NCBI RefSeq assembly: GCF_023148685.1
Contig: NZ_JAHXNL010000005.1
Coordinates: 1-64,000, forward strand
Length of the DNA: 64,000 nucleotides
DNA from: Georgenia sp. EYE_87
Lineage (GTDB): Bacteria > Actinomycetota > Actinomycetes > Actinomycetales > Actinomycetaceae
Direction of reading: 5' to 3'
The notes below the pieces were generated by a model that did no database searches, was not told the origin of the DNA, and saw nothing but the letters and a program-made list of their open reading frames with translations. Both the position numbers and the translations under genes were made by a program. Positions 1-64,000 of this stretch are shown here, piece by piece (within the stretch, counting starts at the first letter, position 1; every line of letters starts with the position of its first letter).

Positions 1-1
1 C

Positions 2-115
2 GAGGCCCTGCGCTGCCTCAAGAGGCGACTCGCCCGAGTCGTCTACAACACCCTGAAAAACAAGCACAACAACCAGTCGACCGCCGCCGCAACCGCCTAC
101 GCGGCAGCGGCTTGA
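2..115 (+). mobile_element. IS110-type transposase, C-terminal tail (partial)
   Basis: An open frame enters from the left edge and ends at TGA 113-115. It encodes EALRCLKRRLARVVYNTL followed by a short Asn/Ala-rich tail. The pattern ALRxLKRRLxxVVY is the usual C-terminal end of IS110-family transposases, which carry an N-terminal RuvC-like DEDD nuclease domain and a C-terminal transposase-20 domain. Only the last 37 residues are inside the window, so whether the element is intact cannot be judged. The downstream acetyltransferase starts 14 bases after its stop. Confidence 0.7.
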
Positions 116-129
116 CATAGGAGAAACTC

Positions 130-645
130 ATGGACGCCGTACGGATCGAGCCCTGGCAGACCGACGACCTCTGGCTCCTCCACCGCGCCAACACCGCGGA
201 GATGACCCGCTTCCTCGGCGCGGCCGAGACTGCGGAGGACGTGGAGAAGCGCCACGCGAAGTACCTGCGCAACTGGGAGACCGGGGAGGCACGGATGTAC
301 CGCGTCGTCGCCGGCGAGGAGGCCGTGGGCGGCATCGGCTGGTGGTCGAGCCGGTGGCGCGACGATGACGTGCACGAGACGGGCTGGTTCATCCTGCCCG
401 AGCGGCAGGGCCGCGGGATCGCCTCGGCCGCCGTCGGGCTGGTGGTCGCCGACGCGCAGGAGCACGGCGTCCACCCGCTGCTCGCCGCCTTCCCGAGCGT
501 GGAGAACGAGGCGTCGAACCGGGTGTGCGCCCGCGCCGGGTTCCGGCTGAGGGGCGCGGCCGAGGAGGAGTTCCGCGGGGTCCTGCTGCGCCTGAACGTC
601 TGGATGCTCGAGCTCCGGCCGGGCGGCCCAGAGGGGGCCGGCTGA
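130..645 (+). CDS. GNAT family N-acetyltransferase
   Basis: This 171-residue protein has the GNAT acetyl-CoA pyrophosphate loop as RQGRGIA at residues 92-98. The late-strand signature follows: ENEASNRVCARAGFR matches the N-x-x-S-x-x-x-x-x-x-G-F element of RimJ/RimL-like enzymes. The start is fixed by AGGAGA six bases upstream of the ATG. The family transfers acetyl from acetyl-CoA to amines (protein N-termini, antibiotics or small metabolites), and nothing here identifies the acceptor. It lies directly after the insertion-sequence tail and is convergent with deoC, with a 7-base gap. Confidence 0.85.
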   Translation: MDAVRIEPWQTDDLWLLHRANTAEMTRFLGAAETAEDVEKRHAKYLRNWETGEARMYRVVAGEEAVGGIGWWSSRWRDDDVHETGWFILPERQGRGIASAAVGLVVADAQEHGVHPLLAAFPSVENEASNRVCARAGFRLRGAAEEEFRGVLLRLNVWMLELRPGGPEGAG

Positions 646-652
646 GCCGAGG

Positions 653-1357
653 TCAGTCGGACAGGCCCTGGAGCACCGTCGCCGTCCCGGACAGGCCGAG
701 ACGTGTGGCGCCGGCCGCGATCATCTCGAGCGCGGCCTCGGTGGTGCGGATGCCCCCGGACGCCTTGACGCCGAGGCGCCCGCCCACGGTCCGCGCCATG
801 AGCTCGACGGCGTGCACGGACGCGCCGCCGGCCGGGTGGAAACCGGTGGAGGTCTTGACGAAGTCCGCGCCGGCGGCCTCGGCGGCCTCGCACGCGGCGA
901 CGATCTGCTCGTCGGTCAGGGCCGCGGACTCGATGATCACCTTGAGCACCACCGGGGCCGGCGCGGCGGCACGCACGGCGGCGATCTCCGCCCGGACCTC
1001 GTCGAAGCGGCCGGTGGTGGCCAGCGCCAGGTTGATGACCATGTCGATCTCGTCGGCGCCGTCGGCCACCGAGCGGGCGGCCTCCGCGGCCTTGACCTCG
1101 GCGTGGTGCGCGCCGGAGGGGAAGCCGCAGACGGTGGCGACCTTGACGTCGCCGGTGCCGCTCAGGGGCAGCATGCTCGGGGAGACGCAGACCGAGTACG
1201 CGCCCAGCCGACGGGCCTCCGCGACGAGGGCCGCGACGTCGTCTGCGGTGGACCCCGGCTTGAGGAGCGTGTGGTCGACGATGCTCGCGACCGAGACGGT
1301 GGTCACTGCGGTCTCGAGGGCGCGCTCGGCGGCCTCGGCCAGGTGCTTCGGGGTCAT
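653..1357 (-). CDS. deoC: deoxyribose-phosphate aldolase DeoC
   Basis: A 234-residue class I aldolase that cleaves 2-deoxyribose 5-phosphate to acetaldehyde and glyceraldehyde 3-phosphate in deoxynucleoside salvage. The Schiff-base lysine is K168 in VKTSTGF. The proton-relay residues are K198 in VKASGG and D105 in EIDMVIN. Length and motif spacing fit the family. The frame stays open far upstream, but the start is placed at the ATG preceded by GGAGG (spacing six), because the family begins with a short helix before VDHTLLKP. No other nucleoside-salvage gene is adjacent. Confidence 0.95.
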
Positions 1358-1694
1358 GTTCTGCCTCCAGACCCCTGCGACGGGGTCGCTCGTCGTCCCG
1401 GGCGCACGGCTGCGCCCCCGGTCCTGATCGGTGACGGGCTCGGCGTCCGGGTCGACGGCTTCAGGAGGCCTCGACCGGGCCGGACCAGCGCGGCTGTCGC
1501 CCGGCGCTGATGTCGCTCGTGGTCCCCATGCTAGAGATCGGCGGGCGTCCTGGCCCGGGCCGGAGGCCCCGCGGGCGTGTGCCGTTGGACACGTGAGGTC
1601 CGCGGTGCGGTCACGGGCCGGGCGTGTCCGGCGGCCGTGCCGCTGCGTGGACCGGGACGGGCCCGGCACCGCGGCGGTGGGAGGATCACCCACC
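1358..1694. promoter_or_regulatory. divergent deoC/serC promoter region
   Basis: This 337-base gap separates two outward-facing genes. On the minus strand a TANNNT-type -10 element, TAGCAT, lies at 1528-1533 and could serve deoC. A perfect 7-bp hairpin (GGGCGCA, loop CGGC, 1400-1417) falls in the deoC leader. A GGGAGG ribosome binding site precedes serC. No protein-like frame is convincing here. Confidence 0.4.
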
Positions 1695-2807
1695 ATGGAG
1701 ACGATCGCCATCCCCACGGACCTCCTGCCCGCCGACGGCCGCTTCGGCTGCGGGCCGTCGAAGGTGCGGCCCGCCCAGGCCGACATGGTCGCGGCCCTCG
1801 GCCAGACCCTGCTCGGCACCTCCCACCGGCAGGCGCCGGTGCGCTCCCTCGTCGGCCGGGTCAAGGAGGGCGTGGCCGCGCTGCTCGGGGCGCCCGAGGG
1901 GTACGAGGTGGTCCTGGGCAACGGCGGCTCCACCGCTTTCTGGGACGCGGCGACGTTCTCCCTCGTGCGTGAGCGCGCCCAGCACGCCGACTTCGGCGAG
2001 TTCGGGCACAAGTTCGCCACCGCCACCGACCGCGCGCCGTTCCTCGGCGCCTCCGACATCCGCACCGCCCCCGGCGGCGCCCTGGCGGTCTGCGAGCCGG
2101 CCGACGGCATCGACGTCTACGCCTACCCGCACAACGAGACCTCCACGGGCGTCGTCTCCCCAGTCGCGCGGATCGGCGACGGCACGGCGCTCACCGTCGT
2201 CGACGCCACCTCCATCGCCGGGGCGCGCGAGGTGGACCTCGCGCAGACCGACGTCTACTACTTCGCCCCGCAGAAGGTCCTCGCCTCCGACGGCGGGCTC
2301 TGGATCGCCGTCGTCTCCCCCGCCGCGGCGGCCCGGATCGAGAAGGTGACGGCGAGCCGGTGGGTGCCGGACTTCCTCAACCTCCAGCTCGCGGTGGAGA
2401 ACTCGCGCAAGGACCAGACCCTCAACACTCCGGCCGTGGCGACGCTCGTCATGCTCGCCGAGCAGCTGGACTGGCTGAACGAGAACGGCGGCCTGGGGTG
2501 GTCGGCGGGGCGCAGCGTCCGGTCCGCCGCCGTCCTCTACGAGTGGGCCGAGGCGAGCGAGGTCGCGACGCCGTTCGTCGCCGAGCCCGCGCACCGCTCC
2601 CCCGTGGTCGGCACGGTCGACTTCGCGGACTCGGTCGACGCGAAGGCGCTCGCCGCGCAGCTGCGGGACAACGGGGTCGTCGACACGGAGCCGTACCGCA
2701 AGCTCGGCCGCAACCAGCTGCGGGTGGGGATGTTCCCGGCGATCGACCCCGAGGACGTCCGGGCGCTGACCGCGTGCGTGGACTACCTGGTGGAGCGGCT
2801 CGGCTGA
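1695..2807 (+). CDS. serC: phosphoserine aminotransferase SerC
   Basis: This 370-residue fold-type I PLP enzyme belongs to the actinobacterial SerC branch. It converts 3-phosphohydroxypyruvate plus glutamate to phosphoserine and 2-oxoglutarate in serine synthesis. The predicted PLP lysine is K194 in [11 protein letters not shown] and the ring-nitrogen aspartate is D170 in VVDATS. The N-terminal FGCGPSKVR and GTSHRQ (residues 41-46) are family hallmarks for phosphate and substrate binding. The start follows GGGAGG by ten bases. It stands alone and is convergent with the kinase gene, whose stop lies 37 bases away. Confidence 0.95.
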
Positions 2808-2844
2808 GGTCGCCGCGGCGGGAGTTGCCCGCGCCGCCGTCGCG

Positions 2845-4449
2845 TCACCTGCCCTTGCCGCTGTTGCTGTTCTGGCCCTTGCCGGTCCTGCCGTTGTTCT
2901 CGGCGGCGGGGTTGTCCCCGCCCTGGCCCTGGCCTTTCCCGGTGACGCCCGGCGCCTCCTGGACCGGGGCGTCGGCCGGCTCCTCCGCGGGCCGCGGGGC
3001 CGGGGCGACGGGGGCGGCGCTGGGCGCCGTGACGGTCGGGGCCTCGGTGGGGGCCGGCGAGGCGACGGCCGTGGCGACCGGCTCCGCCGTCACCTCGGCG
3101 TCCGCCACCAGCACCTTCCCGGGCGAGAACAGGAGCTTCGCCACCGGCTCCGGAGTGCGGGACGCGCCGCCCTCCGTGGCGGAGAACGCGACGATGCCCG
3201 CGGCGACGGCGGCGGCCGCGCCGACCAGGACGCGGCGACGACGCCGCCCGGACGATCCCCGCTGTCTGACCGGTGCGGGCTCCGGTGCGGAAGGCTCCTC
3301 TCGCGTCCGGGCACCGCGCCCGACCGGTTCCGGAGCCGGTGCGTCGACCGCGGTCGTGCGCGCCGCCAGGGTCGCCGTCGAGACACCGGCGAAGGTCGCC
3401 GTCGACACGCCGTTCAGGGCCGCCGTCGCGGTCTCGTCGTGCACAGCTGTCGCACCGGTGGACGCGTCGTGCGCGGCGGTCGCGTCGCTGCCCTCGCCGT
3501 GCGCGGCGGTCGCACGGGCGGTCGCGTGCATCCCGGTGGACTCGCCGGTGGAGGACATCACGGGGCTCGCCGCGGTCGGGGGCGAGTCGACGACGACGGC
3601 ACCCGCCACGGTCGCCCGCACCGCCGGCGTCGGGCTCAGCGCCTCGGCGATCCGGGCGAGCCGCACGTGCGCCTCGGTGGCCGTCGGGCGGGCCGCGGGG
3701 TCCTTGTCGAGGAGGGCGCCGACGAGGGCGTCGAGCTCCTCGGGCACGTCGGGGCGGAGGCGGCGCAGGCGGGGCGGCTGGATGAAGGCGTGATGGTGCA
3801 GGACCGCCACCGGCTGCTCGGCGGTGAACGGCGGCCGGCCGGCGACGAGCGCGGTCAGCAGGCACCCGAAGGAGTACATGTCCGTGCCGGACGTCGCGGG
3901 CTCGGCCCGTGCCTGCTCGGGCGCCATGTACTCGGCGGTGCCGAGCGTCGTGCCCGGCGCGGTGAGCGACGTGACCGCCTGGAACTCGATGGCGGCGATG
4001 CCGAAGTCGACGACGGTGACCTTGTCGCCCTTGACGATGATGTTCGCCGGCTTGATGTCGCGGTGCACGATGCCTGACGCGTGGGCGGCCGCGAGCGCCC
4101 CGGCGACCCGTCCGCCGATGCGCACGGCCTCCGCCAGGGGAAGCGCGCCGTCGGCCAGGACCGCGGCGAGGTTCCGCCCGGCGACGAGCTCCATGACGAG
4201 GAACGCGGTGTCGCCGTCGACGCCGGCGTCGTGGACGGTGACGATGTCCGGGTGGTCGAGCGCCGCGGTGGCGACCGCCTCGCGGCGCAGCCGGTCCCCG
4301 AGAGTGACATCGGTGGCGTCGGTGACGCTGACCGTCTTGACGGCGATGCGTCGGCCGAGAACGAGGTCACGGCCCCGCCACACCTCCGCCATCCCGCCAC
4401 GGCCGAGCCGTCGGTCCAGCTCGTAACGGGCGGCGAGCACGACAGTCAT
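2845..4449 (-). CDS. membrane-anchored serine/threonine protein kinase
   Basis: A 534-residue Hanks-type kinase. The catalytic domain spans roughly residues 8-270: glycine loop GRGGMAEV, ATP lysine K38, HRD aspartate D131, DFG 148-150 and MAPEQ 175-179. A 130-residue Ala/Thr/His-rich linker follows (ATAAH, ATAVH and STATF motifs, about 305-365). A single membrane segment lies at about 407-423 after RRRRR, and the outer tail is Pro/Ala-rich and ends Gly/Asn/Lys-rich. There are no PASTA repeats, so the external sensor is unlike PknB. The chosen ATG lacks a clear ribosome site; an ATG twelve codons upstream is possible. The gene diverges from the Asp23 operon, which suggests an envelope-stress link (inference). 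Confidence 0.9.
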   Translation of the reverse strand: MTVVLAARYELDRRLGRGGMAEVWRGRDLVLGRRIAVKTVSVTDATDVTLGDRLRREAVATAALDHPDIVTVHDAGVDGDTAFLVMELVAGRNLAAVLADGALPLAEAVRIGGRVAGALAAAHASGIVHRDIKPANIIVKGDKVTVVDFGIAAIEFQAVTSLTAPGTTLGTAEYMAPEQARAEPATSGTDMYSFGCLLTALVAGRPPFTAEQPVAVLHHHAFIQPPRLRRLRPDVPEELDALVGALLDKDPAARPTATEAHVRLARIAEALSPTPAVRATVAGAVVVDSPPTAASPVMSSTGESTGMHATARATAAHGEGSDATAAHDASTGATAVHDETATAALNGVSTATFAGVSTATLAARTTAVDAPAPEPVGRGARTREEPSAPEPAPVRQRGSSGRRRRRVLVGAAAAVAAGIVAFSATEGGASRTPEPVAKLLFSPGKVLVADAEVTAEPVATAVASPAPTEAPTVTAPSAAPVAPAPRPAEEPADAPVQEAPGVTGKGQGQGGDNPAAENNGRTGKGQNSNSGKGR

Positions 4450-4485
4450 GGGTTCGATTGTCGATGACCCCGGCCGATACGGCAT

Positions 4486-4499
4486 CTCGGGATCCCGAG
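4486..4499. repeat. 14-bp perfect palindrome upstream of kinase
   Basis: CTCGGGATCCCGAG reads the same on both strands. It lies between the kinase start and the Asp23 operon, just behind the alternative kinase ATG. It could be an operator for either divergent unit or coincidental in GC-rich DNA. No second copy was noticed. Confidence 0.25.
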
Positions 4500-4671
4500 A
4501 CCTGGCGCACGCGGCCCGCCCGCGGTCGGGGGGCCTGGCGACGACTGCTCGCGCCGAGGGCCGGTTCCCTCCGCGCCAGAGCATGTGGCCTGGCTCACGT
4601 CTCCTGTTGCGGGTGTGACAACGCCGAGTGATCGTGGCCTTACGCATTCCGAACCAACGGAGGTCATCAGA

Positions 4672-5157
4672 ATGTCGCAGACAAGCTCCAACCCACCCGG
4701 CCAGCAGAGCGGCGGCGCCGGCAGAGACGTGTCACAGAGATCCGGCGGGCCCAGCGCGCTCGTCACCGAGCACGGCCGCACGAGCATCGCCGACGGGGTC
4801 GTCGCGAAGATCGCGGGCATCGCCACCCGTGAGGTGGACGGCGTCTACGCCGTCGGCGGCGGCACGGCCCGTGCCATGGGAGCGGTGCGCGAACGCGTGG
4901 GCGCCAAGACCCACGCGCAGGGCGTCAGCGTCGAGGTCGGTGAGCGGCAGGCAGCCGCGGACATCGACGTCGTCGTCGAGTACGGCATGGCGATCGCCGA
5001 CGTCGCCGAGGGGGTGCGGCGCAACGTCATGTCCTCCATCCAGCGCATGACCGGGCTCGAGGTCACCGAGGTCAACGTCCACGTGGGAGACATCCACATC
5101 CCGGGCGACGACGAGGAGGCCGCGGCCGACGAGCCCCAGGAGGCCCGCGTGCGATGA
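4672..5157 (+). CDS. Asp23/Gls24 family envelope stress protein
   Basis: A 161-residue Asp23-type protein with a disordered Ser/Gly/Gln-rich N-terminus (about 1-28) and the Asp23 domain after it. Typical elements are GRTSIADGVVAKIAGIA, EVDGVYAVGGG, and the amphipathic strand plus helix around DIDVVVEYGM and VAEGVRRNVMSSIQRMTG. It ends with VTEVNVHVGDIHI. In firmicutes Asp23 coats the inner face of the membrane through the AmaP anchor and responds to alkaline or envelope stress. The start follows CGGAGG. It is the first gene of a seven-gene run with overlapping stops and starts. Confidence 0.9.
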   Translation: MSQTSSNPPGQQSGGAGRDVSQRSGGPSALVTEHGRTSIADGVVAKIAGIATREVDGVYAVGGGTARAMGAVRERVGAKTHAQGVSVEVGERQAAADIDVVVEYGMAIADVAEGVRRNVMSSIQRMTGLEVTEVNVHVGDIHIPGDDEEAAADEPQEARVR

Positions 5158-5501
5158 GCGGACCCGTGCCGGACCCCGATGCCGTGGCGGCGGCCGTCCG
5201 GGCCGTTCCCTCGGTGCGTCTGCACGAGGGCTCCGCCGTCGGGACGCACCTGCCGGGACGCCGGATCTCCGGCATCCGGGTCCGGACCGACCGCGTGGAG
5301 GTGCACGCCGCGGTCGTCTACCCCGCCACGGTCGACGAGGCGGCCCGGGACATCCGCGCCGCCCTGGCCGGCCTGACGCGCAGCCCCGTCGACGTCACGA
5401 TCGACGACGTCGTCGTCGTCGAGGACGCCGCCCGAGCGACGCCGGAGGTCGCGCCGGGGCCGACGGGCCACGAGCGACAACTATCGGAGGAAAGAACATG
5501 A
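5154..5501 (+). CDS. short Asp23-like protein
   Basis: This 115-residue protein starts inside the previous stop (ATGA overlap). VRLHEGSAVGTHLPGRRISGIRV, then HAAVVYPATVDEAARDIRAALAG and SPVDVTIDDVVV, follow the strand-helix-strand order of Asp23 domains but with a shortened N-terminus. Actinobacterial Asp23 operons often carry such a degenerate paralogue. It is probably a partner in the same membrane-associated assembly. No catalytic residues are apparent. Confidence 0.7.
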   Translation: MSGPVPDPDAVAAAVRAVPSVRLHEGSAVGTHLPGRRISGIRVRTDRVEVHAAVVYPATVDEAARDIRAALAGLTRSPVDVTIDDVVVVEDAARATPEVAPGPTGHERQLSEERT

Positions 5502-5674
5502 GCAAGAGCGCACTCGGTCTGCTCGCAGGCCTCCTGCTGGGCATCGCCGCCGTCGTGGGGGGCTTCTTCGGATTCCTCCTGGTCCTGGTCCTGGGCCTGG
5601 TCGGTCTGGCGATCGGAGCCCAGCTCGACGGCAACGTCGACGTCCCGTCACTCTTCCGCGGCAGCCGTGGCTGA
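5498..5674 (+). CDS. small hydrophobic membrane protein (DUF2273-like)
   Basis: A 58-residue protein. Residues 5-41 are almost entirely hydrophobic and glycine-rich (LLAGLLLGIAAVVGGFFGFL), forming one long or two short membrane spans, and a short hydrophilic tail ends SLFRGSRG. It overlaps the upstream stop by ATGA and is itself overlapped by the GTG start of the next gene. GGAGG precedes the start. Small proteins of this type accompany AmaP and Asp23 in firmicutes and actinomycetes. Its position strongly supports its being a real component of the complex. Confidence 0.8.
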   Translation: MSKSALGLLAGLLLGIAAVVGGFFGFLLVLVLGLVGLAIGAQLDGNVDVPSLFRGSRG

Positions 5675-6056
5675 GGACACCGCTGTCCTCGCCGGCGAGC
5701 CGCCGCACGGCCGGACGACCATCGCCGACAAGGTCGTCGAACAGCTTGCGGCCCGCACGGCGCTGGAGGTGCCCGGGGTCGTCCGCCACGCCCCCGGACC
5801 GGACGTGCTGTCGACCTTCACGTCCACGCTTCCCCAGGCCTCGGCGGAGACCGCGGGCGAGCACCTCACCATCAGCGTCAGGGTCGCGGTCGACTGGGGG
5901 GCCAGCGCCCAGAAGGTCGCCGAGGACGTGCGCCGCCACGTCCGCGACACCCTCCAGCGATCGACGGGGAAGACGGTCGACCGCGTCAACGTCACCGTGG
6001 CCGCGCTCCTGACAGCCGGGCAGCGGACCCAGGACGAGGGACGGAGGGTGCGATGA
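5667..6056 (+). CDS. second Asp23/Gls24 family protein
   Basis: A 129-residue Asp23 paralogue. GRTTIADKVVEQLAARTALEVPGVV aligns with the first operon member, followed by LTISVRVAVDWGASAQKVAEDV, RRHVRDTLQRSTGKTV and VNVTVAAL. The GTG start overlaps the end of the preceding small membrane gene by eight bases, and the stop overlaps the next ATG. Two different Asp23 proteins in one operon suggest a hetero-oligomeric layer on the membrane (inference). Confidence 0.85.
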   Translation: MAEDTAVLAGEPPHGRTTIADKVVEQLAARTALEVPGVVRHAPGPDVLSTFTSTLPQASAETAGEHLTISVRVAVDWGASAQKVAEDVRRHVRDTLQRSTGKTVDRVNVTVAALLTAGQRTQDEGRRVR

Positions 6057-6670
6057 GCGCGACGGAGACCACGAGACCTGCGGACACCGAGGGTGGTGTC
6101 CCCGGCACCGAGGGCACGGCAGGCGCCCCCGGTCGCACGCTGCGCGCGGCGCCGGTGCCGCGCCGGCCCGCCGGCGTCGGCATCGTCGGCATGATCCTCG
6201 CGCTGGGACTGGTAGCACTGGGCGCCCTCGCGATCTACGACGCGGTCGTTCTCCTCGGCCGGTTTGGCGGCGAGCCACCGCTGACGACGTTCCTCACCGA
6301 TGGGGCGGTCGTCGGCCGTGACACGCTGGTGGCCGCCCTCGCCGCACTCGCCGTGCTGCTCGGGCTCCTCCTGCTCTGGACCGCGCTCAAGCCGGGACGA
6401 CGCCGAGGCGTCCAGGTCCAGGCCGCCACCGGGGTCTGGCTGACGTGGGCGGATGTCGAACGCCTCGCCCGCACCACCGCCGTGCGCCAGGACGGCGTCC
6501 TGTCCGCCCGTGCCCGTGCCTCACGCCGGCGAATCGACGTCGCCGCGGAGACCACCTCCGGGGACGTCGGGCCCGCCGTAGAGGCGGCACTTGCCGACCG
6601 CCTGACGCTGCTCACGCCTGCGCCGCGCGTCACGCTGCGGGCCCGCCCCAGAGGCGGAGGTGACGCCTGA
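6053..6670 (+). CDS. Asp23-associated membrane protein (DUF6286-like)
   Basis: A 205-residue protein with a disordered N-terminus (about 1-40) and two predicted membrane spans: VGIVGMILALGLVALGALAI and LVAALAALAVLLGLLLLW. Its C-terminal cytoplasmic domain is about 85 residues and resembles the Asp23-like fold of DUF6286 proteins (VDVAAETTSGDV then VTLRARP). The family is found almost only beside Asp23 genes in actinobacteria. It overlaps its neighbours on both sides, which implies translational coupling. Confidence 0.75.
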   Translation: MSATETTRPADTEGGVPGTEGTAGAPGRTLRAAPVPRRPAGVGIVGMILALGLVALGALAIYDAVVLLGRFGGEPPLTTFLTDGAVVGRDTLVAALAALAVLLGLLLLWTALKPGRRRGVQVQAATGVWLTWADVERLARTTAVRQDGVLSARARASRRRIDVAAETTSGDVGPAVEAALADRLTLLTPAPRVTLRARPRGGGDA

Positions 6671-7251
6671 TGGACCGGCGCACCTTCGCCGTCGACCGGG
6701 CCGTGACGGTTGTGGTCGCCCTGGTGCTCGTGCTCGGCGGCGCCTGGGTGTTCGCGTGGACCCTGGACCTGCTCCCGCAGAGCTGGTGGTCACCGACGGC
6801 GTTCTCCCTCGGCCTTACCCTTTCGGTCACCGACGCACCCTTGTGGCCGTGGGCGCTCGGCGTGGGCGGCATCCTGCTGGCGCTGCTGGCCCTGGTCTGG
6901 TTCGGCTCCCACTTCCGGAGCAGCGGGATCGGCGACCTCAGCCTCCGGGGCGACGCCCGGGGCGGCCGGTTGCTGCTGCAGTCGGGCGCCCTCGCCTCCG
7001 CGGCCGCGGCCGCCCTCACGGAGAGCTCGCCGGCCGTCACCGGCGCCGGGGGGAAAGTCGTGGACGAGGGTCGACGCCTCGTCCTCGCCCTGACCGCGAC
7101 CGTGCGGCCCGACGCCGATCTGCGCGAGATCGCCCGCGCGTGCGACGCGGTCGCGGCCCAGGCGCTGCGCAGCACCGGGCGCGAGGACCTCGAGTGTCGT
7201 ATCCGCGTGAAGGTGGCTCCCGCCGGCCGCTCCGAGCCCCGTGTCCGTTGA
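6670..7251 (+). CDS. amaP: AmaP-like alkaline shock membrane anchor
   Basis: A 193-residue protein. Two membrane segments (about residues 11-33 and 61-80) are followed by a cytoplasmic domain with GDLSLRGDARGGRLLLQSGALASA and a C-terminal ECRIRVKVAP strand. This is the layout of AmaP, which tethers Asp23 to the membrane. In AmaP homologues the region after the second helix carries the conserved Asp23-binding fold. It starts one base into the preceding stop. The symbol is assigned by family and position, not by an experimental equivalent in this lineage. Confidence 0.75.
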   Translation: MDRRTFAVDRAVTVVVALVLVLGGAWVFAWTLDLLPQSWWSPTAFSLGLTLSVTDAPLWPWALGVGGILLALLALVWFGSHFRSSGIGDLSLRGDARGGRLLLQSGALASAAAAALTESSPAVTGAGGKVVDEGRRLVLALTATVRPDADLREIARACDAVAAQALRSTGREDLECRIRVKVAPAGRSEPRVR

Positions 7252-7579
7252 CGGGGCGCCGAGCTCCGGTGACGCCGAGCGACGGCGCGCGCTGCGCCGG
7301 ATCGCGCGGCGGCACCACCCGGACCTCGGTGGGGACCTGAGCACCTACCTCGAGGCCGTCGCCGCGCACGAGCGCGGGACGACGTCGCCGTCCGTCCCGG
7401 TCCGGGTGCTGAGGGCGAACCCGCTGCGCCGCGCGGCCGGCGGGCTCCGCCGCCTGCTCCGGTCCTGGCGGGTCGAGCGCCGGCACCGGCGCCGGACGAA
7501 GGTCGACGCCAGGCTGGGGTCGCGCCTCTCCGCGAGGCGATCGGGCGCGCGCAGGAGAACTGGCCGGAGCGCAGGATAG
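7241..7579 (+). CDS. short J-domain-like basic protein
   Basis: A 112-residue, very Arg-rich protein. Its N-terminus reads RRALRRIARRHHPDLGGDLSTYLEAVAAHE. The HPD tripeptide followed by LGGD and a helix matches the loop and helix III of a DnaJ J-domain, but helix I is short. The rest is basic (WRVERRHRRRTKV) and could bind acidic lipids, nucleic acid or a chaperone partner. The GTG start overlaps the AmaP gene by eleven bases. No similar chaperone link is known to me for Asp23 operons, so the role is open. Confidence 0.6.
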   Translation: MSVDGAPSSGDAERRRALRRIARRHHPDLGGDLSTYLEAVAAHERGTTSPSVPVRVLRANPLRRAAGGLRRLLRSWRVERRHRRRTKVDARLGSRLSARRSGARRRTGRSAG

Positions 7580-7592
7580 GGTCGCTCGGTGT

Positions 7593-8963
7593 TCAGCGCG
7601 GGGCCACCACCAGCAGGTCGCTGACCGGCTCGACGGCCGGTGTCCCCCGCACCGTCACGCGGTACGCCCCCGGCCCCGCATGGGGCATCTCCACCTCGCG
7701 CGTCCCGTCGACGGCGCCGAGCGCCACGGTCACGGGGCCCGCGGGTGCGGCGACGCCGGCGGGCCCGCCGAGGTGCTCGAGCGTCGCGGTGAGCTCACCG
7801 GCGGCCGCGGTCGGGGTGACGGTGAGGTGGACCGGCTCGTCGGCGGCGTAGACGTCGGCGAGGTCGACGGAGAGGCGCACGTGCGGCGGGGCGAGCCGGA
7901 AGCGGCCGAGGTCGACGCCGGAGGTCCAGCCGCCGATCTGGGTCAGCACGGCGGGGGCGTTCTGCAGCGAGGAGTGCCGGGTGCCGGCGAACATCGCGCC
8001 CGAGTCGTCGACGAGCTCGAGCGGGGTGGCGGAGACGCGCGGGACGGTGCCGTCGCCGCCGAGGTCGTCACCCTCGTAGGTGCGCAGGAGCTCGACGCCC
8101 TCGCCGGTGATGCGGGCCGACTGGCTGGTGGGCTGCTCGATGCCGACCACCCGGTGGAGGCGGTAGCCGCCGGTCACGTAGTCGTCGAGCAGGGCGTTCG
8201 CCGCCCGGGCGTCCTCGATCTCCTGGTGGAACGCCCGTGCCGCGGCGACGGCGAGCGGGTCGAGGTTGGGGGCGGCCAGCTCGGTGAGTCGGTGCAGGGT
8301 CCCCGAGCCGTCATCCAGGCAGGGGTAGATCGGCAGGAGCTGGTGCACGGACGGCAGGGAGCGGGCGAGCTCGGTGAGGTCGACCAGCCCCAGCGCCCTG
8401 CGGGCGCCGTTGGAGAGCTGGTCGAGCGCGTTCAGCGAGCCGCGGAAGGGTGCTCCGAACGTGATGAGCGCGCGGGTGTCCCGCCAGCCGCCGAGCACCT
8501 CGAGGAAGTAGCGCGCGACGAGTGCGCCCATGGAGTGCGCCACCAGCACCAGCCGGGCGTCCGGGTCCTTCGCCCGCTGGGCGGCGAGCCAGCCGGCGGC
8601 GGACTCGCGAAGCCGCCGGGCCGCGACCCGGTTGTCCAGACGCCAGTCGTAGGGGAGCTCGAAGTACGTCTCCCCCGGCACGGCGCCGAGCCGGCGCCTC
8701 AGGTAGTTCCCGACGGCGGTGTACCCGTCGATCTTCCATAGCCCGGGAATGAGGTGGGCGTCGGCCGCGATCCGGGTCGCTGTGACCCCGTCGTCGGCCT
8801 CCCCGGTCTCGGTGGGGTCGAGCCTGAGGTCCTGGATGCTGCGGCCTCCGCTGAAGAGTGCGCGGAGCCCGGCACCCACGGTGAGCCCGAAGACGTCCTT
8901 GCCGTCCTTCTCCAGGACGCTGCCCACGATGCCAGGCAGCAGCACGTAGACCGAGGTGGGCAC
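7593..8963 (-). CDS. LCAT-family lipase/acyltransferase
   Basis: A 456-residue alpha/beta hydrolase of the lecithin:cholesterol acyltransferase family. It has VYVLLPGIVGSVL at the N-terminus, YDWRLDNR at 105-112 (an LCAT landmark) and the nucleophile elbow AHSMGALVARYF with S144. A likely acid in GGDGTVPRVS and a histidine in GTRHSSLQN complete the triad. A beta-rich C-terminal domain of about 110 residues is probably a binding module. The GTG start is supported by GAGAGG six bases upstream. No signal peptide is visible, so it appears cytoplasmic. The substrate is unknown. Confidence 0.85.
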   Translation of the reverse strand: MPTSVYVLLPGIVGSVLEKDGKDVFGLTVGAGLRALFSGGRSIQDLRLDPTETGEADDGVTATRIAADAHLIPGLWKIDGYTAVGNYLRRRLGAVPGETYFELPYDWRLDNRVAARRLRESAAGWLAAQRAKDPDARLVLVAHSMGALVARYFLEVLGGWRDTRALITFGAPFRGSLNALDQLSNGARRALGLVDLTELARSLPSVHQLLPIYPCLDDGSGTLHRLTELAAPNLDPLAVAAARAFHQEIEDARAANALLDDYVTGGYRLHRVVGIEQPTSQSARITGEGVELLRTYEGDDLGGDGTVPRVSATPLELVDDSGAMFAGTRHSSLQNAPAVLTQIGGWTSGVDLGRFRLAPPHVRLSVDLADVYAADEPVHLTVTPTAAAGELTATLEHLGGPAGVAAPAGPVTVALGAVDGTREVEMPHAGPGAYRVTVRGTPAVEPVSDLLVVAPR

Positions 8964-9162
8964 CAGGATCCTCTCGTCGGGGCGTCGGGCGTCGGCACAC
9001 CGAGCCTGGCAGACCCGACGGGCGGTCGCCGCAGGAAGTCTGCCTCCGACCGCCGGAGAACGTCGTAACGTCGGACCGCACGGCCCGACCCGCCCGCCCG
9101 GCACCGGCTCGGACCGGCAACCCGCCCGCACGGCACCCGACACACATGAAGGAGGTGGCTCG

Positions 9163-10347
9163 GTGCACGACTGCCTGGTGATCGGCGGCGGCATCGTGGG
9201 GCTGTCCACGGCCATGGCCCTCCAGCGCCGCGGCGCCACGGTCGTCGTGCTGGAGAAGGAGGCGGAGGTCGCCACGCACCAGACCGGTCACAACTCCGGG
9301 GTGATCCACGCCGGCCTCTACTACGCCCCCGGCTCGCTCAAGGCCCGGCTCTGCCGCGCGGGCGAGCGGGCCACGAAGGAGTTCGCCGCCGCGCACGACA
9401 TCCCGTTCCGGGCCGTCGGCAAGCTCGTGGTCGCCACGAACGACGTCGAGGTGTCCCGACTCGCGGGGCTGCGCGAGCGTGCCGGTGAGAACGGCATCCA
9501 CGTCGAGCCGGTCTCCGCCGCCCGCCTGCGCGAGCTCGAGCCGAACGTCGCCGGACGGGAGGCCCTTCTGGTCCCGGCCACCGCCGTCGTCGACTACCGG
9601 CAGATCGCGCGCGCCATGGCCGACGACGTCCGCGCGGCGGGCGGGCAGATCGTCACCCGGGCGGCGGTCACCGCGATCCGCGAGGACGAGGACGGCGTCC
9701 AGGTCCGAGCCGACGGCCGCACCCTGCGGGCGGGCCGAGTGGTGGCGTGCGCCGGCCTGCAGGCCGACCGGCTCGCCCGGGCGGCCGGCCTGGACGTCGA
9801 CTTCCGCATCGTGCCCTTCCGGGGCGAGTACTACGAGCTGCCCCCGGAACGGGCAGGGATCGTCCGGCACCTGATCTACCCGGTGCCCGACCCGGACCTG
9901 CCGTTCCTGGGCGTCCACCTGAGCCCCACGATCGACGGTCGCACCACCGTGGGTCCCAACGCCGTCCTCGGCCTCGCGCGCGAGGGGTACCGCCGGAGCG
10001 AGGCCTCCCTGACCGACGTGCTGGACTATGCCGCGTTCCCCGGCATGTGGAAGCTGGCGCGGAGGAACCTGCGCACCGGTGCGGTCGAGGTCGCGAGCTC
10101 CCTGAGCCGGCGCGGCTACCTGGCCCGGTGCCAGCGGTACTGTCCCTCGCTCCGGCTGTCCGACCTTCGTCCGCACCCGACGGGGATCCGCGCCCAGGCC
10201 GTCCTGCGCGACGGCACCCTCGTCCACGACTTCCTGCTCCGGGAGACACCCAGGCAGCTGCACGTGGCCAACGCCCCCTCGCCCGCGGCGACGTCGGCGC
10301 TGCCCATCGGCGAGATGATCGCGGACCGGGTGTTCGGGCCGCTCTAG
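9163..10347 (+). CDS. lhgO: L-2-hydroxyglutarate oxidase LhgO
   Basis: This 394-residue DAO-family flavoprotein oxidises L-2-hydroxyglutarate to 2-oxoglutarate, passing electrons to the quinone pool. The FAD-binding GGGIVGL lies at residues 8-14. The family block HQTGHNSGVIHAGLYY follows, and the C-terminal region carries VANAPSPAATSALPIGEMIA. The GTG start is preceded by GGAGG at 9151-9155; the nearby ATG at 9146 is out of frame. It diverges from the lipase gene. No glutarate-catabolism neighbours (glaH, gabD) are present, so it probably acts in metabolite repair. Confidence 0.9.
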   Translation: MHDCLVIGGGIVGLSTAMALQRRGATVVVLEKEAEVATHQTGHNSGVIHAGLYYAPGSLKARLCRAGERATKEFAAAHDIPFRAVGKLVVATNDVEVSRLAGLRERAGENGIHVEPVSAARLRELEPNVAGREALLVPATAVVDYRQIARAMADDVRAAGGQIVTRAAVTAIREDEDGVQVRADGRTLRAGRVVACAGLQADRLARAAGLDVDFRIVPFRGEYYELPPERAGIVRHLIYPVPDPDLPFLGVHLSPTIDGRTTVGPNAVLGLAREGYRRSEASLTDVLDYAAFPGMWKLARRNLRTGAVEVASSLSRRGYLARCQRYCPSLRLSDLRPHPTGIRAQAVLRDGTLVHDFLLRETPRQLHVANAPSPAATSALPIGEMIADRVFGPL

Positions 10348-10641
10348 CCGAACGGTCCCGGATGGTTCGGGCAGCCGTTTGCTCCCCGGACGACAACACT
10401 TTCTTGTCGTGTGTGAGTTCCGCACGATCGGTGCCAGCCCGGCGCGCACCGGTTCGTCCTCCCTCACGCCTGCAAGCACAGCCCGACCGGTGTGAGCGGT
10501 ACGCGCACAAGTCCTGCGCCGCCCGCGGATGTCACTACCGCGGGACCGGCGCCACCCCGGCAGGCGCCGTTCCCGTGCCGCTGGAAGTCGGCCGAAAAGT
10601 GACCTTGTCCGGCTGGTGATGGCGCACGCCACCCCTGCCGC

Positions 10642-10700
10642 CTGCACGAGCACGAGCACGAGCACGCGCACGAGCACCAGCACCCGCATGCGCACATGCG
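10642..10700. repeat. degenerate hexamer repeat (CACGAG/CACGCG)
   Basis: About ten tandem copies of a CACGAG-type hexamer (variants CACGCG, CACCAG, CACATG) make a microsatellite-like tract. In frame it would encode Thr-Ser alternation, but there is no credible gene around it. Slippage could make it length-variable between strains. Confidence 0.55.
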
Positions 10701-10749
10701 GGCGATCGCGGAGCTCACTGGCGGCGCGTCCGGTGACGTGCAACTTCTG

Positions 10750-10797
10750 ACGGCCAACGTCGGCCGGCCCCGGAAGGGGCCGGCAGACGTTGGCCGT
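10750..10797. terminator. bidirectional hairpin terminator
   Basis: The arms ACGGCCAACGTC and AGACGTTGGCCGT flank a second stem, GGCCGGCCCC/GGGGCCGGC, with loop GGAA, giving about 20 nearly uninterrupted pairs. It lies between convergent genes, 120 bases before the subtilase stop. It lacks a clear U-tract on either strand, so it may act with Rho or as an mRNA end-protector. Confidence 0.65.
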
Positions 10798-10917
10798 TCC
10801 AAAGCCGCGACGGGCTCGCCGCGGGCGTGAGCTCTGTGCGCGACACAGCTGGTGCGGGCACGAGCTCGCTACGGGGACGAACGCTGCGCGGGGTGACGCC
10901 GCTGAGGGGACGAGCTG

Positions 10918-12351
10918 TCAGCGGTTGCGGCCCGGGGCGGAGTTCCGGCCGTTGGTGGTGACCGGGGACTCCTCGGCGACGTCCGCCCCGGAGACCGCTG
11001 CGATGGCGGCGGGCACGTCCATGAGGCCGGCGCCGGTGGCGTCCGCGCCCCACGTGACGGTCGTCGTGTTGCCGGTCGGGTCCAGCACCTGGCGCGACCC
11101 GGCGGCGAGCGGCACCGCCGTCGCCTCGAGGGCAGCCTCGGCCTCGGCCTGCGTGAGGCCGGGGTTCGCCTCGAGCATGAGGGCGACGGCGCCCGCGACG
11201 TGCGGGGATGCCATCGACGTGCCGCTCAGGAAGTAGTAGCTGAGCTGGGAGTTCAGCTGGTACGGACCGACCACCCAGGAGCCGGGGGCGGCGATGTCGA
11301 GGTCCTGGCCCTCCAGCGCACGGGAGGAGAAATCGGCGATGTAGGCGTCCTCGGCCGACGTCGGCTCGGCGACGTCGCCGGTGTTCCACCACGAGCCCGA
11401 GGTCCACTGCCCGGTCCAGCCCGACGCGGCGACGGAGATGACGTCCTCGTAGGCACCGGGGTAACCCATGCCGGCCTCGCCGCTGTTGCCGGCCGAGGCG
11501 ACGATCAGCACGTCGTTGGCGACGGCCCGGGCGACAGCGGCCTCGGTCAGCGCGTCGGGTGTCGGACCGCCGAGGGACATGTTGATGACCACCGGGGAGT
11601 CGCCGAGTGCGCCCGAGACCTTCAGGTCGGTGACGTAGTCGATGCCGGCGGCCACCATGGAGGACCAGCCGGAGCCGTTCTGGTTGAGCACCTTCACCGG
11701 GATGACCGTGGCCTCGGGGGCGACGCCGCCGACGGGGACCCCACCGAGGTTGTAGCCCAGGATCGAGCTGGTCACGTGCGTGCCGTGCCCGTTCTGGTCG
11801 GTGGACCACTTGTTGGGCTGGGAGGAGACGCTCCCCTTCTCGCCGCCCCCGCCGCCGAAGGCGATGCCGAGGTCGGCGGCGATCGCCTCGGTGCCGAAGT
11901 ACTGCGGCCAGCTCGAGTGCAGACCGGTGTCGAGGACCGCGACGTAGACGCTCTCGCCGGTCTGCGACACCTCGCGGACGTCCGGGGAGCCCTGCTCGTA
12001 GACGTCGATCTGGTCCGTGTTCCAGGTCGCGATGCCGTCGACGGTGCTCCGGAACGGCGACGGGGCCACCGGCTTGCCGACGAACTGCACGTCCTCGTTG
12101 GCCGCCTTGACGAACGGCAGCGCCTGGACGTCGTCGAGGTCCGCGGCGGCGATCTTCATCGTCAGCGCGTCGATCTCGGGGTACGTCTCGTTGATCGTGC
12201 CGAACGCCCGCAGCTCCCGCTCGATCCGCGGCGTGAGATCGGTGCTCAGGACGACGTTCACCCCGATCTGCGGACCCGCGGCCTGGGCGGCGGGGATCGC
12301 GGCGATGGTCAGGGCGGCGAGGGAGGCGAGCCCGGTCAGTGCACGGCGCAT
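10918..12351 (-). CDS. secreted S8 family subtilisin-like protease
   Basis: This 477-residue preproprotease has a Sec signal peptide at residues 1-24 (ends AAQA) and an inhibitor-I9-like propeptide at about 25-100. The peptidase S8 domain carries catalytic D141 (VAVLDTG), H189 (NGHGTH), oxyanion N289 (SAGNSG) and S379 (SGTSMASP). A Gly-rich insert GGGGGEKG follows the Asp region. The Arg/Asn-rich tail is short, with no anchor. AAGGA eight bases upstream supports the ATG. It should be an extracellular protease with broad specificity. Confidence 0.93.
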   Translation of the reverse strand: MRRALTGLASLAALTIAAIPAAQAAGPQIGVNVVLSTDLTPRIERELRAFGTINETYPEIDALTMKIAAADLDDVQALPFVKAANEDVQFVGKPVAPSPFRSTVDGIATWNTDQIDVYEQGSPDVREVSQTGESVYVAVLDTGLHSSWPQYFGTEAIAADLGIAFGGGGGEKGSVSSQPNKWSTDQNGHGTHVTSSILGYNLGGVPVGGVAPEATVIPVKVLNQNGSGWSSMVAAGIDYVTDLKVSGALGDSPVVINMSLGGPTPDALTEAAVARAVANDVLIVASAGNSGEAGMGYPGAYEDVISVAASGWTGQWTSGSWWNTGDVAEPTSAEDAYIADFSSRALEGQDLDIAAPGSWVVGPYQLNSQLSYYFLSGTSMASPHVAGAVALMLEANPGLTQAEAEAALEATAVPLAAGSRQVLDPTGNTTTVTWGADATGAGLMDVPAAIAAVSGADVAEESPVTTNGRNSAPGRNR

Positions 12352-12717
12352 GCGGTGATCCTTCTGCTGGGTCCCGCCGGAGTTTCGGACCGGACGGGGA
12401 CGTCGGTGAATGTGCCGAGCGTACCGCCGGTCGGTGACACGGCTCACAGAAACGCTGACGCCACGTTCAGGCCCGCGGGAGCTCAGTGGTGGTGCTGCGC
12501 GATGCCCCCTCGAACCGGGCACCCCCGGCGGCTGCACGCGCCGACACCGAGCGTGGTTGCCGGAACCTTCCGTCCGCCGTCGCGCCCGCTCCTGCCGCTC
12601 CCTCGCCGGGGCGGATCCGCGGAAGGTTCGGGGAAGGACCGGTGTTCTACCTTCGTCGAGCCGCCGACGGTGGCGGCAGCCGCATCGACGCGGTGGACGA
12701 GCATGGAGGCACCAAGG
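12352..12717. other. divergent region upstream of subtilase and small SARP-target gene
   Basis: This gap of 366 bases holds the subtilase promoter (not identified) and, at 12621-12653, a SARP-type promoter pointing right. A single inverted GGAAGGTTCCGG around 12570 lacks the 11-bp partner repeat. No other gene is apparent. Confidence 0.5.
12621..12653 (+). promoter_or_regulatory. SARP-type operator-promoter 1
   Basis: Two direct repeats, GGAAGGTTCGG (12621-12631) and GGAAGGACCGG (12632-12642), have an 11-bp period. TACCTT (12648-12653) as -10 lies 16 bases after the second repeat begins. SARP/BTAD activators bind heptamers spaced 11 bp apart just upstream of the -10 element. The same layout recurs at two other promoters of this block. 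Confidence 0.7.
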
Positions 12718-12969
12718 ATGGGACCCGAGCTGCTGGTCGCGGCCGAGCTGTCGAACCGGGCGATGGCGCACGAGTTCGTCGGCTACCCGGAGGACGTGGC
12801 CTTCGCGCTGCGGCGCGAGCGTGAGGACAGAGCGGACCGGCGCCTGCGCCGTCGGGAGGGTGCGCCTCGAGACGCGGACGGTGCCGCCGGGCGGCTCAGG
12901 CGATTCGCGGTTCGCCGGCTGCGCCGTGGCGCAGGCGACGTGCGTCCCGTTCCTGGCCTGCCAGCGTGA
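12718..12969 (+). CDS. small hypothetical protein, putative SARP target
   Basis: An 83-residue protein of unknown function. The first half, MGPELLVAAELSNRAMAHEF then GYPEDVAFALRRERED, looks like a natural helical sequence, while the second half is Arg-rich low complexity. A GGAGG seven bases before the ATG and the SARP-type promoter 65 bases upstream support a real gene. Its last 74 bases lie antisense to the 3-prime end of the SARP gene. An in-frame ATG five codons upstream lacks the ribosome site. No family is recognised. Confidence 0.5.
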   Translation: MGPELLVAAELSNRAMAHEFVGYPEDVAFALRREREDRADRRLRRREGAPRDADGAAGRLRRFAVRRLRRGAGDVRPVPGLPA

Positions 12970-15900
12970 ACATGTCGGCCGCGCGGGCGCGCAGTCCCGC
13001 GGCGGCCGCCCTGTCGCCCTCGGCGGCGACCAGGTGCGCGCGGGCCTCCAGCACGGCGGCGTCCCAGCCGATGCTGTGCCAGCGTGCCGCCGACAGCTCC
13101 GCGGCCTCGAGGTGGCGCCGGGCGGCCGGGAGGTCCCCGGCGTCGGCGTAGGCCCGGGCGGCCGGCAGGTCGAGCATGATCGAGCAGAAGAAGCAGTGGT
13201 CGTCCGCCCCCATGGCGGCCACGGCCTCCTCGGCGACCGCCACCTGGCTGTCGCCGGCGGCGAGCTCGATCTGGGTCCCGTAGATCGGCGGCAGCAGGCA
13301 GCGGGCCATGTGCGACCAGCGCGCCAGCGGGAGCGACCGCGCGAGCAGCCGACGCGCGGCGGCGCGGTCGCCGGTGAGCATGCGGACCTCGGCGAGCCGC
13401 TGGAGCGAGTGGGACTCTCCCACGAGCGAGCCGATGCCGTGGTGGAGCTCGACGGCCTCGGTCAGCCGCCGCTCGGCGGCCTCGAGGTTCCCCTGGAGCA
13501 GGGCCGCCTCCCCGCCGAGCGTGGCGGCGAAGGCGGCGGCGCGACGCACCCCGGACCTCTCGGCCGACTCTCGCAGCGAGTCCGCGAGCGCGATGACCTC
13601 CTCGTACGGCGTCGGTCCGTACAGGACGTACTCAGCCACGCACAGGTGGGAGTCGAAGATCCCCGTGACCAGCTGCGGCCGCTCTGCCCCGCGGCGCAGC
13701 TCGGCGTGCAGACGGTGGAAGAACTCCCCGTCGTAGTGCGCGAGGAGCGCCTCGAACGCCACCAGGTCGAACGCCGCGGTGGGTGAGCCAGGGGCCAGCA
13801 GGATCCGGCGTTTGGCGAGCTCGGCGTCCTGGCGGGCCGCGTCGAGCTCGCCGGAGAAGAGGTGGACGTGCGCGCGGGCGATGAGAAGCTCGGCGTCGGC
13901 CCGCTGGTCGCGCCCGTCGACCTCGAGGCCCTCCAGCGCGAGCGCCGCCGTCTCGAGGTCGCCGCCGACCATCGCGGCCTTGGACAGGTTGGTGCGGAGC
14001 TCGCGCACCGCCGCCGGGTCGGTCGCGTGGGCCAGGGCCTCGCGGTGCGCGTCGACGGCGTCCGGGTGCCCGGCAGCGCTGAGCAGCGCCGCCCGCAGGG
14101 CGAGCAGCTTCGCCCGGTCCTGCCCCGTGGCAGCGGCGCGCACCCGGTCGAGGAGGGCGAGCGCGTCGCGGTACGCGCCGAGCGCCGCCCGGGTCTCGGC
14201 GGCACGCAGCGCCCAGGGCACCGCCTGCTCCGCGCGACCGGCCTCGATGAGGTGGTGCGCGACGCGGGCGGGCGAGCCGCCCGTGGCCTCGATCGCCCGG
14301 GCGGCGCGCAGCTGCACGGCCCGGTACGCGGGGCCGTCGAGACGGGCGCGCAGGCGATCCCGCAGCAGAGCGTGCCGGAAGGCCAGCCCGGTGGCGGTGC
14401 GCACGAGCAGCCCGTGCGCGACCCCGGCCCGGACGGCCGCGCTGACGCCGTCGTCGTCCAGGCCGGCCACGGCGGCCAGCTCGTCGGTGTCGAACTCGGT
14501 GCCGAGGACCGCCGCGCAGGCCAGCGTGTCGAGCACGGTGGCGGGCACGCCGCGCGGCTCGAGGATCGCGCGCCACGGGTCGCTCTCCCCCCGGGCGGCG
14601 GCGCGCGCGGTCTCGACCAGGGCGAACGGCACGCCGTCGCCCGTCTCGACCAGAGCGTCCGCGAGTGCGGGGTCGTCCACGTGCTGGCGCACCAGGGTCA
14701 GCGAGGCTGCACGGGACAGGGGCCGCAGGTCCAGCGTGGTGGCCTGGTCCCGGGCGAGCAGGGCGGCGCGCATCTGCGCGAGCGCCGGCGGGGGCGCGCT
14801 GCCGTGGGCGACGGCGATGAGCACCTTCTCCCCCGCCGTCGCGCGGGCGAGCTGGTGCAGCAGTCGCAAGCTGGCGACGTCGGCCTCGTCGGCCTCGTCG
14901 ATCGTCAGCACCGCACCGTTGCCGGCGCCGGCGAGCCGCAGCAGCTCGACGGCGGCCACGTACAGGCGCTGGTGCCCGCCGGCGCCGTCCCACTGCTGCT
15001 GCCGACCGGACATGGCTCGCTCGATCTCGTCGCGCAACGGGTCCGGCAGCCCGTCGAGGAGCCCGGGATGGTGCCGGCACACGGCGGAGAGCGCCTCGAG
15101 CACCGGGGCGTAGGGCCAGTCCGCCGCGGTCCGAGCCGCCAGGCCGGTGCCCACCCGCATGCCGCGGGCCGCCGCCCCGCGCTCGAGCCGGACCAACGTC
15201 GCCGACTTGCCGATCCCGGGCGGGCCCGAGACGAAGAGCACCTGCCCACGACCGCGCTGGACCGCATCCAGCAGCCGGTCCAGCCGGGCCAGCTCCTGCT
15301 CCCGTCCCACCAGGTCGGGGTCCTTGGCCGGGCCGACGGCGGAGCCGCGGAACATCGCGAGGGCCTTCTCCCGCAGGGCGAGCGCCCTCGGGCCCGGCGC
15401 CGCTCCGAGCTCGCGACGCAGGGCTCGCTCGAGCCGCTCGAACTGGCGCAGGGCCGCCGCCGCGTCGCCGGCCCGGAGCGCGTCCACGGCGAGATGGAGG
15501 TGGGCGTCCTCGTCGGCGGGGTCGGCGTCGACCACGGCGGCCCAGCGCCGGGCGGCACGCAGCAGGTCGAGACGCAGGGTGCGCAGCCGCTCACGAGGCT
15601 CCTCGGCCCACTCCTCGTAGAGCTCCTCCGGCAGCAGGTCACCGGCGTAGAGCTCGGCGGCACCTCCGCAGGCGTCAGGGTCCCCCAGGGACAGCGCGTC
15701 GGTGGCGGCGTGCTCGAACGTCTCGGCGTCGACGGCCAGGTCGGCGCCGGGCCACAGCTCGACGAGGTCGTCGTGCAGGACCACCGAGTCGGGACTGCCC
15801 AGGCCGCGCCGCGCGTAGTGCGCCGCCTTGTGCAGCCGCGGCGCGGCGGAGGCGACGTCCGCGTCGGGCCACAGCGCGTCCATGACCTGCTCGCGGTGGA

Positions 15901-16057
15901 GGCGGTGGCCGGGGGTCAGGGCGAGGAGCTGCACGAGGTGCGCGGCGGGCCGGCGGGACCAGGAGGCGCGGGGCACCTGCTCCCCGTCCACCTCGACCGA
16001 GAAGCCACCGAGCAGCGCGATCCTGACGCCCACCGTCACCTCGATTCGCACCTGCAT
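12896..16057 (-). CDS. SARP/BTAD transcriptional regulator with AAA ATPase and TPR region
   Basis: A 1053-residue regulator of the large AfsR-like class. An OmpR-type winged helix lies at about 10-105 (LLGGFSVEVDGEQVP, REQVMDALWPDAD), the BTAD domain at about 107-235, and a STAND/AAA module follows with Walker A GPPGIGKSA at 278-286. The remainder is TPR-like helical repeats. Such proteins bind direct repeats and recruit RNA polymerase, with the ATPase gating activity. It is the last gene of the minus-strand operon starting at the OsmC gene, 62 bases after the flavoprotein, so it probably autoactivates. The first ATG has no clear ribosome site; V9 could be an alternative start. Confidence 0.9.
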   Translation of the reverse strand: MQVRIEVTVGVRIALLGGFSVEVDGEQVPRASWSRRPAAHLVQLLALTPGHRLHREQVMDALWPDADVASAAPRLHKAAHYARRGLGSPDSVVLHDDLVELWPGADLAVDAETFEHAATDALSLGDPDACGGAAELYAGDLLPEELYEEWAEEPRERLRTLRLDLLRAARRWAAVVDADPADEDAHLHLAVDALRAGDAAAALRQFERLERALRRELGAAPGPRALALREKALAMFRGSAVGPAKDPDLVGREQELARLDRLLDAVQRGRGQVLFVSGPPGIGKSATLVRLERGAAARGMRVGTGLAARTAADWPYAPVLEALSAVCRHHPGLLDGLPDPLRDEIERAMSGRQQQWDGAGGHQRLYVAAVELLRLAGAGNGAVLTIDEADEADVASLRLLHQLARATAGEKVLIAVAHGSAPPPALAQMRAALLARDQATTLDLRPLSRAASLTLVRQHVDDPALADALVETGDGVPFALVETARAAARGESDPWRAILEPRGVPATVLDTLACAAVLGTEFDTDELAAVAGLDDDGVSAAVRAGVAHGLLVRTATGLAFRHALLRDRLRARLDGPAYRAVQLRAARAIEATGGSPARVAHHLIEAGRAEQAVPWALRAAETRAALGAYRDALALLDRVRAAATGQDRAKLLALRAALLSAAGHPDAVDAHREALAHATDPAAVRELRTNLSKAAMVGGDLETAALALEGLEVDGRDQRADAELLIARAHVHLFSGELDAARQDAELAKRRILLAPGSPTAAFDLVAFEALLAHYDGEFFHRLHAELRRGAERPQLVTGIFDSHLCVAEYVLYGPTPYEEVIALADSLRESAERSGVRRAAAFAATLGGEAALLQGNLEAAERRLTEAVELHHGIGSLVGESHSLQRLAEVRMLTGDRAAARRLLARSLPLARWSHMARCLLPPIYGTQIELAAGDSQVAVAEEAVAAMGADDHCFFCSIMLDLPAARAYADAGDLPAARRHLEAAELSAARWHSIGWDAAVLEARAHLVAAEGDRAAAAGLRARAADMFTLAGQERDARRLRHGAAGEPRIA

Positions 16058-16119
16058 GCTACGTCGAGGGCGACGGGGTCAGGAAGAGGAGGCCGGTCTG
16101 CCGGCGCCGGGCCGGACCG

Positions 16120-17331
16120 TCACACCGCGGCACCGTCGAGGGCGAGCAGCGCGTCGATCTCGTCGGCCATCGCCGCCGCCAGCCCCCGGAGCAACCCCTG
16201 GACCTCCTGCAGGTCCCACCGGAATCCCGCCAGCGGCTCCGTGGCCTCGAGGATCGGAAGGGTGAGTCGGTCGCGGGCCATCTCGTACGCCGCCAGCGAC
16301 TCCCGCTGCTCCGCGCCCGGTCCGGGCGCGGCCAGCACCGCGCGGGCGAGCAGCTCGGCGTCCCGCAGCGCGTCGGTCATGCCGTGGGTGCTGATCGGGT
16401 CCTTCCAGGCACCGGCGTCGCCCACCAGCGCCCAGCCCGGCCCGGCGGCGGACCGCAGGAAGCCGGGAACGCCGCGGGTGACCCTGAGCCGGCCGACGAC
16501 GGGCAGCCCGGCGACCCGGTCGGCGAGTGCCGGCGGCAGCGGGGTCCCGGCCCACGGGTCGGCGCCGGGCGGCGTCCCCGCCCGCGCGCCCCGACGCGCG
16601 GTCGCGGCGCCGGCGTCGGCGGAGGCGTCGGTGTCGGCGGAGGCGTCGGCGGCTGCCGCGGCGTCCGCCGAGGCGGCGAACACGCAGGTGAGGCCGTCGT
16701 TGGTGGGGATGAGGCCACCCCCGCAGCCCTCGTCGTAGTACCACTCGTACCCAGCGGCCGGCACCGCGACGTACCCGTAGGTGCAGCGGGCCACGGCGCG
16801 TCCCTGCCACCGCACCGCGGCGCCGACCTCGGCCGCCACCAGCGACCGCAGCCCGTCGGCGCCCACCACCAGCGGCGCGTGCTCATCCCGGACCCCGTCG
16901 CGGCGGCGCACGCGCACGCCGGTGACGGCGCCGTCCGCCCCGCGCAGCAGCGAGGTGACGGTGGCGCCGTGCTCCACCCGCGCCCCCGCGGCCACGGCGG
17001 TGCGCGACAGCAGGGCGTCGAGGAAGGTGCGGCGCGGCGCGTACAGGGCCTCGACCCCGGCGCCCGGTCGCAGCGTGACGGTGGTCGCGTCGCCGCCGTA
17101 GTGGAACACCACCCGGTGCACCGGCGGCACACCCGCGGCGGCCACGGCGTCGAGCAGACCCCAGCGGCTCAGCTGCAGCACACCGGCGCGCATGAGCGCG
17201 TGGGTGGAGAGGGTGTCGCTGCCCAGCCGGGTCCGCTCGAGGCACAGCACCCGCATGCCCGCGCGTGCCAGCAGCATGGCGGTGGCCGCGCCGGCGACCC
17301 GGCCCCCGACCACGATCACGTCCCACCTCAT
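16120..17331 (-). CDS. FAD-dependent monooxygenase-like oxidoreductase
   Basis: A 403-residue group A flavoprotein of the geranylgeranyl reductase/PHBH type. It has the dinucleotide fold GGRVAGAATAMLLARAG from residue 9, the GADG motif (LVVGADGLRS) and the late GD motif LVGDAGAWKDPISTHG. Between the last two, around residues 215-245, sits an Ala/Asp/Ser tract (ADASADTDASAD) absent from typical family members. It overlaps the upstream flavoprotein gene by four bases. The substrate is unknown; placement in the SARP operon suggests hydroxylation or reduction of a hydrophobic metabolite. Confidence 0.85.
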   Translation of the reverse strand: MRWDVIVVGGRVAGAATAMLLARAGMRVLCLERTRLGSDTLSTHALMRAGVLQLSRWGLLDAVAAAGVPPVHRVVFHYGGDATTVTLRPGAGVEALYAPRRTFLDALLSRTAVAAGARVEHGATVTSLLRGADGAVTGVRVRRRDGVRDEHAPLVVGADGLRSLVAAEVGAAVRWQGRAVARCTYGYVAVPAAGYEWYYDEGCGGGLIPTNDGLTCVFAASADAAAAADASADTDASADAGAATARRGARAGTPPGADPWAGTPLPPALADRVAGLPVVGRLRVTRGVPGFLRSAAGPGWALVGDAGAWKDPISTHGMTDALRDAELLARAVLAAPGPGAEQRESLAAYEMARDRLTLPILEATEPLAGFRWDLQEVQGLLRGLAAAMADEIDALLALDGAAV

Positions 17332-18587
17332 TGCTGCGCCCCCACCAGCGCGTCGGCACCGACGAGCACCCGGTGCCGGGCCGCGATGTCGGCCGTGATG
17401 ATCGCGGCGTCGTGGCGCACCCCGCCGAGGAGAGCCGAGCTGCGTCGGGTCTGCCAGGCGGCGCCCACCACGTACAGGCCTGGGACGTCCGTGCGCCCGG
17501 CGTCGTGGACCACGTCACCGTCCGCGTCGAGCACCGGCAGGTGCAGCCACGGGTGCGCGCGCCGGTAGCCGGTGGCCCACACGACCGTGGAGATGCCGCG
17601 GGCACGCAGGTCGAGCCGGACGGGGGCATCCTCCGTGCGGGCGGGCCGGACCAGGTCCTCGCTGGCAGGCTCCGCGCCGAGACGGTCGGCGACGGCGTCG
17701 ATCCGGCCCAGGAGCCGACGCAGGCGGTGGTCGGCCAGCGCCGTCGTGGACGGCAGGTCCGGCGCGAAGGTGACCCGGTCGCCGTCGGCCGCGGTCAGAC
17801 GCCCGGCGAGGACGACGCCGCCGGCCTGGAGGCTCGCCAGGTCGAGCTCGCGCACCTCGTCCCGGCCCACGAGCTGCATCGACGGCTCGTGCGGCGGGTC
17901 GGCCGGATCGGGCAGCGAGGCCCGTGGCCGGTCCATGGCTCCCGTCCGGCTCAGCCAGTCGACGATGTCGCGGCCTCGGTAGCGCCGCGGCACCCGGGTG
18001 TGGTGGCCCACCGCCAGGACGACCTCACGCCCGGCGCCGGCCAGCTCGTCGGCGATCTGGGCCCCGGAGGCCGAGGCACCGACGACGAGCACCCCGCCGT
18101 GCGGCAGGTCGCCCGGCCGGCGGTAGTCGTCGGCGGCCACCTGCAGCACCCGGTCGCCGAGCCCCGCCGCCACGTCGGGCACGTTCGGGAACGCGTTGTG
18201 CCCGGTGGCCAGGACCACCTCGTCGGCCCGCCAGCAGCCGGTCGTGGTGCTCACCACGAAGTGCCCGAGGCCGCCGGTGACGCTGAGCACCTCGGTGTGC
18301 TCGGCCACCGGCGCCGCGAAGGAGCTGGCGTAGTCCTCGAGGTACCCGATCACCTCGGACCGGCTCATGTAGCCGTGGGGGTCGGCTCCGGCCCACCGCC
18401 AGTGGGGCAGGTGGCTGAACCACCGCGGCGTCAGCAGGGTGAGGCTGTCCCAGCCGCGGGTGCGCCACCGATGGGCGACCTCACCGCGCTCGAGGACCAC
18501 GTGGTCGATGGCGAGCTCGGTGAGCAGGCGGCTGACGGCCAGCCCGGCCTGCCCTCCGCCGATGACGACGACCGTGGTCGTCAGCAT
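17328..18587 (-). CDS. flavin-containing monooxygenase (FMO/CzcO-like)
   Basis: A 419-residue NAD(P)/FAD oxidoreductase. FAD binds through VVVIGGGQAGLAVSR (residues 6-20). The active-site approach is HRWRTRGWDSLTLLTP, typical of the CzcO/YUCCA-like group. The second nucleotide site VVGASASGAQIADEL binds NADPH. The ATG[D/H] strand (LATGHNAFP) and late WATGYRRAHPWL fit as well. It is translationally coupled to the downstream flavoprotein by a 4-base overlap and follows the OsmC gene by 64 bases. Likely activities are Baeyer-Villiger or heteroatom oxygenation; no substrate can be named. Confidence 0.88.
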   Translation of the reverse strand: MLTTTVVVIGGGQAGLAVSRLLTELAIDHVVLERGEVAHRWRTRGWDSLTLLTPRWFSHLPHWRWAGADPHGYMSRSEVIGYLEDYASSFAAPVAEHTEVLSVTGGLGHFVVSTTTGCWRADEVVLATGHNAFPNVPDVAAGLGDRVLQVAADDYRRPGDLPHGGVLVVGASASGAQIADELAGAGREVVLAVGHHTRVPRRYRGRDIVDWLSRTGAMDRPRASLPDPADPPHEPSMQLVGRDEVRELDLASLQAGGVVLAGRLTAADGDRVTFAPDLPSTTALADHRLRRLLGRIDAVADRLGAEPASEDLVRPARTEDAPVRLDLRARGISTVVWATGYRRAHPWLHLPVLDADGDVVHDAGRTDVPGLYVVGAAWQTRRSSALLGGVRHDAAIITADIAARHRVLVGADALVGAQQ

Positions 18588-18651
18588 GTTCTCTCCTGTC
18601 GTGGCACGGGCGTGGCGACGCCGCCACGCCCGCGCGGGGTCGGTCGGCCGG

Positions 18652-19236
18652 TCAGGCAGCTTCGTGGGCGTCGACGTCGACGACGACGTCAGTGCCGTTG
18701 GTGAGCACGTCGTAGACCGCGGAGCGGTCCTGCGAGCGGCGCACGACGGCCTCGAGCTGTTCGGCGGAGGCGTCGCCCTCGATCTCGAAGTGCACGCGGA
18801 TCTGCCGGTAGCCGTTCCTGACCCCGGTGTCGATACCGAGCATGCCGAGGAGGCTGATGTCGCCCTCGACGGTCGACGCCACCCGGCGCAGCTCGATCCC
18901 GCGCGCGGACGCGATGTTCGCGATCCCGTGGGTCAGGCACGCCGCGATGGCGTGCAGGAGGTACTCCACGGCGGTCGGCCCGTTGTCCTGCCCCACGAGC
19001 ACCGCGGGGTGGTCAGCGTCGATCACGAAGCCCGCGGTCCGGGTGGCGTCCTCCTGGCCGGCGCCGTAGAAGTTCTGGATCGTGCTGCGGTTGTGGGTGC
19101 CGCTGACCCACTCGTTGCGGGCCCGGAACTGGAACTCGGCGAGCTCCTGCTGGTCCCGCACCGCGTCGACGGTGGCGAACAGGACGGGTACGTCGACCCC
19201 GTTCATCGCCGTGCGGTCGTGGCTGGTCGTCGTCAT
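18652..19236 (-). CDS. OsmC-family protein lacking the second cysteine
   Basis: A 194-residue OsmC/Ohr-fold protein. Conserved blocks are NGPTAVEYLLHAIAACLTHG with C100 and GYRQIRVHFEIEGDASAEQLEAVV. OsmC peroxidases use two cysteines. The second normally sits in a C-P-V-Y context, but here the position reads RSAVYDVL, with Ser172 in place of Cys. Classical two-cysteine peroxidase chemistry is therefore unlikely. Many OsmC proteins paired with FMOs share such changes and may bind or hydrolyse a product instead. It is the first gene of the SARP operon. GGAG precedes the ATG. Confidence 0.85.
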   Translation of the reverse strand: MTTTSHDRTAMNGVDVPVLFATVDAVRDQQELAEFQFRARNEWVSGTHNRSTIQNFYGAGQEDATRTAGFVIDADHPAVLVGQDNGPTAVEYLLHAIAACLTHGIANIASARGIELRRVASTVEGDISLLGMLGIDTGVRNGYRQIRVHFEIEGDASAEQLEAVVRRSQDRSAVYDVLTNGTDVVVDVDAHEAA

Positions 19237-19273
19237 GTCGTACTCCTTCGTCGTCGGGTCATGACGGGAGACG

Positions 19274-19310
19274 ACGCTAGGAAGCGGACCTTCCCCCGAC
19301 CTTCCCGGGA
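19274..19310 (-). promoter_or_regulatory. SARP-type operator-promoter 2 (OsmC operon)
   Basis: Read on the minus strand, GGAAGGTCGGG and GGAAGGTCCGC form an 11-bp-period direct repeat (19295-19305 and 19284-19294). They are followed after 15 bases by TAGCGT (19274-19279) as -10. The transcript would start about 30 bases before the OsmC ATG. Arrangement and sequence match site 1. Confidence 0.72.
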
Positions 19311-19332
19311 CGGCCGGGCCGCGGTGCCGACG

Positions 19333-19364
19333 GGAAGGCGCGGGGAAGGCCGGCGGGGCAGGGT
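19333..19364 (+). promoter_or_regulatory. SARP-type operator-promoter 3 (maoC)
   Basis: GGAAGGCGCGG (19333-19343) and GGAAGGCCGGC (19344-19354) repeat with 11-bp period. CAGGGT (19359-19364) lies 15 bases after the second repeat begins. The expected start site falls on the A of the maoC ATG at 19371, implying a leaderless mRNA. It sits back to back with site 2. Confidence 0.68.
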
Positions 19365-19370
19365 GCGGGC

Positions 19371-19790
19371 ATGGAGCTCCACGTGGGCGACAGCGCCCGG
19401 CGCACCCGCACGGTCACCTCGGAGGACATCGAGCTGTTCGCCCGCATGACCGGGGACCGGAACCCGCTGCACACCGACCCGGAGCTCGCCGCGGCGAGCC
19501 GGTTCGGGGGGATCGTCGTGCAGGGCGGGGTCACCTCGGGGCTGCTCAACGCCGTCGTCGCCCAGGACCTGCCCGGGCCGGGGTCGGTCTTCCTCCGCAC
19601 CGACTGGTCCTTCCGGGCGCCGGTGCGGCCCGGGGACACGATCACGGCCGAGGTGGTCGTGACGGCGGTGCGCACCGACAAGCCCGTCACCGAGCTGCGC
19701 ACGAGCATCACCGACGACGCGGGCACCGTGGTCCTGGACGGCACGGCCGTGGTCTGGCGGGATCCCGCCGTCGCCGCGGCCACGTCCTGA
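19371..19790 (+). CDS. MaoC-family (R)-specific enoyl hydratase
   Basis: A 139-residue hot-dog fold protein. The hydratase motif ARMTGDRNPLHTDPELA carries the Asp-His pair (D in TGD, H in LH), followed by RFGGIVVQGGVTSGL. PhaJ-like enzymes hydrate trans-2-enoyl-CoA or a thioester. No ribosome site precedes the ATG, in keeping with a leaderless transcript from the SARP-type promoter. It diverges from the OsmC operon and is likely co-regulated with it, hinting that the pathway handles an acyl or enone substrate. Confidence 0.88.
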   Translation: MELHVGDSARRTRTVTSEDIELFARMTGDRNPLHTDPELAAASRFGGIVVQGGVTSGLLNAVVAQDLPGPGSVFLRTDWSFRAPVRPGDTITAEVVVTAVRTDKPVTELRTSITDDAGTVVLDGTAVVWRDPAVAAATS

Positions 19791-19800
19791 GAGCGGCGGG

Positions 19801-20727
19801 TCAGTCCCCGGCCCGGGACCCGGCGGGCACCCGGCAGGACCACGCCCGCGGCAGGAGCGTCCAGGTGCGGGAGAGCATCGGGCCGGCCACCTCGCCGTCC
19901 GCGTTGACACGGAAGGCGTTCCCGTCGTCGACGGCCTCTACCGCGACCTTCCGACCACGCAGGGTACGCACGTCCTCCCGCCCCACGTGGTTCCCGCTGC
20001 GCAGCTGGAGGGCGAACGAGGCCCGGGCGAGGGGCCCGGTGGCCGAGACGAGGACGACGTCGGCCAGCCCGTCCCCCTGCTCGGCCTGGGGCACGGCCCG
20101 CGCGCCGCCGCCGATGGAGCTGCCGAGTCCCACCGTCACCATGAGGAGGCGCTCGCTGCCGTCGTGGACGACGGCGTCGTCGACGCTCACGCGCAGGCAC
20201 CAGCCCGTCGTCGAGATGCCCGCCCGGACTGCGCCGAGCGCGTACCCGGCCGTGCCGAGCGCCCCCTTGACGTTCTCCGCGCCGGCCGTGGCCTCCGCCC
20301 CGACCCCGGCGTGGACGACGTTGACGACGACGCCGCCCTCGTCGTCGAGCAGGAGGTCCATCGGCTGCGGGACGCCCTGGAGGGCGACCAGCGCGGCCTC
20401 CTCCGGGTCCTGCGGGAGGCCGAGGCCGCGGGCGAGGTCGTTGCCGGTGCCGAGCGGGATGACCGAGACCGGACCGACACCGGCGAGCAGCTCCAGCCGC
20501 ACGAGGGCGTCGATGCAGGAGTGGACCGACCCGTCGCCGCCGAGGACGACGATCTCCCGACCGGCCGCGCCGCGGAGCGCCTCGCGGGTCTCCTCGGGCC
20601 CCTCCTGCACGACCATCTCGACCTCCGCGCCGGCACGGAGCACCGCGAGGGCGGCGTCGACGGCGGCGTCCTGCGCCGAGCCCGCCGCCCGGTTCGCCAG
20701 GACGAGGAGCGAGCGGGGATCGGCCAT
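19801..20727 (-). CDS. diacylglycerol/lipid kinase
   Basis: A 308-residue DagK/YegS-type lipid kinase. It has the catalytic-domain signatures GGDGSVH (63-69) and PLGTGNDLARGLGLP (91-105), and a C-terminal beta-sandwich with NADGEVAGP. It phosphorylates diacylglycerol or related lipids with ATP, recycling lipid headgroups at the membrane face. It is convergent with maoC, with a 10-base gap, and is monocistronic. It is not obviously part of the SARP regulon, since no GGAAGG repeat lies upstream. Confidence 0.9.
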   Translation of the reverse strand: MADPRSLLVLANRAAGSAQDAAVDAALAVLRAGAEVEMVVQEGPEETREALRGAAGREIVVLGGDGSVHSCIDALVRLELLAGVGPVSVIPLGTGNDLARGLGLPQDPEEAALVALQGVPQPMDLLLDDEGGVVVNVVHAGVGAEATAGAENVKGALGTAGYALGAVRAGISTTGWCLRVSVDDAVVHDGSERLLMVTVGLGSSIGGGARAVPQAEQGDGLADVVLVSATGPLARASFALQLRSGNHVGREDVRTLRGRKVAVEAVDDGNAFRVNADGEVAGPMLSRTWTLLPRAWSCRVPAGSRAGD

Positions 20728-20854
20728 GGCGTCAGTCTGGCGCGCGCCCGCGATGTCCGCCCACCGAACCAGGTTCCGGGCGCGGAACGCTGGCGACGGC
20801 GGGCGGCCGGTGCTATCTACATTGCCATCCGTCCGTCACTCACTGGAGAGGACC

Positions 20855-21241
20855 ATGACCAGCTGGCGTCGGTACGACGCGACACTGTTCCCGATCTTCC
20901 ACGAGCGCTTCGAGGAGAAGTGGGGCAAGGGCTCCGCCCCGTTCCTCGACCCCGGCGTGTTCTTCGAGGAGCAGCCCCGCCCCCGGGCGCAGTGGATCAA
21001 CGTCGACACCGGAGCCGCGGTGGCGGTCGTGCCGATCTGGGCCGACGAGGACGGCCGGCACCGCTCCTTCGGGGTCTTCTACCTGCCGCCCGCCGGGGAC
21101 ATCTGGGTGCTGCGCCCCGGCGTCACGGAGTACGTCGAGGCCGGCGGGGCGCTCACGGAGGAGCAGGGCGCGCTGCGCAACGACGCGTTCCGCAAGGCCG
21201 TCGCGCACGCGAAGCACTTCATCTTCGGGCACGAGGACTGA
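20855..21241 (+). CDS. hypothetical protein, 128 aa
   Basis: A soluble 128-residue protein with no recognised family. It is rich in aromatics (SWRRYDATLFPIFHERFEEKW, FYLPPAGDIWVLRPGV) and has an even beta/alpha pattern resembling a small alpha-beta cytoplasmic protein. The start is set by TGGAGAGGACC just upstream. A -10-like TATCTA lies near 20814-20819. It converges with the UPF0303 gene, 10 bases away. Codon use is typical of the neighbours. Confidence 0.75.
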   Translation: MTSWRRYDATLFPIFHERFEEKWGKGSAPFLDPGVFFEEQPRPRAQWINVDTGAAVAVVPIWADEDGRHRSFGVFYLPPAGDIWVLRPGVTEYVEAGGALTEEQGALRNDAFRKAVAHAKHFIFGHED

Positions 21242-21251
21242 GTCGGCCGGG

Positions 21252-21725
21252 CTACGCCGCGGCGAAGGCCCGCAGCTGCTCGACGACGAACGCGTGGTCC
21301 TCCCGCTGCGGCAGCCCGGAGACCCCGACCGCGCCGAGCAGCGACCCGCCGCGGCGCAGCACGAGGGGGAAGACGCCCCCGTGGGCGGCGAACCGGGCGG
21401 TGTCGAGCCGGCCGTCGACGTCGAAGTCCTTGCCCTGGACGCGGAACTGCTCCCCGACGGCGAGCGAGCTGTGGCCGTAACGCAGGACGACGGCGGTCTT
21501 GCGGGCCAGCCACTCGTCGTTGTCGGCTGACGAGCCGGGCAGCGCCGTGTGGAAGACGCGCTGCTGCCCGAGGACGATCCCGATGGCGACGGGCAGGCTC
21601 CGCTCCGCGGCGGCCCGGCGCATCTGCGCACCGAGCACCCAGGCGTCGTCAAGGCCGAAGGAGTCGAGGCGCAGCTCGGCCTCCTCGGCGAGGATCTGCT
21701 CGTAGAGGTCGCTGCCGTAGCTCAT
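21252..21725 (-). CDS. UPF0303 heme-degrading-domain protein (HbpS/GlcG-like)
   Basis: A 157-residue protein with LPVAIGIVLGQQRVFHTALPGSSADNDEWLARKTAVVLRYGHSS, then FAAHGGVFPLVLRRGGSLLGAVGVSGLPQREDH. These blocks characterise UPF0303/YBR137W proteins of the HbpS-like fold, proposed to bind heme or tetrapyrroles or to assist GET-type targeting in yeast. No signal peptide is seen, so it is cytoplasmic. The start lacks a strong ribosome site; an upstream in-frame start is possible. Confidence 0.8.
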   Translation of the reverse strand: MSYGSDLYEQILAEEAELRLDSFGLDDAWVLGAQMRRAAAERSLPVAIGIVLGQQRVFHTALPGSSADNDEWLARKTAVVLRYGHSSLAVGEQFRVQGKDFDVDGRLDTARFAAHGGVFPLVLRRGGSLLGAVGVSGLPQREDHAFVVEQLRAFAAA

Positions 21726-21860
21726 GGCACGCCAGGGTACGGCCCGGCACGTGGCTGGGGCTGGCCCGCGGCGGCCGAACATTTTCGCGATCAGGACCAT
21801 GCCCCTAAGGTGAACGGACTGACCGGGTCCGGACGGGCCACCAGAACAGCAGGGAGTGGC

Positions 21861-22241
21861 ATGAGCGAGCCGATCGGGCAGGTCACCGTACGTACCTCCG
21901 CGACCAGGACGCGCCTGGTGCTGTCGGGCGAGGTCGACATGAGCCTGGCGGACGAGCTGTCCGCGGCGGTGGACGAGGTCCTCGCTCTGAGGCTGCCCGT
22001 CGACGTCGACGCGCGCGAGGTGACCTTCCTCGACTCCAGCGGCCTGAGCAAGCTCGTCCAGCTCGCGGCGAGCTCGGCCACCCGGCCGCGCCTGATCGAG
22101 CCCCCCGACTTCGTGACCTTCCTGCTCGAGGTCACCCGCCTCGACGAGGTGATGGACATCGTCGCGACCGACCCCGGCTTTCCCGACGGCGAGCCCGGCT
22201 CGGACCTCGTCGGGCTCAGCGACCGGCGCGACGCCGTCTGA
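21861..22241 (+). CDS. STAS-domain anti-sigma factor antagonist
   Basis: A 126-residue SpoIIAA-like protein. TRLVLSGEVDMSLADEL is the N-terminal strand and helix, and VTFLDSSGLSKLVQL carries the phosphorylatable serine (S59, first Ser after D58). Such proteins release sigma factors by binding the cognate HATPase kinase. The next gene encodes an HATPase anti-sigma-type protein 100 bases downstream, making a plausible partner pair. AGGGAG precedes the ATG. No sigma factor gene is in the window. Confidence 0.85.
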   Translation: MSEPIGQVTVRTSATRTRLVLSGEVDMSLADELSAAVDEVLALRLPVDVDAREVTFLDSSGLSKLVQLAASSATRPRLIEPPDFVTFLLEVTRLDEVMDIVATDPGFPDGEPGSDLVGLSDRRDAV

Positions 22242-22342
22242 CACCGCACGGCACGGCGCGGAACCCTGAGATTCCGGACTTTCCGCCCGTTCGGAGGGCG
22301 TTCGGCCCGACCCCCACGTACGCTCGAAGCAGCAGGACCCAC

Positions 22343-22870
22343 ATGACGCCGTCACGAGAGCCTGGACCGCCAGAGACCGACATCATGGACCGACAGATGC
22401 GCACCGACCGTCAGCCCGACAGCACGCCCCCGGCGACGGGCCTCGAGCCCGACGTCAGGTCGGCGCGCCCGGCGGGCCGGTGGGAGTTCACCGACGCCGA
22501 CGAGCTGCCCGCGCTGCGGCGCTCGGTCACCGAGGCGGCGGGGCGGTCGGCCGTGCTCAACGCCGACGGGCACGCCGACGCGGCCACCCACCACAACCTC
22601 GCCCTGGTCACCACCGAGCTGGCCACGAACGCCCTGAAGTACGGGGTGAAGCCAGGAGTGGTGCGCCTGCACCGCCTGCCGGCGGGCTGGCTGGTCGACG
22701 TCGCGGACGGGCGTGCGGACCAGGCGCCCCGGCCGCAGGCGCCGGTGCCCGGGCGGCCGGGCGGCAACGGCCTGCTGATCGTCTCGATGCTGTCCGTGCG
22801 GTGGGGCTGGTACGTCGACTCCAACAGCACGCCCCGCAAGCACGTCTGGGCGGAGCTCGCCGACTCCTGA
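22343..22870 (+). CDS. HATPase_c anti-sigma-type ATP-binding protein
   Basis: A 175-residue protein. After a disordered 45-residue N-terminus comes an RsbW-like GHKL domain with N-box LVTTELATNALKYG, the D-x-G-like stretch VDVADGRAD and a glycine-rich GGNGLLIVSMLSVRWGW. It probably phosphorylates a STAS antagonist (the upstream gene is the obvious candidate) and binds a sigma factor elsewhere. The ATG is preceded by AGGA; an alternative ATG 14 codons in (22385) is possible. Confidence 0.82.
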   Translation: MTPSREPGPPETDIMDRQMRTDRQPDSTPPATGLEPDVRSARPAGRWEFTDADELPALRRSVTEAAGRSAVLNADGHADAATHHNLALVTTELATNALKYGVKPGVVRLHRLPAGWLVDVADGRADQAPRPQAPVPGRPGGNGLLIVSMLSVRWGWYVDSNSTPRKHVWAELADS

Positions 22871-23404
22871 CCCGGGGGACGACGCCGACACCGGCTCGTC
22901 CGGACCCCACGACGCCCGCCCGGCAGCGGCTCGTCCGGACCTCGTCGCCGGGCGTTCGGAGGTCGGACGCCCTTTCACATCGAGCGTCATGACTCGAGCG
23001 ACATGACTTTTTCGGCGAGTGTCACCGCGGCGCGACCCGTGCGAGCCAGGAGCGCTTAACGCCCGACAGGCTCGCCGGCGCGCAGTCCCCCGCGATCCGT
23101 GCGAGCCGGACCCACATAACGCCCGACAGGCTCGCCGGCGCGCCGTCCCCGCGATCCGTGCGAGCCAGCCGCGCAGGACACCCGCCACGCGGGAACCGGC
23201 CAGAAAACTCTTGTCGTCAGCGACGCGGCGCACCGGCGCGCAACCCCGCCGGCCAGCGCAGCGGCGGTCGGCCGGGCGGTGCCTCACCCCGGTCCCACCC
23301 CGTGCGGTCCCACGCGTTCGTCCCGGATCAGGCGAGCGTCTCGCGACGGGCCGCCTGGCGCAGCGATTCCCTGGTGCCTCAGCGGGAGCGGCGGAGGTGC
23401 GGCG
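22871..23404. other. 534-base intergenic region with tandem repeats
   Basis: Apart from the 60-bp repeat listed separately, the region holds a slightly AT-richer patch near 22995-23010 (GACTTTTTCGGC) and the FG-GAP gene leader. No coding frame with a ribosome site is convincing. Confidence 0.5.
23031..23170. repeat. tandem repeat, 59-60 bp period
   Basis: Units begin at 23031, 23091 and 23150 with CGCGAYCCGTGCGAGCC. The first two continue with ACGCCCGACAGGCTCGCCGG at about the same offset, and the third breaks off after the first 20 bases or so. GCGAGCC at the unit start can pair with GGCTCGC near its middle, so each unit can fold as a hairpin. Confidence 0.75.
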
Positions 23405-24589
23405 ATGCGTGGACAGCTCATCAGCCAGGGGCGGCGGTTCCTCGCCGTCGTCGCCGTGTGCGCCACCGCCCTGGTGTCCGCCGCGGTGCCGGCCGCTGCG
23501 TTCCGCGGCGGCCAGGTGGACGACCCCAGCGACCGTAATCCCGTGACGGACGGCCCCACCGGGCGGAAGTACCTCCTCAACAACGGGTGGGACGTCGACC
23601 CGGAGCAGGAGATCACGGCCGGCAACAACTACGACCGCACCTTCGTCGGGGACTGGGACGCCGACGGCGTGGACGAGATCGGGTGGCGCCGCGGCAACGT
23701 GTACAAGACCGGCGTCTGCCAGTGGCAGTTCGGCACCACCGGCGACGAGGTCCTCGTCGGGGACTGGGACGGCGACGGCCGCGACACCCTCGCCCTGCGT
23801 CGCGGCAGGGTCGTGCACGTGACCGACTCCCCGTGCAGCAGCCGCCCGAACCGGTCCTTCGCCTACGGGAGACCGGGCGACGTCGTGCTCGTCGGCGACT
23901 GGGACGGCGACGGCCGCGACACCCTCGCCGTGCGCCGGGGCAACGAGTTCCACGTGACTAACTCCCCCGCCGGCGGCCCCGCCCAGAGCGTGTTCACGCT
24001 CGGGAGGGCTACGGACACGGTGCTGATCGGCGACTGGGACGGCGACGGCGTCGACGGCCCGGCCCTGCGCCGCGGGAACGTCTACCACGTCAAGCTGCAG
24101 ATGGCCGAGGGTGAGCAGGCCGACCGCGTGATCCGGTTCGCGGGCGCCGCCGACACGGTGCTGGTCGGCGACTGGGACGCGAACGGCAACGACACCCCGG
24201 CACTGCGCAGGCCGGAGGCGATCGAGCGTCCGACGAACCGCATCGAGTGGCTCGCCGCAGCGCACGGCATGTCGGTGCGCTACGCCCTGAAGTACAACAC
24301 CTGCCGCCCCTCCGCCAACGGGTGCTTCCACATCGACCGCCCCTACCTCTGGATCTCCGAGAAGGCGGTGGCCGAGTGGCCCACCTCCCGGGTGGAGCAG
24401 ATGGCCCGCTTCGAGATCGGCCGCGCCCTGGAGTACAAGGCGTGCGGCACGCTGAACCTGCCGGGCGGGGTTGGCATGGCCGAGGCGCTCGCCCAGCTCC
24501 TGGAGGACCCGCGCAAGGCACCCACGGCCGGCACCGCGGCCGACCGCCAGAACGCCCAGCGGATCTTCGCGGGCCAGTGCCCGTTCTGA
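23405..24589 (+). CDS. secreted FG-GAP/VCBS-repeat protein with degenerate C-terminal domain
   Basis: A 394-residue exported protein. The signal peptide is at about 1-34 (ends AVPAAA). About five beta-propeller-type repeats follow, each with VLVGDWDGDGRDTLAVRRGN and a DxDxDG calcium loop. The last 110 residues form a different domain with Cys pairs (TCRPSANGCFH, YKACG, GQCPF) and the segment RFEIGRALEY. This resembles the HExxH helix of a metallopeptidase with both histidines lost. GGAGG supports the start. It is probably a surface or secreted binding protein; no enzymatic role is supported. Confidence 0.85.
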   Translation: MRGQLISQGRRFLAVVAVCATALVSAAVPAAAFRGGQVDDPSDRNPVTDGPTGRKYLLNNGWDVDPEQEITAGNNYDRTFVGDWDADGVDEIGWRRGNVYKTGVCQWQFGTTGDEVLVGDWDGDGRDTLALRRGRVVHVTDSPCSSRPNRSFAYGRPGDVVLVGDWDGDGRDTLAVRRGNEFHVTNSPAGGPAQSVFTLGRATDTVLIGDWDGDGVDGPALRRGNVYHVKLQMAEGEQADRVIRFAGAADTVLVGDWDANGNDTPALRRPEAIERPTNRIEWLAAAHGMSVRYALKYNTCRPSANGCFHIDRPYLWISEKAVAEWPTSRVEQMARFEIGRALEYKACGTLNLPGGVGMAEALAQLLEDPRKAPTAGTAADRQNAQRIFAGQCPF

Positions 24590-24674
24590 TCCGGCCGACC
24601 GCCCTGATCCGACCGACCGCCCTGATCCGACCGACCGTCCTGATCCGGCGCACCGTCCTGATCCGGCCGACCGT
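24586..24674. repeat. 18-bp tandem repeat overlapping a stop codon
   Basis: Five copies of CTGATCCGACCGACCGCC-like units start at 24586, 24604, 24622, 24640 and 24658. The first contains the TGA of the FG-GAP gene (24587-24589). The repeat ends just before a terminator-like hairpin. Confidence 0.85.
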
Positions 24675-24691
24675 CTGATCGGGCCGCCGGA

Positions 24692-24732
24692 CCGCGGACG
24701 GACGAGACCGACGTCACTCCACCCGTCCGCGG
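24692..24732 (+). terminator. hairpin after FG-GAP gene
   Basis: CCGCGGACGG (24692-24701) pairs with CCGTCCGCGG (24723-24732) across a 21-base loop. No U-tract follows. It is probably a Rho-assisted terminator between the FG-GAP gene and manA. Confidence 0.5.
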
Positions 24733-24807
24733 CACCGGAGCGTTCGTTGTCACCTCGCGGACTCCCGGGCTCCCTATGATGCCGGGACAGGATCGGAAGG
24801 GGCTGGG

Positions 24808-26016
24808 GTGCAGCGGATCGTCGGTGTCGAACGCGACTACGCGTGGGGCTCGCCCGACGCCATCCCCGCCCTGCTGGGCACCGAGCCCCCCGGCGGCCCC
24901 GTGGCAGAGCTCTGGCTCGGCGCGCACCCGGACGCCCCCGCGCGCCTCGAGGCGGTCTTCGGGGAGGCCGGTCCGGACCTGCTCACCCATATCGCGGCCG
25001 ACCCCGTCGGCGCGCTCGGCGAGGACGTCGTCTCGCGCTTCGGGCCCCAGCTGCCGTACCTGCTCAAGCTGATCGCCCCGGCGAAGCCGCTCTCCCTGCA
25101 GGTCCACCCCAGCCTGGAGCGCGCCCGGGAGCGCTTCGCCGCGGAGTCGGCGGCGGGGATCGCGCTCGACGATCCGACCCGCAACTACCGCGACCCGAAC
25201 CACAAGCCCGAGCTCGTCTTCGCCCTGACCACCTTCCGGGCGATGTGCGGCTTCCGCGCCCCGCGCCGCGCCGCCGAGCTCCTGGCGGACCTCGGCGCGC
25301 CGCTCGCCCAGGACCTGCACGACACGCTCCGCGCCGACCCGACGGCCGAGGGGGTCCGCGCCGCGTTCACGTGGCTTCTCGACGGCGCGACCCGCCCCTC
25401 TCCCGACGCCGTCCAGGAGGTCGCCCGGGCCTGCGCGCGCCGGCTCGCGGACGGCTCGCCGTCGCCCCGCGCGGACAACACCGTGGTCAGGCTCGCCGAG
25501 GCCTACCCGGGCGACCCGGGCGTCGTCGTCTCGCTCCTGCTCAACCCCGTCACGCTCCAGCCGGGCGACGCGCTGTTCGTGCCGGCCGGCGGGGTGCACG
25601 TCTACCTCGCGGGCCTGGGCGTGGAGCTGATGGCGGCGTCGGACAACGTGCTGCGCGCGGGCCTGACGCCCAAGCACGTCGACGTCCCCGAGATGCTCGA
25701 GTGCGTCGACTACGTCGCCGCGCCGCCGATCCGCATCGCCCCCGAGGTCTTCCACGGCGCCACCCGGGTCTTCTACGCCCCGGTCGACGACTTCGAGCTC
25801 GCCGTCACCGCCCTCACCGACGTGAACGGCGGCCCGGCCCACCCGCTGCCCGGCCGCGGCCCGCGGGTGCTGCTGTGCCTGGACGGGCGGATCGAGGTGA
25901 CCTCGGAGACCGACTCGGCCGTGCTCGAGCGGGGCGAGGCCTACTTCGTGCGGGCCGACGAGGGCGCGCTCCGCGGGCGCGGCACCGGCACCCTGGTCCA
26001 GGCGGACGTGCCGTAG
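24808..26016 (+). CDS. manA: mannose-6-phosphate isomerase, class I
   Basis: A 402-residue cupin-type enzyme that interconverts mannose 6-phosphate and fructose 6-phosphate, feeding GDP-mannose synthesis or mannose catabolism. Zinc ligands are visible as Q98 and H100 in LQVHPS, E135 in HKPELVF and a late histidine in PAGGVHVYLAG. ELWLGAHPDAPA is typical of the N-terminus. The GTG start follows an AGGGG-type site. A -10-like TATGAT lies at 24775-24780. It converges with the MFS gene with a 3-base gap, so the two transcripts must overlap or end inside coding sequence. Confidence 0.93.
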   Translation: MQRIVGVERDYAWGSPDAIPALLGTEPPGGPVAELWLGAHPDAPARLEAVFGEAGPDLLTHIAADPVGALGEDVVSRFGPQLPYLLKLIAPAKPLSLQVHPSLERARERFAAESAAGIALDDPTRNYRDPNHKPELVFALTTFRAMCGFRAPRRAAELLADLGAPLAQDLHDTLRADPTAEGVRAAFTWLLDGATRPSPDAVQEVARACARRLADGSPSPRADNTVVRLAEAYPGDPGVVVSLLLNPVTLQPGDALFVPAGGVHVYLAGLGVELMAASDNVLRAGLTPKHVDVPEMLECVDYVAAPPIRIAPEVFHGATRVFYAPVDDFELAVTALTDVNGGPAHPLPGRGPRVLLCLDGRIEVTSETDSAVLERGEAYFVRADEGALRGRGTGTLVQADVP

Positions 26017-26019
26017 GCC

Positions 26020-27372
26020 CTACGCCGTCTCGCTCCCCTGCCGCGCCTCCTGCGCACCGAGCGCCGCCCGGGTGCGGTCGCGCTCCTCGCGCTCGGCGTG
26101 CTGGACGGACCGCTCGCGCGGACCCACGAGGACGAGGTGGGGCCGGCTGCGCAGCGAGTAGTGCACGGTCACGTGCCAGGACCGCTTGGCCCACAGCGCG
26201 GCGACGACGGCCACCAGCACCGACGCGATCGCGCCGACGCCCACCGACCAGCGCGGGCCCCACGCCTCGGCCACCCAGCCGACGATCGGCGAGCCGATCG
26301 GCGTCGTCCCCAGGAAGACCATCATGTACAGGCTCATCACCCGCCCGCGCATGGCGGGCTCGGTGGACATCTGCACCGTGGTGTTCGCCGCGGTCATCAT
26401 CGTGAGCGAGAAGAACCCGACCGGGATGCACAGCAGGGCGTACAGCTCGTAGGTGGGCATGAGCGCCTGCACGCCCGTCGTCACGCCGAAGGCGAGCGCC
26501 GCCGCGATCACCAGGCCCACCCGGGGGTTCCGCCGGCGGGCCGCCATCAGCGCGCCGGTGAGGGAGCCGATCGCCAGGATCGAGCCGAGGATCCCGTACT
26601 CCCCGGCGCCCAGGCCGAACTCCTCGCGGGCCATGACCGCGGAGGTCAGCTGGAAGTTCAGGCCGAACGCCCCCACCACGCCGACCACCACGAGGATCGT
26701 CAGGATGTCCGAGCGACGGCGCACGTACTCGATGCCCTCGCGCACCTGGCCCTTCCCCCGCCGGGTGTGCGGCATGGGGTGCAGCTCGCGGGTGCGCATG
26801 AGCGTCAGGGAGAAGATCGTCGCCCCGAACGAGACGGCGTTGATGACGAAGACCCAGCCCGGCCCGACGGCGGCGATCAGCAGGCCCGCCACGCCCGGCC
26901 CGATGAGCCGGGCGGCGTTGAAGGACGTCGAGTTCAACCCGACGGCGTTGGGCAGGTCGGCGGCCGGGACCATCTCGGCCACGAACGTCTGGCGCACGGG
27001 CGAGTCCAGCGCCGCCGCCACCCCGAGCAGGAACGCGAAGACGTAGACGTGCCACAGCTCCGCGGTGTCGGTGAGCACGAGGGCGCCCAGACCCGCAGCG
27101 AGCACCCCCATCGACCCCTGCGTCGCGATGAGCATCTTGCGGCGGTTCAGCCGGTCCGCGAGCAGCCCCGCGAACGGGCTCAGCACCAGCATCGGGAGGA
27201 ACTGCAGCCCGGTGACGATGCCGACCGCGAACCCGGAGCCGTTGGGCAGGATGGCCAGCACGAGCCAGTCCTGGGCGACCCGCTGCATCCAGGTGCCGAC
27301 GTTGGCGATCAGGGCACCGACGAACCAGAGCCGGTAGTTGAAGTACCTGAGCGAGTAGAAGGTCCGACTCAT
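26020..27372 (-). CDS. MFS efflux transporter
   Basis: A 450-residue permease of the MFS_3/EntS-like type with about twelve membrane helices. Motif A is present as GLLADRLNRRKML after helix 2. The loop between halves includes MPHTRRGKGQVREGIEYV. The short cytoplasmic tail is basic and acidic. The ATG overlaps the stop of the MarR gene by four bases and is preceded by GGAGG-like sequence. The pairing with MarR suggests a drug or toxic-compound exporter induced by its substrate. Confidence 0.9.
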   Translation of the reverse strand: MSRTFYSLRYFNYRLWFVGALIANVGTWMQRVAQDWLVLAILPNGSGFAVGIVTGLQFLPMLVLSPFAGLLADRLNRRKMLIATQGSMGVLAAGLGALVLTDTAELWHVYVFAFLLGVAAALDSPVRQTFVAEMVPAADLPNAVGLNSTSFNAARLIGPGVAGLLIAAVGPGWVFVINAVSFGATIFSLTLMRTRELHPMPHTRRGKGQVREGIEYVRRRSDILTILVVVGVVGAFGLNFQLTSAVMAREEFGLGAGEYGILGSILAIGSLTGALMAARRRNPRVGLVIAAALAFGVTTGVQALMPTYELYALLCIPVGFFSLTMMTAANTTVQMSTEPAMRGRVMSLYMMVFLGTTPIGSPIVGWVAEAWGPRWSVGVGAIASVLVAVVAALWAKRSWHVTVHYSLRSRPHLVLVGPRERSVQHAEREERDRTRAALGAQEARQGSETA

Positions 27373-27815
27373 TCCTCCACCATCCTTCGCAGAATCGTGG
27401 CGGCCTCTCCCACCACCTGCCGCTCGGCCGGGGTGAGCTTGGCCAGGCGCTTGTCGAGCCACGCGTTGCGGCGCCGCTTGATCTCCTTGACCAGCTCGTT
27501 GCCGGCGTCGGTCGTCGTGACGACGACGCAGCGCTTGTCGGCGGGGTCGCTACCCCGGGTCACGAGGCCGCGCTCCTCCAGGGAGGCGATCGTGCGCGTC
27601 ATGGAGGGCCGCTGGACGTGGTCGTGCTCGGCAAGCTTCCCGGCCGTCATCGGGCCGAGGTGGTAGAGCGCGGACAGCACGGAGTGCTGCGCCTCGGTCA
27701 CCTCGAGCGTCGACTCGGTGCGCAGCCGGCGCGAGAGCCGCAGCACGGCGATGCGCAGGTTGGTCGCCAGATCGGGGCGGCGGTCGGAGCGGGGGTTCGG
27801 CGCGATGTTGTTCAT
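27369..27815 (-). CDS. MarR-family transcriptional regulator
   Basis: A 148-residue winged-helix regulator. VLSALYHLGPMTAGKLAEHDHVQRPSMTRTIASLEERGLV forms the helix-turn-helix, and RGSDPADKRCVVVTTTDAG is the wing with the conserved D-x-R. Cys in the wing region (RCVVV) could be redox-sensitive, though this is not established. It is co-transcribed with the MFS pump, which it probably represses along with itself through the palindrome at 27836-27850. The start has no ribosome site and lies where a leaderless mRNA would begin. Confidence 0.92.
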   Translation of the reverse strand: MNNIAPNPRSDRRPDLATNLRIAVLRLSRRLRTESTLEVTEAQHSVLSALYHLGPMTAGKLAEHDHVQRPSMTRTIASLEERGLVTRGSDPADKRCVVVTTTDAGNELVKEIKRRRNAWLDKRLAKLTPAERQVVGEAATILRRMVEE

Positions 27816-27819
27816 TCTG

Positions 27820-27850
27820 CTAGTTACCCTAGGTCATTAGCATTGCTAAT
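27820..27850 (-). promoter_or_regulatory. marR promoter with palindromic operator
   Basis: ATTAGCA-T-TGCTAAT at 27836-27850 is a near-perfect palindrome in unusually AT-rich DNA. On the minus strand TTAGCA inside it can act as -35, with TAACTA 17 bases later as -10. The start site would fall at or beside the marR ATG (27815). A MarR dimer here would block RNA polymerase. Confidence 0.72.
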
Positions 27851-28024
27851 TACCAGTCCTAACGGGGTGAGACTGCGCACCCCGGGGACCGCGCCGCCGG
27901 GGTCGTCACGGCGACGTCGCCCGCGCCACCGTCGGGCGCCCCCGGCCCGGTTCCGGGTGGATACTCGGCTCAGCGGGGGCGTCCGGGTCCGGCACCCCGA
28001 CGATCCGGCGGAGAGGAGAGCGCG

Positions 28025-28264
28025 ATGGCACCGCCCCGCCACTCCCCCGAGCCACCTGGCCGTCACGACGTGCTCTGGGTCGTCGTCGCCGTCGTCTTCA
28101 TGCTGGTCGCCCTGGCGCTGACCGTCGTCATCCTGCGGGACGCCAGGCCCGCCGAGGCGCTCGGCGCGGGGTACGAAGGCCCGCCGACGGCGCAGCTCGT
28201 CACCGCGCTGTCCTCCTCACGGCCACAACCTGCCATGTCCTTTTCCGGCCGCCCGAAAACGTAG
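28025..28264 (+). CDS. small single-pass membrane protein
   Basis: A 79-residue protein: a hydrophilic Pro/His-rich N-terminus (about 1-16), one membrane helix, VLWVVVAVVFMLVALALTVVIL, and a short polar tail. A strong GGAGAGGAG site precedes the ATG. No family was recognised and no partner gene is obvious. It lies alone between marR and a long gap; the C-terminal 15 residues enter a lower-GC patch and may not be native. Confidence 0.55.
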   Translation: MAPPRHSPEPPGRHDVLWVVVAVVFMLVALALTVVILRDARPAEALGAGYEGPPTAQLVTALSSSRPQPAMSFSGRPKT

Positions 28265-28683
28265 CGCCTTGCCCGTTCTTGGGAAGAAGATGACCAGACC
28301 CGGGGGCCGGGGCGCGGCACGAACGGCCCCGCCAACCCCCGGGGCCAACCGCCGAAGCGCCCGGTGCCGTCCGACATCCCGGAAGAACCACATGAAGAAG
28401 GCTCCCGGCGACAATTTCCAACTTTTCGTCACCGATTTCCTGGGCGACGAGGCCGTGGAGCCGATTCAATAGACGACGGCGGCACAGGCGTGGTGGGCGT
28501 CGGCCACCTGAAGTCGTGCTGAGCAGGTAGAGCTTCGGGGGACCGGTTCTCCGGTCGGCTTCGCTCTCAGTGCAGCCGTCGACCCGGTCCTGTGCACGGC
28601 AGGACCGGGCGCGGCACCCTCCGGTGCGCGACAGCCGCCGGAAGGCAGAAGTGCCGGAGGCCCAGCCTCCGGCACTTCTGTCC
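28265..28683. other. 419-base gap, lower-GC patch with possible gene remnant
   Basis: Bases 28220-28480 are noticeably less GC-rich. A frame here ends MKKAPGDNFQLFVTDFLGDE and stops at 28470-28472. It reads like real protein but has no start with a ribosome site, so it may be a remnant. Further right there is an imperfect stem around GAGCTTCG/CTTCGCTC (28533-28567) and the terminator below. A structured RNA cannot be excluded. Confidence 0.35.
28646..28680 (-). terminator. 16-bp perfect-stem terminator after rarD
   Basis: CAGAAGTGCCGGAGGC pairs perfectly with GCCTCCGGCACTTCTG across a CCA loop, four bases beyond the rarD stop. The position fits the end of the long minus-strand catabolic operon. 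There is no strong U-run. Confidence 0.75.
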
Positions 28684-29607
28684 TCAGCCCACCGGCTCCA
28701 GCCGCCGCGCGCGGGCCCGCGCGCGTGCGCCGTCGACCACGAGCACCAGCAACGAGACCCACACCAGGGCGAACCCGACCCACCGGGCGAGCGGCATGTC
28801 TTCCTGGAGCACCAGCACCGCGGAGACGAGCTGCAGCGCGGGGTTGAGGTACTGCAGGTTTCCCAGCAGGGACAGCGGCAGCCGGTTGGCGGCCGCCGCG
28901 AAGAGCAGCAGCGGGAACATCGTCATCGGGCCGGACAGCACCAGGAACAGGTCCGTGGCGTCGAGCCCACTGACGGCGAAGGTCGCCGTGCCGGTCATCG
29001 ACATCGCGACAATGACGATCGCGGCGAGCGGCACGAGCAGCATCGACTCCACAGTCAGCCCGACGCTGGGGCTCACCCCGCGCCCGACCCGGTTCTTCAC
29101 CAGGCTGTACAGGCCGAACGCGACCGCGACGACCACGGAGATCCACGGGAACGACCCGTACCCGAGAGTGACCACCAGGACCGCGACGGCCCCGACGCCG
29201 GCCGAGACCCACTGCGCCGGTCGCAGGCGCTCGCGGTTGACGGTGACCGCGAGGAGCACCGTCACGAGCGGGCAGACGAAGTAGCCCAGCGCGACGTCCA
29301 CCGCCCGGCTCGTCAGCGCGCCGTAGGCGTAAAAGAACCACACGACGCCGATGAGCAGCGACGCCAGGCCGAGCAGGTGGCGCGAGCTCCTGTCGGCCAG
29401 GACCCGCAGCAGCGCCGTCCGCTGACGGGTGACGGCGACGATCACCAGCATCAGCGCCGCGGCCCACACCACTCGGTGCGCGACGACCTCGAGGGCGTGG
29501 ACGTCCCAGACCAGCAGGAGGTAGAGCGGGAAGAAGCCCCAGGTCACGTAGCTGACGAGAGCCGCCGCCAGCCCGTCGCGCCGGTCCTTCGCCTCGGTCG
29601 CGTCCAT
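28684..29607 (-). CDS. rarD: EamA-family transporter RarD
   Basis: A 307-residue DMT-superfamily permease with about ten membrane helices. LVSYVTWGFFPLYLLLVWDV at the N-terminus and the later MTMFPLLLFAAAANRLPLSLLGNLQYLNP block are hallmarks of the RarD branch. Substrates of RarD proteins are unproven (chloramphenicol sensitivity in Pseudomonas). The ATG lies four bases after the upstream flavoprotein stop with no ribosome site of its own, so it is likely translationally coupled to the catabolic operon and may export an intermediate. Confidence 0.88.
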   Translation of the reverse strand: MDATEAKDRRDGLAAALVSYVTWGFFPLYLLLVWDVHALEVVAHRVVWAAALMLVIVAVTRQRTALLRVLADRSSRHLLGLASLLIGVVWFFYAYGALTSRAVDVALGYFVCPLVTVLLAVTVNRERLRPAQWVSAGVGAVAVLVVTLGYGSFPWISVVVAVAFGLYSLVKNRVGRGVSPSVGLTVESMLLVPLAAIVIVAMSMTGTATFAVSGLDATDLFLVLSGPMTMFPLLLFAAAANRLPLSLLGNLQYLNPALQLVSAVLVLQEDMPLARWVGFALVWVSLLVLVVDGARARARARRLEPVG

Positions 29608-29611
29608 GCCG

Positions 29612-31150
29612 TCAGCGGCTCAGGACCGGTTCGGCCACCTTGAGGTCGACCCGGTTCTGCGCCTGGGCCACGTGCCGGCCCGCGAGTCGGCCGGAGATCA
29701 TCGCCCAGCCGATGTGCAGCCCGTGGTTGAGCAGCTGGAGACCGCCCTGCCCGGTGGACCCGGCCGCCCACAGCCCGGGGACCACCTCGCCGTCCTCGGT
29801 GGTCACCCGCAGCTGGTTGTCCACCGCGAGACCGCCGTCGGCGAGGGTGACGTAGGCGTTCATCGGGCCGAGGGCGTAGAAGGGCCCCTCGGTAACGCCC
29901 TCGCCGAGCCGCTCCCGGCCGAACTCGGGGTCGGCCCCGGCGCCCACCTGCTCGTTCCACCGCGCCACCGACGCCGTGAGCGCCGCGGGCTCGATCCCGA
30001 GGCTGGTCGCCAGCTCCTCGAGGGTGGCGGCCTGGTGGTAGACGTCCGGGCGGAACCGCTTGTAGTCCTGGACGTAGGCGTACGCCACGCCGGGGAACGT
30101 CGAGACCGGGTTGGGCCAGGCGGAGAACTTCCTGGCGACCCGCGCGTCGAAGATCATGTAGCCGGTGTTGGCCTCCGTCGCCGCGACCGCGCGGGCCATC
30201 AGCTTGTCGGAGTCCTCGTTCGCCAGCCGCCGCCCGTCGGGGCCGACCAGGATCGCGCCCGCCGCGTACATGGTGTTGTTCGGGCCGATCCAGGACGTCA
30301 GCGCCCCGCGGATCACGTAGGCGAGCAGGCTCTTCGGCAGCCGCTCGACCACCACCCGCATGAGCCTGGTCAGCCCGGGCACCGACGGCAGCATCTTGAT
30401 CGGGTCGGGCCGGGTCGACGGCGCGAACCGGAGCCCCTCGTAGAGGCGGTCCATCTGCATCATGACCCCGCCGGCCTCGGTGCCCAGGTAGAACCCGTCG
30501 CCGGTGTTGTTCGGGTTCACCGGCGGCACCTTGGCCGCGGCCTCGCCGACGTACTTCGCCTTCAGCTCGGTGGAGGCCGAGTAGTCCCCGGTGGCCAGGA
30601 TGACGCCGCGCCGGCCGAAGTAGTTCTGCCCGTTCGCGGACGCACCGATGATCTCGCCGGCCGCGTTGCGCAGCAGCCCGTCCACCCGCATCGAGGTGTA
30701 GATCGCCACGCCGCGCTTGCGGCACTCGCGCAGCAGCGCCTCGCGGTAGGCCTTGGAGTTCGGCAGCACGTTGTGCATGCGCGGCTTCTCGTACGGCGGC
30801 TCCGGCGTCGGGCCGAGGAACTGGACCCCGATGCTCGAGAGCCACTCCACCGTCGGCCCGGCGTTCTCCGCCAGGATGCGGCGCAGCTCCTTGTTCTCCC
30901 GGGCCTCGAACTCCCCGTTGGCGACCTTCATGTCCTCCACGAACAGGTCGATGCTGTCGTTCACGCCCGCCCGGTACTGGTACGACGTGTTCGCGGCGGT
31001 GAACGAGCCCACGGACATGGCGGTCGACCCGCCGACCTCCGCGCACTTCTCCAGGATGATGACGGAGGCCCCCGACGTCGCCGCCGAGATCGCGGCGCTC
31101 ATGCCGGACCCGCCGCCGCCGATGACCAGAACATCTGCCGTGTAGATCAT
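29612..31150 (-). CDS. FAD-binding dehydrogenase 1 (fumarate reductase/KstD-like)
   Basis: A 512-residue FAD_binding_2 protein. The dinucleotide fold is ADVLVIGGGGSGMSAAISAA (residues 5-24), then LEKCAEVGGSTAMSVGSF. ILATGDYSAS and the C-terminal GLWAAGSTGQGGLQLLNHGL complete the FAD site. Enzymes of this group oxidise or reduce a C-C bond next to a carbonyl or carboxylate (fumarate, urocanate, tricarballylate, 3-ketosteroids). The substrate is not deducible. GAGGAAG supports the start. It follows its paralogue by 37 bases in the IclR-linked operon. Confidence 0.87.
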   Translation of the reverse strand: MIYTADVLVIGGGGSGMSAAISAATSGASVIILEKCAEVGGSTAMSVGSFTAANTSYQYRAGVNDSIDLFVEDMKVANGEFEARENKELRRILAENAGPTVEWLSSIGVQFLGPTPEPPYEKPRMHNVLPNSKAYREALLRECRKRGVAIYTSMRVDGLLRNAAGEIIGASANGQNYFGRRGVILATGDYSASTELKAKYVGEAAAKVPPVNPNNTGDGFYLGTEAGGVMMQMDRLYEGLRFAPSTRPDPIKMLPSVPGLTRLMRVVVERLPKSLLAYVIRGALTSWIGPNNTMYAAGAILVGPDGRRLANEDSDKLMARAVAATEANTGYMIFDARVARKFSAWPNPVSTFPGVAYAYVQDYKRFRPDVYHQAATLEELATSLGIEPAALTASVARWNEQVGAGADPEFGRERLGEGVTEGPFYALGPMNAYVTLADGGLAVDNQLRVTTEDGEVVPGLWAAGSTGQGGLQLLNHGLHIGWAMISGRLAGRHVAQAQNRVDLKVAEPVLSR

Positions 31151-31187
31151 GTGACTTCCTCGTCGTCGTGGTGGTTGATGTGGCCGG

Positions 31188-32651
31188 TCAGCGGTGCGCG
31201 CCGGCCAGGGCGCGGGTGGCGGCGGCCGGGCGGCCCTCCACGGGATCGGCCGAGCGGCCCTCCGCGGCGGCCGCAGTGCCCACGGCCCGCGCCGCGGCCG
31301 AGGCGCCGGCCCAGCGCCCGGTGATGTAGCCGGGGGCGAGCCCGCCGGCGTAGCCGTAGTTCGACAGGCCGCCGATGTCGGCGCCCGCGGCGTAGAGGCC
31401 GGGGACCGGGCGGCCGTCGTGGTCCAGGGCCTCGCCGTCGGCGTTGGTGCGGATCCCGCCGAAGGTGAAGGTGATGGACGGCTGGACCATGAGCGCGTAG
31501 AACGGCCCGGTCTGCGGCGCCCGCGCCCCGGAGGCGACCGGGATGCCGCGGGCCACTCCCCCGCCCGCGCCGGCCACCTCGGTGTACAGCTCGAGGGTGG
31601 CGGCGAGGTTGCCGCGGTCGATGCCCCAGGAGGCGACGGCGTCGACCAGCTCCTCGAGCGTGTCGGCGACGGCGTGGGTCGCACCCGCCTCGACGGCCAG
31701 GGCGAACCGGTCGATGGTCCCCAGCCCGGGGAACGGCTCCTCGGTGCCCTCGGTGCGGCGGACGTGGTCGTCGAAGATGAGCACGCCGCGCGCCTCGGGC
31801 TGGAACGTCACCGCCTGGTTGAGCAGCTCGTCGCCCTGCGTCTCGTCGACGAACCGCTCGCCGCGCAGGTTCACGAACACCGTCGAGCCCGAGTAGTACT
31901 GCGAGGACGGCAGGAAGTCCTGCGGCTCGAACCGGTTGACGGGGTGGCCGATGAGGTGGCCGTAGAAGGTGCTCATCGCCGTCGTCCCGCCGGCGCCGGC
32001 GGCCCGGGCGAGGCGCAGCCCGTCGCCGACGCTGCCCGGGTTCGAGCGCAGCAGCAGCCGGTCGGCGTTCGGCCCGATGTGCCGCGTCAGCTCGTCCCGG
32101 GCGCCCTGGAACCCGCCGGTCGTCAGGACGACGGCGGGGGCGTCGTAGCGCACCAGGCGCCCGTCGGCCTCGCGCGCCACCACCCCGGTCACCGTCCGTC
32201 CGTCGTCGAGGAGCTCGACGACGGCGGTCCCGGTGCGGGCCTCGCCGCCGGCGGCGACGACCTCGGCCCGGCACCAGGCGAGGATCGCCCTGATGTCGGT
32301 GGAGTACCCGACGCCGAAGGTCATGATGTCCCGCTTGGGCTCGTCGGCCACGCGGACCCCGGAGGCGCGCAGCTCGGCGAGTGCGTCCTCGTAGTCCTCG
32401 ACCAGCCGGGTGCCCAGGGCGAGGTCGCCCAGCGGGATGCGTGCCCGGTAGGCGTCCACGCTCGGCGCGGTCCAGAACATCCCCGCCGAGAGGGCGGCCG
32501 ACCCGCCGAAGGTCTCCTGCTTCTCGAGGAGGGCCACGCGGGCCCCCGCCCGGGCCGCGGTCATCGCCGCGGCCGAGCCGGACACGCCCGACCCGACGAC
32601 GACGACGTCGGCGGTCCGGACCTCGTCGACCTCACGGTGGTGGTGAGTCAT
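31188..32651 (-). CDS. FAD-binding dehydrogenase 2
   Basis: A 487-residue paralogue of the flanking genes. It has ADVVVVGSGVSGSAAAMTAARAG near residue 14, EKQETFGGSAALSAGMFW, LTTGGFQGARDEL, a capping domain with VNLRGERFVDETQGDEL, and C-terminal GLYAAGADIGGLSNYGYAGG. The final 35 residues are Ala/Arg-rich. The sequence is clearly diverged from FAD proteins 1 and 3, arguing for three distinct reactions or subunits rather than recent copies. It belongs to the same minus-strand operon. Confidence 0.87.
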   Translation of the reverse strand: MTHHHREVDEVRTADVVVVGSGVSGSAAAMTAARAGARVALLEKQETFGGSAALSAGMFWTAPSVDAYRARIPLGDLALGTRLVEDYEDALAELRASGVRVADEPKRDIMTFGVGYSTDIRAILAWCRAEVVAAGGEARTGTAVVELLDDGRTVTGVVAREADGRLVRYDAPAVVLTTGGFQGARDELTRHIGPNADRLLLRSNPGSVGDGLRLARAAGAGGTTAMSTFYGHLIGHPVNRFEPQDFLPSSQYYSGSTVFVNLRGERFVDETQGDELLNQAVTFQPEARGVLIFDDHVRRTEGTEEPFPGLGTIDRFALAVEAGATHAVADTLEELVDAVASWGIDRGNLAATLELYTEVAGAGGGVARGIPVASGARAPQTGPFYALMVQPSITFTFGGIRTNADGEALDHDGRPVPGLYAAGADIGGLSNYGYAGGLAPGYITGRWAGASAAARAVGTAAAAEGRSADPVEGRPAAATRALAGAHR

Positions 32652-32667
32652 TGCTTGTCTCCTTCGA

Positions 32668-32691
32668 CGCCGCGGGCCGGGGCCCGCGGCG
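32668..32691 (-). repeat. intra-operon GC hairpin
   Basis: CGCCGCGGGCC pairs with GGCCCGCGGCG almost without a loop in the 74-base gap between FAD genes 3 and 2. It may attenuate or stabilise the operon mRNA. Confidence 0.5.
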
Positions 32692-32725
32692 ATCAGGTGT
32701 GGTCAGATGCGCGAAACTGTGCGGG

Positions 32726-34171
32726 TCAGGCGACGGGGACGGGGACGGCGGGGCGTTCGCCGGCGGGCTCGACGTCGGTGTCGAGGTCGTCGGCCCCGAG
32801 CTCGTCGGCGACGTGCCGGGCGACGATGCCGCCGAAGACGGCGCCCTTGCCCAGCGAGGTGCCCGTCATGTAGGCGGCGCCGTGGAAGCCGCCGGTGACC
32901 TCGCCGATGGCGTACAGGCCGTCGATGACGTCCTCGTCGACGTCGACCACCCGGCCGGACGGGTCGATGGTCACGCCGCAGTACGTCGTCGTCATCAGCG
33001 ACTTGGCCGGGTAGGCGTAGTACGGAGCCGTGTCGATCGGCAGCAGGTCACCCTGCCCGTTGCACAGGTTGGTGCGCCCGACCTCGTCGGTGCCCTCGCC
33101 GGCGATCGCGGCGTTGTACCGGGCGACGGTCCCGGCCAGGGCGGCCGGGTCGATCCCGGCGACCTCGGCGAGATCCTCGACCGTGTCGGCCCGGAACACG
33201 TGGCCGATCTCCTCGAGGGTGTCGATGTCCTTGAGCGGGATGCCGCGGTGGGACTTCGCCCGCACCTTCGCGTCGAAGATCTCGAAACCGAGGCCCTCGG
33301 GCTGGTCGAGCACCACGCGGCCCAGGGTCTTGTAGTCCAGCGACTCGTCCACGAACCGCTCGCCGTTCGTGTTCACGATGATCGCGCCCATGTAGTACGC
33401 GGTCAGCAGCTCGTGGAACTCCTCCCCCGTCTCTGGGTGAGACCCGTAGGTCCCGGACACGAAGGACATGTCCGCCAGGCCGGCCCCCAGCTTCCAGGCC
33501 ATCTTCAGCCCGTCGCCGGTGTTGCCCTTCCCGCCGTAGGGGATGGCAGCCAGCTGCTCCGGGGCGAAGATCTTCAGCAGGTCCGTCCCGCGGGAGAACC
33601 CGCCGGTGGCCAGCACCACCCCGCCGCGGCCGGTGTACAGCTCCTCGGTCCCGTCAGGGCCGGACGTGACCACGCCGGTCACGCGGCCGTCCTCGCGGAC
33701 CAGACGCACCGCACGCCGCTCGAGCCGGGTCTGGCCCCCGGCCACGGTGAAATCCCGGTGCAGCGTGGCCAGGACCTGCTTGATCACCGAGTTGTGGCCG
33801 CGCCGGGCGGACATCCCCGAGCTGATCTCCACCTCACGGAACTCGACCCCGTGGTCCTTCAGCCACCGGTACGTGCTGTCCTGGTTGGCCAGGTAGGCCT
33901 CCAGCAGCGCCCGGTCGTTGAGGTGCTCCCCGGCCTCGAGCATGTCCTGCAGGAACAGCTCGGCCGAGTCCTCGATGCCGAGCTCGGCCTGCTCCGGCGT
34001 CCCGGAGAACGCGAACCAGCCGCCGCTCATCGCGGACGAGCCGCCCAGCTTCTCCGTCTTCTCCAGGAGCACGACCCGCAGGCCGGCCTCCGCCGCCGTC
34101 GTCGCCGCGGACTGCCCGGCGATGCCGGAGCCGACGACGACCAGATCGTAGGAGTGCTCGGTGATGGACAT
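32726..34171 (-). CDS. FAD-binding dehydrogenase 3 (fumarate reductase/tricarballylate dehydrogenase-like)
   Basis: A 481-residue FAD_binding_2 enzyme, the most FrdA-like of the three. It has YDLVVVGSGIAGQSAATTAAEAG, LEKTEKLGGSSAMSGGW, VVLATGGFSRG, IIVNTNGERFVDESLDYKTLG, and the C-terminal GEVTGGFHGAAYMTGTSLGKG, where the histidine and arginine pair of fumarate reductases is replaced by H and T. Electrons probably leave through FAD to another carrier, since no heme or Fe-S motif is visible. It is the first of the three paralogues, after the SDR gene. Confidence 0.87.
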   Translation of the reverse strand: MSITEHSYDLVVVGSGIAGQSAATTAAEAGLRVVLLEKTEKLGGSSAMSGGWFAFSGTPEQAELGIEDSAELFLQDMLEAGEHLNDRALLEAYLANQDSTYRWLKDHGVEFREVEISSGMSARRGHNSVIKQVLATLHRDFTVAGGQTRLERRAVRLVREDGRVTGVVTSGPDGTEELYTGRGGVVLATGGFSRGTDLLKIFAPEQLAAIPYGGKGNTGDGLKMAWKLGAGLADMSFVSGTYGSHPETGEEFHELLTAYYMGAIIVNTNGERFVDESLDYKTLGRVVLDQPEGLGFEIFDAKVRAKSHRGIPLKDIDTLEEIGHVFRADTVEDLAEVAGIDPAALAGTVARYNAAIAGEGTDEVGRTNLCNGQGDLLPIDTAPYYAYPAKSLMTTTYCGVTIDPSGRVVDVDEDVIDGLYAIGEVTGGFHGAAYMTGTSLGKGAVFGGIVARHVADELGADDLDTDVEPAGERPAVPVPVA

Positions 34172-34201
34172 GGCGTCACTCTCGCTTTCGAGGGGTTGGG
34201 G

Positions 34202-34230
34202 GGCCGGGGCGCTCAGGGCGCGCCCCGGCC
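34202..34230 (-). repeat. intra-operon GC hairpin
   Basis: GGCCGGGGCGC pairs with GCGCCCCGGCC across TCAGGGC in the 116-base gap between the SDR gene and FAD gene 3. It is similar in strength to the hairpin at 32668-32691. Confidence 0.5.
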
Positions 34231-34287
34231 GGTGGCAGGGAGGTAGCGGGGTGCCCGGCGGTTCCGTCGGGCGAGCAGAAGCCGGAG

Positions 34288-35118
34288 TCAGCAGGTGAGC
34301 CAGCCGCCGTTGACGTCCAGGCTCGTGCCGGTGATGTAGGAGGCCTGGTCGGAGACGAGGAAGGCGACGGCGTCGGCGATCTCCTCGGGCCGGGCGAACC
34401 GGCGCATCGGGACCTGGTCGAGGAGCGGCCCCTCGGGCGGCACCTCGCCCATCATCGGGGTCTGGACGAAGCCGGGGGCGACGCCGTTGACCCGGATCCG
34501 GTGGCCGGCCAGCTCGCGGGAGAGGCTGGCCGTGAGGTTCTGCAGGGCCGCCTTCGACGCCGCGTAGACGACCGTGGAGGGCAGGTACGGCGGGAAGGCC
34601 GCGTCCGGGGCGCCGCCGGCGCCGAGCTTGGCGGTGATGGAGAGCAGGTTGACGATGCTCGCCGTCCCGTCCGTAGGCATGTACCGGTACGCCTCCCGGA
34701 TGAGGAAGAACGGGGCGCTGACGTTGACCGCCATCACCTGGTTCCACTCCTCGTCGGTGAGCTCGAAGAACGGGATCTTCCGGCCGTTGCGCTTGGGCGA
34801 GATGCCGACGGCGTTGACGATGACCCCGATCGGGCTCCCGTCGGCCGCGAACTGCGCGAGGTCGCGGTTGACGGCGCTCTCGGTCAGGTCGCCGGCGAAG
34901 CCGCGGTGCTCGGCCCCGTCGACCCCGGGCAGCGTGGCGGCGGTGAGCTCGGCCGCGTCGGCGTCGGCGTCGGCCACGACGACGGCGTAGCCGGCCGTGG
35001 CGAGCCGGTGGCTGATGGCGCTGCCGATGCCCCCGGCGCCGCCGGTGACGATCGCCGTCCGCGTGAGCGTCGCGAGGGTTGACGGTTCGGCGGTGATGGT
35101 CTCGGTGACGGTTCCCAT
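34288..35118 (-). CDS. SDR-family NAD(P)-dependent oxidoreductase
   Basis: A 276-residue classical short-chain dehydrogenase. The cofactor motif is TGGAGGIG (T25 to G32), followed by acidic VVVADAD favouring NAD. The central NAVGIS and catalytic Ser-Tyr-Lys (LLSITAKLG then YAASKAAL) are present, and it ends ITGTSLDVNGGW. An unusual insertion, AGGAPDAAFPPYLPSTVV, lies before the tyrosine. TGAGGA precedes the ATG. In the operon it probably oxidises a ring or chain alcohol to the ketone used by the FAD dehydrogenases (inference). Confidence 0.9.
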   Translation of the reverse strand: MGTVTETITAEPSTLATLTRTAIVTGGAGGIGSAISHRLATAGYAVVVADADADAAELTAATLPGVDGAEHRGFAGDLTESAVNRDLAQFAADGSPIGVIVNAVGISPKRNGRKIPFFELTDEEWNQVMAVNVSAPFFLIREAYRYMPTDGTASIVNLLSITAKLGAGGAPDAAFPPYLPSTVVYAASKAALQNLTASLSRELAGHRIRVNGVAPGFVQTPMMGEVPPEGPLLDQVPMRRFARPEEIADAVAFLVSDQASYITGTSLDVNGGWLTC

Positions 35119-35126
35119 GTGTGTCC

Positions 35127-35492
35127 TCAGTTCTCGGAGAACGCCGTGTCGGCGTCGGTGACGGTGACGGGCAGCGACCTGATCGGCGAGAACGTCGTCG
35201 GGTACATGATCTTGTTCGCCATCGTCATGATCATCGGCCGGATGACGGACAGGCACTGCTGCCATTGCTCGCTCTTCGCGAGCTCGGCCCGGCGGGCCCG
35301 GCGGTCCTCGAGGTCGTCGTAGGCCCAGAAGTGGTTCAGCTCGTTCTGGGTGCCGAACTCGGTGACGAAGTACCCGAGGAACCCGCCGAGGATCGGCTTC
35401 TGGGCCGGCAGGCCGATGTTCTCGTAGGCGTCCAGGTACTCGGCCAGGCTGGCGCCGGTGTGCAGGACGTAGGTGCGCTGCTCGACGATCAT
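35127..35492 (-). CDS. NIPSNAP-family protein
   Basis: A 121-residue ferredoxin-like fold protein. It begins MIVEQRTYVLHTGASLAEYLDAYE, then GGFLGYFVTEFGTQNELNHFWAYDDLEDR, the NIPSNAP signature. Bacterial members are common in catabolic operons, but their reactions are mostly unknown; binding or isomerising a hydrophobic intermediate has been proposed. It overlaps the MHS transporter stop by four bases and precedes the SDR gene by eight, so it is tightly embedded in the pathway. Confidence 0.9.
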   Translation of the reverse strand: MIVEQRTYVLHTGASLAEYLDAYENIGLPAQKPILGGFLGYFVTEFGTQNELNHFWAYDDLEDRRARRAELAKSEQWQQCLSVIRPMIMTMANKIMYPTTFSPIRSLPVTVTDADTAFSEN

Positions 35493-36922
35493 CGGGCCAC
35501 CCCCGCCGGTGCGGTGGGTGCGGTCGCGGGAGCGGTGGCGCGCGCCGACGCCTCCTCGGCCTGCGTCTCGTCGGCGCTCAGGTACCGGCCGAAGCGGTGC
35601 GTGCCGCCCTCGAGCGTCCGGCCGTCGCCCATGAGGAGCATGTTCACGATGGCGGCGGCGATGGTGACGACCCAGAAGATGGTGATGGTGATGGTGCTGC
35701 CGCCGCTGAGCCCGGTCAGCCAGGAGGCGATGAACGGCGCGGGGGCGGCGAAGATGAGGTTGGCTCCGGTCAGCGAGAGGGCAGAGCCCGTGTAGCGCAT
35801 GTGGGTCGGGAAGGCCTCGGCGAACAGGGCCCCCTGGCCGGCGTTGCCGAACTGGGCGGTGACGAGGGCGAAGGCGACCATGCCCAGGGTCAGGGGAAAG
35901 CTGCCCAGGTCCACGACCGCGAAGAACAGGACGGCGGCGACGAGCGTGCCGATCGAGCCGACCATGAGGATCTTGCGGCGGCCGTAGACGTCGGCGAGGC
36001 GCCCGCCCCACCAGATCGCGATCACCGAGAGGAAGTTGGAGATCATGATGATCGTGAAGGTCTGGCTGCGGGTGAACCCGTGGGTGGTCAGGTAGCTGAT
36101 GCCGAAGACCGAGACGATGTAGAAGGTCAGGACGATCGGGGAGAACGCCAGCATCAGCCGGAGCATCGTCGCCCAGTGGGTGCGGATGACCACGGCCGGG
36201 CTGGTCGTCTCCTGCGCGAGCTCCTTCATGCCCTCCTGGTAGACCGGCGTCTCCTCGACCTTGAGGCGGATGTAGATGCCGACGGCCACCAGGGCGATGC
36301 TCAGCAGGAACGGCACGCGCCAGCCCCAGGAGAGGAAGGCCGCCTCGCTCAGCACCCCGGAGAGCACGGCGAGCATGAGGTTCGCCGCCACCTGGCTGAC
36401 CGGTGAGCCCATGGCCATGAGGGCGCCGTAGAAGGCGCGGCGGTCGGTCGGGGCGTGCTCCATCGTCATCAGCTGGGCGCCGGTGGCCTCACCACCGAGC
36501 GCGAAGCCCTGGATGAACCGCATGACGACGAGCAGCAGCGGCGCGGCGAGGCCGATCGCCGAGTACGGCGGGAGCAGGCCGATGATCAGCGAGGCGACGC
36601 CCATAGAGATGAACGTGGTGAGCAGGACCTTGCGGCGGCCGATCCGGTCACCGAGGTGGCCGAAGACGATGCCGCCGAGCGGGCGGGCGAAGAAGCCGAC
36701 GCCGAAGGTGGCGAAGGAGGCGAGGATCCCCATCGCGGGGTCCATCTCGTTGAAGAACAGCGCCGGGAACACGGTCGCCGCCATGGCGCCGTACACGGCG
36801 AAGTCGAACCACTCGAGGGCGGAGCCGAAGGTGCCGGAGACGACGGCGCGCTTGGCCTGGGGCGGGGCGGAGGTCGTCGGGCGCAGCGGGCGCTTGGTAC
36901 GCGGCGAGGCGGTCTGACTCAT
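35489..36922 (-). CDS. MHS-family MFS transporter A
   Basis: A 477-residue metabolite:H+ symporter (KgtP/ProP/ShiA type) with 12 predicted helices. GSALEWFDFAVYGAMAATVFPALFF in helix 1, motif A GHLGDRIGRRKVLL and FALGGEATGAQLM are typical. The C-terminal 40 residues are Ala/Thr/Pro-rich. MHS carriers import organic acids, betaines or shikimate, so the operon substrate is likely a carboxylate. It is the first gene of the operon; GGAG lies 7-8 bases before the ATG. Its leader and first four codons match those of the SDR gene at 40367. Confidence 0.9.
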   Translation of the reverse strand: MSQTASPRTKRPLRPTTSAPPQAKRAVVSGTFGSALEWFDFAVYGAMAATVFPALFFNEMDPAMGILASFATFGVGFFARPLGGIVFGHLGDRIGRRKVLLTTFISMGVASLIIGLLPPYSAIGLAAPLLLVVMRFIQGFALGGEATGAQLMTMEHAPTDRRAFYGALMAMGSPVSQVAANLMLAVLSGVLSEAAFLSWGWRVPFLLSIALVAVGIYIRLKVEETPVYQEGMKELAQETTSPAVVIRTHWATMLRLMLAFSPIVLTFYIVSVFGISYLTTHGFTRSQTFTIIMISNFLSVIAIWWGGRLADVYGRRKILMVGSIGTLVAAVLFFAVVDLGSFPLTLGMVAFALVTAQFGNAGQGALFAEAFPTHMRYTGSALSLTGANLIFAAPAPFIASWLTGLSGGSTITITIFWVVTIAAAIVNMLLMGDGRTLEGGTHRFGRYLSADETQAEEASARATAPATAPTAPAGVAR

Positions 36923-37068
36923 CGGGGACTCCTTCGTCGGACGATCAGCGGGAGACAGGACTGGGGTGGAGCGACGGACGACGTTGCGGCCGGCGGCGCT
37001 CGAGCCAGGGGTGGCGGCTCGGCGGGCCCGGCGGCAGGTGCGTCGTGCTGTGCAGACGTGCTCAGGAG

Positions 37069-37136
37069 CGGGAACGGACTTTGGTCCCGCGTTCTGCTGT
37101 GGCACGAAGGTAGACATGCACTTGCGTCCCGCGCAA
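37069..37136 (-). promoter_or_regulatory. promoter A of catabolic operon, with IclR-type operator
   Basis: On the minus strand TTGCGC (37131-37136) and TACCTT (37107-37112) are separated by 18 bases. The palindrome TTGCG-TCCCG-CGCAA (37122-37136) overlaps the -35 element. Bases 37069-37113 match 40534-40578 at 37 of 45 positions, so this promoter and leader are duplicated in front of the second operon. Confidence 0.75.
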
Positions 37137-37166
37137 GACCCTGTAGAGTTATTGCGTGCTACGCAA
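37122..37166 (+). promoter_or_regulatory. iclR promoter and autoregulatory operator
   Basis: TTGCGT (37122-37127) and TAGAGT (37144-37149), 16 bases apart, give a start site at about 37156, exactly the GTG codon of iclR. A second palindrome, TTGCG-TGCTA-CGCAA (37152-37166), spans that start. The shared palindrome with promoter A lets one regulator control both directions. Confidence 0.75.
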
Positions 37167-37917
37167 TGACGTGCCTGACCGGGTCGAGTCGGTCCACCGC
37201 GCTCTCGTGCTCCTGAAACTCCTCGGCGAGAAGGGGTCGCTCAGCGTCACGGAGGCCGCCAAGGCCCTCGGCGTCAACCCCTCGACGGCTCAGCGACTGC
37301 TCGTCACCCTCGTCGGCGACGGCTTCGCCACCCAGGGCGAGCGCAAGCGCTACGAGCCCGGGCCCGAACTGCTCCGGCCTGGTGCCGCGCGCGAGATCCC
37401 GCCCCTGCGGGCGCGCCTGCGTCCCCATCTCGAGCGGCTGTTCGAGCGCGTCGGGGAGACGGTCCACGTGGCCACCCTCGTCGGCACGGAGATCCACCAC
37501 CTCGACGGCGTGGAGGCGAACCTGCAGCCGCTGCGCTTCGGCCTGCGCGTCGGCGTCCGGCTGCCGGCGCACCAGACCTCCGCGGGCAAGGCCATGCTCG
37601 CCACGCTCCCCCGCGAGGACGTCGACGCGCGCTACCAGGTGGCGATGCGCGGCGCCCGCGGCGCCGACATGAACGTCGACCTCGAGGACCTGCACCGGCA
37701 GCTGGAGAAGGTCCGCCGCCAGCGGGTGGCCACGAACTTCGAGGAGAGCGAGGCCGGCGTCGCCGCCTTCGCCGTCTCGATCGGCGTCATCGACGGCGAG
37801 CGCGCCGCGTTCAGCATCGCCATGCCGATCGCGCGCTTCACCAAGGCGGACCTGCCCAAGTTTGCCGGCGCGCTCGTGCGCACCGCCGACGAGACCGCCG
37901 AGGCCCTGCTGCTCTGA
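37156..37917 (+). CDS. IclR-family transcriptional regulator
   Basis: A 253-residue regulator. The N-terminal helix-turn-helix is at about 9-70 (VESVHRALVLLKLLGEKGSLSVTEAAKALGVNPSTAQRLL). The effector-binding domain includes HLDGVEANLQPLRFGLRVGVRLPAHQTSAGKAMLATL and VATNFEESEAGVAAFAVSIG. IclR proteins respond to organic-acid or aromatic intermediates and act as repressors or activators. The GTG start coincides with the predicted transcription start; a GTG five codons later is an alternative. It diverges from operon A and its operator also occurs at operon B. Confidence 0.92.
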   Translation: MLRNDVPDRVESVHRALVLLKLLGEKGSLSVTEAAKALGVNPSTAQRLLVTLVGDGFATQGERKRYEPGPELLRPGAAREIPPLRARLRPHLERLFERVGETVHVATLVGTEIHHLDGVEANLQPLRFGLRVGVRLPAHQTSAGKAMLATLPREDVDARYQVAMRGARGADMNVDLEDLHRQLEKVRRQRVATNFEESEAGVAAFAVSIGVIDGERAAFSIAMPIARFTKADLPKFAGALVRTADETAEALLL

Positions 37918-37956
37918 TCGCCCGCACTCCCGGCGCTGACCGATCGCCCCGTCGCG

Positions 37957-38041
37957 GCGCGCGGACGGGCGCAGACTGACCGCTCGTCGTCGTACGCGCG
38001 GACGGGCGCAGACTGACCGCTCGTCGTCGTAACGCGCGGAC
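37957..38041. repeat. 37-bp tandem repeat, about 2.3 copies
   Basis: GCGCGGACGGGCGCAGACTG then ACCGCTCGTCGTCGTA is present twice (GACGGG at 37964 and 38001), with a truncated third start at 38035. It lies directly before the terminator hairpin. The 37-bp period equals that of the unrelated repeat at 56384. Confidence 0.7.
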
Positions 38042-38075
38042 GCCGGCCGGCCGAGGAGGTCGGCCGGCCGGCGTC
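38039..38075. terminator. bidirectional terminator between iclR and MHS transporter B
   Basis: GACGCCGGCCGGCCGA pairs perfectly with TCGGCCGGCCGGCGTC across a GGAGG loop. It lies between convergent genes and would stop both transcripts. Confidence 0.8.
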
Positions 38076-38178
38076 TGCGAGGAGGCACGGCGTCACGCGG
38101 TCCGGCGTGGTCCGCGCCGTACTCAGGTGCGACGGCGTCCGTGACCGCGCTCGGTCCGGCGTCGTCCGTGCTCGGAGC

Positions 38179-39513
38179 TCAGAGGTGGCGTGCGCCGAGC
38201 TGGTCGAGCGGCACCTTGTGGGTCTCACGCGCCGTGGCGACGGCGATCGCCGAGATCACGCAGGCGACGCTCGTCAGGGCCGCCGCCGGCCACCAGGCGT
38301 CGCCGTTCGCCGAGGAGAGCGCCTGGATGATCGACGGCGAGAAGCCGGTGAGCACGATGCCGAGCTGGAGGCCGATAGCCATCCCGCTGACCCGGAAGCG
38401 GACGTTGAACATCTCGCTGAAGAAGACCGGGTAGACGGCGTTCGTGGCGCCGAAGGCGATGGTGATGCAGAGGAACATGCCGAGGTAGATCATCGGGACG
38501 TTCGCCTCGCCGACCGCCCAGAAGAACTCCCACACCGCCGCCGCACCGATGAGGTTGCCGACGATCAGCACCGGCTTGCGGCCGATGCTGTCGCTGAGCC
38601 TGGCGAACAACGGCTGGGTCACCAGAGCGGTCGCGTACCCGAAGATGGCGGTCCAGAGCATGACGCTCGCCTCGATGCCCACCACGTTGGTGGCGTAGGT
38701 GAGGCCGTAGACCGGCACGACCGAGCTGATCACGATCAGGAAGGCGGCGAAGATGACGCGGACGACGTCGAGCGGTTGGTGGCGCAGCAGCTCGCCGACC
38801 GGCACGCGGGTCTTCTGCTTCTCCTTGCTGTCGACGAACACCTCCGGGTCCTCGATGGTGCGGCGCAGGATGAGCCCGAAGACGACGATGACGGCGCTGA
38901 ACCAGAACGGGACGCGCCAGCCCCACGAGAGCATCTGCTCCTCGGGCAGCGCGGCCACGGCGAGGAAGGCGAAGGTCGCGAGGATGTACCCGACCCAGAT
39001 GCCGTTGATCATCCAGGACGTGTAGAGCCCGCGCTTGCCCTCGGGCGCGTGCTCGAGCGTCAGCGACGTGGAACCGGCCGCCTCCCCGCCGACCGAGAGC
39101 CCCTGGAACAGCCGGAGCACCACGAGGAGGAACGGAGCCAGGATGCCGATGCTGTCGTAGGCGGGCAGGCAGCCGATCAGGAACGTGGCGATGCCCATGA
39201 CGAGCAGCGTCGCGATCATGACGTTCCGCCGGCCGAGCCGGTCGCCGAAGTGCCCGGCGAGGAAGCCGCCAAGCGGGCGGGCGAGGTACGCGACGCCGTA
39301 GGAGCCCAGGGAGAGCAGCAGGCCGGTGGCCCCGGCGTCGGGGAAGAACACCCGGCTGAACACGAGGGCCGAGGCCGAGGCGTAGATGTACATGTCGTAG
39401 TACTCGAGCGCGCCGCCGAAGAAGCCGGCGAGGGACGAGCGCTTGCCCTGGTTCGTCGTGCGCCCGTTGCTGGGGGCCGGCGCGGTGGGGGGCCTGACGC
39501 TGGTCGTCGTCAT
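38179..39513 (-). CDS. MHS-family MFS transporter B
   Basis: A 444-residue MHS symporter with 12 predicted helices. FFGGALEYYDMYIYASASALVFSRVFF opens helix 1, then GHFGDRLGRRNVMIATLL (motif A) and LSVGGEAAGSTSL. EHAPEGKRGLYTSW is the usual loop after helix 4. It is clearly diverged from transporter A, so the two probably carry related but different substrates. AGGA is eight bases before the chosen ATG. It follows the SDR gene in operon B. Confidence 0.9.
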   Translation of the reverse strand: MTTTSVRPPTAPAPSNGRTTNQGKRSSLAGFFGGALEYYDMYIYASASALVFSRVFFPDAGATGLLLSLGSYGVAYLARPLGGFLAGHFGDRLGRRNVMIATLLVMGIATFLIGCLPAYDSIGILAPFLLVVLRLFQGLSVGGEAAGSTSLTLEHAPEGKRGLYTSWMINGIWVGYILATFAFLAVAALPEEQMLSWGWRVPFWFSAVIVVFGLILRRTIEDPEVFVDSKEKQKTRVPVGELLRHQPLDVVRVIFAAFLIVISSVVPVYGLTYATNVVGIEASVMLWTAIFGYATALVTQPLFARLSDSIGRKPVLIVGNLIGAAAVWEFFWAVGEANVPMIYLGMFLCITIAFGATNAVYPVFFSEMFNVRFRVSGMAIGLQLGIVLTGFSPSIIQALSSANGDAWWPAAALTSVACVISAIAVATARETHKVPLDQLGARHL

Positions 39514-39569
39514 TGACTGGTCCTTTTCCTGGGGAGTGGTACGTGGGGATCGGGCGGACGGGGCCACGG

Positions 39570-40367
39570 TCAGTAGTCGGCCCGCCCGCCGGAGAGGTCG
39601 TAGACGAACCCGGTGGTGAAGGAGGCGTCCGGGGAGGTGATGTAGGAGACGAGCGCGGCCACCTCGGCGACGGTGCCGAAGCGCCCCATCGGGATGAGCG
39701 AGCGCTGCACCGCCTGACGCTCCGCGGTCATGCCGGCGATGAGGGGCGTCTCGATCGAGGCGGGGGCGATCGCGTTGACGGTGACGCCGCTCGCCGCGTA
39801 CTCCTTGCCGATCGACTTCACCATGCCGATCACGCCGGCCTTGGAGGCCGAGTACGCCGCCATCTGGGGGTTGCCCTCCTTGCCGGCGATGGACGCGACG
39901 TGCACGATCCGGCCGTAGCCGGCCGGCACCATCCGGGCGAGCGCGGCGCGCGTGACGGCGAAGGCGCCGCCGAGGTTGAGGCCGACGATCCGCTGGAACG
40001 TGTCCTGCGTCGTCTCGAGGGTCGGCTCGACCGGACCGAGGACGCCGGCGCAGTTCACGACGATCTCCAGGCCTCCGAGCTCCCGCGTCGCCTCGGCGAC
40101 CGCCTCCTCCACGGAGTCGGCGTCGGTCACGTCGACGGAGCCGCGGTGGACGGCGCGAGAGTCCTGCGGCCAGGTGGCGGTCGCGAGGTCGAGGGCGGCG
40201 ACGGCGTGACCGGCGTCGGTGAGGCGGGCCACAACCGCGGCGCCCATCCCGCTGGACGCGCCGACGACGACGGCGCGCTGCGCCGTGCGCGCTCGTTCAG
40301 GGCTGGTATGGCCCGGGGCCGTGGACGGCCGGGCGGGCTCGTGCCGGGTCGTCAGCGTCTGACTCAA
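39570..40367 (-). CDS. SDR-family oxidoreductase B
   Basis: A 265-residue FabG-like short-chain dehydrogenase. The cofactor loop is VVVGASSGMGAAVV (33-46), NCAG follows, and the catalytic triad lies in HVASIAGKEG (Ser) and YSASKAG (Tyr, Lys). It ends TTGFVYDLSGGRADY. The first 30 residues are an unusual extension. MSQT and the 30-base leader before it are shared with MHS transporter A, evidence that a promoter-leader segment was copied. It probably interconverts a hydroxy and a keto intermediate of the substrate carried by transporter B. Confidence 0.9.
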   Translation of the reverse strand: MSQTLTTRHEPARPSTAPGHTSPERARTAQRAVVVGASSGMGAAVVARLTDAGHAVAALDLATATWPQDSRAVHRGSVDVTDADSVEEAVAEATRELGGLEIVVNCAGVLGPVEPTLETTQDTFQRIVGLNLGGAFAVTRAALARMVPAGYGRIVHVASIAGKEGNPQMAAYSASKAGVIGMVKSIGKEYAASGVTVNAIAPASIETPLIAGMTAERQAVQRSLIPMGRFGTVAEVAALVSYITSPDASFTTGFVYDLSGGRADY

Positions 40368-40533
40368 CGGGACTCCTTCGTCGAACGATCAGCTCTGGAA
40401 GCGGGCGGGGGGGACGTGAGCAGTCGGAGGGCGCGGTTCCGGGCGACGGCTACGTGGAGCCGCCCCCGGCGCGCCCGGCCGCGCGCCATCCACCGGCGCG
40501 GGTGTGGGCGGGAACGGGTACGTGCACGGGGAA

Positions 40534-40614
40534 CGGGAACGGACCTTGGTCCCGTGTTGCTGCGTGGCATGAAGGTAGGGGAGCCTTTGCACGCACCGCA
40601 ACCCTCTAGGTTGC
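40534..40614 (-). promoter_or_regulatory. promoter B of catabolic operon, copy of promoter A
   Basis: On the minus strand TTGCGG (40596-40601) and TACCTT (40572-40577) are 18 bases apart, identical in layout to promoter A. The operator-like TTGCA-CGCAC-CGCAA (40587-40601) overlaps the -35. A further palindrome GCAACC-CTCTA-GGTTGC (40598-40614) abuts it. The rest of the 341-base gap up to 40708 shows no other feature. Confidence 0.72.
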
Positions 40615-40708
40615 TTTTTCCGTACACCGCAAAACCGGGGGTGGCGCTCATCCCCTGTCCTGGCCTGCCGAGCCTCCGGGCGGCCCTGGCGGCTGCGACG
40701 ATGGGGCC

Positions 40709-41026
40709 GTGGACGTGACGGAGTTTCTCCTCGCCCGACTCGCGGAGGAGCGGGCCGCGCTCGACGGGGCCGAGGCCGGTACCGAGGCCGCCCTGGGCGA
40801 GGAGGGCACCGGCCGCCGTCGTGCGGAGCTCCGGGCGGTCCGGGCGATCGTCGAGCTCCACCGTGGCGCGGCCGACATCTGGGGCTTCCACGGCTGCCTG
40901 ACGTGCGGCAACGTCGCCGACACCACCGCCGGCTTCCCCTGCCCCACCGTCCGGGCACTGGCCGCCGTGCACAGCGACCACCCCGACTACCGGGCGGAGT
41001 GGGCGACGTCCGCGAACCCTGATTGA
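40709..41026 (+). CDS. DUF6221-family protein
   Basis: A 105-residue actinobacterial protein. The N-terminal helix is VTEFLLARLAEERAALDGAE. The C-terminal block contains HGCLTCGNVADT and FPCPTVRALAAVHSDHPDYRAEWA, where P-C-P-T-x-R-x-L-A and H-P-D-Y-R-x-E-W define DUF6221. Cysteines in CLTC and PCP could bind zinc. The function is unknown. The GTG start has only a weak GGGG site. It is divergent from operon B and its promoter may abut promoter B. Confidence 0.75.
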   Translation: MDVTEFLLARLAEERAALDGAEAGTEAALGEEGTGRRRAELRAVRAIVELHRGAADIWGFHGCLTCGNVADTTAGFPCPTVRALAAVHSDHPDYRAEWATSANPD

Positions 41027-41184
41027 CCCGCATCCCTGAGCGACATCGTCGTCGTCGGCACCCGGGTCGAGCGGATCACCGGGGCGTTGACGGTCAGCCC
41101 GACCGAGCTCCTCCCGATGCGTCCCACCCGCCGGACGGGCACACTCGCTGGGGTCTGAGACGGAGCGAGAAGGGAGTCTGAGCG

Positions 41185-41793
41185 GTGCGAAGCGACGACG
41201 ACGAGGGCCAGAACCAGCACCACGGAACGTCCGGGTCGCACGACAGAAAGTCGCACGGCAGAAAGATGTACCTGCGTTTCGCGGCGATGCTCCTGACCGG
41301 CATGGTGGTCATGTTCTGGGTGATGTTCGTCGGCTCCTGGGAGTGGAGCCACGTGCGCTTCAGCCAGAGCCGGATCTTCATGGCCATCACCATGGGCGGC
41401 GCCATGGGGCTGGTCATGCTCGCGTGGATGCTGAACATGTACAAGAACACCAGGGCGAACGTCGCCGTGGTCGCGGTCAGCGTCCTGCTCCTCGCGGGCG
41501 GCGCCTACCTGGACCGCAGCCAGACCACCGTGGATGACACCGCCTTCATGAGCGCCATGATCCCTCACCACTCCCTCGCCATCACCCGGTCCGAGCGTGC
41601 CGGGATCCAGGACGTGCGCGTGTGCGAGCTCGCGGTCGGGATCAGCGAGGCGCAGCGGCGCGAGATCTTCGAGATGGACTGGCTCATCGAGGACATCGAG
41701 CGCAACGGCCTCGCCACGACCGCGGAGGAGGCTGCGGCCCGCCCCGTCCCCGACTACGAAGAACCCGCCGAACGCCAGTGCGCCACCGGCTGA
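41185..41793 (+). CDS. DUF305-like membrane protein
   Basis: A 202-residue protein. A His-rich hydrophilic N-terminus (about 1-28, HHGTSGSHDRKSHGRK) precedes three membrane helices (about 31-52, 65-83, 91-106). A DUF305-type extracytoplasmic domain follows with AFMSAMIPHHSLAI, then CELAVGISEAQRREIFEMDWLI. DUF305 proteins have a four-helix ferritin-like fold; HH pairs suggest metal (often copper) binding. The GTG start follows a weak site. It is the first of three tightly packed genes. Confidence 0.82.
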   Translation: MRSDDDEGQNQHHGTSGSHDRKSHGRKMYLRFAAMLLTGMVVMFWVMFVGSWEWSHVRFSQSRIFMAITMGGAMGLVMLAWMLNMYKNTRANVAVVAVSVLLLAGGAYLDRSQTTVDDTAFMSAMIPHHSLAITRSERAGIQDVRVCELAVGISEAQRREIFEMDWLIEDIERNGLATTAEEAAARPVPDYEEPAERQCATG

Positions 41794-41797
41794 CCGG

Positions 41798-41992
41798 TTG
41801 CGGTCCGCGAGCGACATCCTCACCACCGCGGTCGCGCCGACCTTCGAGGAGATCGGCAAGCTCGCCGCCGTGGCCACGATCCGCACCGCCCTGAACTACT
41901 TCCTCGCGCGAGAGCTCAAGGAAGAACGTCGCGAGCTCGGGCAGGACACCGGAGAGGAGCGCACCGAGCGGGAGGACCCCGCGGTGCCATGA
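41798..41992 (+). pseudogene. truncated DUF1622 membrane protein
   Basis: A 64-residue frame reads SASDILTTAVAPTFEEIGKLAAVATIRTALNYFLARELKEE. This matches the C-terminal half of DUF1622 proteins, which are normally about 120 residues with two more helices before it. The only start is TTG at 41798, four bases after the DUF305 stop, and the missing half is not found in any upstream frame. It may be a 5-prime-deleted gene or a natural short form. The stop overlaps the next ATG. Confidence 0.55.
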
Positions 41993-42249
41993 GCGCCCTT
42001 CTCGACGCCGCAGCGCTCGTCGTCGCCTGCGCCGGCGTCCTTCTCAGCTTCCCGATCGGGGCGGTCGCCGGCCTGCGGCCGGCGGTGAAGGTCCTGCTGG
42101 ACTTCCTCCTCGCCGCGGGTCTGCTGCGGCTCAGCGTCGACCCCGAGTGGGAACGCCTCCTCACCGCAGCGGTCGTCGTGGCGATACGCCACGTCCTCAC
42201 GGCCGGCCTGCAGATCGGGACGGTGACCGCCCGCCGAGCGGCGCGCTAG
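41989..42249 (+). CDS. small membrane protein
   Basis: An 86-residue protein with two or three hydrophobic segments: LLDAAALVVACAGVLLSFPIGAVAGL, VKVLLDFLLAAGLLRL and LLTAAVVVAIRHVLTAGL. It overlaps the DUF1622 stop by ATGA. Small proteins with LDFLLAAGLLRL commonly accompany DUF1622 genes. The function is unknown, probably a partner of the upstream membrane proteins. Confidence 0.7.
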   Translation: MSALLDAAALVVACAGVLLSFPIGAVAGLRPAVKVLLDFLLAAGLLRLSVDPEWERLLTAAVVVAIRHVLTAGLQIGTVTARRAAR

Positions 42250-42276
42250 CACGCGTCGTTCTCGGGCCGGGGCGCC

Positions 42277-43707
42277 TCAGGCGCCGTCGCTGCCGGCCGG
42301 GTACTCCTCCAACGGAACCCGACCGTCGCGCCAGGCGTCGAGGACGGGGGTGACGATGCGCCAGCACTCCTCCGCGACGTCGCCCCGCACGGAGAGCATC
42401 GGGTCGGACTCGAGGACCCCGGCCAGGACCTCGCCGTAGGCGGGCAGCTCCCCCTGACCGAACGTGGTCGACAGGGCGACCCGGTCGAGCTGCCAAGGGT
42501 CTCCCGAACCGTTGATGTCGATCTCGAGGTCGAGGCGCTCGGGCCCCATGCCGAGGCGCAGCCGCGCCGGGTGGGACGGGCCGGTGAGGCCGACGGGCAG
42601 GTGCGGGACATGCTGGAAGGTGATGACGGCCTCCTTCCGGGCCGCGCCGATGCCCTTGCCCGACCGGAGCCGGAACGGCACGCCGCTCCAGCGCCAGTTG
42701 TCGACGAAGAAGGTCACCTCGGCGAGCGTCTCGGTGCCCCGCTCCGGGCTGACCCCAGCCTCCTCCGCGTACGCAGGAAGCTCCCGGGGCCCGATGCGGC
42801 CGGCGCCGTACCGGGCTCGTCGGCTGTGCTGCTCCGGCTCCCCCGCCCGTGTCGCCCGCAGCACCTCGGCGATCCGGTCCCGCACGTCGCGCTGTCCCAG
42901 CGTGGCCGGTGCCTCCATCGCCACCAGCGCGAGGACGTGCAGCAGGTGGCTCTCGATCATGTCCCGGAGCGCACCCGAGGTGTCGTAGTAGCGGGCACGT
43001 CCCTCCAGGCCGAGGTTCTCGTCGTAGACGATGTCCACTCGGGCGATGTGCGAGGCGTTCCAGACGGGCTCGAAGATCCGGTTCGCGAACCGGAACCCCA
43101 GGATGTTGAGCACCGTGCTCTTCCCGAGGAAGTGATCCACCCGGTGGACCTGCTCCTCCGGCACCAACCGGGCGACGACCTCGTTGAGGTGGCGGGCGGA
43201 CTCGGCGTCCGTCCCGAACGGCTTCTCCATGACGAGCCGGGTGCCCTGCGGCACCCCGATCTCCTCCAGGGCGAGGCAGGCCCGCTCGGTCACCGCGGGA
43301 GGGAGGGCGAAGTAGATCGCCACCGGCGGGGTGCACGCCGCCAGCACCCGCTGCAGATCCTCGGCCCGGGCCACGTCCGCCTGGAGGTAGACGGACTCCT
43401 GCTCCAGCCGTCGCAACGTGTCGGCCCCTGGCTCCTCGGCGCCAGCAGGCGCGAACGCCTCCCACGGCGCCACCTCGATGCTCGGCGCGACCGCGAACGC
43501 CTCCCGGAGGCGAGCGATCCACTGCTCCTGGTCCCAGTCGTCGATGCCCGCACCGACCAGGCGCAGGCTTCGCGCACGCCCGCCGGCGAGCAGGCGCCCG
43601 AGACCGGGCAGCAGCAACCGCCCTGCCAGGTCACCGCTGGCGCCCAGCACCAGCAGCGTCCGGAGCTCCTCGGCTGCGGGTTCCTCGGTCCTGGTTCCCT
43701 CGGTCAT
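42277..43707 (-). CDS. zwf: glucose-6-phosphate 1-dehydrogenase
   Basis: This 476-residue enzyme oxidises glucose 6-phosphate to 6-phosphogluconolactone with NADP. The nucleotide motif is GASGDLAGR (22-30), EKPFG is at 161-165 and the substrate/catalytic DHFLGK at 191-196 with H192. VDNWRWSGVPFRLRSGK is typical of the C-terminal domain. A GAGAGG site supports the ATG. No tal, pgl or opcA adjoins it; opcA lies 6.5 kb away. The usual actinobacterial tal-zwf-opcA-pgl order is therefore broken, and a second zwf elsewhere is likely. Confidence 0.93.
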   Translation of the reverse strand: MTEGTRTEEPAAEELRTLLVLGASGDLAGRLLLPGLGRLLAGGRARSLRLVGAGIDDWDQEQWIARLREAFAVAPSIEVAPWEAFAPAGAEEPGADTLRRLEQESVYLQADVARAEDLQRVLAACTPPVAIYFALPPAVTERACLALEEIGVPQGTRLVMEKPFGTDAESARHLNEVVARLVPEEQVHRVDHFLGKSTVLNILGFRFANRIFEPVWNASHIARVDIVYDENLGLEGRARYYDTSGALRDMIESHLLHVLALVAMEAPATLGQRDVRDRIAEVLRATRAGEPEQHSRRARYGAGRIGPRELPAYAEEAGVSPERGTETLAEVTFFVDNWRWSGVPFRLRSGKGIGAARKEAVITFQHVPHLPVGLTGPSHPARLRLGMGPERLDLEIDINGSGDPWQLDRVALSTTFGQGELPAYGEVLAGVLESDPMLSVRGDVAEECWRIVTPVLDAWRDGRVPLEEYPAGSDGA

Positions 43708-43980
43708 CGACAGCCTCTCGTCGTCGGGCGCTGCTCTCGGCCGAATCATCCTCCACGGCCCGTGACCATGCGCGTCCGAGCCCCGCACGGGACGCGTGGT
43801 GGAGAAGGACCGGAGGGCAGAGCCCTCACGCCCTCGTCCTCTGGCGGAAGCACCCGATGCGGCATCGGACGCGGCACCCGGGTGCAACTCCCGGCGACCG
43901 TGGATAGCGTGACCGTGCCCGGGGCGGGAAAGCATTCCCGCGAACGGGACCGCCGTCGCCACACCGGGGAGGACATCGAC

Positions 43981-45255
43981 GTGACCGAGCTGCACCTGAC
44001 CTACGGCGTGGTCGGTGCTCTGGGTCTCGCGCTGGCGATGGTCAGTCGCCCCATGCGTAGCCTGCCGCTCTCGGAGCCGCTGCTGGCGCTCGCGCTCGGC
44101 GTCGTCCTCGGCCCCTACGCGCTCGGGGTGGTGGACCCCGGCGCGCCGGTGCGGGACCTCGTGCTGCTCGAGCTCAGCCGCCTCATCGTCGCGGTGTCGG
44201 TGATGGGGGCCGCGCTCCGCTTCCCCGCCGCGAAGCTCGGTTCGGTCGTCCGTCCCGTGCTCGTCCTGCTGGCCGTCGTCATGCCGCTGACGGCCATGAT
44301 CTCCGGGGCGGCCGCGCTGGTGCTCGGCCTCCCGCTGGCCCTCGCCGCCCTGGTGGGCGCCTCTCTGTGCCCCACCGACCCGGTGCTCGCCGGCTCGATC
44401 GTGTCCGGCCGGCCCGCCGAGCGGGACCTCCCCGCGCGTCTGCGTCACACGCTCAGCGTCGAGAGCGGTCTGAACGACGGCCTCGCCCTGCCTCTCGTCG
44501 GCGTCGCCCTCGCCGTCGTCCTGCCCGCCACCACACCAGGCGCGGAGGCAGGCCGTCTCACCTGGGAGGTGCTCGGGGGGACGGGCATCGGCCTGGTTGC
44601 TGGCGCCGTCGCGGCGCTCGGTGTCCGCGCGGCCACCAGGGACGACGACCTCGAGCCGGGCCCGAACCTCATCCTCACCGCGCTGCTCGCCGTCGCCGTG
44701 CTCGGCCTGGGCCGGGCGGCCGGGACCGATGGGATCCTCGGTGTGTTCGTCGCCGGCACCGTCTACAACGCCATGGTCACCGGGGACGAGCGCGAGCCGC
44801 AGCAGGGCATCGACGAGGCCGTGAACAGGTACCTGTGCCTCCCGCTGTTCTTCCTGCTCGGCGTCGTCCTGCCGTGGGAGGAGTGGGCACGCTTCGGTGC
44901 CCCGGCGATCGCGTTCGTCCTGATCGTCCTCGTGGGGCGCCGGCTGCCCGCGGTGCTGGCGCTGGCCCGACCGGCCGCCCTGCGCCGCTCCGAGGCGACC
45001 TTTCTCGGCTGGTTCGGCCCGATGGGCGCCAGCTCGATCTTCTACGTCGCGCACAGCGTCGACGAGGGCGTCACCGACCCGGCATTCTTCGCCGCCGGCA
45101 CGCTCGCCATCGCGACGAGCGTGGTGGCCTTCGGGGTGACCTCCTCCCCCGGGCGCCAGCTGTACGCCCGCTCGAGCGCACCTGCGGAGGACGACGACGG
45201 CTCCCATGCGGACCCGGCGCAGCGCGAGGGACCCGCACCCACCGGCCGGCACTGA
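43981..45255 (+). CDS. CPA1-type cation:proton antiporter
   Basis: A 424-residue NhaP-like antiporter with about 12 hydrophobic segments. The ion site is visible as LCPTDPVLAG (T-D-P in helix 5) and SGLNDGLALPLV (N-D in helix 6). The short hydrophilic tail of about 40 residues is acidic. It exchanges Na+ or K+ for protons and helps pH and salt homeostasis. The GTG is preceded by GGGGAGG. A weak TAGCGT -10 lies at 43905. It diverges from zwf and precedes the DUF421 gene. Confidence 0.9.
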   Translation: MTELHLTYGVVGALGLALAMVSRPMRSLPLSEPLLALALGVVLGPYALGVVDPGAPVRDLVLLELSRLIVAVSVMGAALRFPAAKLGSVVRPVLVLLAVVMPLTAMISGAAALVLGLPLALAALVGASLCPTDPVLAGSIVSGRPAERDLPARLRHTLSVESGLNDGLALPLVGVALAVVLPATTPGAEAGRLTWEVLGGTGIGLVAGAVAALGVRAATRDDDLEPGPNLILTALLAVAVLGLGRAAGTDGILGVFVAGTVYNAMVTGDEREPQQGIDEAVNRYLCLPLFFLLGVVLPWEEWARFGAPAIAFVLIVLVGRRLPAVLALARPAALRRSEATFLGWFGPMGASSIFYVAHSVDEGVTDPAFFAAGTLAIATSVVAFGVTSSPGRQLYARSSAPAEDDDGSHADPAQREGPAPTGRH

Positions 45256-45312
45256 CCCACCACCGGCTCCGTCCAGCGCCGGTGCCCCGACAAGCAGCCC
45301 AGGAGAGAGCTC

Positions 45313-45831
45313 ATGTGGTTCGACTCGTGGCAGGACCTGACCCGCGTGCTCCTCGTCGGGGCCGCCGCCTACGGCGTCCTGGTGCTCGTCCTGCGGCTCA
45401 CCGGCAAGCGGTCGCTGGCCAAGCTCAACGCCTTCGACCTCGTCGTCACCGTGGCGCTGGGCTCCACGCTGGCCACGATCGTGCTCAGTGCGGAAGTCTC
45501 GTTCAGCGAGGGCGTGACGGCGCTCGCGCTCCTGGCCCTGCTGCAGCTCGCAATGACCTGGACGTCGTCACGCTGGCCGCGCTCGCGCACGGTCATGACG
45601 GCGGAACCGACTGTCGTCCTCCGCGACGGTGAGCCGCTGCACGACGCGATGCGCGGGCAGCGCCTGACACTCGCGGAGCTTCGACAGGCCGTGCGGTCCA
45701 GCGGATCCGGTGACCTGTCCGCCGTCGGCGCGATCGTCCTCGAGAGCGACGGGACGCTCAGCGTGATCCCGGCGGAGAAGCTCGGCGACGGCTCCGCCCT
45801 CGAGGGCACCAGCCGCCCGGGGCCGGCCTGA
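45313..45831 (+). CDS. DUF421/YetF-family membrane protein
   Basis: A 172-residue protein. Three membrane helices (about 9-27, 40-60, 66-83) are followed by a cytosolic YetF-like domain with EPTVVLRDGEPLHDAMRGQRLTLAELRQAVR and VGAIVLESDGTLSVIP. The block VLRLTGKRSLAKLNAFDLVVTVALGSTLA is the DUF421 signature. The function is unknown; members occur with stress and spore genes. AGGAGAG precedes the ATG. It ends five bases from the convergent acid-sugar kinase stop. Confidence 0.9.
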   Translation: MWFDSWQDLTRVLLVGAAAYGVLVLVLRLTGKRSLAKLNAFDLVVTVALGSTLATIVLSAEVSFSEGVTALALLALLQLAMTWTSSRWPRSRTVMTAEPTVVLRDGEPLHDAMRGQRLTLAELRQAVRSSGSGDLSAVGAIVLESDGTLSVIPAEKLGDGSALEGTSRPGPA

Positions 45832-45835
45832 CCGA

Positions 45836-47299
45836 TCACCGAGCTTCGGGGCCCAGGGCTCGGACGAGGACGTCTTCGTCCCCCAGCGGCCCCGACTTCA
45901 GCAGCACCCACAGAGGGTCGCCCCACCGGGGGGCGTCGACCCGCAGCCAGGCGACGCCGGGCGCCTCGGCGGCGCCCACGGTGCCGTGGGTGATGCCGCA
46001 CCGCTCGACGACGGCGCCCGAGGTCTCCCCGCCCGCCGTCACCAGCCGGCGCACCCCGAGCGTCAGCAGCGCCTCGGCGACCTCCCCGAGCGTCCGCTCC
46101 ACGAGCACGGCGGCCCGGTCGCGGCCGAGCGCCTCCTGCTCGGTCCGGACCACGTCCGGGGGTGCGCTCGCCACCACCCCGACCGGCCCGTCAGCCAGGT
46201 GATCCACCGCCAGGCTGCGCGCCTCGCCGACGACGTCGCGGCCGGTCGCGACCTCCGTCGGCCGGAAGCGGAGCACCGGCCAGCGGTCCTCGAAGCGGCG
46301 CACCTGCTCGAGCGTCTCGGCGGTGCAGCTCCCTGCGAGGAGCGCACCGGGCAGGTCGGCCGGCGGCCGGTCGACCGGCGGCGAACCGGGTGGCGCGGCC
46401 TCGACCGGGTGCTCGCCCGGCCGGGGCTCCACGAACGGGAGCGAGGTGGCATGCCCGGCGTCCGGGCCCGGCCGGACGGCGTCGAGGAGCGCGGTCGCCA
46501 CTCCCGCCGCCCCCGTCACCAGCGGGTGCGCCCGGGCGACCTGCCCGAGGACGGCGAGGTCGGCGTCGTCCACCGCGTCGGCGACGACGTACCGCACCCC
46601 GGCGGCGGCGAGCCGGTCGAGCGCGGCCCGGGCGCCGTCGGCACCGCCCGTCAGCGCCTGGTGCGGCAGCAGGCCGACGCCCTCCCGCGTCTGACGGGCG
46701 AGGCGCCGGACCAGGTCGGCGTCGGTGCGGGGCGTCAGCGGGTGCATCCCGGCCTCGGAGAGCAGCCGGTTCCCGACGAAAAGGTGACCCTGGTAGACCG
46801 TCCGCCCGTAGCGCGGCACCGCGGGGCAGAACAGCACCACCGGGGGCGGGTTCCCCCGACGGCGGAGCTCGGCGCACAGCGCGTCGGCGACGGGGCCGAT
46901 GTTGCCGGCGTCCGTGGAGTCGAACGTCGAGCTGTACTTCTGGAACAGCCGGGCGGCGCCGACGTCCAGCAGCCAGCGGGCGGCGGCCACCGACGCCTCG
47001 GCCGCCGCGCCGGCCTCCACGGAGCGGGTCTTGAGCCCGACGACGACCACGTCGCCGTCCGCTCCCGCCCGCTCCAGCGGCGGCACCCCGAGGTGCAGCT
47101 CGACCCGGGCGCCCGCCTCCCTCAGCGTGGCGGCGACGTCGACGGCGCCGGTGTAGTCGTCCGCGACGACGCCGAGCCGCGGGCCGGCCCGCGGGAGCCG
47201 AGGTCCGGCGTCACCGCTCGGAGCGTCGTCACCGTCCGGAGCCGGACCGCCCGGAGCCGGGCCGCCCGCGGTCGGGCCGCCCGGCGCCGCACCGGTCAC
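45836..47299 (-). CDS. four-carbon acid sugar kinase family protein (DUF1537/OtnK-like)
   Basis: A 487-residue kinase. After a 40-residue Gly/Pro-rich leader come the substrate domain motifs GVVADDYTGAVDVAATL and KYSSTFDSTDAGNIGPVADAL, then the nucleotide-binding domain with LLAGSCTAETLEQV and TAGGETSGAVVERCG. DUF1537 enzymes phosphorylate 3-oxo-tetronates, oxo-isoapionate or related acids before C-C cleavage. The start overlaps the ABC binding-protein stop by four bases, tying it to substrate import. It presumably acts on the ketone made by the dehydrogenase at 55098. Confidence 0.88.
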   Translation of the reverse strand: MTGAAPGGPTAGGPAPGGPAPDGDDAPSGDAGPRLPRAGPRLGVVADDYTGAVDVAATLREAGARVELHLGVPPLERAGADGDVVVVGLKTRSVEAGAAAEASVAAARWLLDVGAARLFQKYSSTFDSTDAGNIGPVADALCAELRRRGNPPPVVLFCPAVPRYGRTVYQGHLFVGNRLLSEAGMHPLTPRTDADLVRRLARQTREGVGLLPHQALTGGADGARAALDRLAAAGVRYVVADAVDDADLAVLGQVARAHPLVTGAAGVATALLDAVRPGPDAGHATSLPFVEPRPGEHPVEAAPPGSPPVDRPPADLPGALLAGSCTAETLEQVRRFEDRWPVLRFRPTEVATGRDVVGEARSLAVDHLADGPVGVVASAPPDVVRTEQEALGRDRAAVLVERTLGEVAEALLTLGVRRLVTAGGETSGAVVERCGITHGTVGAAEAPGVAWLRVDAPRWGDPLWVLLKSGPLGDEDVLVRALGPEAR

Positions 47300-48372
47300 G
47301 AACGCTCCTCGACCTCACCCAGCTCCTCCACGGCGGCCTCCATCGGCCCGCGGTCCACCAGCTCGGTCAGGTCGGTGGCGGCGCCGCCGCGCAGGGTCCC
47401 GAGCTCCTGCATGCGCTCGACCGTGTACTGGAGCCGGTCCTCCTCCAGGCCCACGTTCCTGGGGTAGGCCTGGACCTGCTCCATGTAGACCTCCCAGGCG
47501 CCGTCGATGACCTCCTCCTCGAACCCGGTGGCCTCGGCGATGACCGGCACCACGGCCTCGCGGTCGTCGTACATGGTGCGGTGCGCCTTGGTGATCGCCG
47601 TGGCGAACCCCTGCGCCGCCTCCTGGTTCTCCTCGAGCCACCCGGCGTCGACGAAGTACACGCCGTAGAAGTAGTCCGGCTCGACCTCGTAGAGGTTCAC
47701 CAGCGAGTGCAGGCCGGCGTCCTGGTTGGCGGCCTCGAGGGCCTGCTCGGGGTGGAGGATCGCGGAGACGATCTGCCCCTGCACCAGGGCGCCGATGTAG
47801 GCGTTGGCGTTGACGGAGATGTACTGGACGTCCTGGGCGGTCAGACCGGCGTCCTCGAGCACCATGCGAGTCATGACCTCGCGGAAGGCGCCGACCTCCT
47901 GGATGCCGACCGGCTTGCCCTGGAGGTCCTCCGGCGACTGGATCTCCTCCGGCACCACCATCTCGACCTCGAGGCGGTCGGTGTAACTGCCGATGACCTT
48001 GATCTCGCCGCCGCCCGCGAAGGCGTTGATGACCGGCTCTATGCTCGACCCGCCGACCTCGAACTCCCCGCCGACGACGCCGGTGGTCACCGAGGACCCG
48101 GACCGCAGGTTGGAGATCTCGACCTCGAGGCCGACCTCCTCGAAGTAGCCCATCGCGTCGGCGACGGCGACGTCGGAGTTGGCGAAGCTGGTGGTGCTGG
48201 TGGGCATGGCGATGCGCAGGGTGGTCGTCTCGCCGCCGCCGCCACCGGTGCCTGCGCCCCCGCCGGGCTCGGCCCCGCCGTCGTCCCCGCCGCAGGCGGC
48301 GAGGGCGACCAGGAGCGGGAGCACGCCTGTCGCGATGAGAGGGCGACGACGTCGCCCGAGCTGGTTCATCAT
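47296..48372 (-). CDS. ABC transporter substrate-binding lipoprotein (SsuA/NMT1-like)
   Basis: A 358-residue lipoprotein. After RRRR and a hydrophobic stretch comes the lipobox LVALAAC, then a Gly-rich linker and the NMT1/SsuA-type domain: RIAMPTSTTSFANSDVAVA, SGSSVTTGVVGGEFEVGG and LQGKPVGIQEVGAFREV. Families with this fold bind sulfonates, nitrate, taurine or pyrimidine precursors; here the neighbours suggest an acid sugar or derivative. ATG 48372 is chosen because GAGGAAG lies nine bases upstream; GTG 48381 is possible. Confidence 0.88.
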   Translation of the reverse strand: MMNQLGRRRRPLIATGVLPLLVALAACGGDDGGAEPGGGAGTGGGGGETTTLRIAMPTSTTSFANSDVAVADAMGYFEEVGLEVEISNLRSGSSVTTGVVGGEFEVGGSSIEPVINAFAGGGEIKVIGSYTDRLEVEMVVPEEIQSPEDLQGKPVGIQEVGAFREVMTRMVLEDAGLTAQDVQYISVNANAYIGALVQGQIVSAILHPEQALEAANQDAGLHSLVNLYEVEPDYFYGVYFVDAGWLEENQEAAQGFATAITKAHRTMYDDREAVVPVIAEATGFEEEVIDGAWEVYMEQVQAYPRNVGLEEDRLQYTVERMQELGTLRGGAATDLTELVDRGPMEAAVEELGEVEERS

Positions 48373-48438
48373 GGGATCCACTTCCTCGTGGTTGTCGGTC
48401 CGGGACGTCCGTCCGTGCCGGGAGGACGTCCCGGCGGT

Positions 48439-49299
48439 TCACTGGTCGCGGCGCCAGGGCGCCAGGACCTTCTCGACGGCGCCGAGCGCTCCGGTGAGCA
48501 CCACGCCGATGAGCGAGAGGATGACGATCGGGACGAAGACACGCGCCGTCTCGAACGTGTTGGCGTTGGTGACGATGAGGTTGCCCAGGCCGGAGATCGC
48601 GGTGAAGAACTCGGCGACGATCACGCCGACCAGACCACGGCCGATCGCCAGCCGGATGCCGGTGAAGATGAACGGCAGGGCCCCCGGCAGCAGCAGGTCG
48701 CGCCAGACGCGGCTCTCGCTGGAGCAGAACGACCGGGTCACCTCCAGCAGCTCGGGGTCGACCTCGGCCACGCCGCGCTGGGTGTTGATCACGACCGGGA
48801 AGAAGACGAAGAAGGCGACGACGAAGATCTTCGCCGAGTCCCCGAAGCCGAACCACAGCACGATCACGGGGATCAGCGCGACGGCGGGCAGCGCGTAGAG
48901 GGCGTTGATCGGGATGTCCAGGATCTGCCGCGCCACGTCGCTGCGCCCGGCGACGAGGCCGAGCGCCACCCCGAAGACCACGCCGATGACCGAGCCGATG
49001 AGCAGCACGACGAGCGTGTCCACGAGCGCGTCGACCAGTGTGCCGTCCGCGATCATGTCGAAGAACGCCTGGACGATCGCCGTCGGGTAGGTGAAGACGA
49101 TCGGGTTGACGCTGCGGCCGTAGATCTCCCAGGCGATGAGGATGACCAGCAGCGAGCCGTACCGCACCGCGCGCCGCTGGTTCTTGGTCAGGGTCCGCAG
49201 TCGTAGGGTGCGGCGGGCCTGGATCTCCCGCTGGGGCGGGACCTGCGCCAGCGGGTCGTGCCGGCGGTCCGGCGGTGTGGTCGGGGTGGTGGCACTCAT
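48439..49299 (-). CDS. ABC transporter permease (SsuC/TauC-like)
   Basis: A 286-residue inner-membrane permease. A hydrophilic N-terminus (about 1-45) precedes five or six helices, with the coupling EAA loop SFCSSESRVWRDLLLPGALPFIFTGIRLAIGRGLVGVIVAEFF. This arrangement is typical of the nitrate/sulfonate/taurine importers. The start overlaps the ATPase stop (ATGA) and has GGGAGG upstream. Confidence 0.92.
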   Translation of the reverse strand: MSATTPTTPPDRRHDPLAQVPPQREIQARRTLRLRTLTKNQRRAVRYGSLLVILIAWEIYGRSVNPIVFTYPTAIVQAFFDMIADGTLVDALVDTLVVLLIGSVIGVVFGVALGLVAGRSDVARQILDIPINALYALPAVALIPVIVLWFGFGDSAKIFVVAFFVFFPVVINTQRGVAEVDPELLEVTRSFCSSESRVWRDLLLPGALPFIFTGIRLAIGRGLVGVIVAEFFTAISGLGNLIVTNANTFETARVFVPIVILSLIGVVLTGALGAVEKVLAPWRRDQ

Positions 49300-50057
49300 G
49301 CTGCCTCCCGTCCCGACTGCAGGCTGTCCCACAGCTGGCTGCGCAGCGGGATGTACTCGGGGTGGCTGCGCACCGAGTCGATGTTCCGGGGGCGCGGCAT
49401 GGGCGAGCGGACGTCCAGCATGACGCGGGCCGGCGGCCCGCCCAGGACGATGATGCGGTCGGACATGATGATCGCCTCGTCGAGGTCGTGGGTGACCAGG
49501 AGCGCCGTACGGGTCTCGCGCTCGATGATGCCGAGCACCTCGCGCTGCATGATCTCCCGGGTGATGGCGTCGACGGCGCTGAGCGGCTCGTCGAGGAGCA
49601 GCAGCTCGGGCTCCAGGCACAGCGCGCGCGCGATGCCCACGCGCTGCTTCATGCCGCCCGAGAGCTGGTACGGGTACTTCTTGCGGGCGTCGGACAGGCT
49701 CATGATGTCGAGCAGCTCGTCCACCCGGGCGTCCATGCCGTCGGCCCGCCCCTGGACGTCGAGGCCGTAGCGAATGTTCTGCTCGACCGTCTTCCACGGG
49801 AAGAGGCCGAAGTGCTGGAAGACCATCGCCGCCCGCGGCTCCGGCGTCCGCAGCTCCTTGCCGTGGAGGGTCATCCGGCCCACGCGGGCCTGGGGCAGCA
49901 GGCCGCCGATGGAGCGCAGCAGCGTGGTCTTCCCGCAGCCGGACGTCCCCACGATGCTGACGAACTCGTCGTCCTCCACCGTCAGGGAGAGCCCGTCGAT
50001 GATGACGTTCTGCTTGAACCGGACGTGGACGTCTTCAACTTCGAGGCTGTAGGTCAA
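49296..50057 (-). CDS. ABC transporter ATP-binding protein (SsuB/TauB-like)
   Basis: A 253-residue ATPase. Walker A is GTSGCGKTT (37-45), the Q-loop VFQHFGLFPW, signature LSGGMKQRVGIARAL, Walker B LLLLDEPLSAVD and the switch His in LVTHDLDEAI. It is the first gene of the minus-strand arm; permease, binding protein and kinase follow. GAGCC-type sequence with GGAG lies upstream. Expression is probably controlled by the LacI-type operator at 50127-50139. Confidence 0.93.
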   Translation of the reverse strand: MTYSLEVEDVHVRFKQNVIIDGLSLTVEDDEFVSIVGTSGCGKTTLLRSIGGLLPQARVGRMTLHGKELRTPEPRAAMVFQHFGLFPWKTVEQNIRYGLDVQGRADGMDARVDELLDIMSLSDARKKYPYQLSGGMKQRVGIARALCLEPELLLLDEPLSAVDAITREIMQREVLGIIERETRTALLVTHDLDEAIIMSDRIIVLGGPPARVMLDVRSPMPRPRNIDSVRSHPEYIPLRSQLWDSLQSGREAA

Positions 50058-50117
50058 GGCTCCTCCTGCGTCTCCGTCGTCGCCTGGGGCCGGCCGTGCT
50101 GCCGGACCCGGAGCACA

Positions 50118-50139
50118 CGGTTACAGTTAACCGGTTACA
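50118..50139 (-). promoter_or_regulatory. LacI-type operator upstream of ABC/kinase arm
   Basis: CGGTTACA occurs twice (50118-50125 and 50132-50139). The second copy is part of TAACCGGTTA (50128-50137), a perfect palindrome. The same ACCGGTTACA sequence lies in the lacI leader at 51153-51162. This indicates one regulator for both arms. Confidence 0.7.
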
Positions 50140-50202
50140 TCACCGTGACGCATCTCCTAGGCAGGTGTCAAGCATGACGAGGCCCGACAGCGGGAGACCG
50201 AC

Positions 50203-51132
50203 ATGATCACCACCCTCACCCGGACCACCTCGAACGAGGTCGCCGCGACCCTGGTCCGGCTGCGCGAGGAGGGCGGTGCGGTCGCCCTCGGCCACGCGCT
50301 CTCCCTCGTGATCACGACGCCGGAGGAGAGCCTCGCCGACGCGCTCGCCGCGGCGCGGAGCGCGTCCATGGAGCACCCCAGCCGGGTGGTCGCCGTGGTC
50401 ACCGACCCCGGCGCTCCGGACGGGCTCGAGGCCGAGATCCGCGTCGGCGCCGACGCCGGGGCGGGCGAGATCGTGGTGCTCCGCGCGGGCGGACGGGCCG
50501 CCGGCGCCACGAACACCCTGGTGGCGCCACTGCTCCTGCCCGACGCCCCGACCGTCGCCTGGTGGCCGGCGGCGCCCCCGCCCGTGCCGGCCCGGGACCC
50601 GGTCGGTGCGCTCGCCGTGCGCCGGATCACCGACGCGCTGGCCACCGCTGACCCACCGGCCACCATCCGCGCGCTGGCCGGGGCCTACTCCCCCGGCGAC
50701 ACGGACCTGTCCTGGGCGCGCAGCACGCCGTGGCGGGCCCTGCTCGCCGCCGCGCTGGACCTGCTGCCGACCGAGGGCGTGCGCCGGGCGTGGGTGGCCG
50801 GCCAGGGCCTGCGGCCGACGGTCGACCTGGTCGCCGGCTGGCTGGCGAGCGGCCTGGGCTGCGCGGTGCAGACCCGGCAGCTGCCCTCGCGGAGCATCTC
50901 CGAGGTGGGCGTGGAGACCGCCGCCGGCGCCGTCACGCTCCGGCGCGAGCCGGACGGCACGACGGCGACGCTGCGCCTGCCCGGCGCGCCCGACCAGACG
51001 GTCTCGCTCCCCCTGCGCAGCCTCGCGGACTGCCTGATGGAGGACCTGCGCCACCTCGCGCCCGACCCGGTCTACGGGCGGGCGCTGACGCGGCTGACCC
51101 CGAGCGACCTTGACACCGGGCGCGGCACGTGA
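50203..51132 (+). CDS. opcA: OpcA, glucose-6-phosphate dehydrogenase assembly protein
   Basis: A 309-residue OpcA-type protein. It has RTTSNEVAATLVRLREEGGAVALGHALSLVI at the N-terminus, SMEHPSRVVAVVTDP and the LLLPDAPTVAWWP block that defines the family, with RRITDAL and TDLSWARSTPWRALLAAAL following. OpcA promotes G6PDH tetramerisation and activity in cyanobacteria and actinobacteria. It is normally next to zwf; here it lies between the acid-sugar ABC genes and lacI. It may supply NADPH under the same induction, or be simply relocated. It shares the region between the two LacI operators. Confidence 0.88.
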   Translation: MITTLTRTTSNEVAATLVRLREEGGAVALGHALSLVITTPEESLADALAAARSASMEHPSRVVAVVTDPGAPDGLEAEIRVGADAGAGEIVVLRAGGRAAGATNTLVAPLLLPDAPTVAWWPAAPPPVPARDPVGALAVRRITDALATADPPATIRALAGAYSPGDTDLSWARSTPWRALLAAALDLLPTEGVRRAWVAGQGLRPTVDLVAGWLASGLGCAVQTRQLPSRSISEVGVETAAGAVTLRREPDGTTATLRLPGAPDQTVSLPLRSLADCLMEDLRHLAPDPVYGRALTRLTPSDLDTGRGT

Positions 51133-51162
51133 CTACGGTCAGCCTCGTAGAAACCGGTTACA
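51110..51162 (+). promoter_or_regulatory. lacI promoter with downstream operator
   Basis: TTGACA (51110-51115) and TACGGT (51134-51139) are 18 bases apart, inside the 3-prime end of opcA. AACCGGTTACA (51152-51162) lies 12 bases beyond the -10, about where the transcript begins, so bound repressor would block the lacI operon. The operator matches the one at 50127-50139. Confidence 0.75.
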
Positions 51163-51179
51163 GAAACTGCGAGGAAAAC

Positions 51180-52184
51180 ATGCCTGCGACCATCCGGGAC
51201 GTCGCCGCCGAGGCGGGCGTCTCCGTCGCCACGGTCTCCCGGGTCGCCTCCGGCGGCAACTACCCCATCGGGGCTGAGACCAAGGCGAAGGTCCTCGCAG
51301 CCATCGAGCGGCTCAACTACCGCCCCAACGGCATGGCCAAGGGCCTGACGCAGCGCAACAGCCGCCTCGTCGGCGTCGTCGCACCCGACATGTCCAACCC
51401 CTACTACCCGGAGGTCACCCGCGGCATCGAGGACGTGGCCACCGCACGGGGGTACCAGGTCCTCTCCTGCAGCACCGACCGTGACCCGGCCCGCGCCCGG
51501 GCCAGCATCGACGCCCTGCTCGCCAAGCGGGTCGCCGCGCTGGCCGTCATCGGCGGCGGCGACGAGGTGGTCCTCCAGGACCGCGACCTCGAGGCGTACG
51601 GCACCGAGGTGGTCATGATCGGGCGCGCGACCCGCCGGTTCTCCACGGTCCGCGTGGAGAACGCCGAGGCGGGCCAGGAGGTGGGGCGCCACCTGCTGGC
51701 CCTGGGCCACCGCCGGATCGGCTTCGTCGCCGGCCACCGCGGCTCCAGCGCCTCGGACGAGCGGCTGCGCGGCTTCCGGCGGGCGCTGAAGGAGGCCGGC
51801 GTGGAGCACCGCGCGGAGTACGTCCAGAACGGCGACTACACCGAGGCCGGCGGGTACGACGCGACCCGGCGGCTCATGCACCTCTCCGCCCCGCCGTCGG
51901 CGATCTTCGCGGCGAGCGACCGGATGGCGATCGGGGCGCTGGCGGCGCTGCGGGACATGCAGCTGCGCGTCCCGGACGACGTGGCCCTGGTGGGCTTCGA
52001 CGACATCCCCATGGCGGAGTACCTCAGACCGGCGCTGACCACCGTCTCGGTCTCCGCCCACAGGCTCGGCACGGAGGCCATGGGCCTCGTGCTCGACGGA
52101 ACCGGTCGCCCCAGGCGGCCCCAGCACCTCCGCGTCCGCACGCGGATGGTCATCAGGGAGAGCTGCGGCGCGCGGCGCACGTGA
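51180..52184 (+). CDS. LacI-family transcriptional repressor
   Basis: A 334-residue regulator. The N-terminal DNA-binding domain is TIRDVAAEAGVSVATVSRVASGG plus the hinge RLNYRPNGMAKGLTQRNSRLVGVV. A periplasmic-binding-like effector domain follows with DMSNPYYPEVTRGIEDVA, SDRMAIGALAAL and LVGFDDIPMAEYLRPALTTV. GAGGAAAAC precedes the ATG. It heads the plus-strand catabolic operon and is likely autoregulated, derepressed by the imported acid sugar or a metabolite. Confidence 0.94.
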   Translation: MPATIRDVAAEAGVSVATVSRVASGGNYPIGAETKAKVLAAIERLNYRPNGMAKGLTQRNSRLVGVVAPDMSNPYYPEVTRGIEDVATARGYQVLSCSTDRDPARARASIDALLAKRVAALAVIGGGDEVVLQDRDLEAYGTEVVMIGRATRRFSTVRVENAEAGQEVGRHLLALGHRRIGFVAGHRGSSASDERLRGFRRALKEAGVEHRAEYVQNGDYTEAGGYDATRRLMHLSAPPSAIFAASDRMAIGALAALRDMQLRVPDDVALVGFDDIPMAEYLRPALTTVSVSAHRLGTEAMGLVLDGTGRPRRPQHLRVRTRMVIRESCGARRT

Positions 52185-52239
52185 CCGCGCGCGGCGACCT
52201 CCCGTGAGTCAACGACGACACATCTACGAGGAGATTCAC

Positions 52240-53133
52240 ATGTCCACGAAGGACTACGCCAAGACCGACGCGAACAACGAGCGCAAGCACAACATTCTCG
52301 GGATGTCGTTCTCCGAGGTCGCGGAGCGGCTGCAGGAGCCGGGGCAGGACACGGTCCTCGTCCCGATGGGCAGCACCGAGAAGCACGGCGCGCACATCCC
52401 GCTGGGCACGGACAGCTACGTCACCATGGAGGTGGTCTACCGCGCCGCGGAGAAGCACGACGTCCTGTTCACCCCGCTGCAGCCGTTCGGGTACTCCCCG
52501 CACCACATGGGCCGCAACGAGGAGGGCGCCGGGACCATCACCCTCAAGGCCGAGACCTACCGCCGGGTGCTCAACGACGTCGCCCGCAGCCTGATCTACC
52601 ACGGCGTCAAGAAGGTCATCTTCGTCAGCCACCACGGGTCCAACACCAAGCCCATCGACGAGGTCATGCGCCAGCTGCGCTACGAGACCGGCGCCTACAT
52701 CTCCTTCTACAAGACGCCGACCGAGCGCGAGGCCAACGTCGTCCAGGACCTCTTCGAGAACCCGCCCGAGGAGACCCCGGGCTGGCACTCCTCCGAGCTG
52801 GAGACCTCGTGCCTCATGGCGACGGCGGACGGGCTGGTCCACATGGACCGCGCCGTCGAGGACCGGGCGCACGCCCCGGCCTACATGGGCGGGTCGTTCT
52901 CGAAGATCGACGGCACCGGCACGGTGAAGTTCCAGAACTCGGAGAACATCTGGGTCCCGATGGACCACCACGAGTACTCCGACACCGCCACCATCGGTAA
53001 CCCCTTCCGCGCGACCAAGGAGAAGGGCCTGGCGATGTTCGACCGGATGGCCGACCACCTCGGCGCCTACGTCGACGAGGTGCGCAAGTTCGAGGTGAAC
53101 GTGACGTTCAGCGACTACCCCGAGCGGGCCTGA
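52240..53133 (+). CDS. creatininase-family metal-dependent hydrolase
   Basis: A 297-residue member of the creatininase superfamily. Metal ligands are predicted at E47, H49 and D58 in GSTEKHGAHIPLGTDS, H131-H132 in VSHHGSN and E186 in SSELETS. Known relatives hydrolyse creatinine, other lactams or formamides (ArfB), or process mycofactocin (MftE). In this acid-sugar locus it could open a lactone or amide of the substrate, which is speculation. GAGGAGATTCAC fixes the start; a longer in-frame start at 52204 lacks support. Confidence 0.88.
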   Translation: MSTKDYAKTDANNERKHNILGMSFSEVAERLQEPGQDTVLVPMGSTEKHGAHIPLGTDSYVTMEVVYRAAEKHDVLFTPLQPFGYSPHHMGRNEEGAGTITLKAETYRRVLNDVARSLIYHGVKKVIFVSHHGSNTKPIDEVMRQLRYETGAYISFYKTPTEREANVVQDLFENPPEETPGWHSSELETSCLMATADGLVHMDRAVEDRAHAPAYMGGSFSKIDGTGTVKFQNSENIWVPMDHHEYSDTATIGNPFRATKEKGLAMFDRMADHLGAYVDEVRKFEVNVTFSDYPERA

Positions 53134-53166
53134 GACCTGGTCGCCCGACTCACGAGGAGGTGCGTC

Positions 53167-53844
53167 ATGGCAGGACAGAGCCCGCTCGACGCCGTCGACC
53201 CGAGGCTGCTCCGGCTGCTGCGGGAGGAGCTCGTGGCGATCTCGCGCCGCGCCTACGAGCGCGGCCTCGTGCCGGGCGTGAGCGGGAACAACAGCCTGCG
53301 CATCCCCGGCACCGACCTGCTGCTCATCAAGACGACGGGCTGCTGCCAGGGCGACATGGACACCGCCGACACCGTCGTGATGACGCTGGACGGCGAGGTC
53401 CTGGAGCCCGGGCGGCAGCCCTCGAAGGAGTGGCGGTGGCACTCGGCGATCTACCGGGCGCGGCCCGACGTCGGGGCGGTCGTGCACCAGCACCCGCCCT
53501 ACGCGGTGGCGTTCGCCGTCGCCAACCGGGTGCCGCCGGTCGTCCACACGGCGGCCCGCGGCCACCTGCGGCGGATCGCCCTGGTGGACCTGCTCCCGGC
53601 CGGCTCGGAGGAGCTGGCCGACCAGATCACCGAGCTGTTCTCCGACCCGGAGCTGCGGGTGGCCCTGATGCGCGAGCACGGGACCATCGCGGTGGGGCCG
53701 GACCTGCGGACCGCCCACTACCGGACGGAGTACCTGGAGGACAACGCCCGCGTCGCGCTGCTGGCGGCGCAGGCCGTGGCCCTCTCGCCGCACGACCACG
53801 TCCGCCTGGCCGAGGACCTCGCCCCGCTGGCCGAGGACGCCTGA
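53167..53844 (+). CDS. class II aldolase/adducin-family protein
   Basis: A 225-residue zinc aldolase-type protein. VPGVSGNNSLRIPGTDLLLIKTTG binds the phosphate. PSKEWRWHSAIY carries the catalytic Glu (E88) and H92, VVHQHPPYAVA gives zinc ligands H107 and H109, and MREHGTIAVG the third His. OtnC in tetronate pathways belongs to this family and decarboxylates 3-oxo-tetronate 4-phosphate to dihydroxyacetone phosphate. The DUF1537 kinase in the other arm would make its substrate. GAGGAGG precedes the ATG. Confidence 0.88.
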   Translation: MAGQSPLDAVDPRLLRLLREELVAISRRAYERGLVPGVSGNNSLRIPGTDLLLIKTTGCCQGDMDTADTVVMTLDGEVLEPGRQPSKEWRWHSAIYRARPDVGAVVHQHPPYAVAFAVANRVPPVVHTAARGHLRRIALVDLLPAGSEELADQITELFSDPELRVALMREHGTIAVGPDLRTAHYRTEYLEDNARVALLAAQAVALSPHDHVRLAEDLAPLAEDA

Positions 53845-53845
53845 C

Positions 53846-55093
53846 GTGGCCGCGGCCCCCGTCGTCGCCGTCCTGGCGACGCTCGACACGAAGAGGGAGG
53901 AGGCCGTCTTCCTCCGGGACCGCATCATCGACAACGACGGCGAGGCGGTCGTCGTCGACATCGGGCTCAGCCCGGCGGACGACCCGGTCGCGACGGTCCC
54001 CGCCTCCGCCGTCGCCGCGGCCGCGGGCCGGGACGTGCCGGGGCTGCGGGCCGGCCCGCGGGACGAGGCGATGGCCGCGATGGGGGCGGGGGCGGCCGCC
54101 CACCTGACCCGGTGGTACGACGCCGGACGCCTCGACGGGATGATCGGGGTCGGCGGCAACCAGGGCACCGCGGTGGCCTCCATCGCGATGCGGGCCGTCC
54201 CGATCGGGGCGCCGAAGCTGCTGATCTCGACGGTGGCGTCGGGGAACGTGCGCAAGTACGTCATGGACTCCGACATCGCGATGCAGTTCTCGGTGGCGGA
54301 CCTGCTCGGCGGGCCCAACATCGTCACGACGTCGATCCTGGACACCTGCGCCGCGGGCATCGTGGCCATGGCGCGGGCCGCGGCGCGGTACCGGGCCCGG
54401 GCCCGGCCGCGGGCCACCGCGGTGGCGGTGACGGCGTTCGGGAACACCGAGGCCGCCGTCGTCCGCGCGGTGGCCGCCCTGCGGGAGCAGGGCTACGAGA
54501 TCGTGCCGTTCCACGCCTCCGGCGCGTGCGGGTCGGCGATGGAGCGGCTGATCCGGCAGGGGACGCTCCAGGCCGTGCTGGACATGACCACGCACGAGCT
54601 GCTCGGCGAGCTGCACCCGCGGGACATCTACGCGCCGGTCCGGCCCGGTCGCCTCACCGCGGCCGGGGAGATGGGCATCCCGCAGGTCGTCGTCCCCGGG
54701 GGGCTGGAGTACCTGTGCTTCGGCGGCGTCGACGAGATCCCCGAGGCGTACCGGGGTCGCCCCACCCACGTCCACAACCCCTACAACACCAACGTCCGGA
54801 CGACGGCGGAGGAGCTGGCCGCCGTGGGCGAGCTCATGGCGGAGCGGCTCAACGCCGCCACCGGCCCGGTCGCCGTCCTCGTCCCGCTGCGCGGGTGGTC
54901 CCACGTGGGCAGCCCGGGCGGCGTCCTGCACGACCCCGCCATCAACCAGGCGCTGATCGACGTCCTGGGGGCCCGCCTGCGGAGCGACATCCCCCTGACC
55001 CTGCTCGACCTGTCCATCAACGACGAAACCTTCGCCGTGACCGCGGCGCAGACCCTGACCGACATGGTGGGAGCCCCCACCGCCGTGAGGTGA
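53846..55093 (+). CDS. Tm-1-like ATP-binding domain protein (UPF0261)
   Basis: A 415-residue UPF0261/Tm-1-like protein. It starts VVAVLATLDTKREEAVFLRDRI and has VGGNQGTAVASIAMRAVPIGAPKLLISTVASGNV, FHASGACGSAMERLI and GLEYLCFGGVDEIPEAYRGR. In plants the domain binds ATP and a TIM-barrel follows; the bacterial function is unknown. It sits two bases after the aldolase stop. The conserved G-G-N-Q-G loop may bind nucleotide. Its repeated presence in sugar-acid operons suggests an isomerase or ligase-like step, not established. Confidence 0.85.
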   Translation: MAAAPVVAVLATLDTKREEAVFLRDRIIDNDGEAVVVDIGLSPADDPVATVPASAVAAAAGRDVPGLRAGPRDEAMAAMGAGAAAHLTRWYDAGRLDGMIGVGGNQGTAVASIAMRAVPIGAPKLLISTVASGNVRKYVMDSDIAMQFSVADLLGGPNIVTTSILDTCAAGIVAMARAAARYRARARPRATAVAVTAFGNTEAAVVRAVAALREQGYEIVPFHASGACGSAMERLIRQGTLQAVLDMTTHELLGELHPRDIYAPVRPGRLTAAGEMGIPQVVVPGGLEYLCFGGVDEIPEAYRGRPTHVHNPYNTNVRTTAEELAAVGELMAERLNAATGPVAVLVPLRGWSHVGSPGGVLHDPAINQALIDVLGARLRSDIPLTLLDLSINDETFAVTAAQTLTDMVGAPTAVR

Positions 55094-55097
55094 AAAC

Positions 55098-56201
55098 ATG
55101 ACCACGACGTCAGCCGCCCCCGGGCGGCGCACCGACGAGCAGATCCCCGAGAGCATGCGCGCCGCCGTGCTGTTCGGGCCCGGCGACATGCGGGTGGTGG
55201 ACAAGCCCGTCCCGCGCCCGGGCCCCGACGAGGTGCTGGTGAAGGTCGCCATGTGCGGCATGTGCGGCACCGACCTGAAGATCTACGACGGCCACTTCCC
55301 CGGCACTCCCCCGTACGGCGAGTACACCCCCGGCCACGAGTGGACCGGCACGGTGGTCGCGGTGGGCGAGACCGTGGACGAGGTGGCGCCCGGGGACCGC
55401 GTCTGCATCGAGGCGCACCACGGGTGCGGACGCTGCGACAACTGTCTCGTGGGGCTGTACACCGCCTGCCTGAACTACGGGAACCGCAAGAAGAACCACC
55501 GCGCCTCGGGCATGACGACGGACGGCGGGTTCGCCGAGTACGCGCTGCACAACGTGGCCTCGCTGTACAAGATGCCGGACAACGTCTCCTTCAAGGACGC
55601 CGTGCTCATCACGACCGCCGGCACGGGGCTGTACGGGCTCGACGCCACCGGCGGGTACATCGCCGGCGACGACGTGGTCGTCTTCGGGCCCGGACCGGTC
55701 GGCCTCATGACGGTCCAGGCGTGCAAGCAGCTGGGGGCGCGGAACGTCATCCTCGTCGGCACCCGCCCGAGCCGGCTCGAGATGGGCAAGAAGCTCGGCG
55801 CCGACCACGTGATCAACAGCCGCGAGACCGACGCCGTCGCGGAGGTGAAGAAGCTGACCGGAGGGGGCGCGGACCTGGTCATCGAGACCTCGGGCGCGAC
55901 CGCCACCCCGCAGCAGTGCGTCGAGACCGTGCGGCGCGGCGGGAAGATCCTCTTCGTCGCGTTCTACCCGGAGCCCGTCACGTTCGACCTCACCGCCGTG
56001 GTGCGCAGCGACGTCACGATGTACACCACCCGCGGCGAGGGCGGGAACAACGTCAAACGGGCCGTGGCGCTGGCCGAGATGGGCCGGCTCAAGGGCGAGG
56101 AGCTCGTGACGCACGAGTTCCCGCTCGAGGACATCTCCGAGGCGCTGCGCGTGGTCCGCGAGCGCGACGGCGACCCGCTCAAGGTGGTCGTCGCCTTCTG
56201 A
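55098..56201 (+). CDS. zinc-dependent alcohol dehydrogenase
   Basis: A 367-residue MDR/threonine-dehydrogenase-like enzyme. Catalytic-zinc residues are in CGMCGTDLKIYDG and PGHEWTGTV; the structural-zinc lobe is GCGRCDNC plus a later Cys in LYTACLN. The Rossmann fold is VVVFGPGPVGLMTVQACKQLG. It should oxidise a secondary alcohol of the sugar acid (C3 of a tetronate or the like) with NAD(P). It is the last gene of the plus arm, five bases after the Tm-1-like gene, and is followed by a terminator. Confidence 0.9.
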   Translation: MTTTSAAPGRRTDEQIPESMRAAVLFGPGDMRVVDKPVPRPGPDEVLVKVAMCGMCGTDLKIYDGHFPGTPPYGEYTPGHEWTGTVVAVGETVDEVAPGDRVCIEAHHGCGRCDNCLVGLYTACLNYGNRKKNHRASGMTTDGGFAEYALHNVASLYKMPDNVSFKDAVLITTAGTGLYGLDATGGYIAGDDVVVFGPGPVGLMTVQACKQLGARNVILVGTRPSRLEMGKKLGADHVINSRETDAVAEVKKLTGGGADLVIETSGATATPQQCVETVRRGGKILFVAFYPEPVTFDLTAVVRSDVTMYTTRGEGGNNVKRAVALAEMGRLKGEELVTHEFPLEDISEALRVVRERDGDPLKVVVAF

Positions 56202-56229
56202 GCCGTCTACCTGCATGAGGGCCGCTCGG

Positions 56230-56256
56230 GCCCGGACCCCGTCCGGGCGGCGTTTT
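56230..56256 (+). terminator. intrinsic terminator of plus-arm operon
   Basis: GCCCGGAC (56230-56237), loop CCC, GTCCGGGC (56241-56248), then GGCG and TTTT at 56253-56256. It lies 29 bases after the dehydrogenase stop. Confidence 0.72.
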
Positions 56257-56383
56257 CCGCAGGCAAGCTCCGCCCGGACCGGGACCCCGCCCGGGCGGCG
56301 CTTGTCGGGTGGACGCGCGCCGCACCGGCCGCACCCCCCGGCTGTGTCTGTCGCGGCGTCTGGCCAGCGGCGGCGCCCGGGCG

Positions 56384-56494
56384 GCACCAGGAGACAGCCC
56401 CGGGCGACAACGTCCGGGCAGCACCAGGAGACAGCCCCGGGCGACGACGTCCGGGCGGCACCAGGAGACAGCCCCGGGCGACGACGTCCGGGCG
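56384..56494. repeat. three 37-bp tandem repeats
   Basis: GCACCAGGAGACAGCCCCGG then GCGACGACGTCCGGGCG is repeated at 56384, 56421 and 56458, with only two or three differences between copies. There are no spacers, so it is not a CRISPR array. Confidence 0.9.
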
Positions 56495-56533
56495 GGGTAT
56501 GTTCTTCGGCGAATATCAGGCCCGCGGGAACGA

Positions 56534-56665
56534 CGCGAGCGTGGCTCGCAGGAGTGCAGCGTGGAGCGTTCGCGATGGCGGAGCGGGAGTCGCGTGAGCC
56601 TGGCTCGCAAGAGTGCAGCATGGAGCGCGCGGGTCAGCCGAGCGGGAGTGGCGCGAGCCGGGCTC
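56534..56665. repeat. 59-bp tandem repeat, about 2.2 copies
   Basis: Units start at 56534, 56593 and 56652. Each begins CGYGAGC, then TGGCTCGCARGAGTGCAG and GAGCGGGAGT near the end. GCGAGC and GCTCGC at the unit start form a small hairpin. The period matches that of the repeat at 23031. Confidence 0.75.
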
Positions 56666-56890
56666 TCACCTCACCCTCGCCGCTCAAACTGAGGGAAAAA
56701 CACACCTTGCCCGTGCGGGCCCTGGAAAGGACCCCACGACGTCCCCGCGTCGGCCGAAGCTGCGCCGTGGCTGCCGGCCGGGGTGGTAGGTAGTTTGCTG
56801 CGGAGGTCCCTCGCCCCGCGGCGGGCCGACCCACCTGCCCGACGGCGGCCGACGCGCTGCCCACCCCCAGCACCGGAGGAGGAGCGGCCC

Positions 56891-57751
56891 ATGATCTGGT
56901 GGTCGGTGCTCGGCGCCGCCCTGATCGGGACGGCCCTCTGGGACGTCTTCCACACGTTGTGGCACCCGAGCGGGCAGGGGCGGCTCGGCCACACGGTGAT
57001 GGCGCTGGTGTGGCGGCTGTTGCGGCGCCGCCGCCCGCGCCTGCGCCAGCTGGGCGGGCCGCTGGCCATGGTGACCGTGCTGCTGGCGTGGGTGGTGCTG
57101 GTGGGCCTGGGCGGAGCGCTGGTGTTCTGGCCGCACCTGCCCGGCGGCTTCAACTTCGCGTCGGGGCTGGACCCGTTGCGCGGGGAGTTCGTGGACGCCG
57201 TCTACCTCTCCCTGGTCACCCTCACCACTCTGGGCTTCGGCGACATCGTCCCGACCAACCCGTGGCTTCGCCTGTTCGCCCCGCTCGAGGCGCTGATCGG
57301 GTTCGCCCTGCTCACCGCCGTCGTCTCCTGGGTGCTGCAGGTCTATCCCGCGCTCACCCGACGACGGGCGCTCGCCCTGCGCCTGGCGTTCCTGCGCGAC
57401 GCCGGCACGCTCGACAGCCTCGACCGGCTCAGCGCCCCCGCCGGGGCCCGGATCCTCGACGGGCTCGCCACCGCAGTCGTCCACGCCCGGGTGGACCTGA
57501 CCCAGTACGCCGAGACCTTCTACTTCCAGGAGAAGGAGCCCGACGCCACGCTCGCGGTCACCGTGCGGTACGCCCACGACCTGGCGTGCGCCGGCGAGCG
57601 CTCCGAGCACGCGGAGGTCCGGCTGGCCGCGCGGACGCTCGGGCGGGCCCTGGACGACCTCGCGCAGCTGCTGGACGAGCAGTTCCTGCACCGCGGCGGC
57701 GACACCGCCGACGTGCTCGCCGCCTACGCCGACGCGCAGACGGGCCCCTGA
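56891..57751 (+). CDS. two-helix potassium-channel-like protein
   Basis: A 286-residue membrane protein. The ion channel domain (PF07885-type) has a selectivity filter TLGFGD at 113-118, in SLVTLTTLGFGDIVP. Helices lie at about 2-20, 58-80 and 126-150, and a helical cytoplasmic tail of about 130 residues (HARVDLTQYAETFYFQEKEPDATLAV) has no RCK or cyclic-nucleotide domain. GFGD in place of GYGD occurs in some K+ channels. GGAGGAGGAG precedes the ATG. Confidence 0.85.
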   Translation: MIWWSVLGAALIGTALWDVFHTLWHPSGQGRLGHTVMALVWRLLRRRRPRLRQLGGPLAMVTVLLAWVVLVGLGGALVFWPHLPGGFNFASGLDPLRGEFVDAVYLSLVTLTTLGFGDIVPTNPWLRLFAPLEALIGFALLTAVVSWVLQVYPALTRRRALALRLAFLRDAGTLDSLDRLSAPAGARILDGLATAVVHARVDLTQYAETFYFQEKEPDATLAVTVRYAHDLACAGERSEHAEVRLAARTLGRALDDLAQLLDEQFLHRGGDTADVLAAYADAQTGP

Positions 57752-57809
57752 TCCGCCCCGGCCCGGGGTCGCGCCGACCGGCACCCGGTGGGCGGCGGCG
57801 ACTCGCGCG

Positions 57810-58913
57810 TCAGGCGGGGGTGCCAGGAGCGCCCCAGCGCTCCTCGACGCGGCCGAGGCGCCAGACGGCCAGGCTCAGCAGCCAGGCGCCGACGAACACG
57901 GCCACCAGCGCGTAGCCGACGCTTCCCAGGTCGAGGCCCGCGGCCCACCCGAGCACGCCGCCGGTGGGCTCGACGTGCTCCGCGAGGAGCTGGAGCAGCA
58001 CCACCGAGCCGATGCCGAGCGCGGCCACCACGGACAGCACCGTGACGGTGAGGTTGTAGTAGACCATGCGTACCGGGGCCAGGAAGGCCCAGCCGTAGGC
58101 GCGGGCCATGAGCACGCCGTCGGCGGCGTCGAACAGGCTCATCCCGGCGGCGAAGAGCACCGGCAGCACGAGGATGGCGTACCACGGCAGCGTCAGGGCC
58201 GCGGTGCCGCCGGCGAGCACGAGCAGGGCCACCTGCGTGGCGGTGTCGAACCCGAGCCCCATGAGCAGCCCCACCGGGTACATGTGCCACGGCTTCGTCA
58301 CGCGCCGGGTGAATCGGCCCAGCAGGCGCGCCATGACGCCGCGACTGTTGAGCAGCCGCTCCAGCTCGCGCTCGTCGAGGGCGGCGCCGCGCATCTCGCG
58401 GAAGACCCGCACGATGCCCCGCACCGACCCGAGGTTGAGCAGCCCGATGAGGATGAGGAACGTCCCGGCGACGACGGAGCCGACCAGGCCGAGCGTCTGC
58501 TGGAGGGAGGAGCCGCCGTCGGCGACCGGGCCGGCGACAGCGCGCAGACCGAGCGCGAGGAGCAGGGAGAGCCCGAAGACGACGCTGGAGTGGCCGAGCG
58601 AGAACCAGAAGCCCACGCTCAGCGCGGGGCGGTCCTCGCCGACGAGCTTGCGGGTGGTGTTGTCGATCGCGGCGATGTGGTCGGCGTCGAAGGCGTGCCG
58701 GACCCCGAGGAGGAACGCGGTCACGCCGAGGCCCACGCCAAACACCCCGGCGCTGCCGACGGTGAGCCGCTGCGGGGCGACGGCGAGGAGCAGCACCCCC
58801 CACCCGAGGACGTTGAGCAGCAGCACGGTGGCGGCCATGCCGGCGAGCGAGCGCTTCTCGGCCCGGCCGAGCCGCGCGCGGCCGACGGCCCGGGATGAGG
58901 TGGTCGTGGTCAC
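57810..58913 (-). CDS. NiCoT-family nickel/cobalt transporter
   Basis: A 367-residue permease with about eight helices. The NiCoT signature RHAFDADHIAAIDN is at residues 72-85, with FSLGHSSVVFGLS, LGFDTATQVALL and LFAAGMSLFDAADG following. It imports Ni2+ or Co2+ with high affinity. No nickel enzyme or cobalamin gene is in the window. It follows the TauE gene by 80 bases on the same strand, but a shared transcript is uncertain. Confidence 0.92.
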   Translation of the reverse strand: MTTTTSSRAVGRARLGRAEKRSLAGMAATVLLLNVLGWGVLLLAVAPQRLTVGSAGVFGVGLGVTAFLLGVRHAFDADHIAAIDNTTRKLVGEDRPALSVGFWFSLGHSSVVFGLSLLLALGLRAVAGPVADGGSSLQQTLGLVGSVVAGTFLILIGLLNLGSVRGIVRVFREMRGAALDERELERLLNSRGVMARLLGRFTRRVTKPWHMYPVGLLMGLGFDTATQVALLVLAGGTAALTLPWYAILVLPVLFAAGMSLFDAADGVLMARAYGWAFLAPVRMVYYNLTVTVLSVVAALGIGSVVLLQLLAEHVEPTGGVLGWAAGLDLGSVGYALVAVFVGAWLLSLAVWRLGRVEERWGAPGTPA

Positions 58914-58993
58914 GGGGCGTGTCCTTTCCGGAGCGGCGGGACTCAGAGGAGCGGGGGGGGCTCAGAAGACTGCGGGGTCGGGACCGCTGCGGG

Positions 58994-59824
58994 TCAGAAC
59001 AGCTGCGGGATGCTGCTGGCGGCCGTGTACACGGCGACCGCCACCAGCAGGATCGTGAAGGCGAGGTTCAGGCGCGCGGGGCTCACCCGCGAGGTGATGC
59101 GGGCCCCGACGAGGCTACCGACCACGGCCGCCGCGGTGAACACCCCGACCAGCGCCCAGTCGAGCGTGACGTCCTGGCCCAGGCGGGAGACCAGCGAGCT
59201 CGCGCTGTTGATGGTGATGACCACCAGCGAGGTGCCCACGGCCACGGGCATCGGCAGGCGCAGGACGACCACGAGCGCCGGGACGACGGCGAAGCCGCCG
59301 CCCACCCCGAAGAACCCGGTCAGCAGGCCGACCCCGGTGGCGGTGAGCAGCAGGGTGCCCGCCGCCCGGCAGTCGCACCGGAACGGGCGGAGCGTGAGCA
59401 TCGGGCTGGTCCGCGCCTCGGGCTGCTCACGCCCGGCCGCCCGGGCGCGGGCGGCCGAGCGCCGTCGTCGGGTCATCACCCCGGCGACGACGAACATCAG
59501 CCCGGCGAAGGCGACGAGCAGGACGTCCGGGTCGACGCTCGCGGAGAGCAGCGAGCCGAGATAGGCGCCGCCCACCCCGAGGAGCCCGAAGACCACACCC
59601 TGGCCGAGCCGCACCCGGCCGGCCCGCGCGTGCGGGACCATCCCGATCAGCGTGGTGACCCCGACGATGACGAGGGACGCCGTCGTCGCGGTCCGCGGGT
59701 CCTGGCCCAGGGCGTAGACCAGGGCCGGGACGGTGAGGATGGACCCGCCCCCGCCGAGGGCGCCGACCGTGATCCCGACGACGACCCCCAGCGGGACGGC
59801 GAGCGCGAGCAGGGCCGGGCTCAC
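58994..59824 (-). CDS. sulfite exporter TauE/SafE family protein
   Basis: A 276-residue permease with two repeats of the TauE/SafE unit: VGITVGALGGGGSILTVPALVYALG in the first half, TGFFGVGGGFAVVPALVVVLRLPM in the second, and about eight helices. A linker contains FRCDCRAAGT, two cysteines near the membrane. The GTG start overlaps the MBL-rhodanese stop (GTGA). It likely exports sulfite or thiosulfate formed from persulfide oxidation, in line with its neighbours. Confidence 0.88.
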   Translation of the reverse strand: MSPALLALAVPLGVVVGITVGALGGGGSILTVPALVYALGQDPRTATTASLVIVGVTTLIGMVPHARAGRVRLGQGVVFGLLGVGGAYLGSLLSASVDPDVLLVAFAGLMFVVAGVMTRRRRSAARARAAGREQPEARTSPMLTLRPFRCDCRAAGTLLLTATGVGLLTGFFGVGGGFAVVPALVVVLRLPMPVAVGTSLVVITINSASSLVSRLGQDVTLDWALVGVFTAAAVVGSLVGARITSRVSPARLNLAFTILLVAVAVYTAASSIPQLF

Positions 59825-61200
59825 GCCGAGGCGGGGGCCTGGTCGGAGACGACGGGCAGGCCGGCCGGCGCCGCGGAGTTGGCGAAGCTGTCGTCGACGG
59901 CGACCACGCGCCGCCCGGTGGCGGCCACGAGGGACGCGGCGATGGAGGCGCGGTAGCCGCTGGCGCAGTGGATCCACACCTCGCCCCGGGGCACCTCGTC
60001 CATGCGGGTGACGATGTCGTGGATCGGGATGTGCACGGCGCCGTCGATGTGGCTCTCGCGCCACTCGCTGGCCCGGCGCACATCCAGCACGGTGACGGTG
60101 CGGTGGTGGCGGACCTGCTCGAGGTCGGCGAAGCTGGCGGTGGTCAGCGCGGCGAGCGGGGCGTCGGTCCACTCCTCCGGGCGGCCCGTGGCGGCCGCGG
60201 CCGGGCGGTCGATGCCGATGCGGGTGAGCTCGCGCTGGGCCTCGGCCACCTGCTCGGGGCTCTCGCCCAGCAGGGTCACCGGGGTGCCCCACGGGATGAG
60301 CCAGCCGAGGTAGGTGGCGAACTGGCCGTCCAGGCCGAAGTTGAACGTGCCGGGCACGTGGCCGGCGGCGAAGGCGGTCCGGTTGCGCAGGTCCACCAGC
60401 CACTCCCCCGCCTCGAGTCGACGGCGGAGCTGCTCCTTGTCGGCCCGCTCCGGCTCGGAGAGGTCGGCGGCGGTGGGGCCGGCGGAGTTTGCCGGGCCCA
60501 TGTGCACGTAGTAGGCGGGGTAGGCGTCGAGCCCGGCGAGGGTGTCGGCGACGTAGTCCTCCTCGTCCTGGGACATCACCGGGTTGATGAGGCGCTCCTG
60601 GCCGATCGTGGAGGAGGTCGTGTCGCCGCCGGCGGAGGTGGCGGCGCAGAAGCTGCCGAACCCGTGGGTCGGCATCACCTTGGTCTCGTCGCTCAGCTCG
60701 GCGGCGAGCTTGCGCGCCGAGCTGTACTGGTGGCGGGCGAGCTCGTGGGTGTGGGCCTCGCCGAGCAGGTCGGGGCGGCCGGTGGAGCCGAAGAGCAGGG
60801 AGCCGCCGGAGAACACCGCGGGGTCCTCCCCGTCGAGCACGTAGGACAGGTGGGTGAAGGTGTGCCCGGGGGTGTGCATGGCCCGCACCCGCAGCTCGGG
60901 GCTGACCTCGACGACGTCGCCGTCGCGGATGCCGCTGCGCTCGAAGGAGACGTCGTCCTCCGCGTTGACGTGGTACTCGGCGCCGGTCTGCTGCGCGAGG
61001 GCGTAGCCGCCGGTGACGTAGTCGTTGTGGATGTGGGTCTCGAAGACGTGCATGATGCGCACGCCGGCCTTCTCGGCGGCGCCCAGCACGCGGTCGATGT
61101 CGCGCTGGGGGTCGACGACGAAGGCGACCTCGCCGTCGTGGACCAGGTAGCTGCGGTCGCCGAGGGACGGGGTCTCGATGGAGATGATCGTGGTGGCCAT
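59821..61200 (-). CDS. MBL-fold persulfide dioxygenase-rhodanese fusion
   Basis: A 459-residue protein. The N-terminal metallo-beta-lactamase domain of ETHE1 type has ETHIHNDYVTGG (H56, H58, D60), MHTPGHTFTHLSY and MPTHGFGSFC. Two rhodanese domains follow: the first reads TLLGESPE with no Cys, the second has WIHCASGYRAS with the active Cys. Such fusions oxidise glutathione- or other low-molecular-weight thiol persulfides and transfer sulfane sulfur. GAAGGACC precedes the ATG. It is second in the sulfur operon, behind the single rhodanese. Confidence 0.92.
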   Translation of the reverse strand: MATTIISIETPSLGDRSYLVHDGEVAFVVDPQRDIDRVLGAAEKAGVRIMHVFETHIHNDYVTGGYALAQQTGAEYHVNAEDDVSFERSGIRDGDVVEVSPELRVRAMHTPGHTFTHLSYVLDGEDPAVFSGGSLLFGSTGRPDLLGEAHTHELARHQYSSARKLAAELSDETKVMPTHGFGSFCAATSAGGDTTSSTIGQERLINPVMSQDEEDYVADTLAGLDAYPAYYVHMGPANSAGPTAADLSEPERADKEQLRRRLEAGEWLVDLRNRTAFAAGHVPGTFNFGLDGQFATYLGWLIPWGTPVTLLGESPEQVAEAQRELTRIGIDRPAAAATGRPEEWTDAPLAALTTASFADLEQVRHHRTVTVLDVRRASEWRESHIDGAVHIPIHDIVTRMDEVPRGEVWIHCASGYRASIAASLVAATGRRVVAVDDSFANSAAPAGLPVVSDQAPASA

Positions 61201-61273
61201 CAGTGGGTCCTTCCGGGTGGTCGCGGCGGGTGCTCGCGACGGGGTCGGGTGTCGGTGTCGGGGCTGTCGGTGG

Positions 61274-61597
61274 TCAGGACAGGTCGGCGTGCGAGCCGGT
61301 GACGACGGGGTTGCCGGCACGGATCCAGCCCTTCGTCCCGCCCTGCACGGAGCGGGCGTCGACGCCCACGCGCTCGAGGTAGTCGGCGGCGCGCAGGCTG
61401 CGGTTGCCGCTGGCGCAGATCACGTACACCGGCTGGTTCGTCGGCAGCTCGCCGGCCCGCGCGGGGACCGTGCCGAGCGGGACGAGCAGCGCCCCGGGGA
61501 CGTGGCCCTCCACGTACTCGGCCGGCTCGCGGACGTCGACGACGAGGGCGCCGTCCGCCCGGGCGGCGGTGAACTGGTCGATGGAGACCTCGGCCAT
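61274..61597 (-). CDS. single-domain rhodanese
   Basis: A 107-residue sulfurtransferase. DVREPAEYVEGHVPGALLVPLG and the active-site loop VICASGNRSLRA (C61) are intact. It moves sulfane sulfur between persulfide carriers. The start follows AAGGA. It is the first gene of the minus-strand sulfur operon, with the operator-like palindrome 25 bases upstream. Confidence 0.93.
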   Translation of the reverse strand: MAEVSIDQFTAARADGALVVDVREPAEYVEGHVPGALLVPLGTVPARAGELPTNQPVYVICASGNRSLRAADYLERVGVDARSVQGGTKGWIRAGNPVVTGSHADLS

Positions 61598-61621
61598 GAA
61601 CTGGTTCCTTCCGGTTGGTCG

Positions 61622-61637
61622 ATACCCCTGGGGGTAT
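61622..61637 (-). promoter_or_regulatory. CsoR/CstR-type operator, rhodanese operon
   Basis: ATACCCCTGGGGGTAT matches the ATACCC-N4-GGGTAT pattern bound by CsoR-family repressors (CstR for persulfide, CsoR for copper). It lies 25 bases before the rhodanese ATG. The repressor gene is not in the window. Confidence 0.78.
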
Positions 61638-61803
61638 GTCTTCGGGAGCCTACAACGACCGGCTCGCCCGGCGCATTCCCGCAGCCGAGGTGGGTCCGGC
61701 AGTCGCCGCCGGATGACGGCACACCGGGCTGCCGAGCGGCGACACAAAGACCGCCGAGCTTTGGCGCGCAGGCCGGCGAGCGGCGCGGCGCCGACAGTCG
61801 TGC

Positions 61804-61834
61804 TGGACAGACGCTATACCCCCTGGGGTATCCT
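61804..61834 (+). promoter_or_regulatory. CsoR/CstR-type operator and promoter, Cys-rich gene
   Basis: ATACCCCCTGGGGTAT (61816-61831) is the second copy of the palindrome. It sits between TGGACA (61804-61809) and TATCCT (61829-61834), which are 19 bases apart, so the operator occupies the promoter spacer. Confidence 0.72.
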
Positions 61835-61871
61835 GGCGACCGTAACCACGACCTCACCGAAGGAGTCCCCC

Positions 61872-61988
61872 ATGTGCAGCCCCGCCCGATGCAACCGCTG
61901 CGGCAAGGTCACCTGGACCGGCTGCGGCATGCACGTCGACGCCGTCATGGCCGACGTGGAGCCCACGCAGCGATGCACCTGCCGCTGA
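61872..61988 (+). CDS. 38-residue Cys-rich protein
   Basis: A 38-residue protein: MCSPARCNRCGKVTWTGCG then MHVDAVMADVEPTQRCTCR. It has six cysteines (C2, C7, C10, C18, C35, C37) and one histidine, in a pattern suited to binding zinc or copper or reacting with persulfides. GAAGGAG precedes the ATG. Short proteins of this kind are frequent in actinobacteria but unnamed. It lies directly under the CsoR/CstR-type operator, diverging from the sulfur operon. Its end overlaps the next gene. Confidence 0.75.
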   Translation: MCSPARCNRCGKVTWTGCGMHVDAVMADVEPTQRCTCR

Positions 61989-62938
61989 CCACCCCGCCCG
62001 GTAGGTCGTCGTCGGGTACGTCGTCGTCGCGCACGTCGTCGCCGGGCGCGGCCGGCGAGGCCGACCTCGCCGAGCTCGTGCGGGCTCGCCGGCAGGTCGC
62101 CGTCGAACGTCTGACCGCGGCCGCGGGGAACGCCTCGCTGTGCACGCTGTCGCGCTCGGGCGAGCCGCGGCCGACGGTGAAGTACCTCGAGGGCGCCGTC
62201 TCCGCGTTGTCGGACGTCCAGCGCACGCTGCGCGGCCCGGCGCACGACCCGGCCGCAGGCCCGGCGGCCGCCGCGGCGGTCAGCGCGGTCCGCGAGCGCT
62301 GGGTGGCCCGGCGCGGGCAGTCCGCCGCGTCGTCGCCGGCCTGGCAGGCCTACCTCGACGGCGCCGTCGACGAGCTCGACGAGCTCGCCGCCGCCGTGGA
62401 CGGGCGCGCCGAGGCCCTGCCCGCCGAGGACGGAGGACGGACGCCGCAGCCTGCCGAGACGGCTGCCCAGCAGCGCCAGGCGACCAGTCACCAGCAGGCC
62501 GCGGAAGCGAGCCCGCCCAACGCCACCCCCACCGAATCGCTCTCCCTGGTGACGTCACGGCCCACTCCCAAGGTCCCCTGGCCGCGCCGCCGGACCGTCG
62601 CGACGGCGGTGCTCGCGCCCGCGCTCTTCGCCGCCCTCGTCGCCACCGGCGGCGGCTGGACGCCGCTGGCCGCCCCGGCGTGGACGGCGCTCGTGACGGT
62701 GACGTCGGTCGTCGGCGCGGCCACGCTGTCCACCTACCTGCCTCTGCCGGGTCAGGGGCGGCGGCCGAACGTGGGGTGCACCCCGTGCGCGGCGGTGTCG
62801 GCGATGACCGTCCTGGGCGCCGCCTGGCTGCTCGGCTCGGCGCCGCTGCAGCCCACGATGGCGGCCGTGGCGCTGGCCGCGGTGACGTTCGGGCTGGTCC
62901 AGCGCGTCACCGGCGCCGGGGCGAGCTGCGCCACCTGA
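61973..62938 (+). CDS. two-part membrane protein of unknown function
   Basis: A 321-residue protein. The N-terminal 180 residues are soluble, with RRQVAVERLTAAAGNASLCTLSRSGEPRPTVKYLEGAV and a helical Ala-rich stretch. A Gln/Pro-rich linker (about 165-195) follows, then four hydrophobic segments with WTPLAAPAWTALVTV and GCTPCAAVSAMTVLGAAWLL. The two parts look like separate small proteins joined. The ATG overlaps the Cys-rich gene by 16 bases in another frame and lacks its own strong ribosome site, so the real start could be later. CTPC may be redox or metal-active. Confidence 0.6.
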   Translation: MHLPLTTPPGRSSSGTSSSRTSSPGAAGEADLAELVRARRQVAVERLTAAAGNASLCTLSRSGEPRPTVKYLEGAVSALSDVQRTLRGPAHDPAAGPAAAAAVSAVRERWVARRGQSAASSPAWQAYLDGAVDELDELAAAVDGRAEALPAEDGGRTPQPAETAAQQRQATSHQQAAEASPPNATPTESLSLVTSRPTPKVPWPRRRTVATAVLAPALFAALVATGGGWTPLAAPAWTALVTVTSVVGAATLSTYLPLPGQGRRPNVGCTPCAAVSAMTVLGAAWLLGSAPLQPTMAAVALAAVTFGLVQRVTGAGASCAT

Positions 62939-62952
62939 CCACGACACACCGA

Positions 62953-62986
62953 GGGCCGGCCCCGTCCGTACGGATGGGGCCGGCCC
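62953..62986. terminator. bidirectional hairpin terminator
   Basis: GGGCCGGCCCC pairs with GGGGCCGGCCC, and the loop contains a second mini-stem, TCCG/CGGA. It lies between convergent genes, 15 bases from both stops. Confidence 0.75.
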
Positions 62987-63001
62987 GTCGTTCGCCAGCC
63001 G

Positions 63002-64000
63002 TCAGGGCAGGCGGCGGACCCCCAAGGTGTCCTCGCCGTCGCCGTCCCAGTCGCCCACGCGCACCACGTCATCGGCCCGGCCGTAGGCCAGCACCAGGTC
63101 GGCCGCGCCCCCGCCCAGGGTGTTCTTCACGTGGTAGACGTTCCCGCGCCGCACCGTGAAGGTGTCCGTCCGGTCCCCGTCCCAGTCACCGACCACCACC
63201 GCGTCGGTCGCCCGCCCGTAGGGCACCACCCGGTCCGCCGCGCCGGCCGCGATCGAGTTCTTGACGTGGTAGATGCTCCCGCGGCGCACCGTCAGGGTGT
63301 CGTCGCCGTCGCCGTCCCAGTCACCGACCAGCACCTCGTCACCCGCCCGCCCGTAGACGACCACGCGGTCGGCCGGGCCGGACGAGACGTCGTTCTTCAC
63401 GTGGTAGGCGCTGCCGCGCCGTACGGCGAGGGTGTCCTTCCCGTCGCCGTCCCAGTCGCCGACGAGCACGACGTCGTCCGCCCGGCCGTAGGCGAACACG
63501 CGCTCCGCCTCGCCGCCGCCGAGCTTGTTGTTGACGTAGTACAGGTTGCCGCGGCGGACCATGATCGTGTCCGAGCCGTCGCCGTCCCAGTCCCCCACCA
63601 GCACCTGATCGGTGTGGCGGCCGTACTGGAAGAGGTGGTTCGCCTTGGCCGTCCACGCGTCGTTGAGGAAGAAGCCGTACCTCGGCTCCGCCGGCGGCGC
63701 CGCGGGGGTCAGGAGCGTCATCGCCGGGTCCACGCCGATGATCCAGAACAGATCCTCCGGGAGGTCGTCCGTGAGCACCGGCCAGTCGTAGCCGTACTGC
63801 GGCTCCGCGGCCACGACGACGTACGGGTTCTCGAAGGTCGCGCCGAGCTGGGACACCCAGTACGACCCATGGTGAGCGAGGAACCACCGGTCCTCTTCCA
63901 CGAGGTAGACGTAGTAGTCGATGCCCTCGACCTCGGGGATCTCGATGCTGGCGACCGTGCGGGTGCTGCGCCCCTTGTACACCGGCGCCTTGGGGGTGCC
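63002..64000 (-). CDS. FG-GAP/VCBS repeat protein (N-terminus outside window)
   Basis: The frame stays open to the right edge, so the N-terminus is missing; at least 332 residues are visible. The first 110 visible residues form a beta-rich domain (EGIDYYVYLVEEDRWFLAHHGSYW). Then come five 45-residue repeats, each with VLVGDWDGDG, DTxxVRRG, YHVKN and YGRA. DxDxDG loops suggest calcium-bound beta-propeller blades. It is a paralogue of the protein at 23405 but has a different extra domain. It is likely secreted or surface-bound. Confidence 0.85.
   Translation of the reverse strand, partial: GTPKAPVYKGRSTRTVASIEIPEVEGIDYYVYLVEEDRWFLAHHGSYWVSQLGATFENPYVVVAAEPQYGYDWPVLTDDLPEDLFWIIGVDPAMTLLTPAAPPAEPRYGFFLNDAWTAKANHLFQYGRHTDQVLVGDWDGDGSDTIMVRRGNLYYVNNKLGGGEAERVFAYGRADDVVLVGDWDGDGKDTLAVRRGSAYHVKNDVSSGPADRVVVYGRAGDEVLVGDWDGDGDDTLTVRRGSIYHVKNSIAAGAADRVVPYGRATDAVVVGDWDGDRTDTFTVRRGNVYHVKNTLGGGAADLVLAYGRADDVVRVGDWDGDGEDTLGVRRLP

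Follow-up and report, generated by a model that had tools for sequence, protein, structure and literature searches.

A SARP-type activator of Georgenia sp. EYE_87 very probably controls its own operon and a set of redox enzymes through paired GGAAGG repeats, a reading that explains the whole of our data best and to which we assign a probability of about 0.87. The window, that is the whole stretch of DNA analysed (64,000 nucleotides of contig NZ_JAHXNL010000005.1), had been described in an initial annotation as holding three GGAAGG repeats 11 bp apart at promoter positions. These repeats were confirmed, and they are the sole exact GGAAGG-N5-GGAAGG pairs of the window and indeed of the whole 4.35 Mb genome, where a scan allowing up to one mismatch gave 25 matches, the 3 exact ones included. 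A -10-like hexamer follows each pair just as had been claimed (TACCTT, TAGCGT and CAGGGT; Table 1). CAGGGT and TACCTT, at two of the window's three sites, are poor or one base off. The MaoC ATG lies 6 bases past CAGGGT, so the MaoC transcript is probably leaderless.

Table 1. Features of the SARP block, in positions of the window
Feature	Position	Strand	Remarks
Operator 1, GGAAGG-N5-GGAAGG	12621..12637	+	exact match; 5' of small ORF
-10-like TACCTT	12648..12653	+	starts 10 bases past second hexamer; usual spacing missed by one base
Small ORF	12718..12969	+	83 aa from ATG 12718, 88 aa from ATG 12703; coding status uncertain
SARP activator	12896..16057	-	1053 aa; winged-helix DNA-binding part, BTAD, AAA_16 ATPase
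FAD_binding_3 oxidoreductase	16120..17331	-	geranylgeranyl-reductase/halogenase-like flavoprotein
FMO-like NAD(P)/FAD oxidoreductase	17328..18587	-	related to MSMEG_0569 and ArsO families, under both cut-offs
OsmC-like protein	18652..19236	-	one invariant Cys (C100)
-10-like TAGCGT, OsmC operon	19279..19274	-	starts 9 bases past second hexamer
Operator 2, GGAAGG-N5-GGAAGG	19289..19305	-	exact match; 5' of OsmC-FMO-FAD-SARP operon; kept 5' of OsmC in relatives
Operator 3, GGAAGG-N5-GGAAGG	19333..19349	+	exact match; 5' of MaoC; 1-mismatch counterpart at G437 MaoC
-10-like CAGGGT, MaoC	19359..19364	+	starts 9 bases past second hexamer
MaoC-like hydratase	19371..19790	+	relatives adjoin OsmC-FMO-FAD in G437 and G432

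The SARP gene is indeed the last gene of an OsmC-FMO-FAD oxidoreductase-SARP operon, as had been proposed, with all genes on the minus strand and those of the FMO and the FAD oxidoreductase overlapping by 4 bases. The FMO scored 354.8 bits against the MSMEG_0569 family flavoprotein model TIGR04046, under its curated cut-off of 498 bits. OsmC/Ohr peroxidases have two conserved cysteines; in the eight aligned OsmC sequences (the window's included) C100 is invariant and the second cysteine is absent, and assignment as a two-cysteine peroxidase was rejected on this single cysteine. A Pfam scan of eight proteins (the block and its direct neighbours) returned SARP, FAD_binding_3, FMO-like, OsmC, MaoC, lipid kinase and subtilase matches, and among these eight no PKS, NRPS, terpene or other core enzyme was found. 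A cluster-situated antibiotic regulator calls for a core enzyme in its cluster, and this identity was likewise rejected for the SARP on the eight scanned proteins. The small ORF is convergent with the SARP gene and overlaps its 3' end. It has no Pfam match, a homology test against the convergent ORF at the G113 site was negative, and its frame (99 codons from an upstream GTG) has a third-codon GC of 0.80.

In the SARP itself, BTAD (PF03704) scored 28.7 bits against a cut-off of 22.1 and AAA_16 81.3 bits against 32.6, while the DNA-binding domain Trans_reg_C (PF00486) reached 16.0 bits and E 0.013 (cut-off 26.2), with no match at E 0.001. For residues 1-250 the predicted structure agrees with AfsR (E 2.2e-8, TM 0.67) and EmbR; the best structural matches were 8k60 and 8hvr, with AfsR in complex with RNA polymerase on top. 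A search of the PDB with the single SARP sequence gave no match, and a profile search of the PDB found EmbR as the sole relative over the whole DNA-binding part. The order of a winged helix and then BTAD places the protein in the SARP family, whose members are known as activators of antibiotic genes, and the AAA_16 ATPase places it in the SARP-LAL subclass, which the available text of PMC12224297 defines as a SARP part plus AAA_16 or AAA_22. The residues P73, R74, L75, H76, K77, H80 and R83 of the recognition helix are invariant in ten sequences including the window's. Protein searches of plasmids found no SARP or FAD relatives and FMO relatives alone, all under 60% identity. A scan of genome contigs with the SARP gave a single distant locus, which was left out of the site collection.

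The operator was then sought around relatives found by protein. Seven of them keep OsmC-(FMO)-FAD-SARP, and a GGAAGG-type pair with 0-1 mismatch lies 5' of the first enzyme gene in five: 5' of OsmC in G113 (1 mismatch), G166, G252 and G376, and 5' of MaoC-OsmC in G437 (1 mismatch). In G157 the 11-bp repeat is degenerate and the -10 position unchanged, and G350 lacks the pair 5' of OsmC and has it only 5' of azlC upstream. The proposal thus withstood the check named in advance, namely whether the repeats are missing from relatives with the block. In G437, NB-ARC replaces AAA_16, and both the SARP DNA-binding part and the operator are kept. In genus g114 (8 genomes), FMO or OsmC-FMO lie away from the SARP yet carry the site in four genomes: the site-bearing enzyme genes are 1.28 Mb from the SARP in G261 and on other contigs than the SARP in G348, G392 and G474, and no OsmC, FMO or FAD matches occur in the DNA read around the SARP in this genus. 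In G261 and G348 a site also stands 123 and 210 bases, respectively, 5' of where the SARP alignment begins. The SARP 3' end, or the stretch just past it, carries sites in G113, G166, G392, G606 and G613, mostly with 1 mismatch. Around the G158 and G162 SARP relatives, which are 39 and 37% identical, no pair with up to one mismatch was seen, nor on the G497 contig, which is short; G250 has a variant only, with one mismatch per half. The site is missing from all 19 FMO relatives whose fetched flanks gave no SARP match; OsmC-FMO pairs with neither FAD gene nor SARP in the flanks make up 12 of 25 FMO loci. Transporter genes accompany the set in some relatives, azlCD in g115 and MFS_1 in G432.

When the SARP loci were pooled, a distance of 11 was found for 11 exact GGAAGG pairs, and no other distance from 7 to 40 was found more than twice. 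TAnnnT or CAnnnT stands at offset 9 in 19 of the 23 collected sites, which were chosen by gene context (5' of OsmC, FMO, MaoC, azlC, a VOC gene or SARP), also take in sites just past SARP, our own small-ORF site and the divergent site of G437, leave out the remaining pattern matches of the SARP genomes as well as the sites found later in G547, G606, G613 and G788, and include three obtained with a pattern whose -10 offset was preset. The site can thus be written as a heptamer GGAAGGN with an 11-bp period, 8 bp from TAnnnT/CAnnnT. This is the geometry published for SARPs, whose target sites are described in the consulted portion of PMC10936776 as direct repeats with a period of 11 or 22 bp and 8 bp between the 3' repeat and the -10, in agreement with the initial annotation, which had recognised SARP geometry in the 11-bp spacing next to the -10.

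Searches with DNA alone led to the same operons. The bare GGAAGG-N5-GGAAGG is uninformative because it matches 58 of 151 family genomes and its reversed control is identical (it reads the same backwards), and therefore the longer pattern with the -10, GGAAGG-N5-GGAAGG-N9-TANNNT, was used. It matches in 9 of 394 class genomes (2 matches for the reversed pattern), eight of the nine being SARP-bearing. With 13 SARP-bearing genomes counted, of which these 8 match, Fisher p = 8.5e-13, a figure in which the 13 are 12 from the protein search plus G392, the SARP threshold is looser in g114 (1e-80) than elsewhere (1e-100), genomes of one genus are not independent, and the fuller count is 8 of 15 once G157 and G437 are added, which were found later via FMO and have the SARP DNA-binding part and no exact match. 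In family f25 (341 genomes) the pattern gave six matches, five of them at an OsmC/FMO-FAD-SARP operon, and this search from DNA alone added four further operons of the kind. The SARP operon is absent at the match in one of the nine class genomes (G302) and at one of the six f25 matches (G811). Extra matches lie 5' of genes that by eye seem unrelated (FHA-domain in G392, glycosyltransferase-like in G261, lipoprotein-like in G348). Taken over all searches, five families (f1, f25, f26, f28 and f35) have the site together with this SARP. Comparison with relatives thus establishes the putative operator, its period, its -10 distance and its link to this SARP and these enzymes at the sequence level.

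In the mechanism that we infer, the SARP would bind directly and activate rather than repress. Two SARP molecules would lie side by side on the two GGAAGG half-sites, whose 11-bp spacing is one turn of DNA, and from just upstream of a poor -10 they would recruit RNA polymerase in the known manner of AfsR. The SARP would thereby activate its own operon (OsmC, FMO, FAD oxidoreductase and SARP), divergently MaoC, and possibly also the small ORF that runs towards the 3' end of the SARP gene. Together, the C-terminal part and the AAA_16 ATPase may form a switch that frees the DNA-binding part upon a signal. Autoactivation had been anticipated in the initial annotation and, as a prediction, is well supported by the comparison of relatives. 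Of the regulon it had listed, OsmC, FMO, FAD and MaoC are well supported by comparison and the small protein weakly, this being the least secure part.

How the site came about could be explained otherwise. Chance or a G-rich composition might be argued from the frequency of the bare 12-base pattern in family genomes. The window, however, has 41 GGAAGG hexamers on both strands, for which about 0.013 pairs are expected at distance 11, and order-2 Markov simulations (n=60) gave a mean of 0.017 pairs and a maximum of 1. At up to two mismatches a shuffle test was not significant (7 found vs 5.9 expected); the exact pairs alone stand out. As position and -10 distance are also conserved in relatives, chance is virtually negligible, and for the OsmC/FMO site it was ruled out by the success in the second sample (f25). 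Very improbable, too, is that the pair serves a different regulator, for instance an ECF sigma factor or a SARP encoded elsewhere, and that the SARP here merely travels along. The -10 consensus often ends in CGT, the degenerate G157 site holds the ECF-promoter-like GGGAAC, and a SARP query on its own genome gave 13 first-look candidates, so that other SARP-like proteins may exist there. A sigma factor, on the other hand, needs no repeat of 11-bp period. ECF promoters have GGAAC at the -35 and CGT at the -10 with a spacing of about 16-17, whereas either hexamer here is 12 or 23 bases from CGT, and the ECF reading was rejected on this misfit. Against any other regulator speak also the company of site and SARP in five families, the lack of the site at all 19 FMO loci with no flanking SARP match, and G437, which shares solely the SARP DNA-binding part and still has the site.

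Two further alternatives concern the extent and the nature of the set. That only the OsmC-operon site works, perhaps with that of MaoC, leaving site 1 and the small ORF outside the regulon, is a serious if tentative possibility, in line with a -10 that is one base off, an ORF with neither a family match nor a detectable homologue and a third-codon GC that is merely 0.80; but the repeat is exact in a genome that holds three in all, and sites at the SARP 3' end recur in five relatives. That the genes form a non-canonical biosynthetic cluster with a flavoprotein as core enzyme, rather than a redox-stress module, seems unlikely. FAD_binding_3 is related to flavin halogenases, the transporters noted above lie alongside the set in relatives, and in Streptomyces 82.1% of small SARPs are within predicted biosynthetic clusters, yet for AAA_16 SARP-LALs the share is just 42.6% (both from the accessible text of PMC12224297). 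Furthermore, no core enzyme is among the eight scanned proteins, and 12 of the 25 FMO loci have OsmC-FMO with neither FAD gene nor SARP.

Our preferred reading, control of operon and redox enzymes by this SARP through paired GGAAGG, matters for the SARP-LAL subclass: over half of the Streptomyces SARP-LAL genes are outside predicted antibiotic clusters, according to the same part of PMC12224297. The paired GGAAGG is conserved in distant relatives, so that DNA sequence by itself suffices to locate target genes; one such SARP-LAL subfamily thereby gains an operator that predicts targets, checked in a second genome sample, and targets of non-antibiotic SARPs become directly testable. The operator also cautions against taking every SARP gene as the sign of an antibiotic cluster, unless it points to a type of pathway that cluster finders miss. 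The natural swap of the ATPase with the operator retained could serve to separate the DNA-reading part from the signal-sensing one. More speculatively, and in our view with rather low likelihood, the SARP may be a transferable cassette, a DNA-binding part with its own GGAAGG operator and exchangeable ATPase sensors (AAA_16 or NB-ARC) governing an OsmC-FMO-flavoprotein-MaoC pathway, possibly of a new small biosynthetic or detoxification kind with no known core enzyme.

In titles and abstract openings of the open-access (PubMed Central) literature we found no description of this operator, operon or target set, and the GGAAGG motif, earlier called unfamiliar, stayed so in the literature searched, the nearest heptamer being CGGCAAG of PimR/SanG/PolR. 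The DNA-binding part is predicted to have the same fold as that of AfsR of Streptomyces coelicolor, whose afs box, in the text seen of PMC10936776, likewise has two 11-bp direct repeats with the 3' repeat 8 bp from the -10. The AfsR repeat is CGTT(T/C)ATCGNN (excerpt of PMC10972967), unlike GGAAGG. Both systems have a poor -10; one such hexamer, CACTGT, is also found 5' of azlC in G376. The base-reading T88 and R92 of AfsR appear, through an alignment via EmbR, to correspond to K77 and Y81 here; the Y81 position is F in two homologues. Unlike AfsR, which has a NOD, the SARP here has an AAA_16 ATPase, and its targets are redox enzymes. EmbR of Mycobacterium tuberculosis has the SARP fold in common with it and, in contrast, presumably no ATPase. 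EmbR instead carries an FHA domain (PMC10936776, in part). PimR/SanG/PolR, compared by their descriptions, resemble our protein in combining a SARP part with a LAL-kind ATPase and in using heptamers with 4-bp spacers; their CGGCAAG differs by a single base from CGGGAAG, which several relatives have as their second repeat (PMC5930380, as far as its text was available). These regulators act inside antifungal clusters, whereas here no core enzyme was seen and the regulator gene ends an enzyme operon.

Exact GGAAGG-N5-GGAAGG pairs occur at three places in the window (table below). The whole 4.35 Mb assembly contains no other exact pair, and one-mismatch variants stand at 22 more places. The 41 single GGAAGG hexamers in the window would lead one to expect about 0.013 pairs, and order-2 Markov simulations (n=60) gave a mean of 0.017 pairs with a maximum of 1 per run. 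The -10-like hexamers TAGCGT (OsmC site) and CAGGGT (MaoC site) lie 9 bases past the second GGAAGG, and TACCTT, at the site before a small ORF, lies at offset 10. A weak CGACGG-N5-GGAAGG (2 mismatches; 12566-12582, minus strand) is divergent from this last site, towards the subtilase gene.

Genes of the SARP block and exact operator pairs in the window
Feature	Position	Strand	Remark
OsmC	19236-18652	-	
FMO-like oxidoreductase	18587-17328	-	
FAD_binding_3 oxidoreductase	17331-16120	-	
SARP	16057-12896	-	
MaoC	19371-19790		divergent from OsmC-FMO-FAD-SARP genes
GGAAGG-N5-GGAAGG pair	12621-12637	+	exact match
GGAAGG-N5-GGAAGG pair	19289-19305	-	exact match
GGAAGG-N5-GGAAGG pair	19333-19349	+	exact match

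Within the OsmC-FMO-FAD-SARP series, neighbouring genes are separated by 64 or 62 bases, except for one pair that overlaps by 4 bases. Its OsmC protein has one invariant cysteine, the second being absent (alignment of 8 sequences), and is therefore not a classical two-cysteine peroxidase. For the FMO, the match to TIGR04046 reaches 354.8 bits, below the cut-off of 498. A stretch of the FAD oxidoreductase gene (16600-16680) is repetitive and rich in Ala/Ser/Asp (ASADTDASADAG).

By Pfam the SARP carries BTAD and AAA_16, a domain set termed SARP-LAL in PMC12224297; Trans_reg_C gives only a weak match under its cut-off. For residues 1-250, AlphaFold2 (10-sequence alignment) returned a best model with mean pLDDT 87.6, the other four reaching 65-70, and the solved structures that best match the predicted model are the AfsR-RNA polymerase complex (8k60, 8hvr) and EmbR. 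Across 10 sequences, P73, R74, L75, H76, K77, H80 and R83 of the recognition helix (APRLHKAAHYARR in the window) are invariant. The SARP of one relative, G437, aligns well with the window protein only in residues 11-296 (45% identity) and has NB-ARC in place of AAA_16, yet its MaoC-OsmC-FMO-FAD-SARP operon carries the operator. Because this protein shares the DNA-binding part, swaps the ATPase and keeps the operator, we infer that the operator tracks the DNA-binding part of the SARP. The same locus (L157, 11155-11228) shows GGAAGG-like repeats of 11-bp period in divergent triplets, the rightward one followed by a 38-codon reading frame and a GNAT acetyltransferase gene.

At E 1e-60 the SARP has matches in 2 of 151 family genomes (the window's own and G113), and at E 1e-100 in 12 of 394 class genomes. 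The family sample includes 8 other genomes of the same genus; the lack of any match among them at E 1e-60 suggests that the gene arrived horizontally or was lost. The OsmC-(FMO)-FAD-SARP block is retained in seven relatives (G113, G166, G252, G350, G376, G437 and G157), with FMO missing from the block in G166, and in 5 of the 7 a GGAAGG-type pair with 0 or 1 mismatch precedes the first enzyme gene. The fragmentary G157 assembly has four degenerate repeats of 11-bp period ahead of TAGCGT, judged by eye; there, on a 4 kb contig (L133), a cut FAD gene adjoins the SARP start, which runs in the opposite direction and occupies two frames, possibly a misassembly. G350 has no site ahead of OsmC and one ahead of azlC instead, while G252 and G376 have both; in all three the upstream site is followed by azlC and azlD (identified by Pfam in G376, the other copies being 63-81% identical).

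The clearest sign that the SARP may act in trans comes from genus g114 (8 genomes), where its gene does not adjoin the enzyme genes in the DNA read. Here GGAAGG-N5-GGAAGG-N9-TAGCTT stands at the FMO gene (G261, G348, G474) or the OsmC-FMO pair (G392). G261 has the SARP and the FMO site on a single contig, with 1.28 Mb between them; the draft assemblies of the other three genomes have the two on separate contigs. Further sites lie 123 (G261) and 210 (G348) bases ahead of the first aligned SARP residue, with no -10 at the usual place. Likely further targets are a VOC-family protein in G250, divergent from the SARP behind a variant site, azlCD of genus g115, and, where a site lies at the SARP end or shortly beyond it (G113, G166, G392, G606, G613), the small or secreted-looking proteins that follow. 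Secreted-looking proteins follow such operators at L053 (15250-15789; no Pfam match), L168 and L167. The small ORF of the window would belong with these small or secreted-looking products.

Nineteen FMO relatives (L138-L156, 41-48% identical, three being second FMO genes in SARP-bearing G166, G261 and G392) whose retrieved flanks, up to 1.5 kb long, contain no SARP match served as negative controls, and none of them has a pair with at most one mismatch in that DNA. One, G432, has OsmC-FMO-FAD and MaoC with neither SARP nor such a pair in 16 kb read; in its locus L158 (4748-9384) an MFS transporter accompanies them. The enzyme set thus occurs under other control too, and this grouping suggests that MaoC belongs to it.

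The full pattern GGAAGG-N5-GGAAGG-N9-TANNNT occurs at 13 places in 9 of the 394 class genomes (reversed pattern, 2 places). Of these nine, eight belong to the 13 SARP-bearing genomes counted (Fisher p = 8.5e-13). Since the eight come from four genera they are not independent, and a looser SARP threshold was applied in g114; adding G157 and G437 makes it 8 of 15. In the ninth, G302, the site adjoins amidohydrolase-like and GlcG-like genes, which by eye also lie near the G250 SARP. A second sample, family f25 (341 genomes, 40 already known from earlier searches), gave six matches in six genomes (reversed, two), a count of genomes that bear the exact site. Four lie directly ahead of OsmC (G166, known; G606, G613 and G788, new) and one ahead of FMO (G547, new), with the FAD gene and SARP following in all 5, the G547 SARP extending beyond its contig end; the blocks of G166 and G613 lack FMO. 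The sixth, ahead of a nucleotidyltransferase-like gene in G811, looks like chance. Four overlapping matches in G474 (C125:2277-2326, L088) were rejected as a promoter site, being a simple repeat of tandem GGAAGGCCCGC units.

Against the operator-SARP link we weighed G350, G158, G162, G250, G497, G302 and G811, and also extra matches in g114 genomes ahead of seemingly unrelated genes. The regulon proposed in the initial annotation is supported by comparison; its weakest link is the small gene, for which no homologue was detectable. Neither operator sequence nor target set was described in the literature searched, and both are, by comparison of genomes, unusually well predicted.

In 184 kb of SARP loci, 11 exact pairs stand at distance 11, and other distances from 7 to 40 have at most 2 each; repeat triplets occur in G437 and G606. 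At 23 sites gathered by gene context, three of them found with the -10 offset preset, TAnnnT or CAnnnT starts at offset 9 in 19 cases; of the remaining four, one has it at 10 and one at 18, and two lack it. An earlier reading of 27 bare-pattern loci placed every TAnnnT within offsets 5-13 at 9. With the half-site read as a heptamer, the repeats have an 11-bp period and end 8 bp before the -10, which is the rule published for SARPs (PMC10936776), and the predicted mechanism of the regulator is that of an ordinary SARP.
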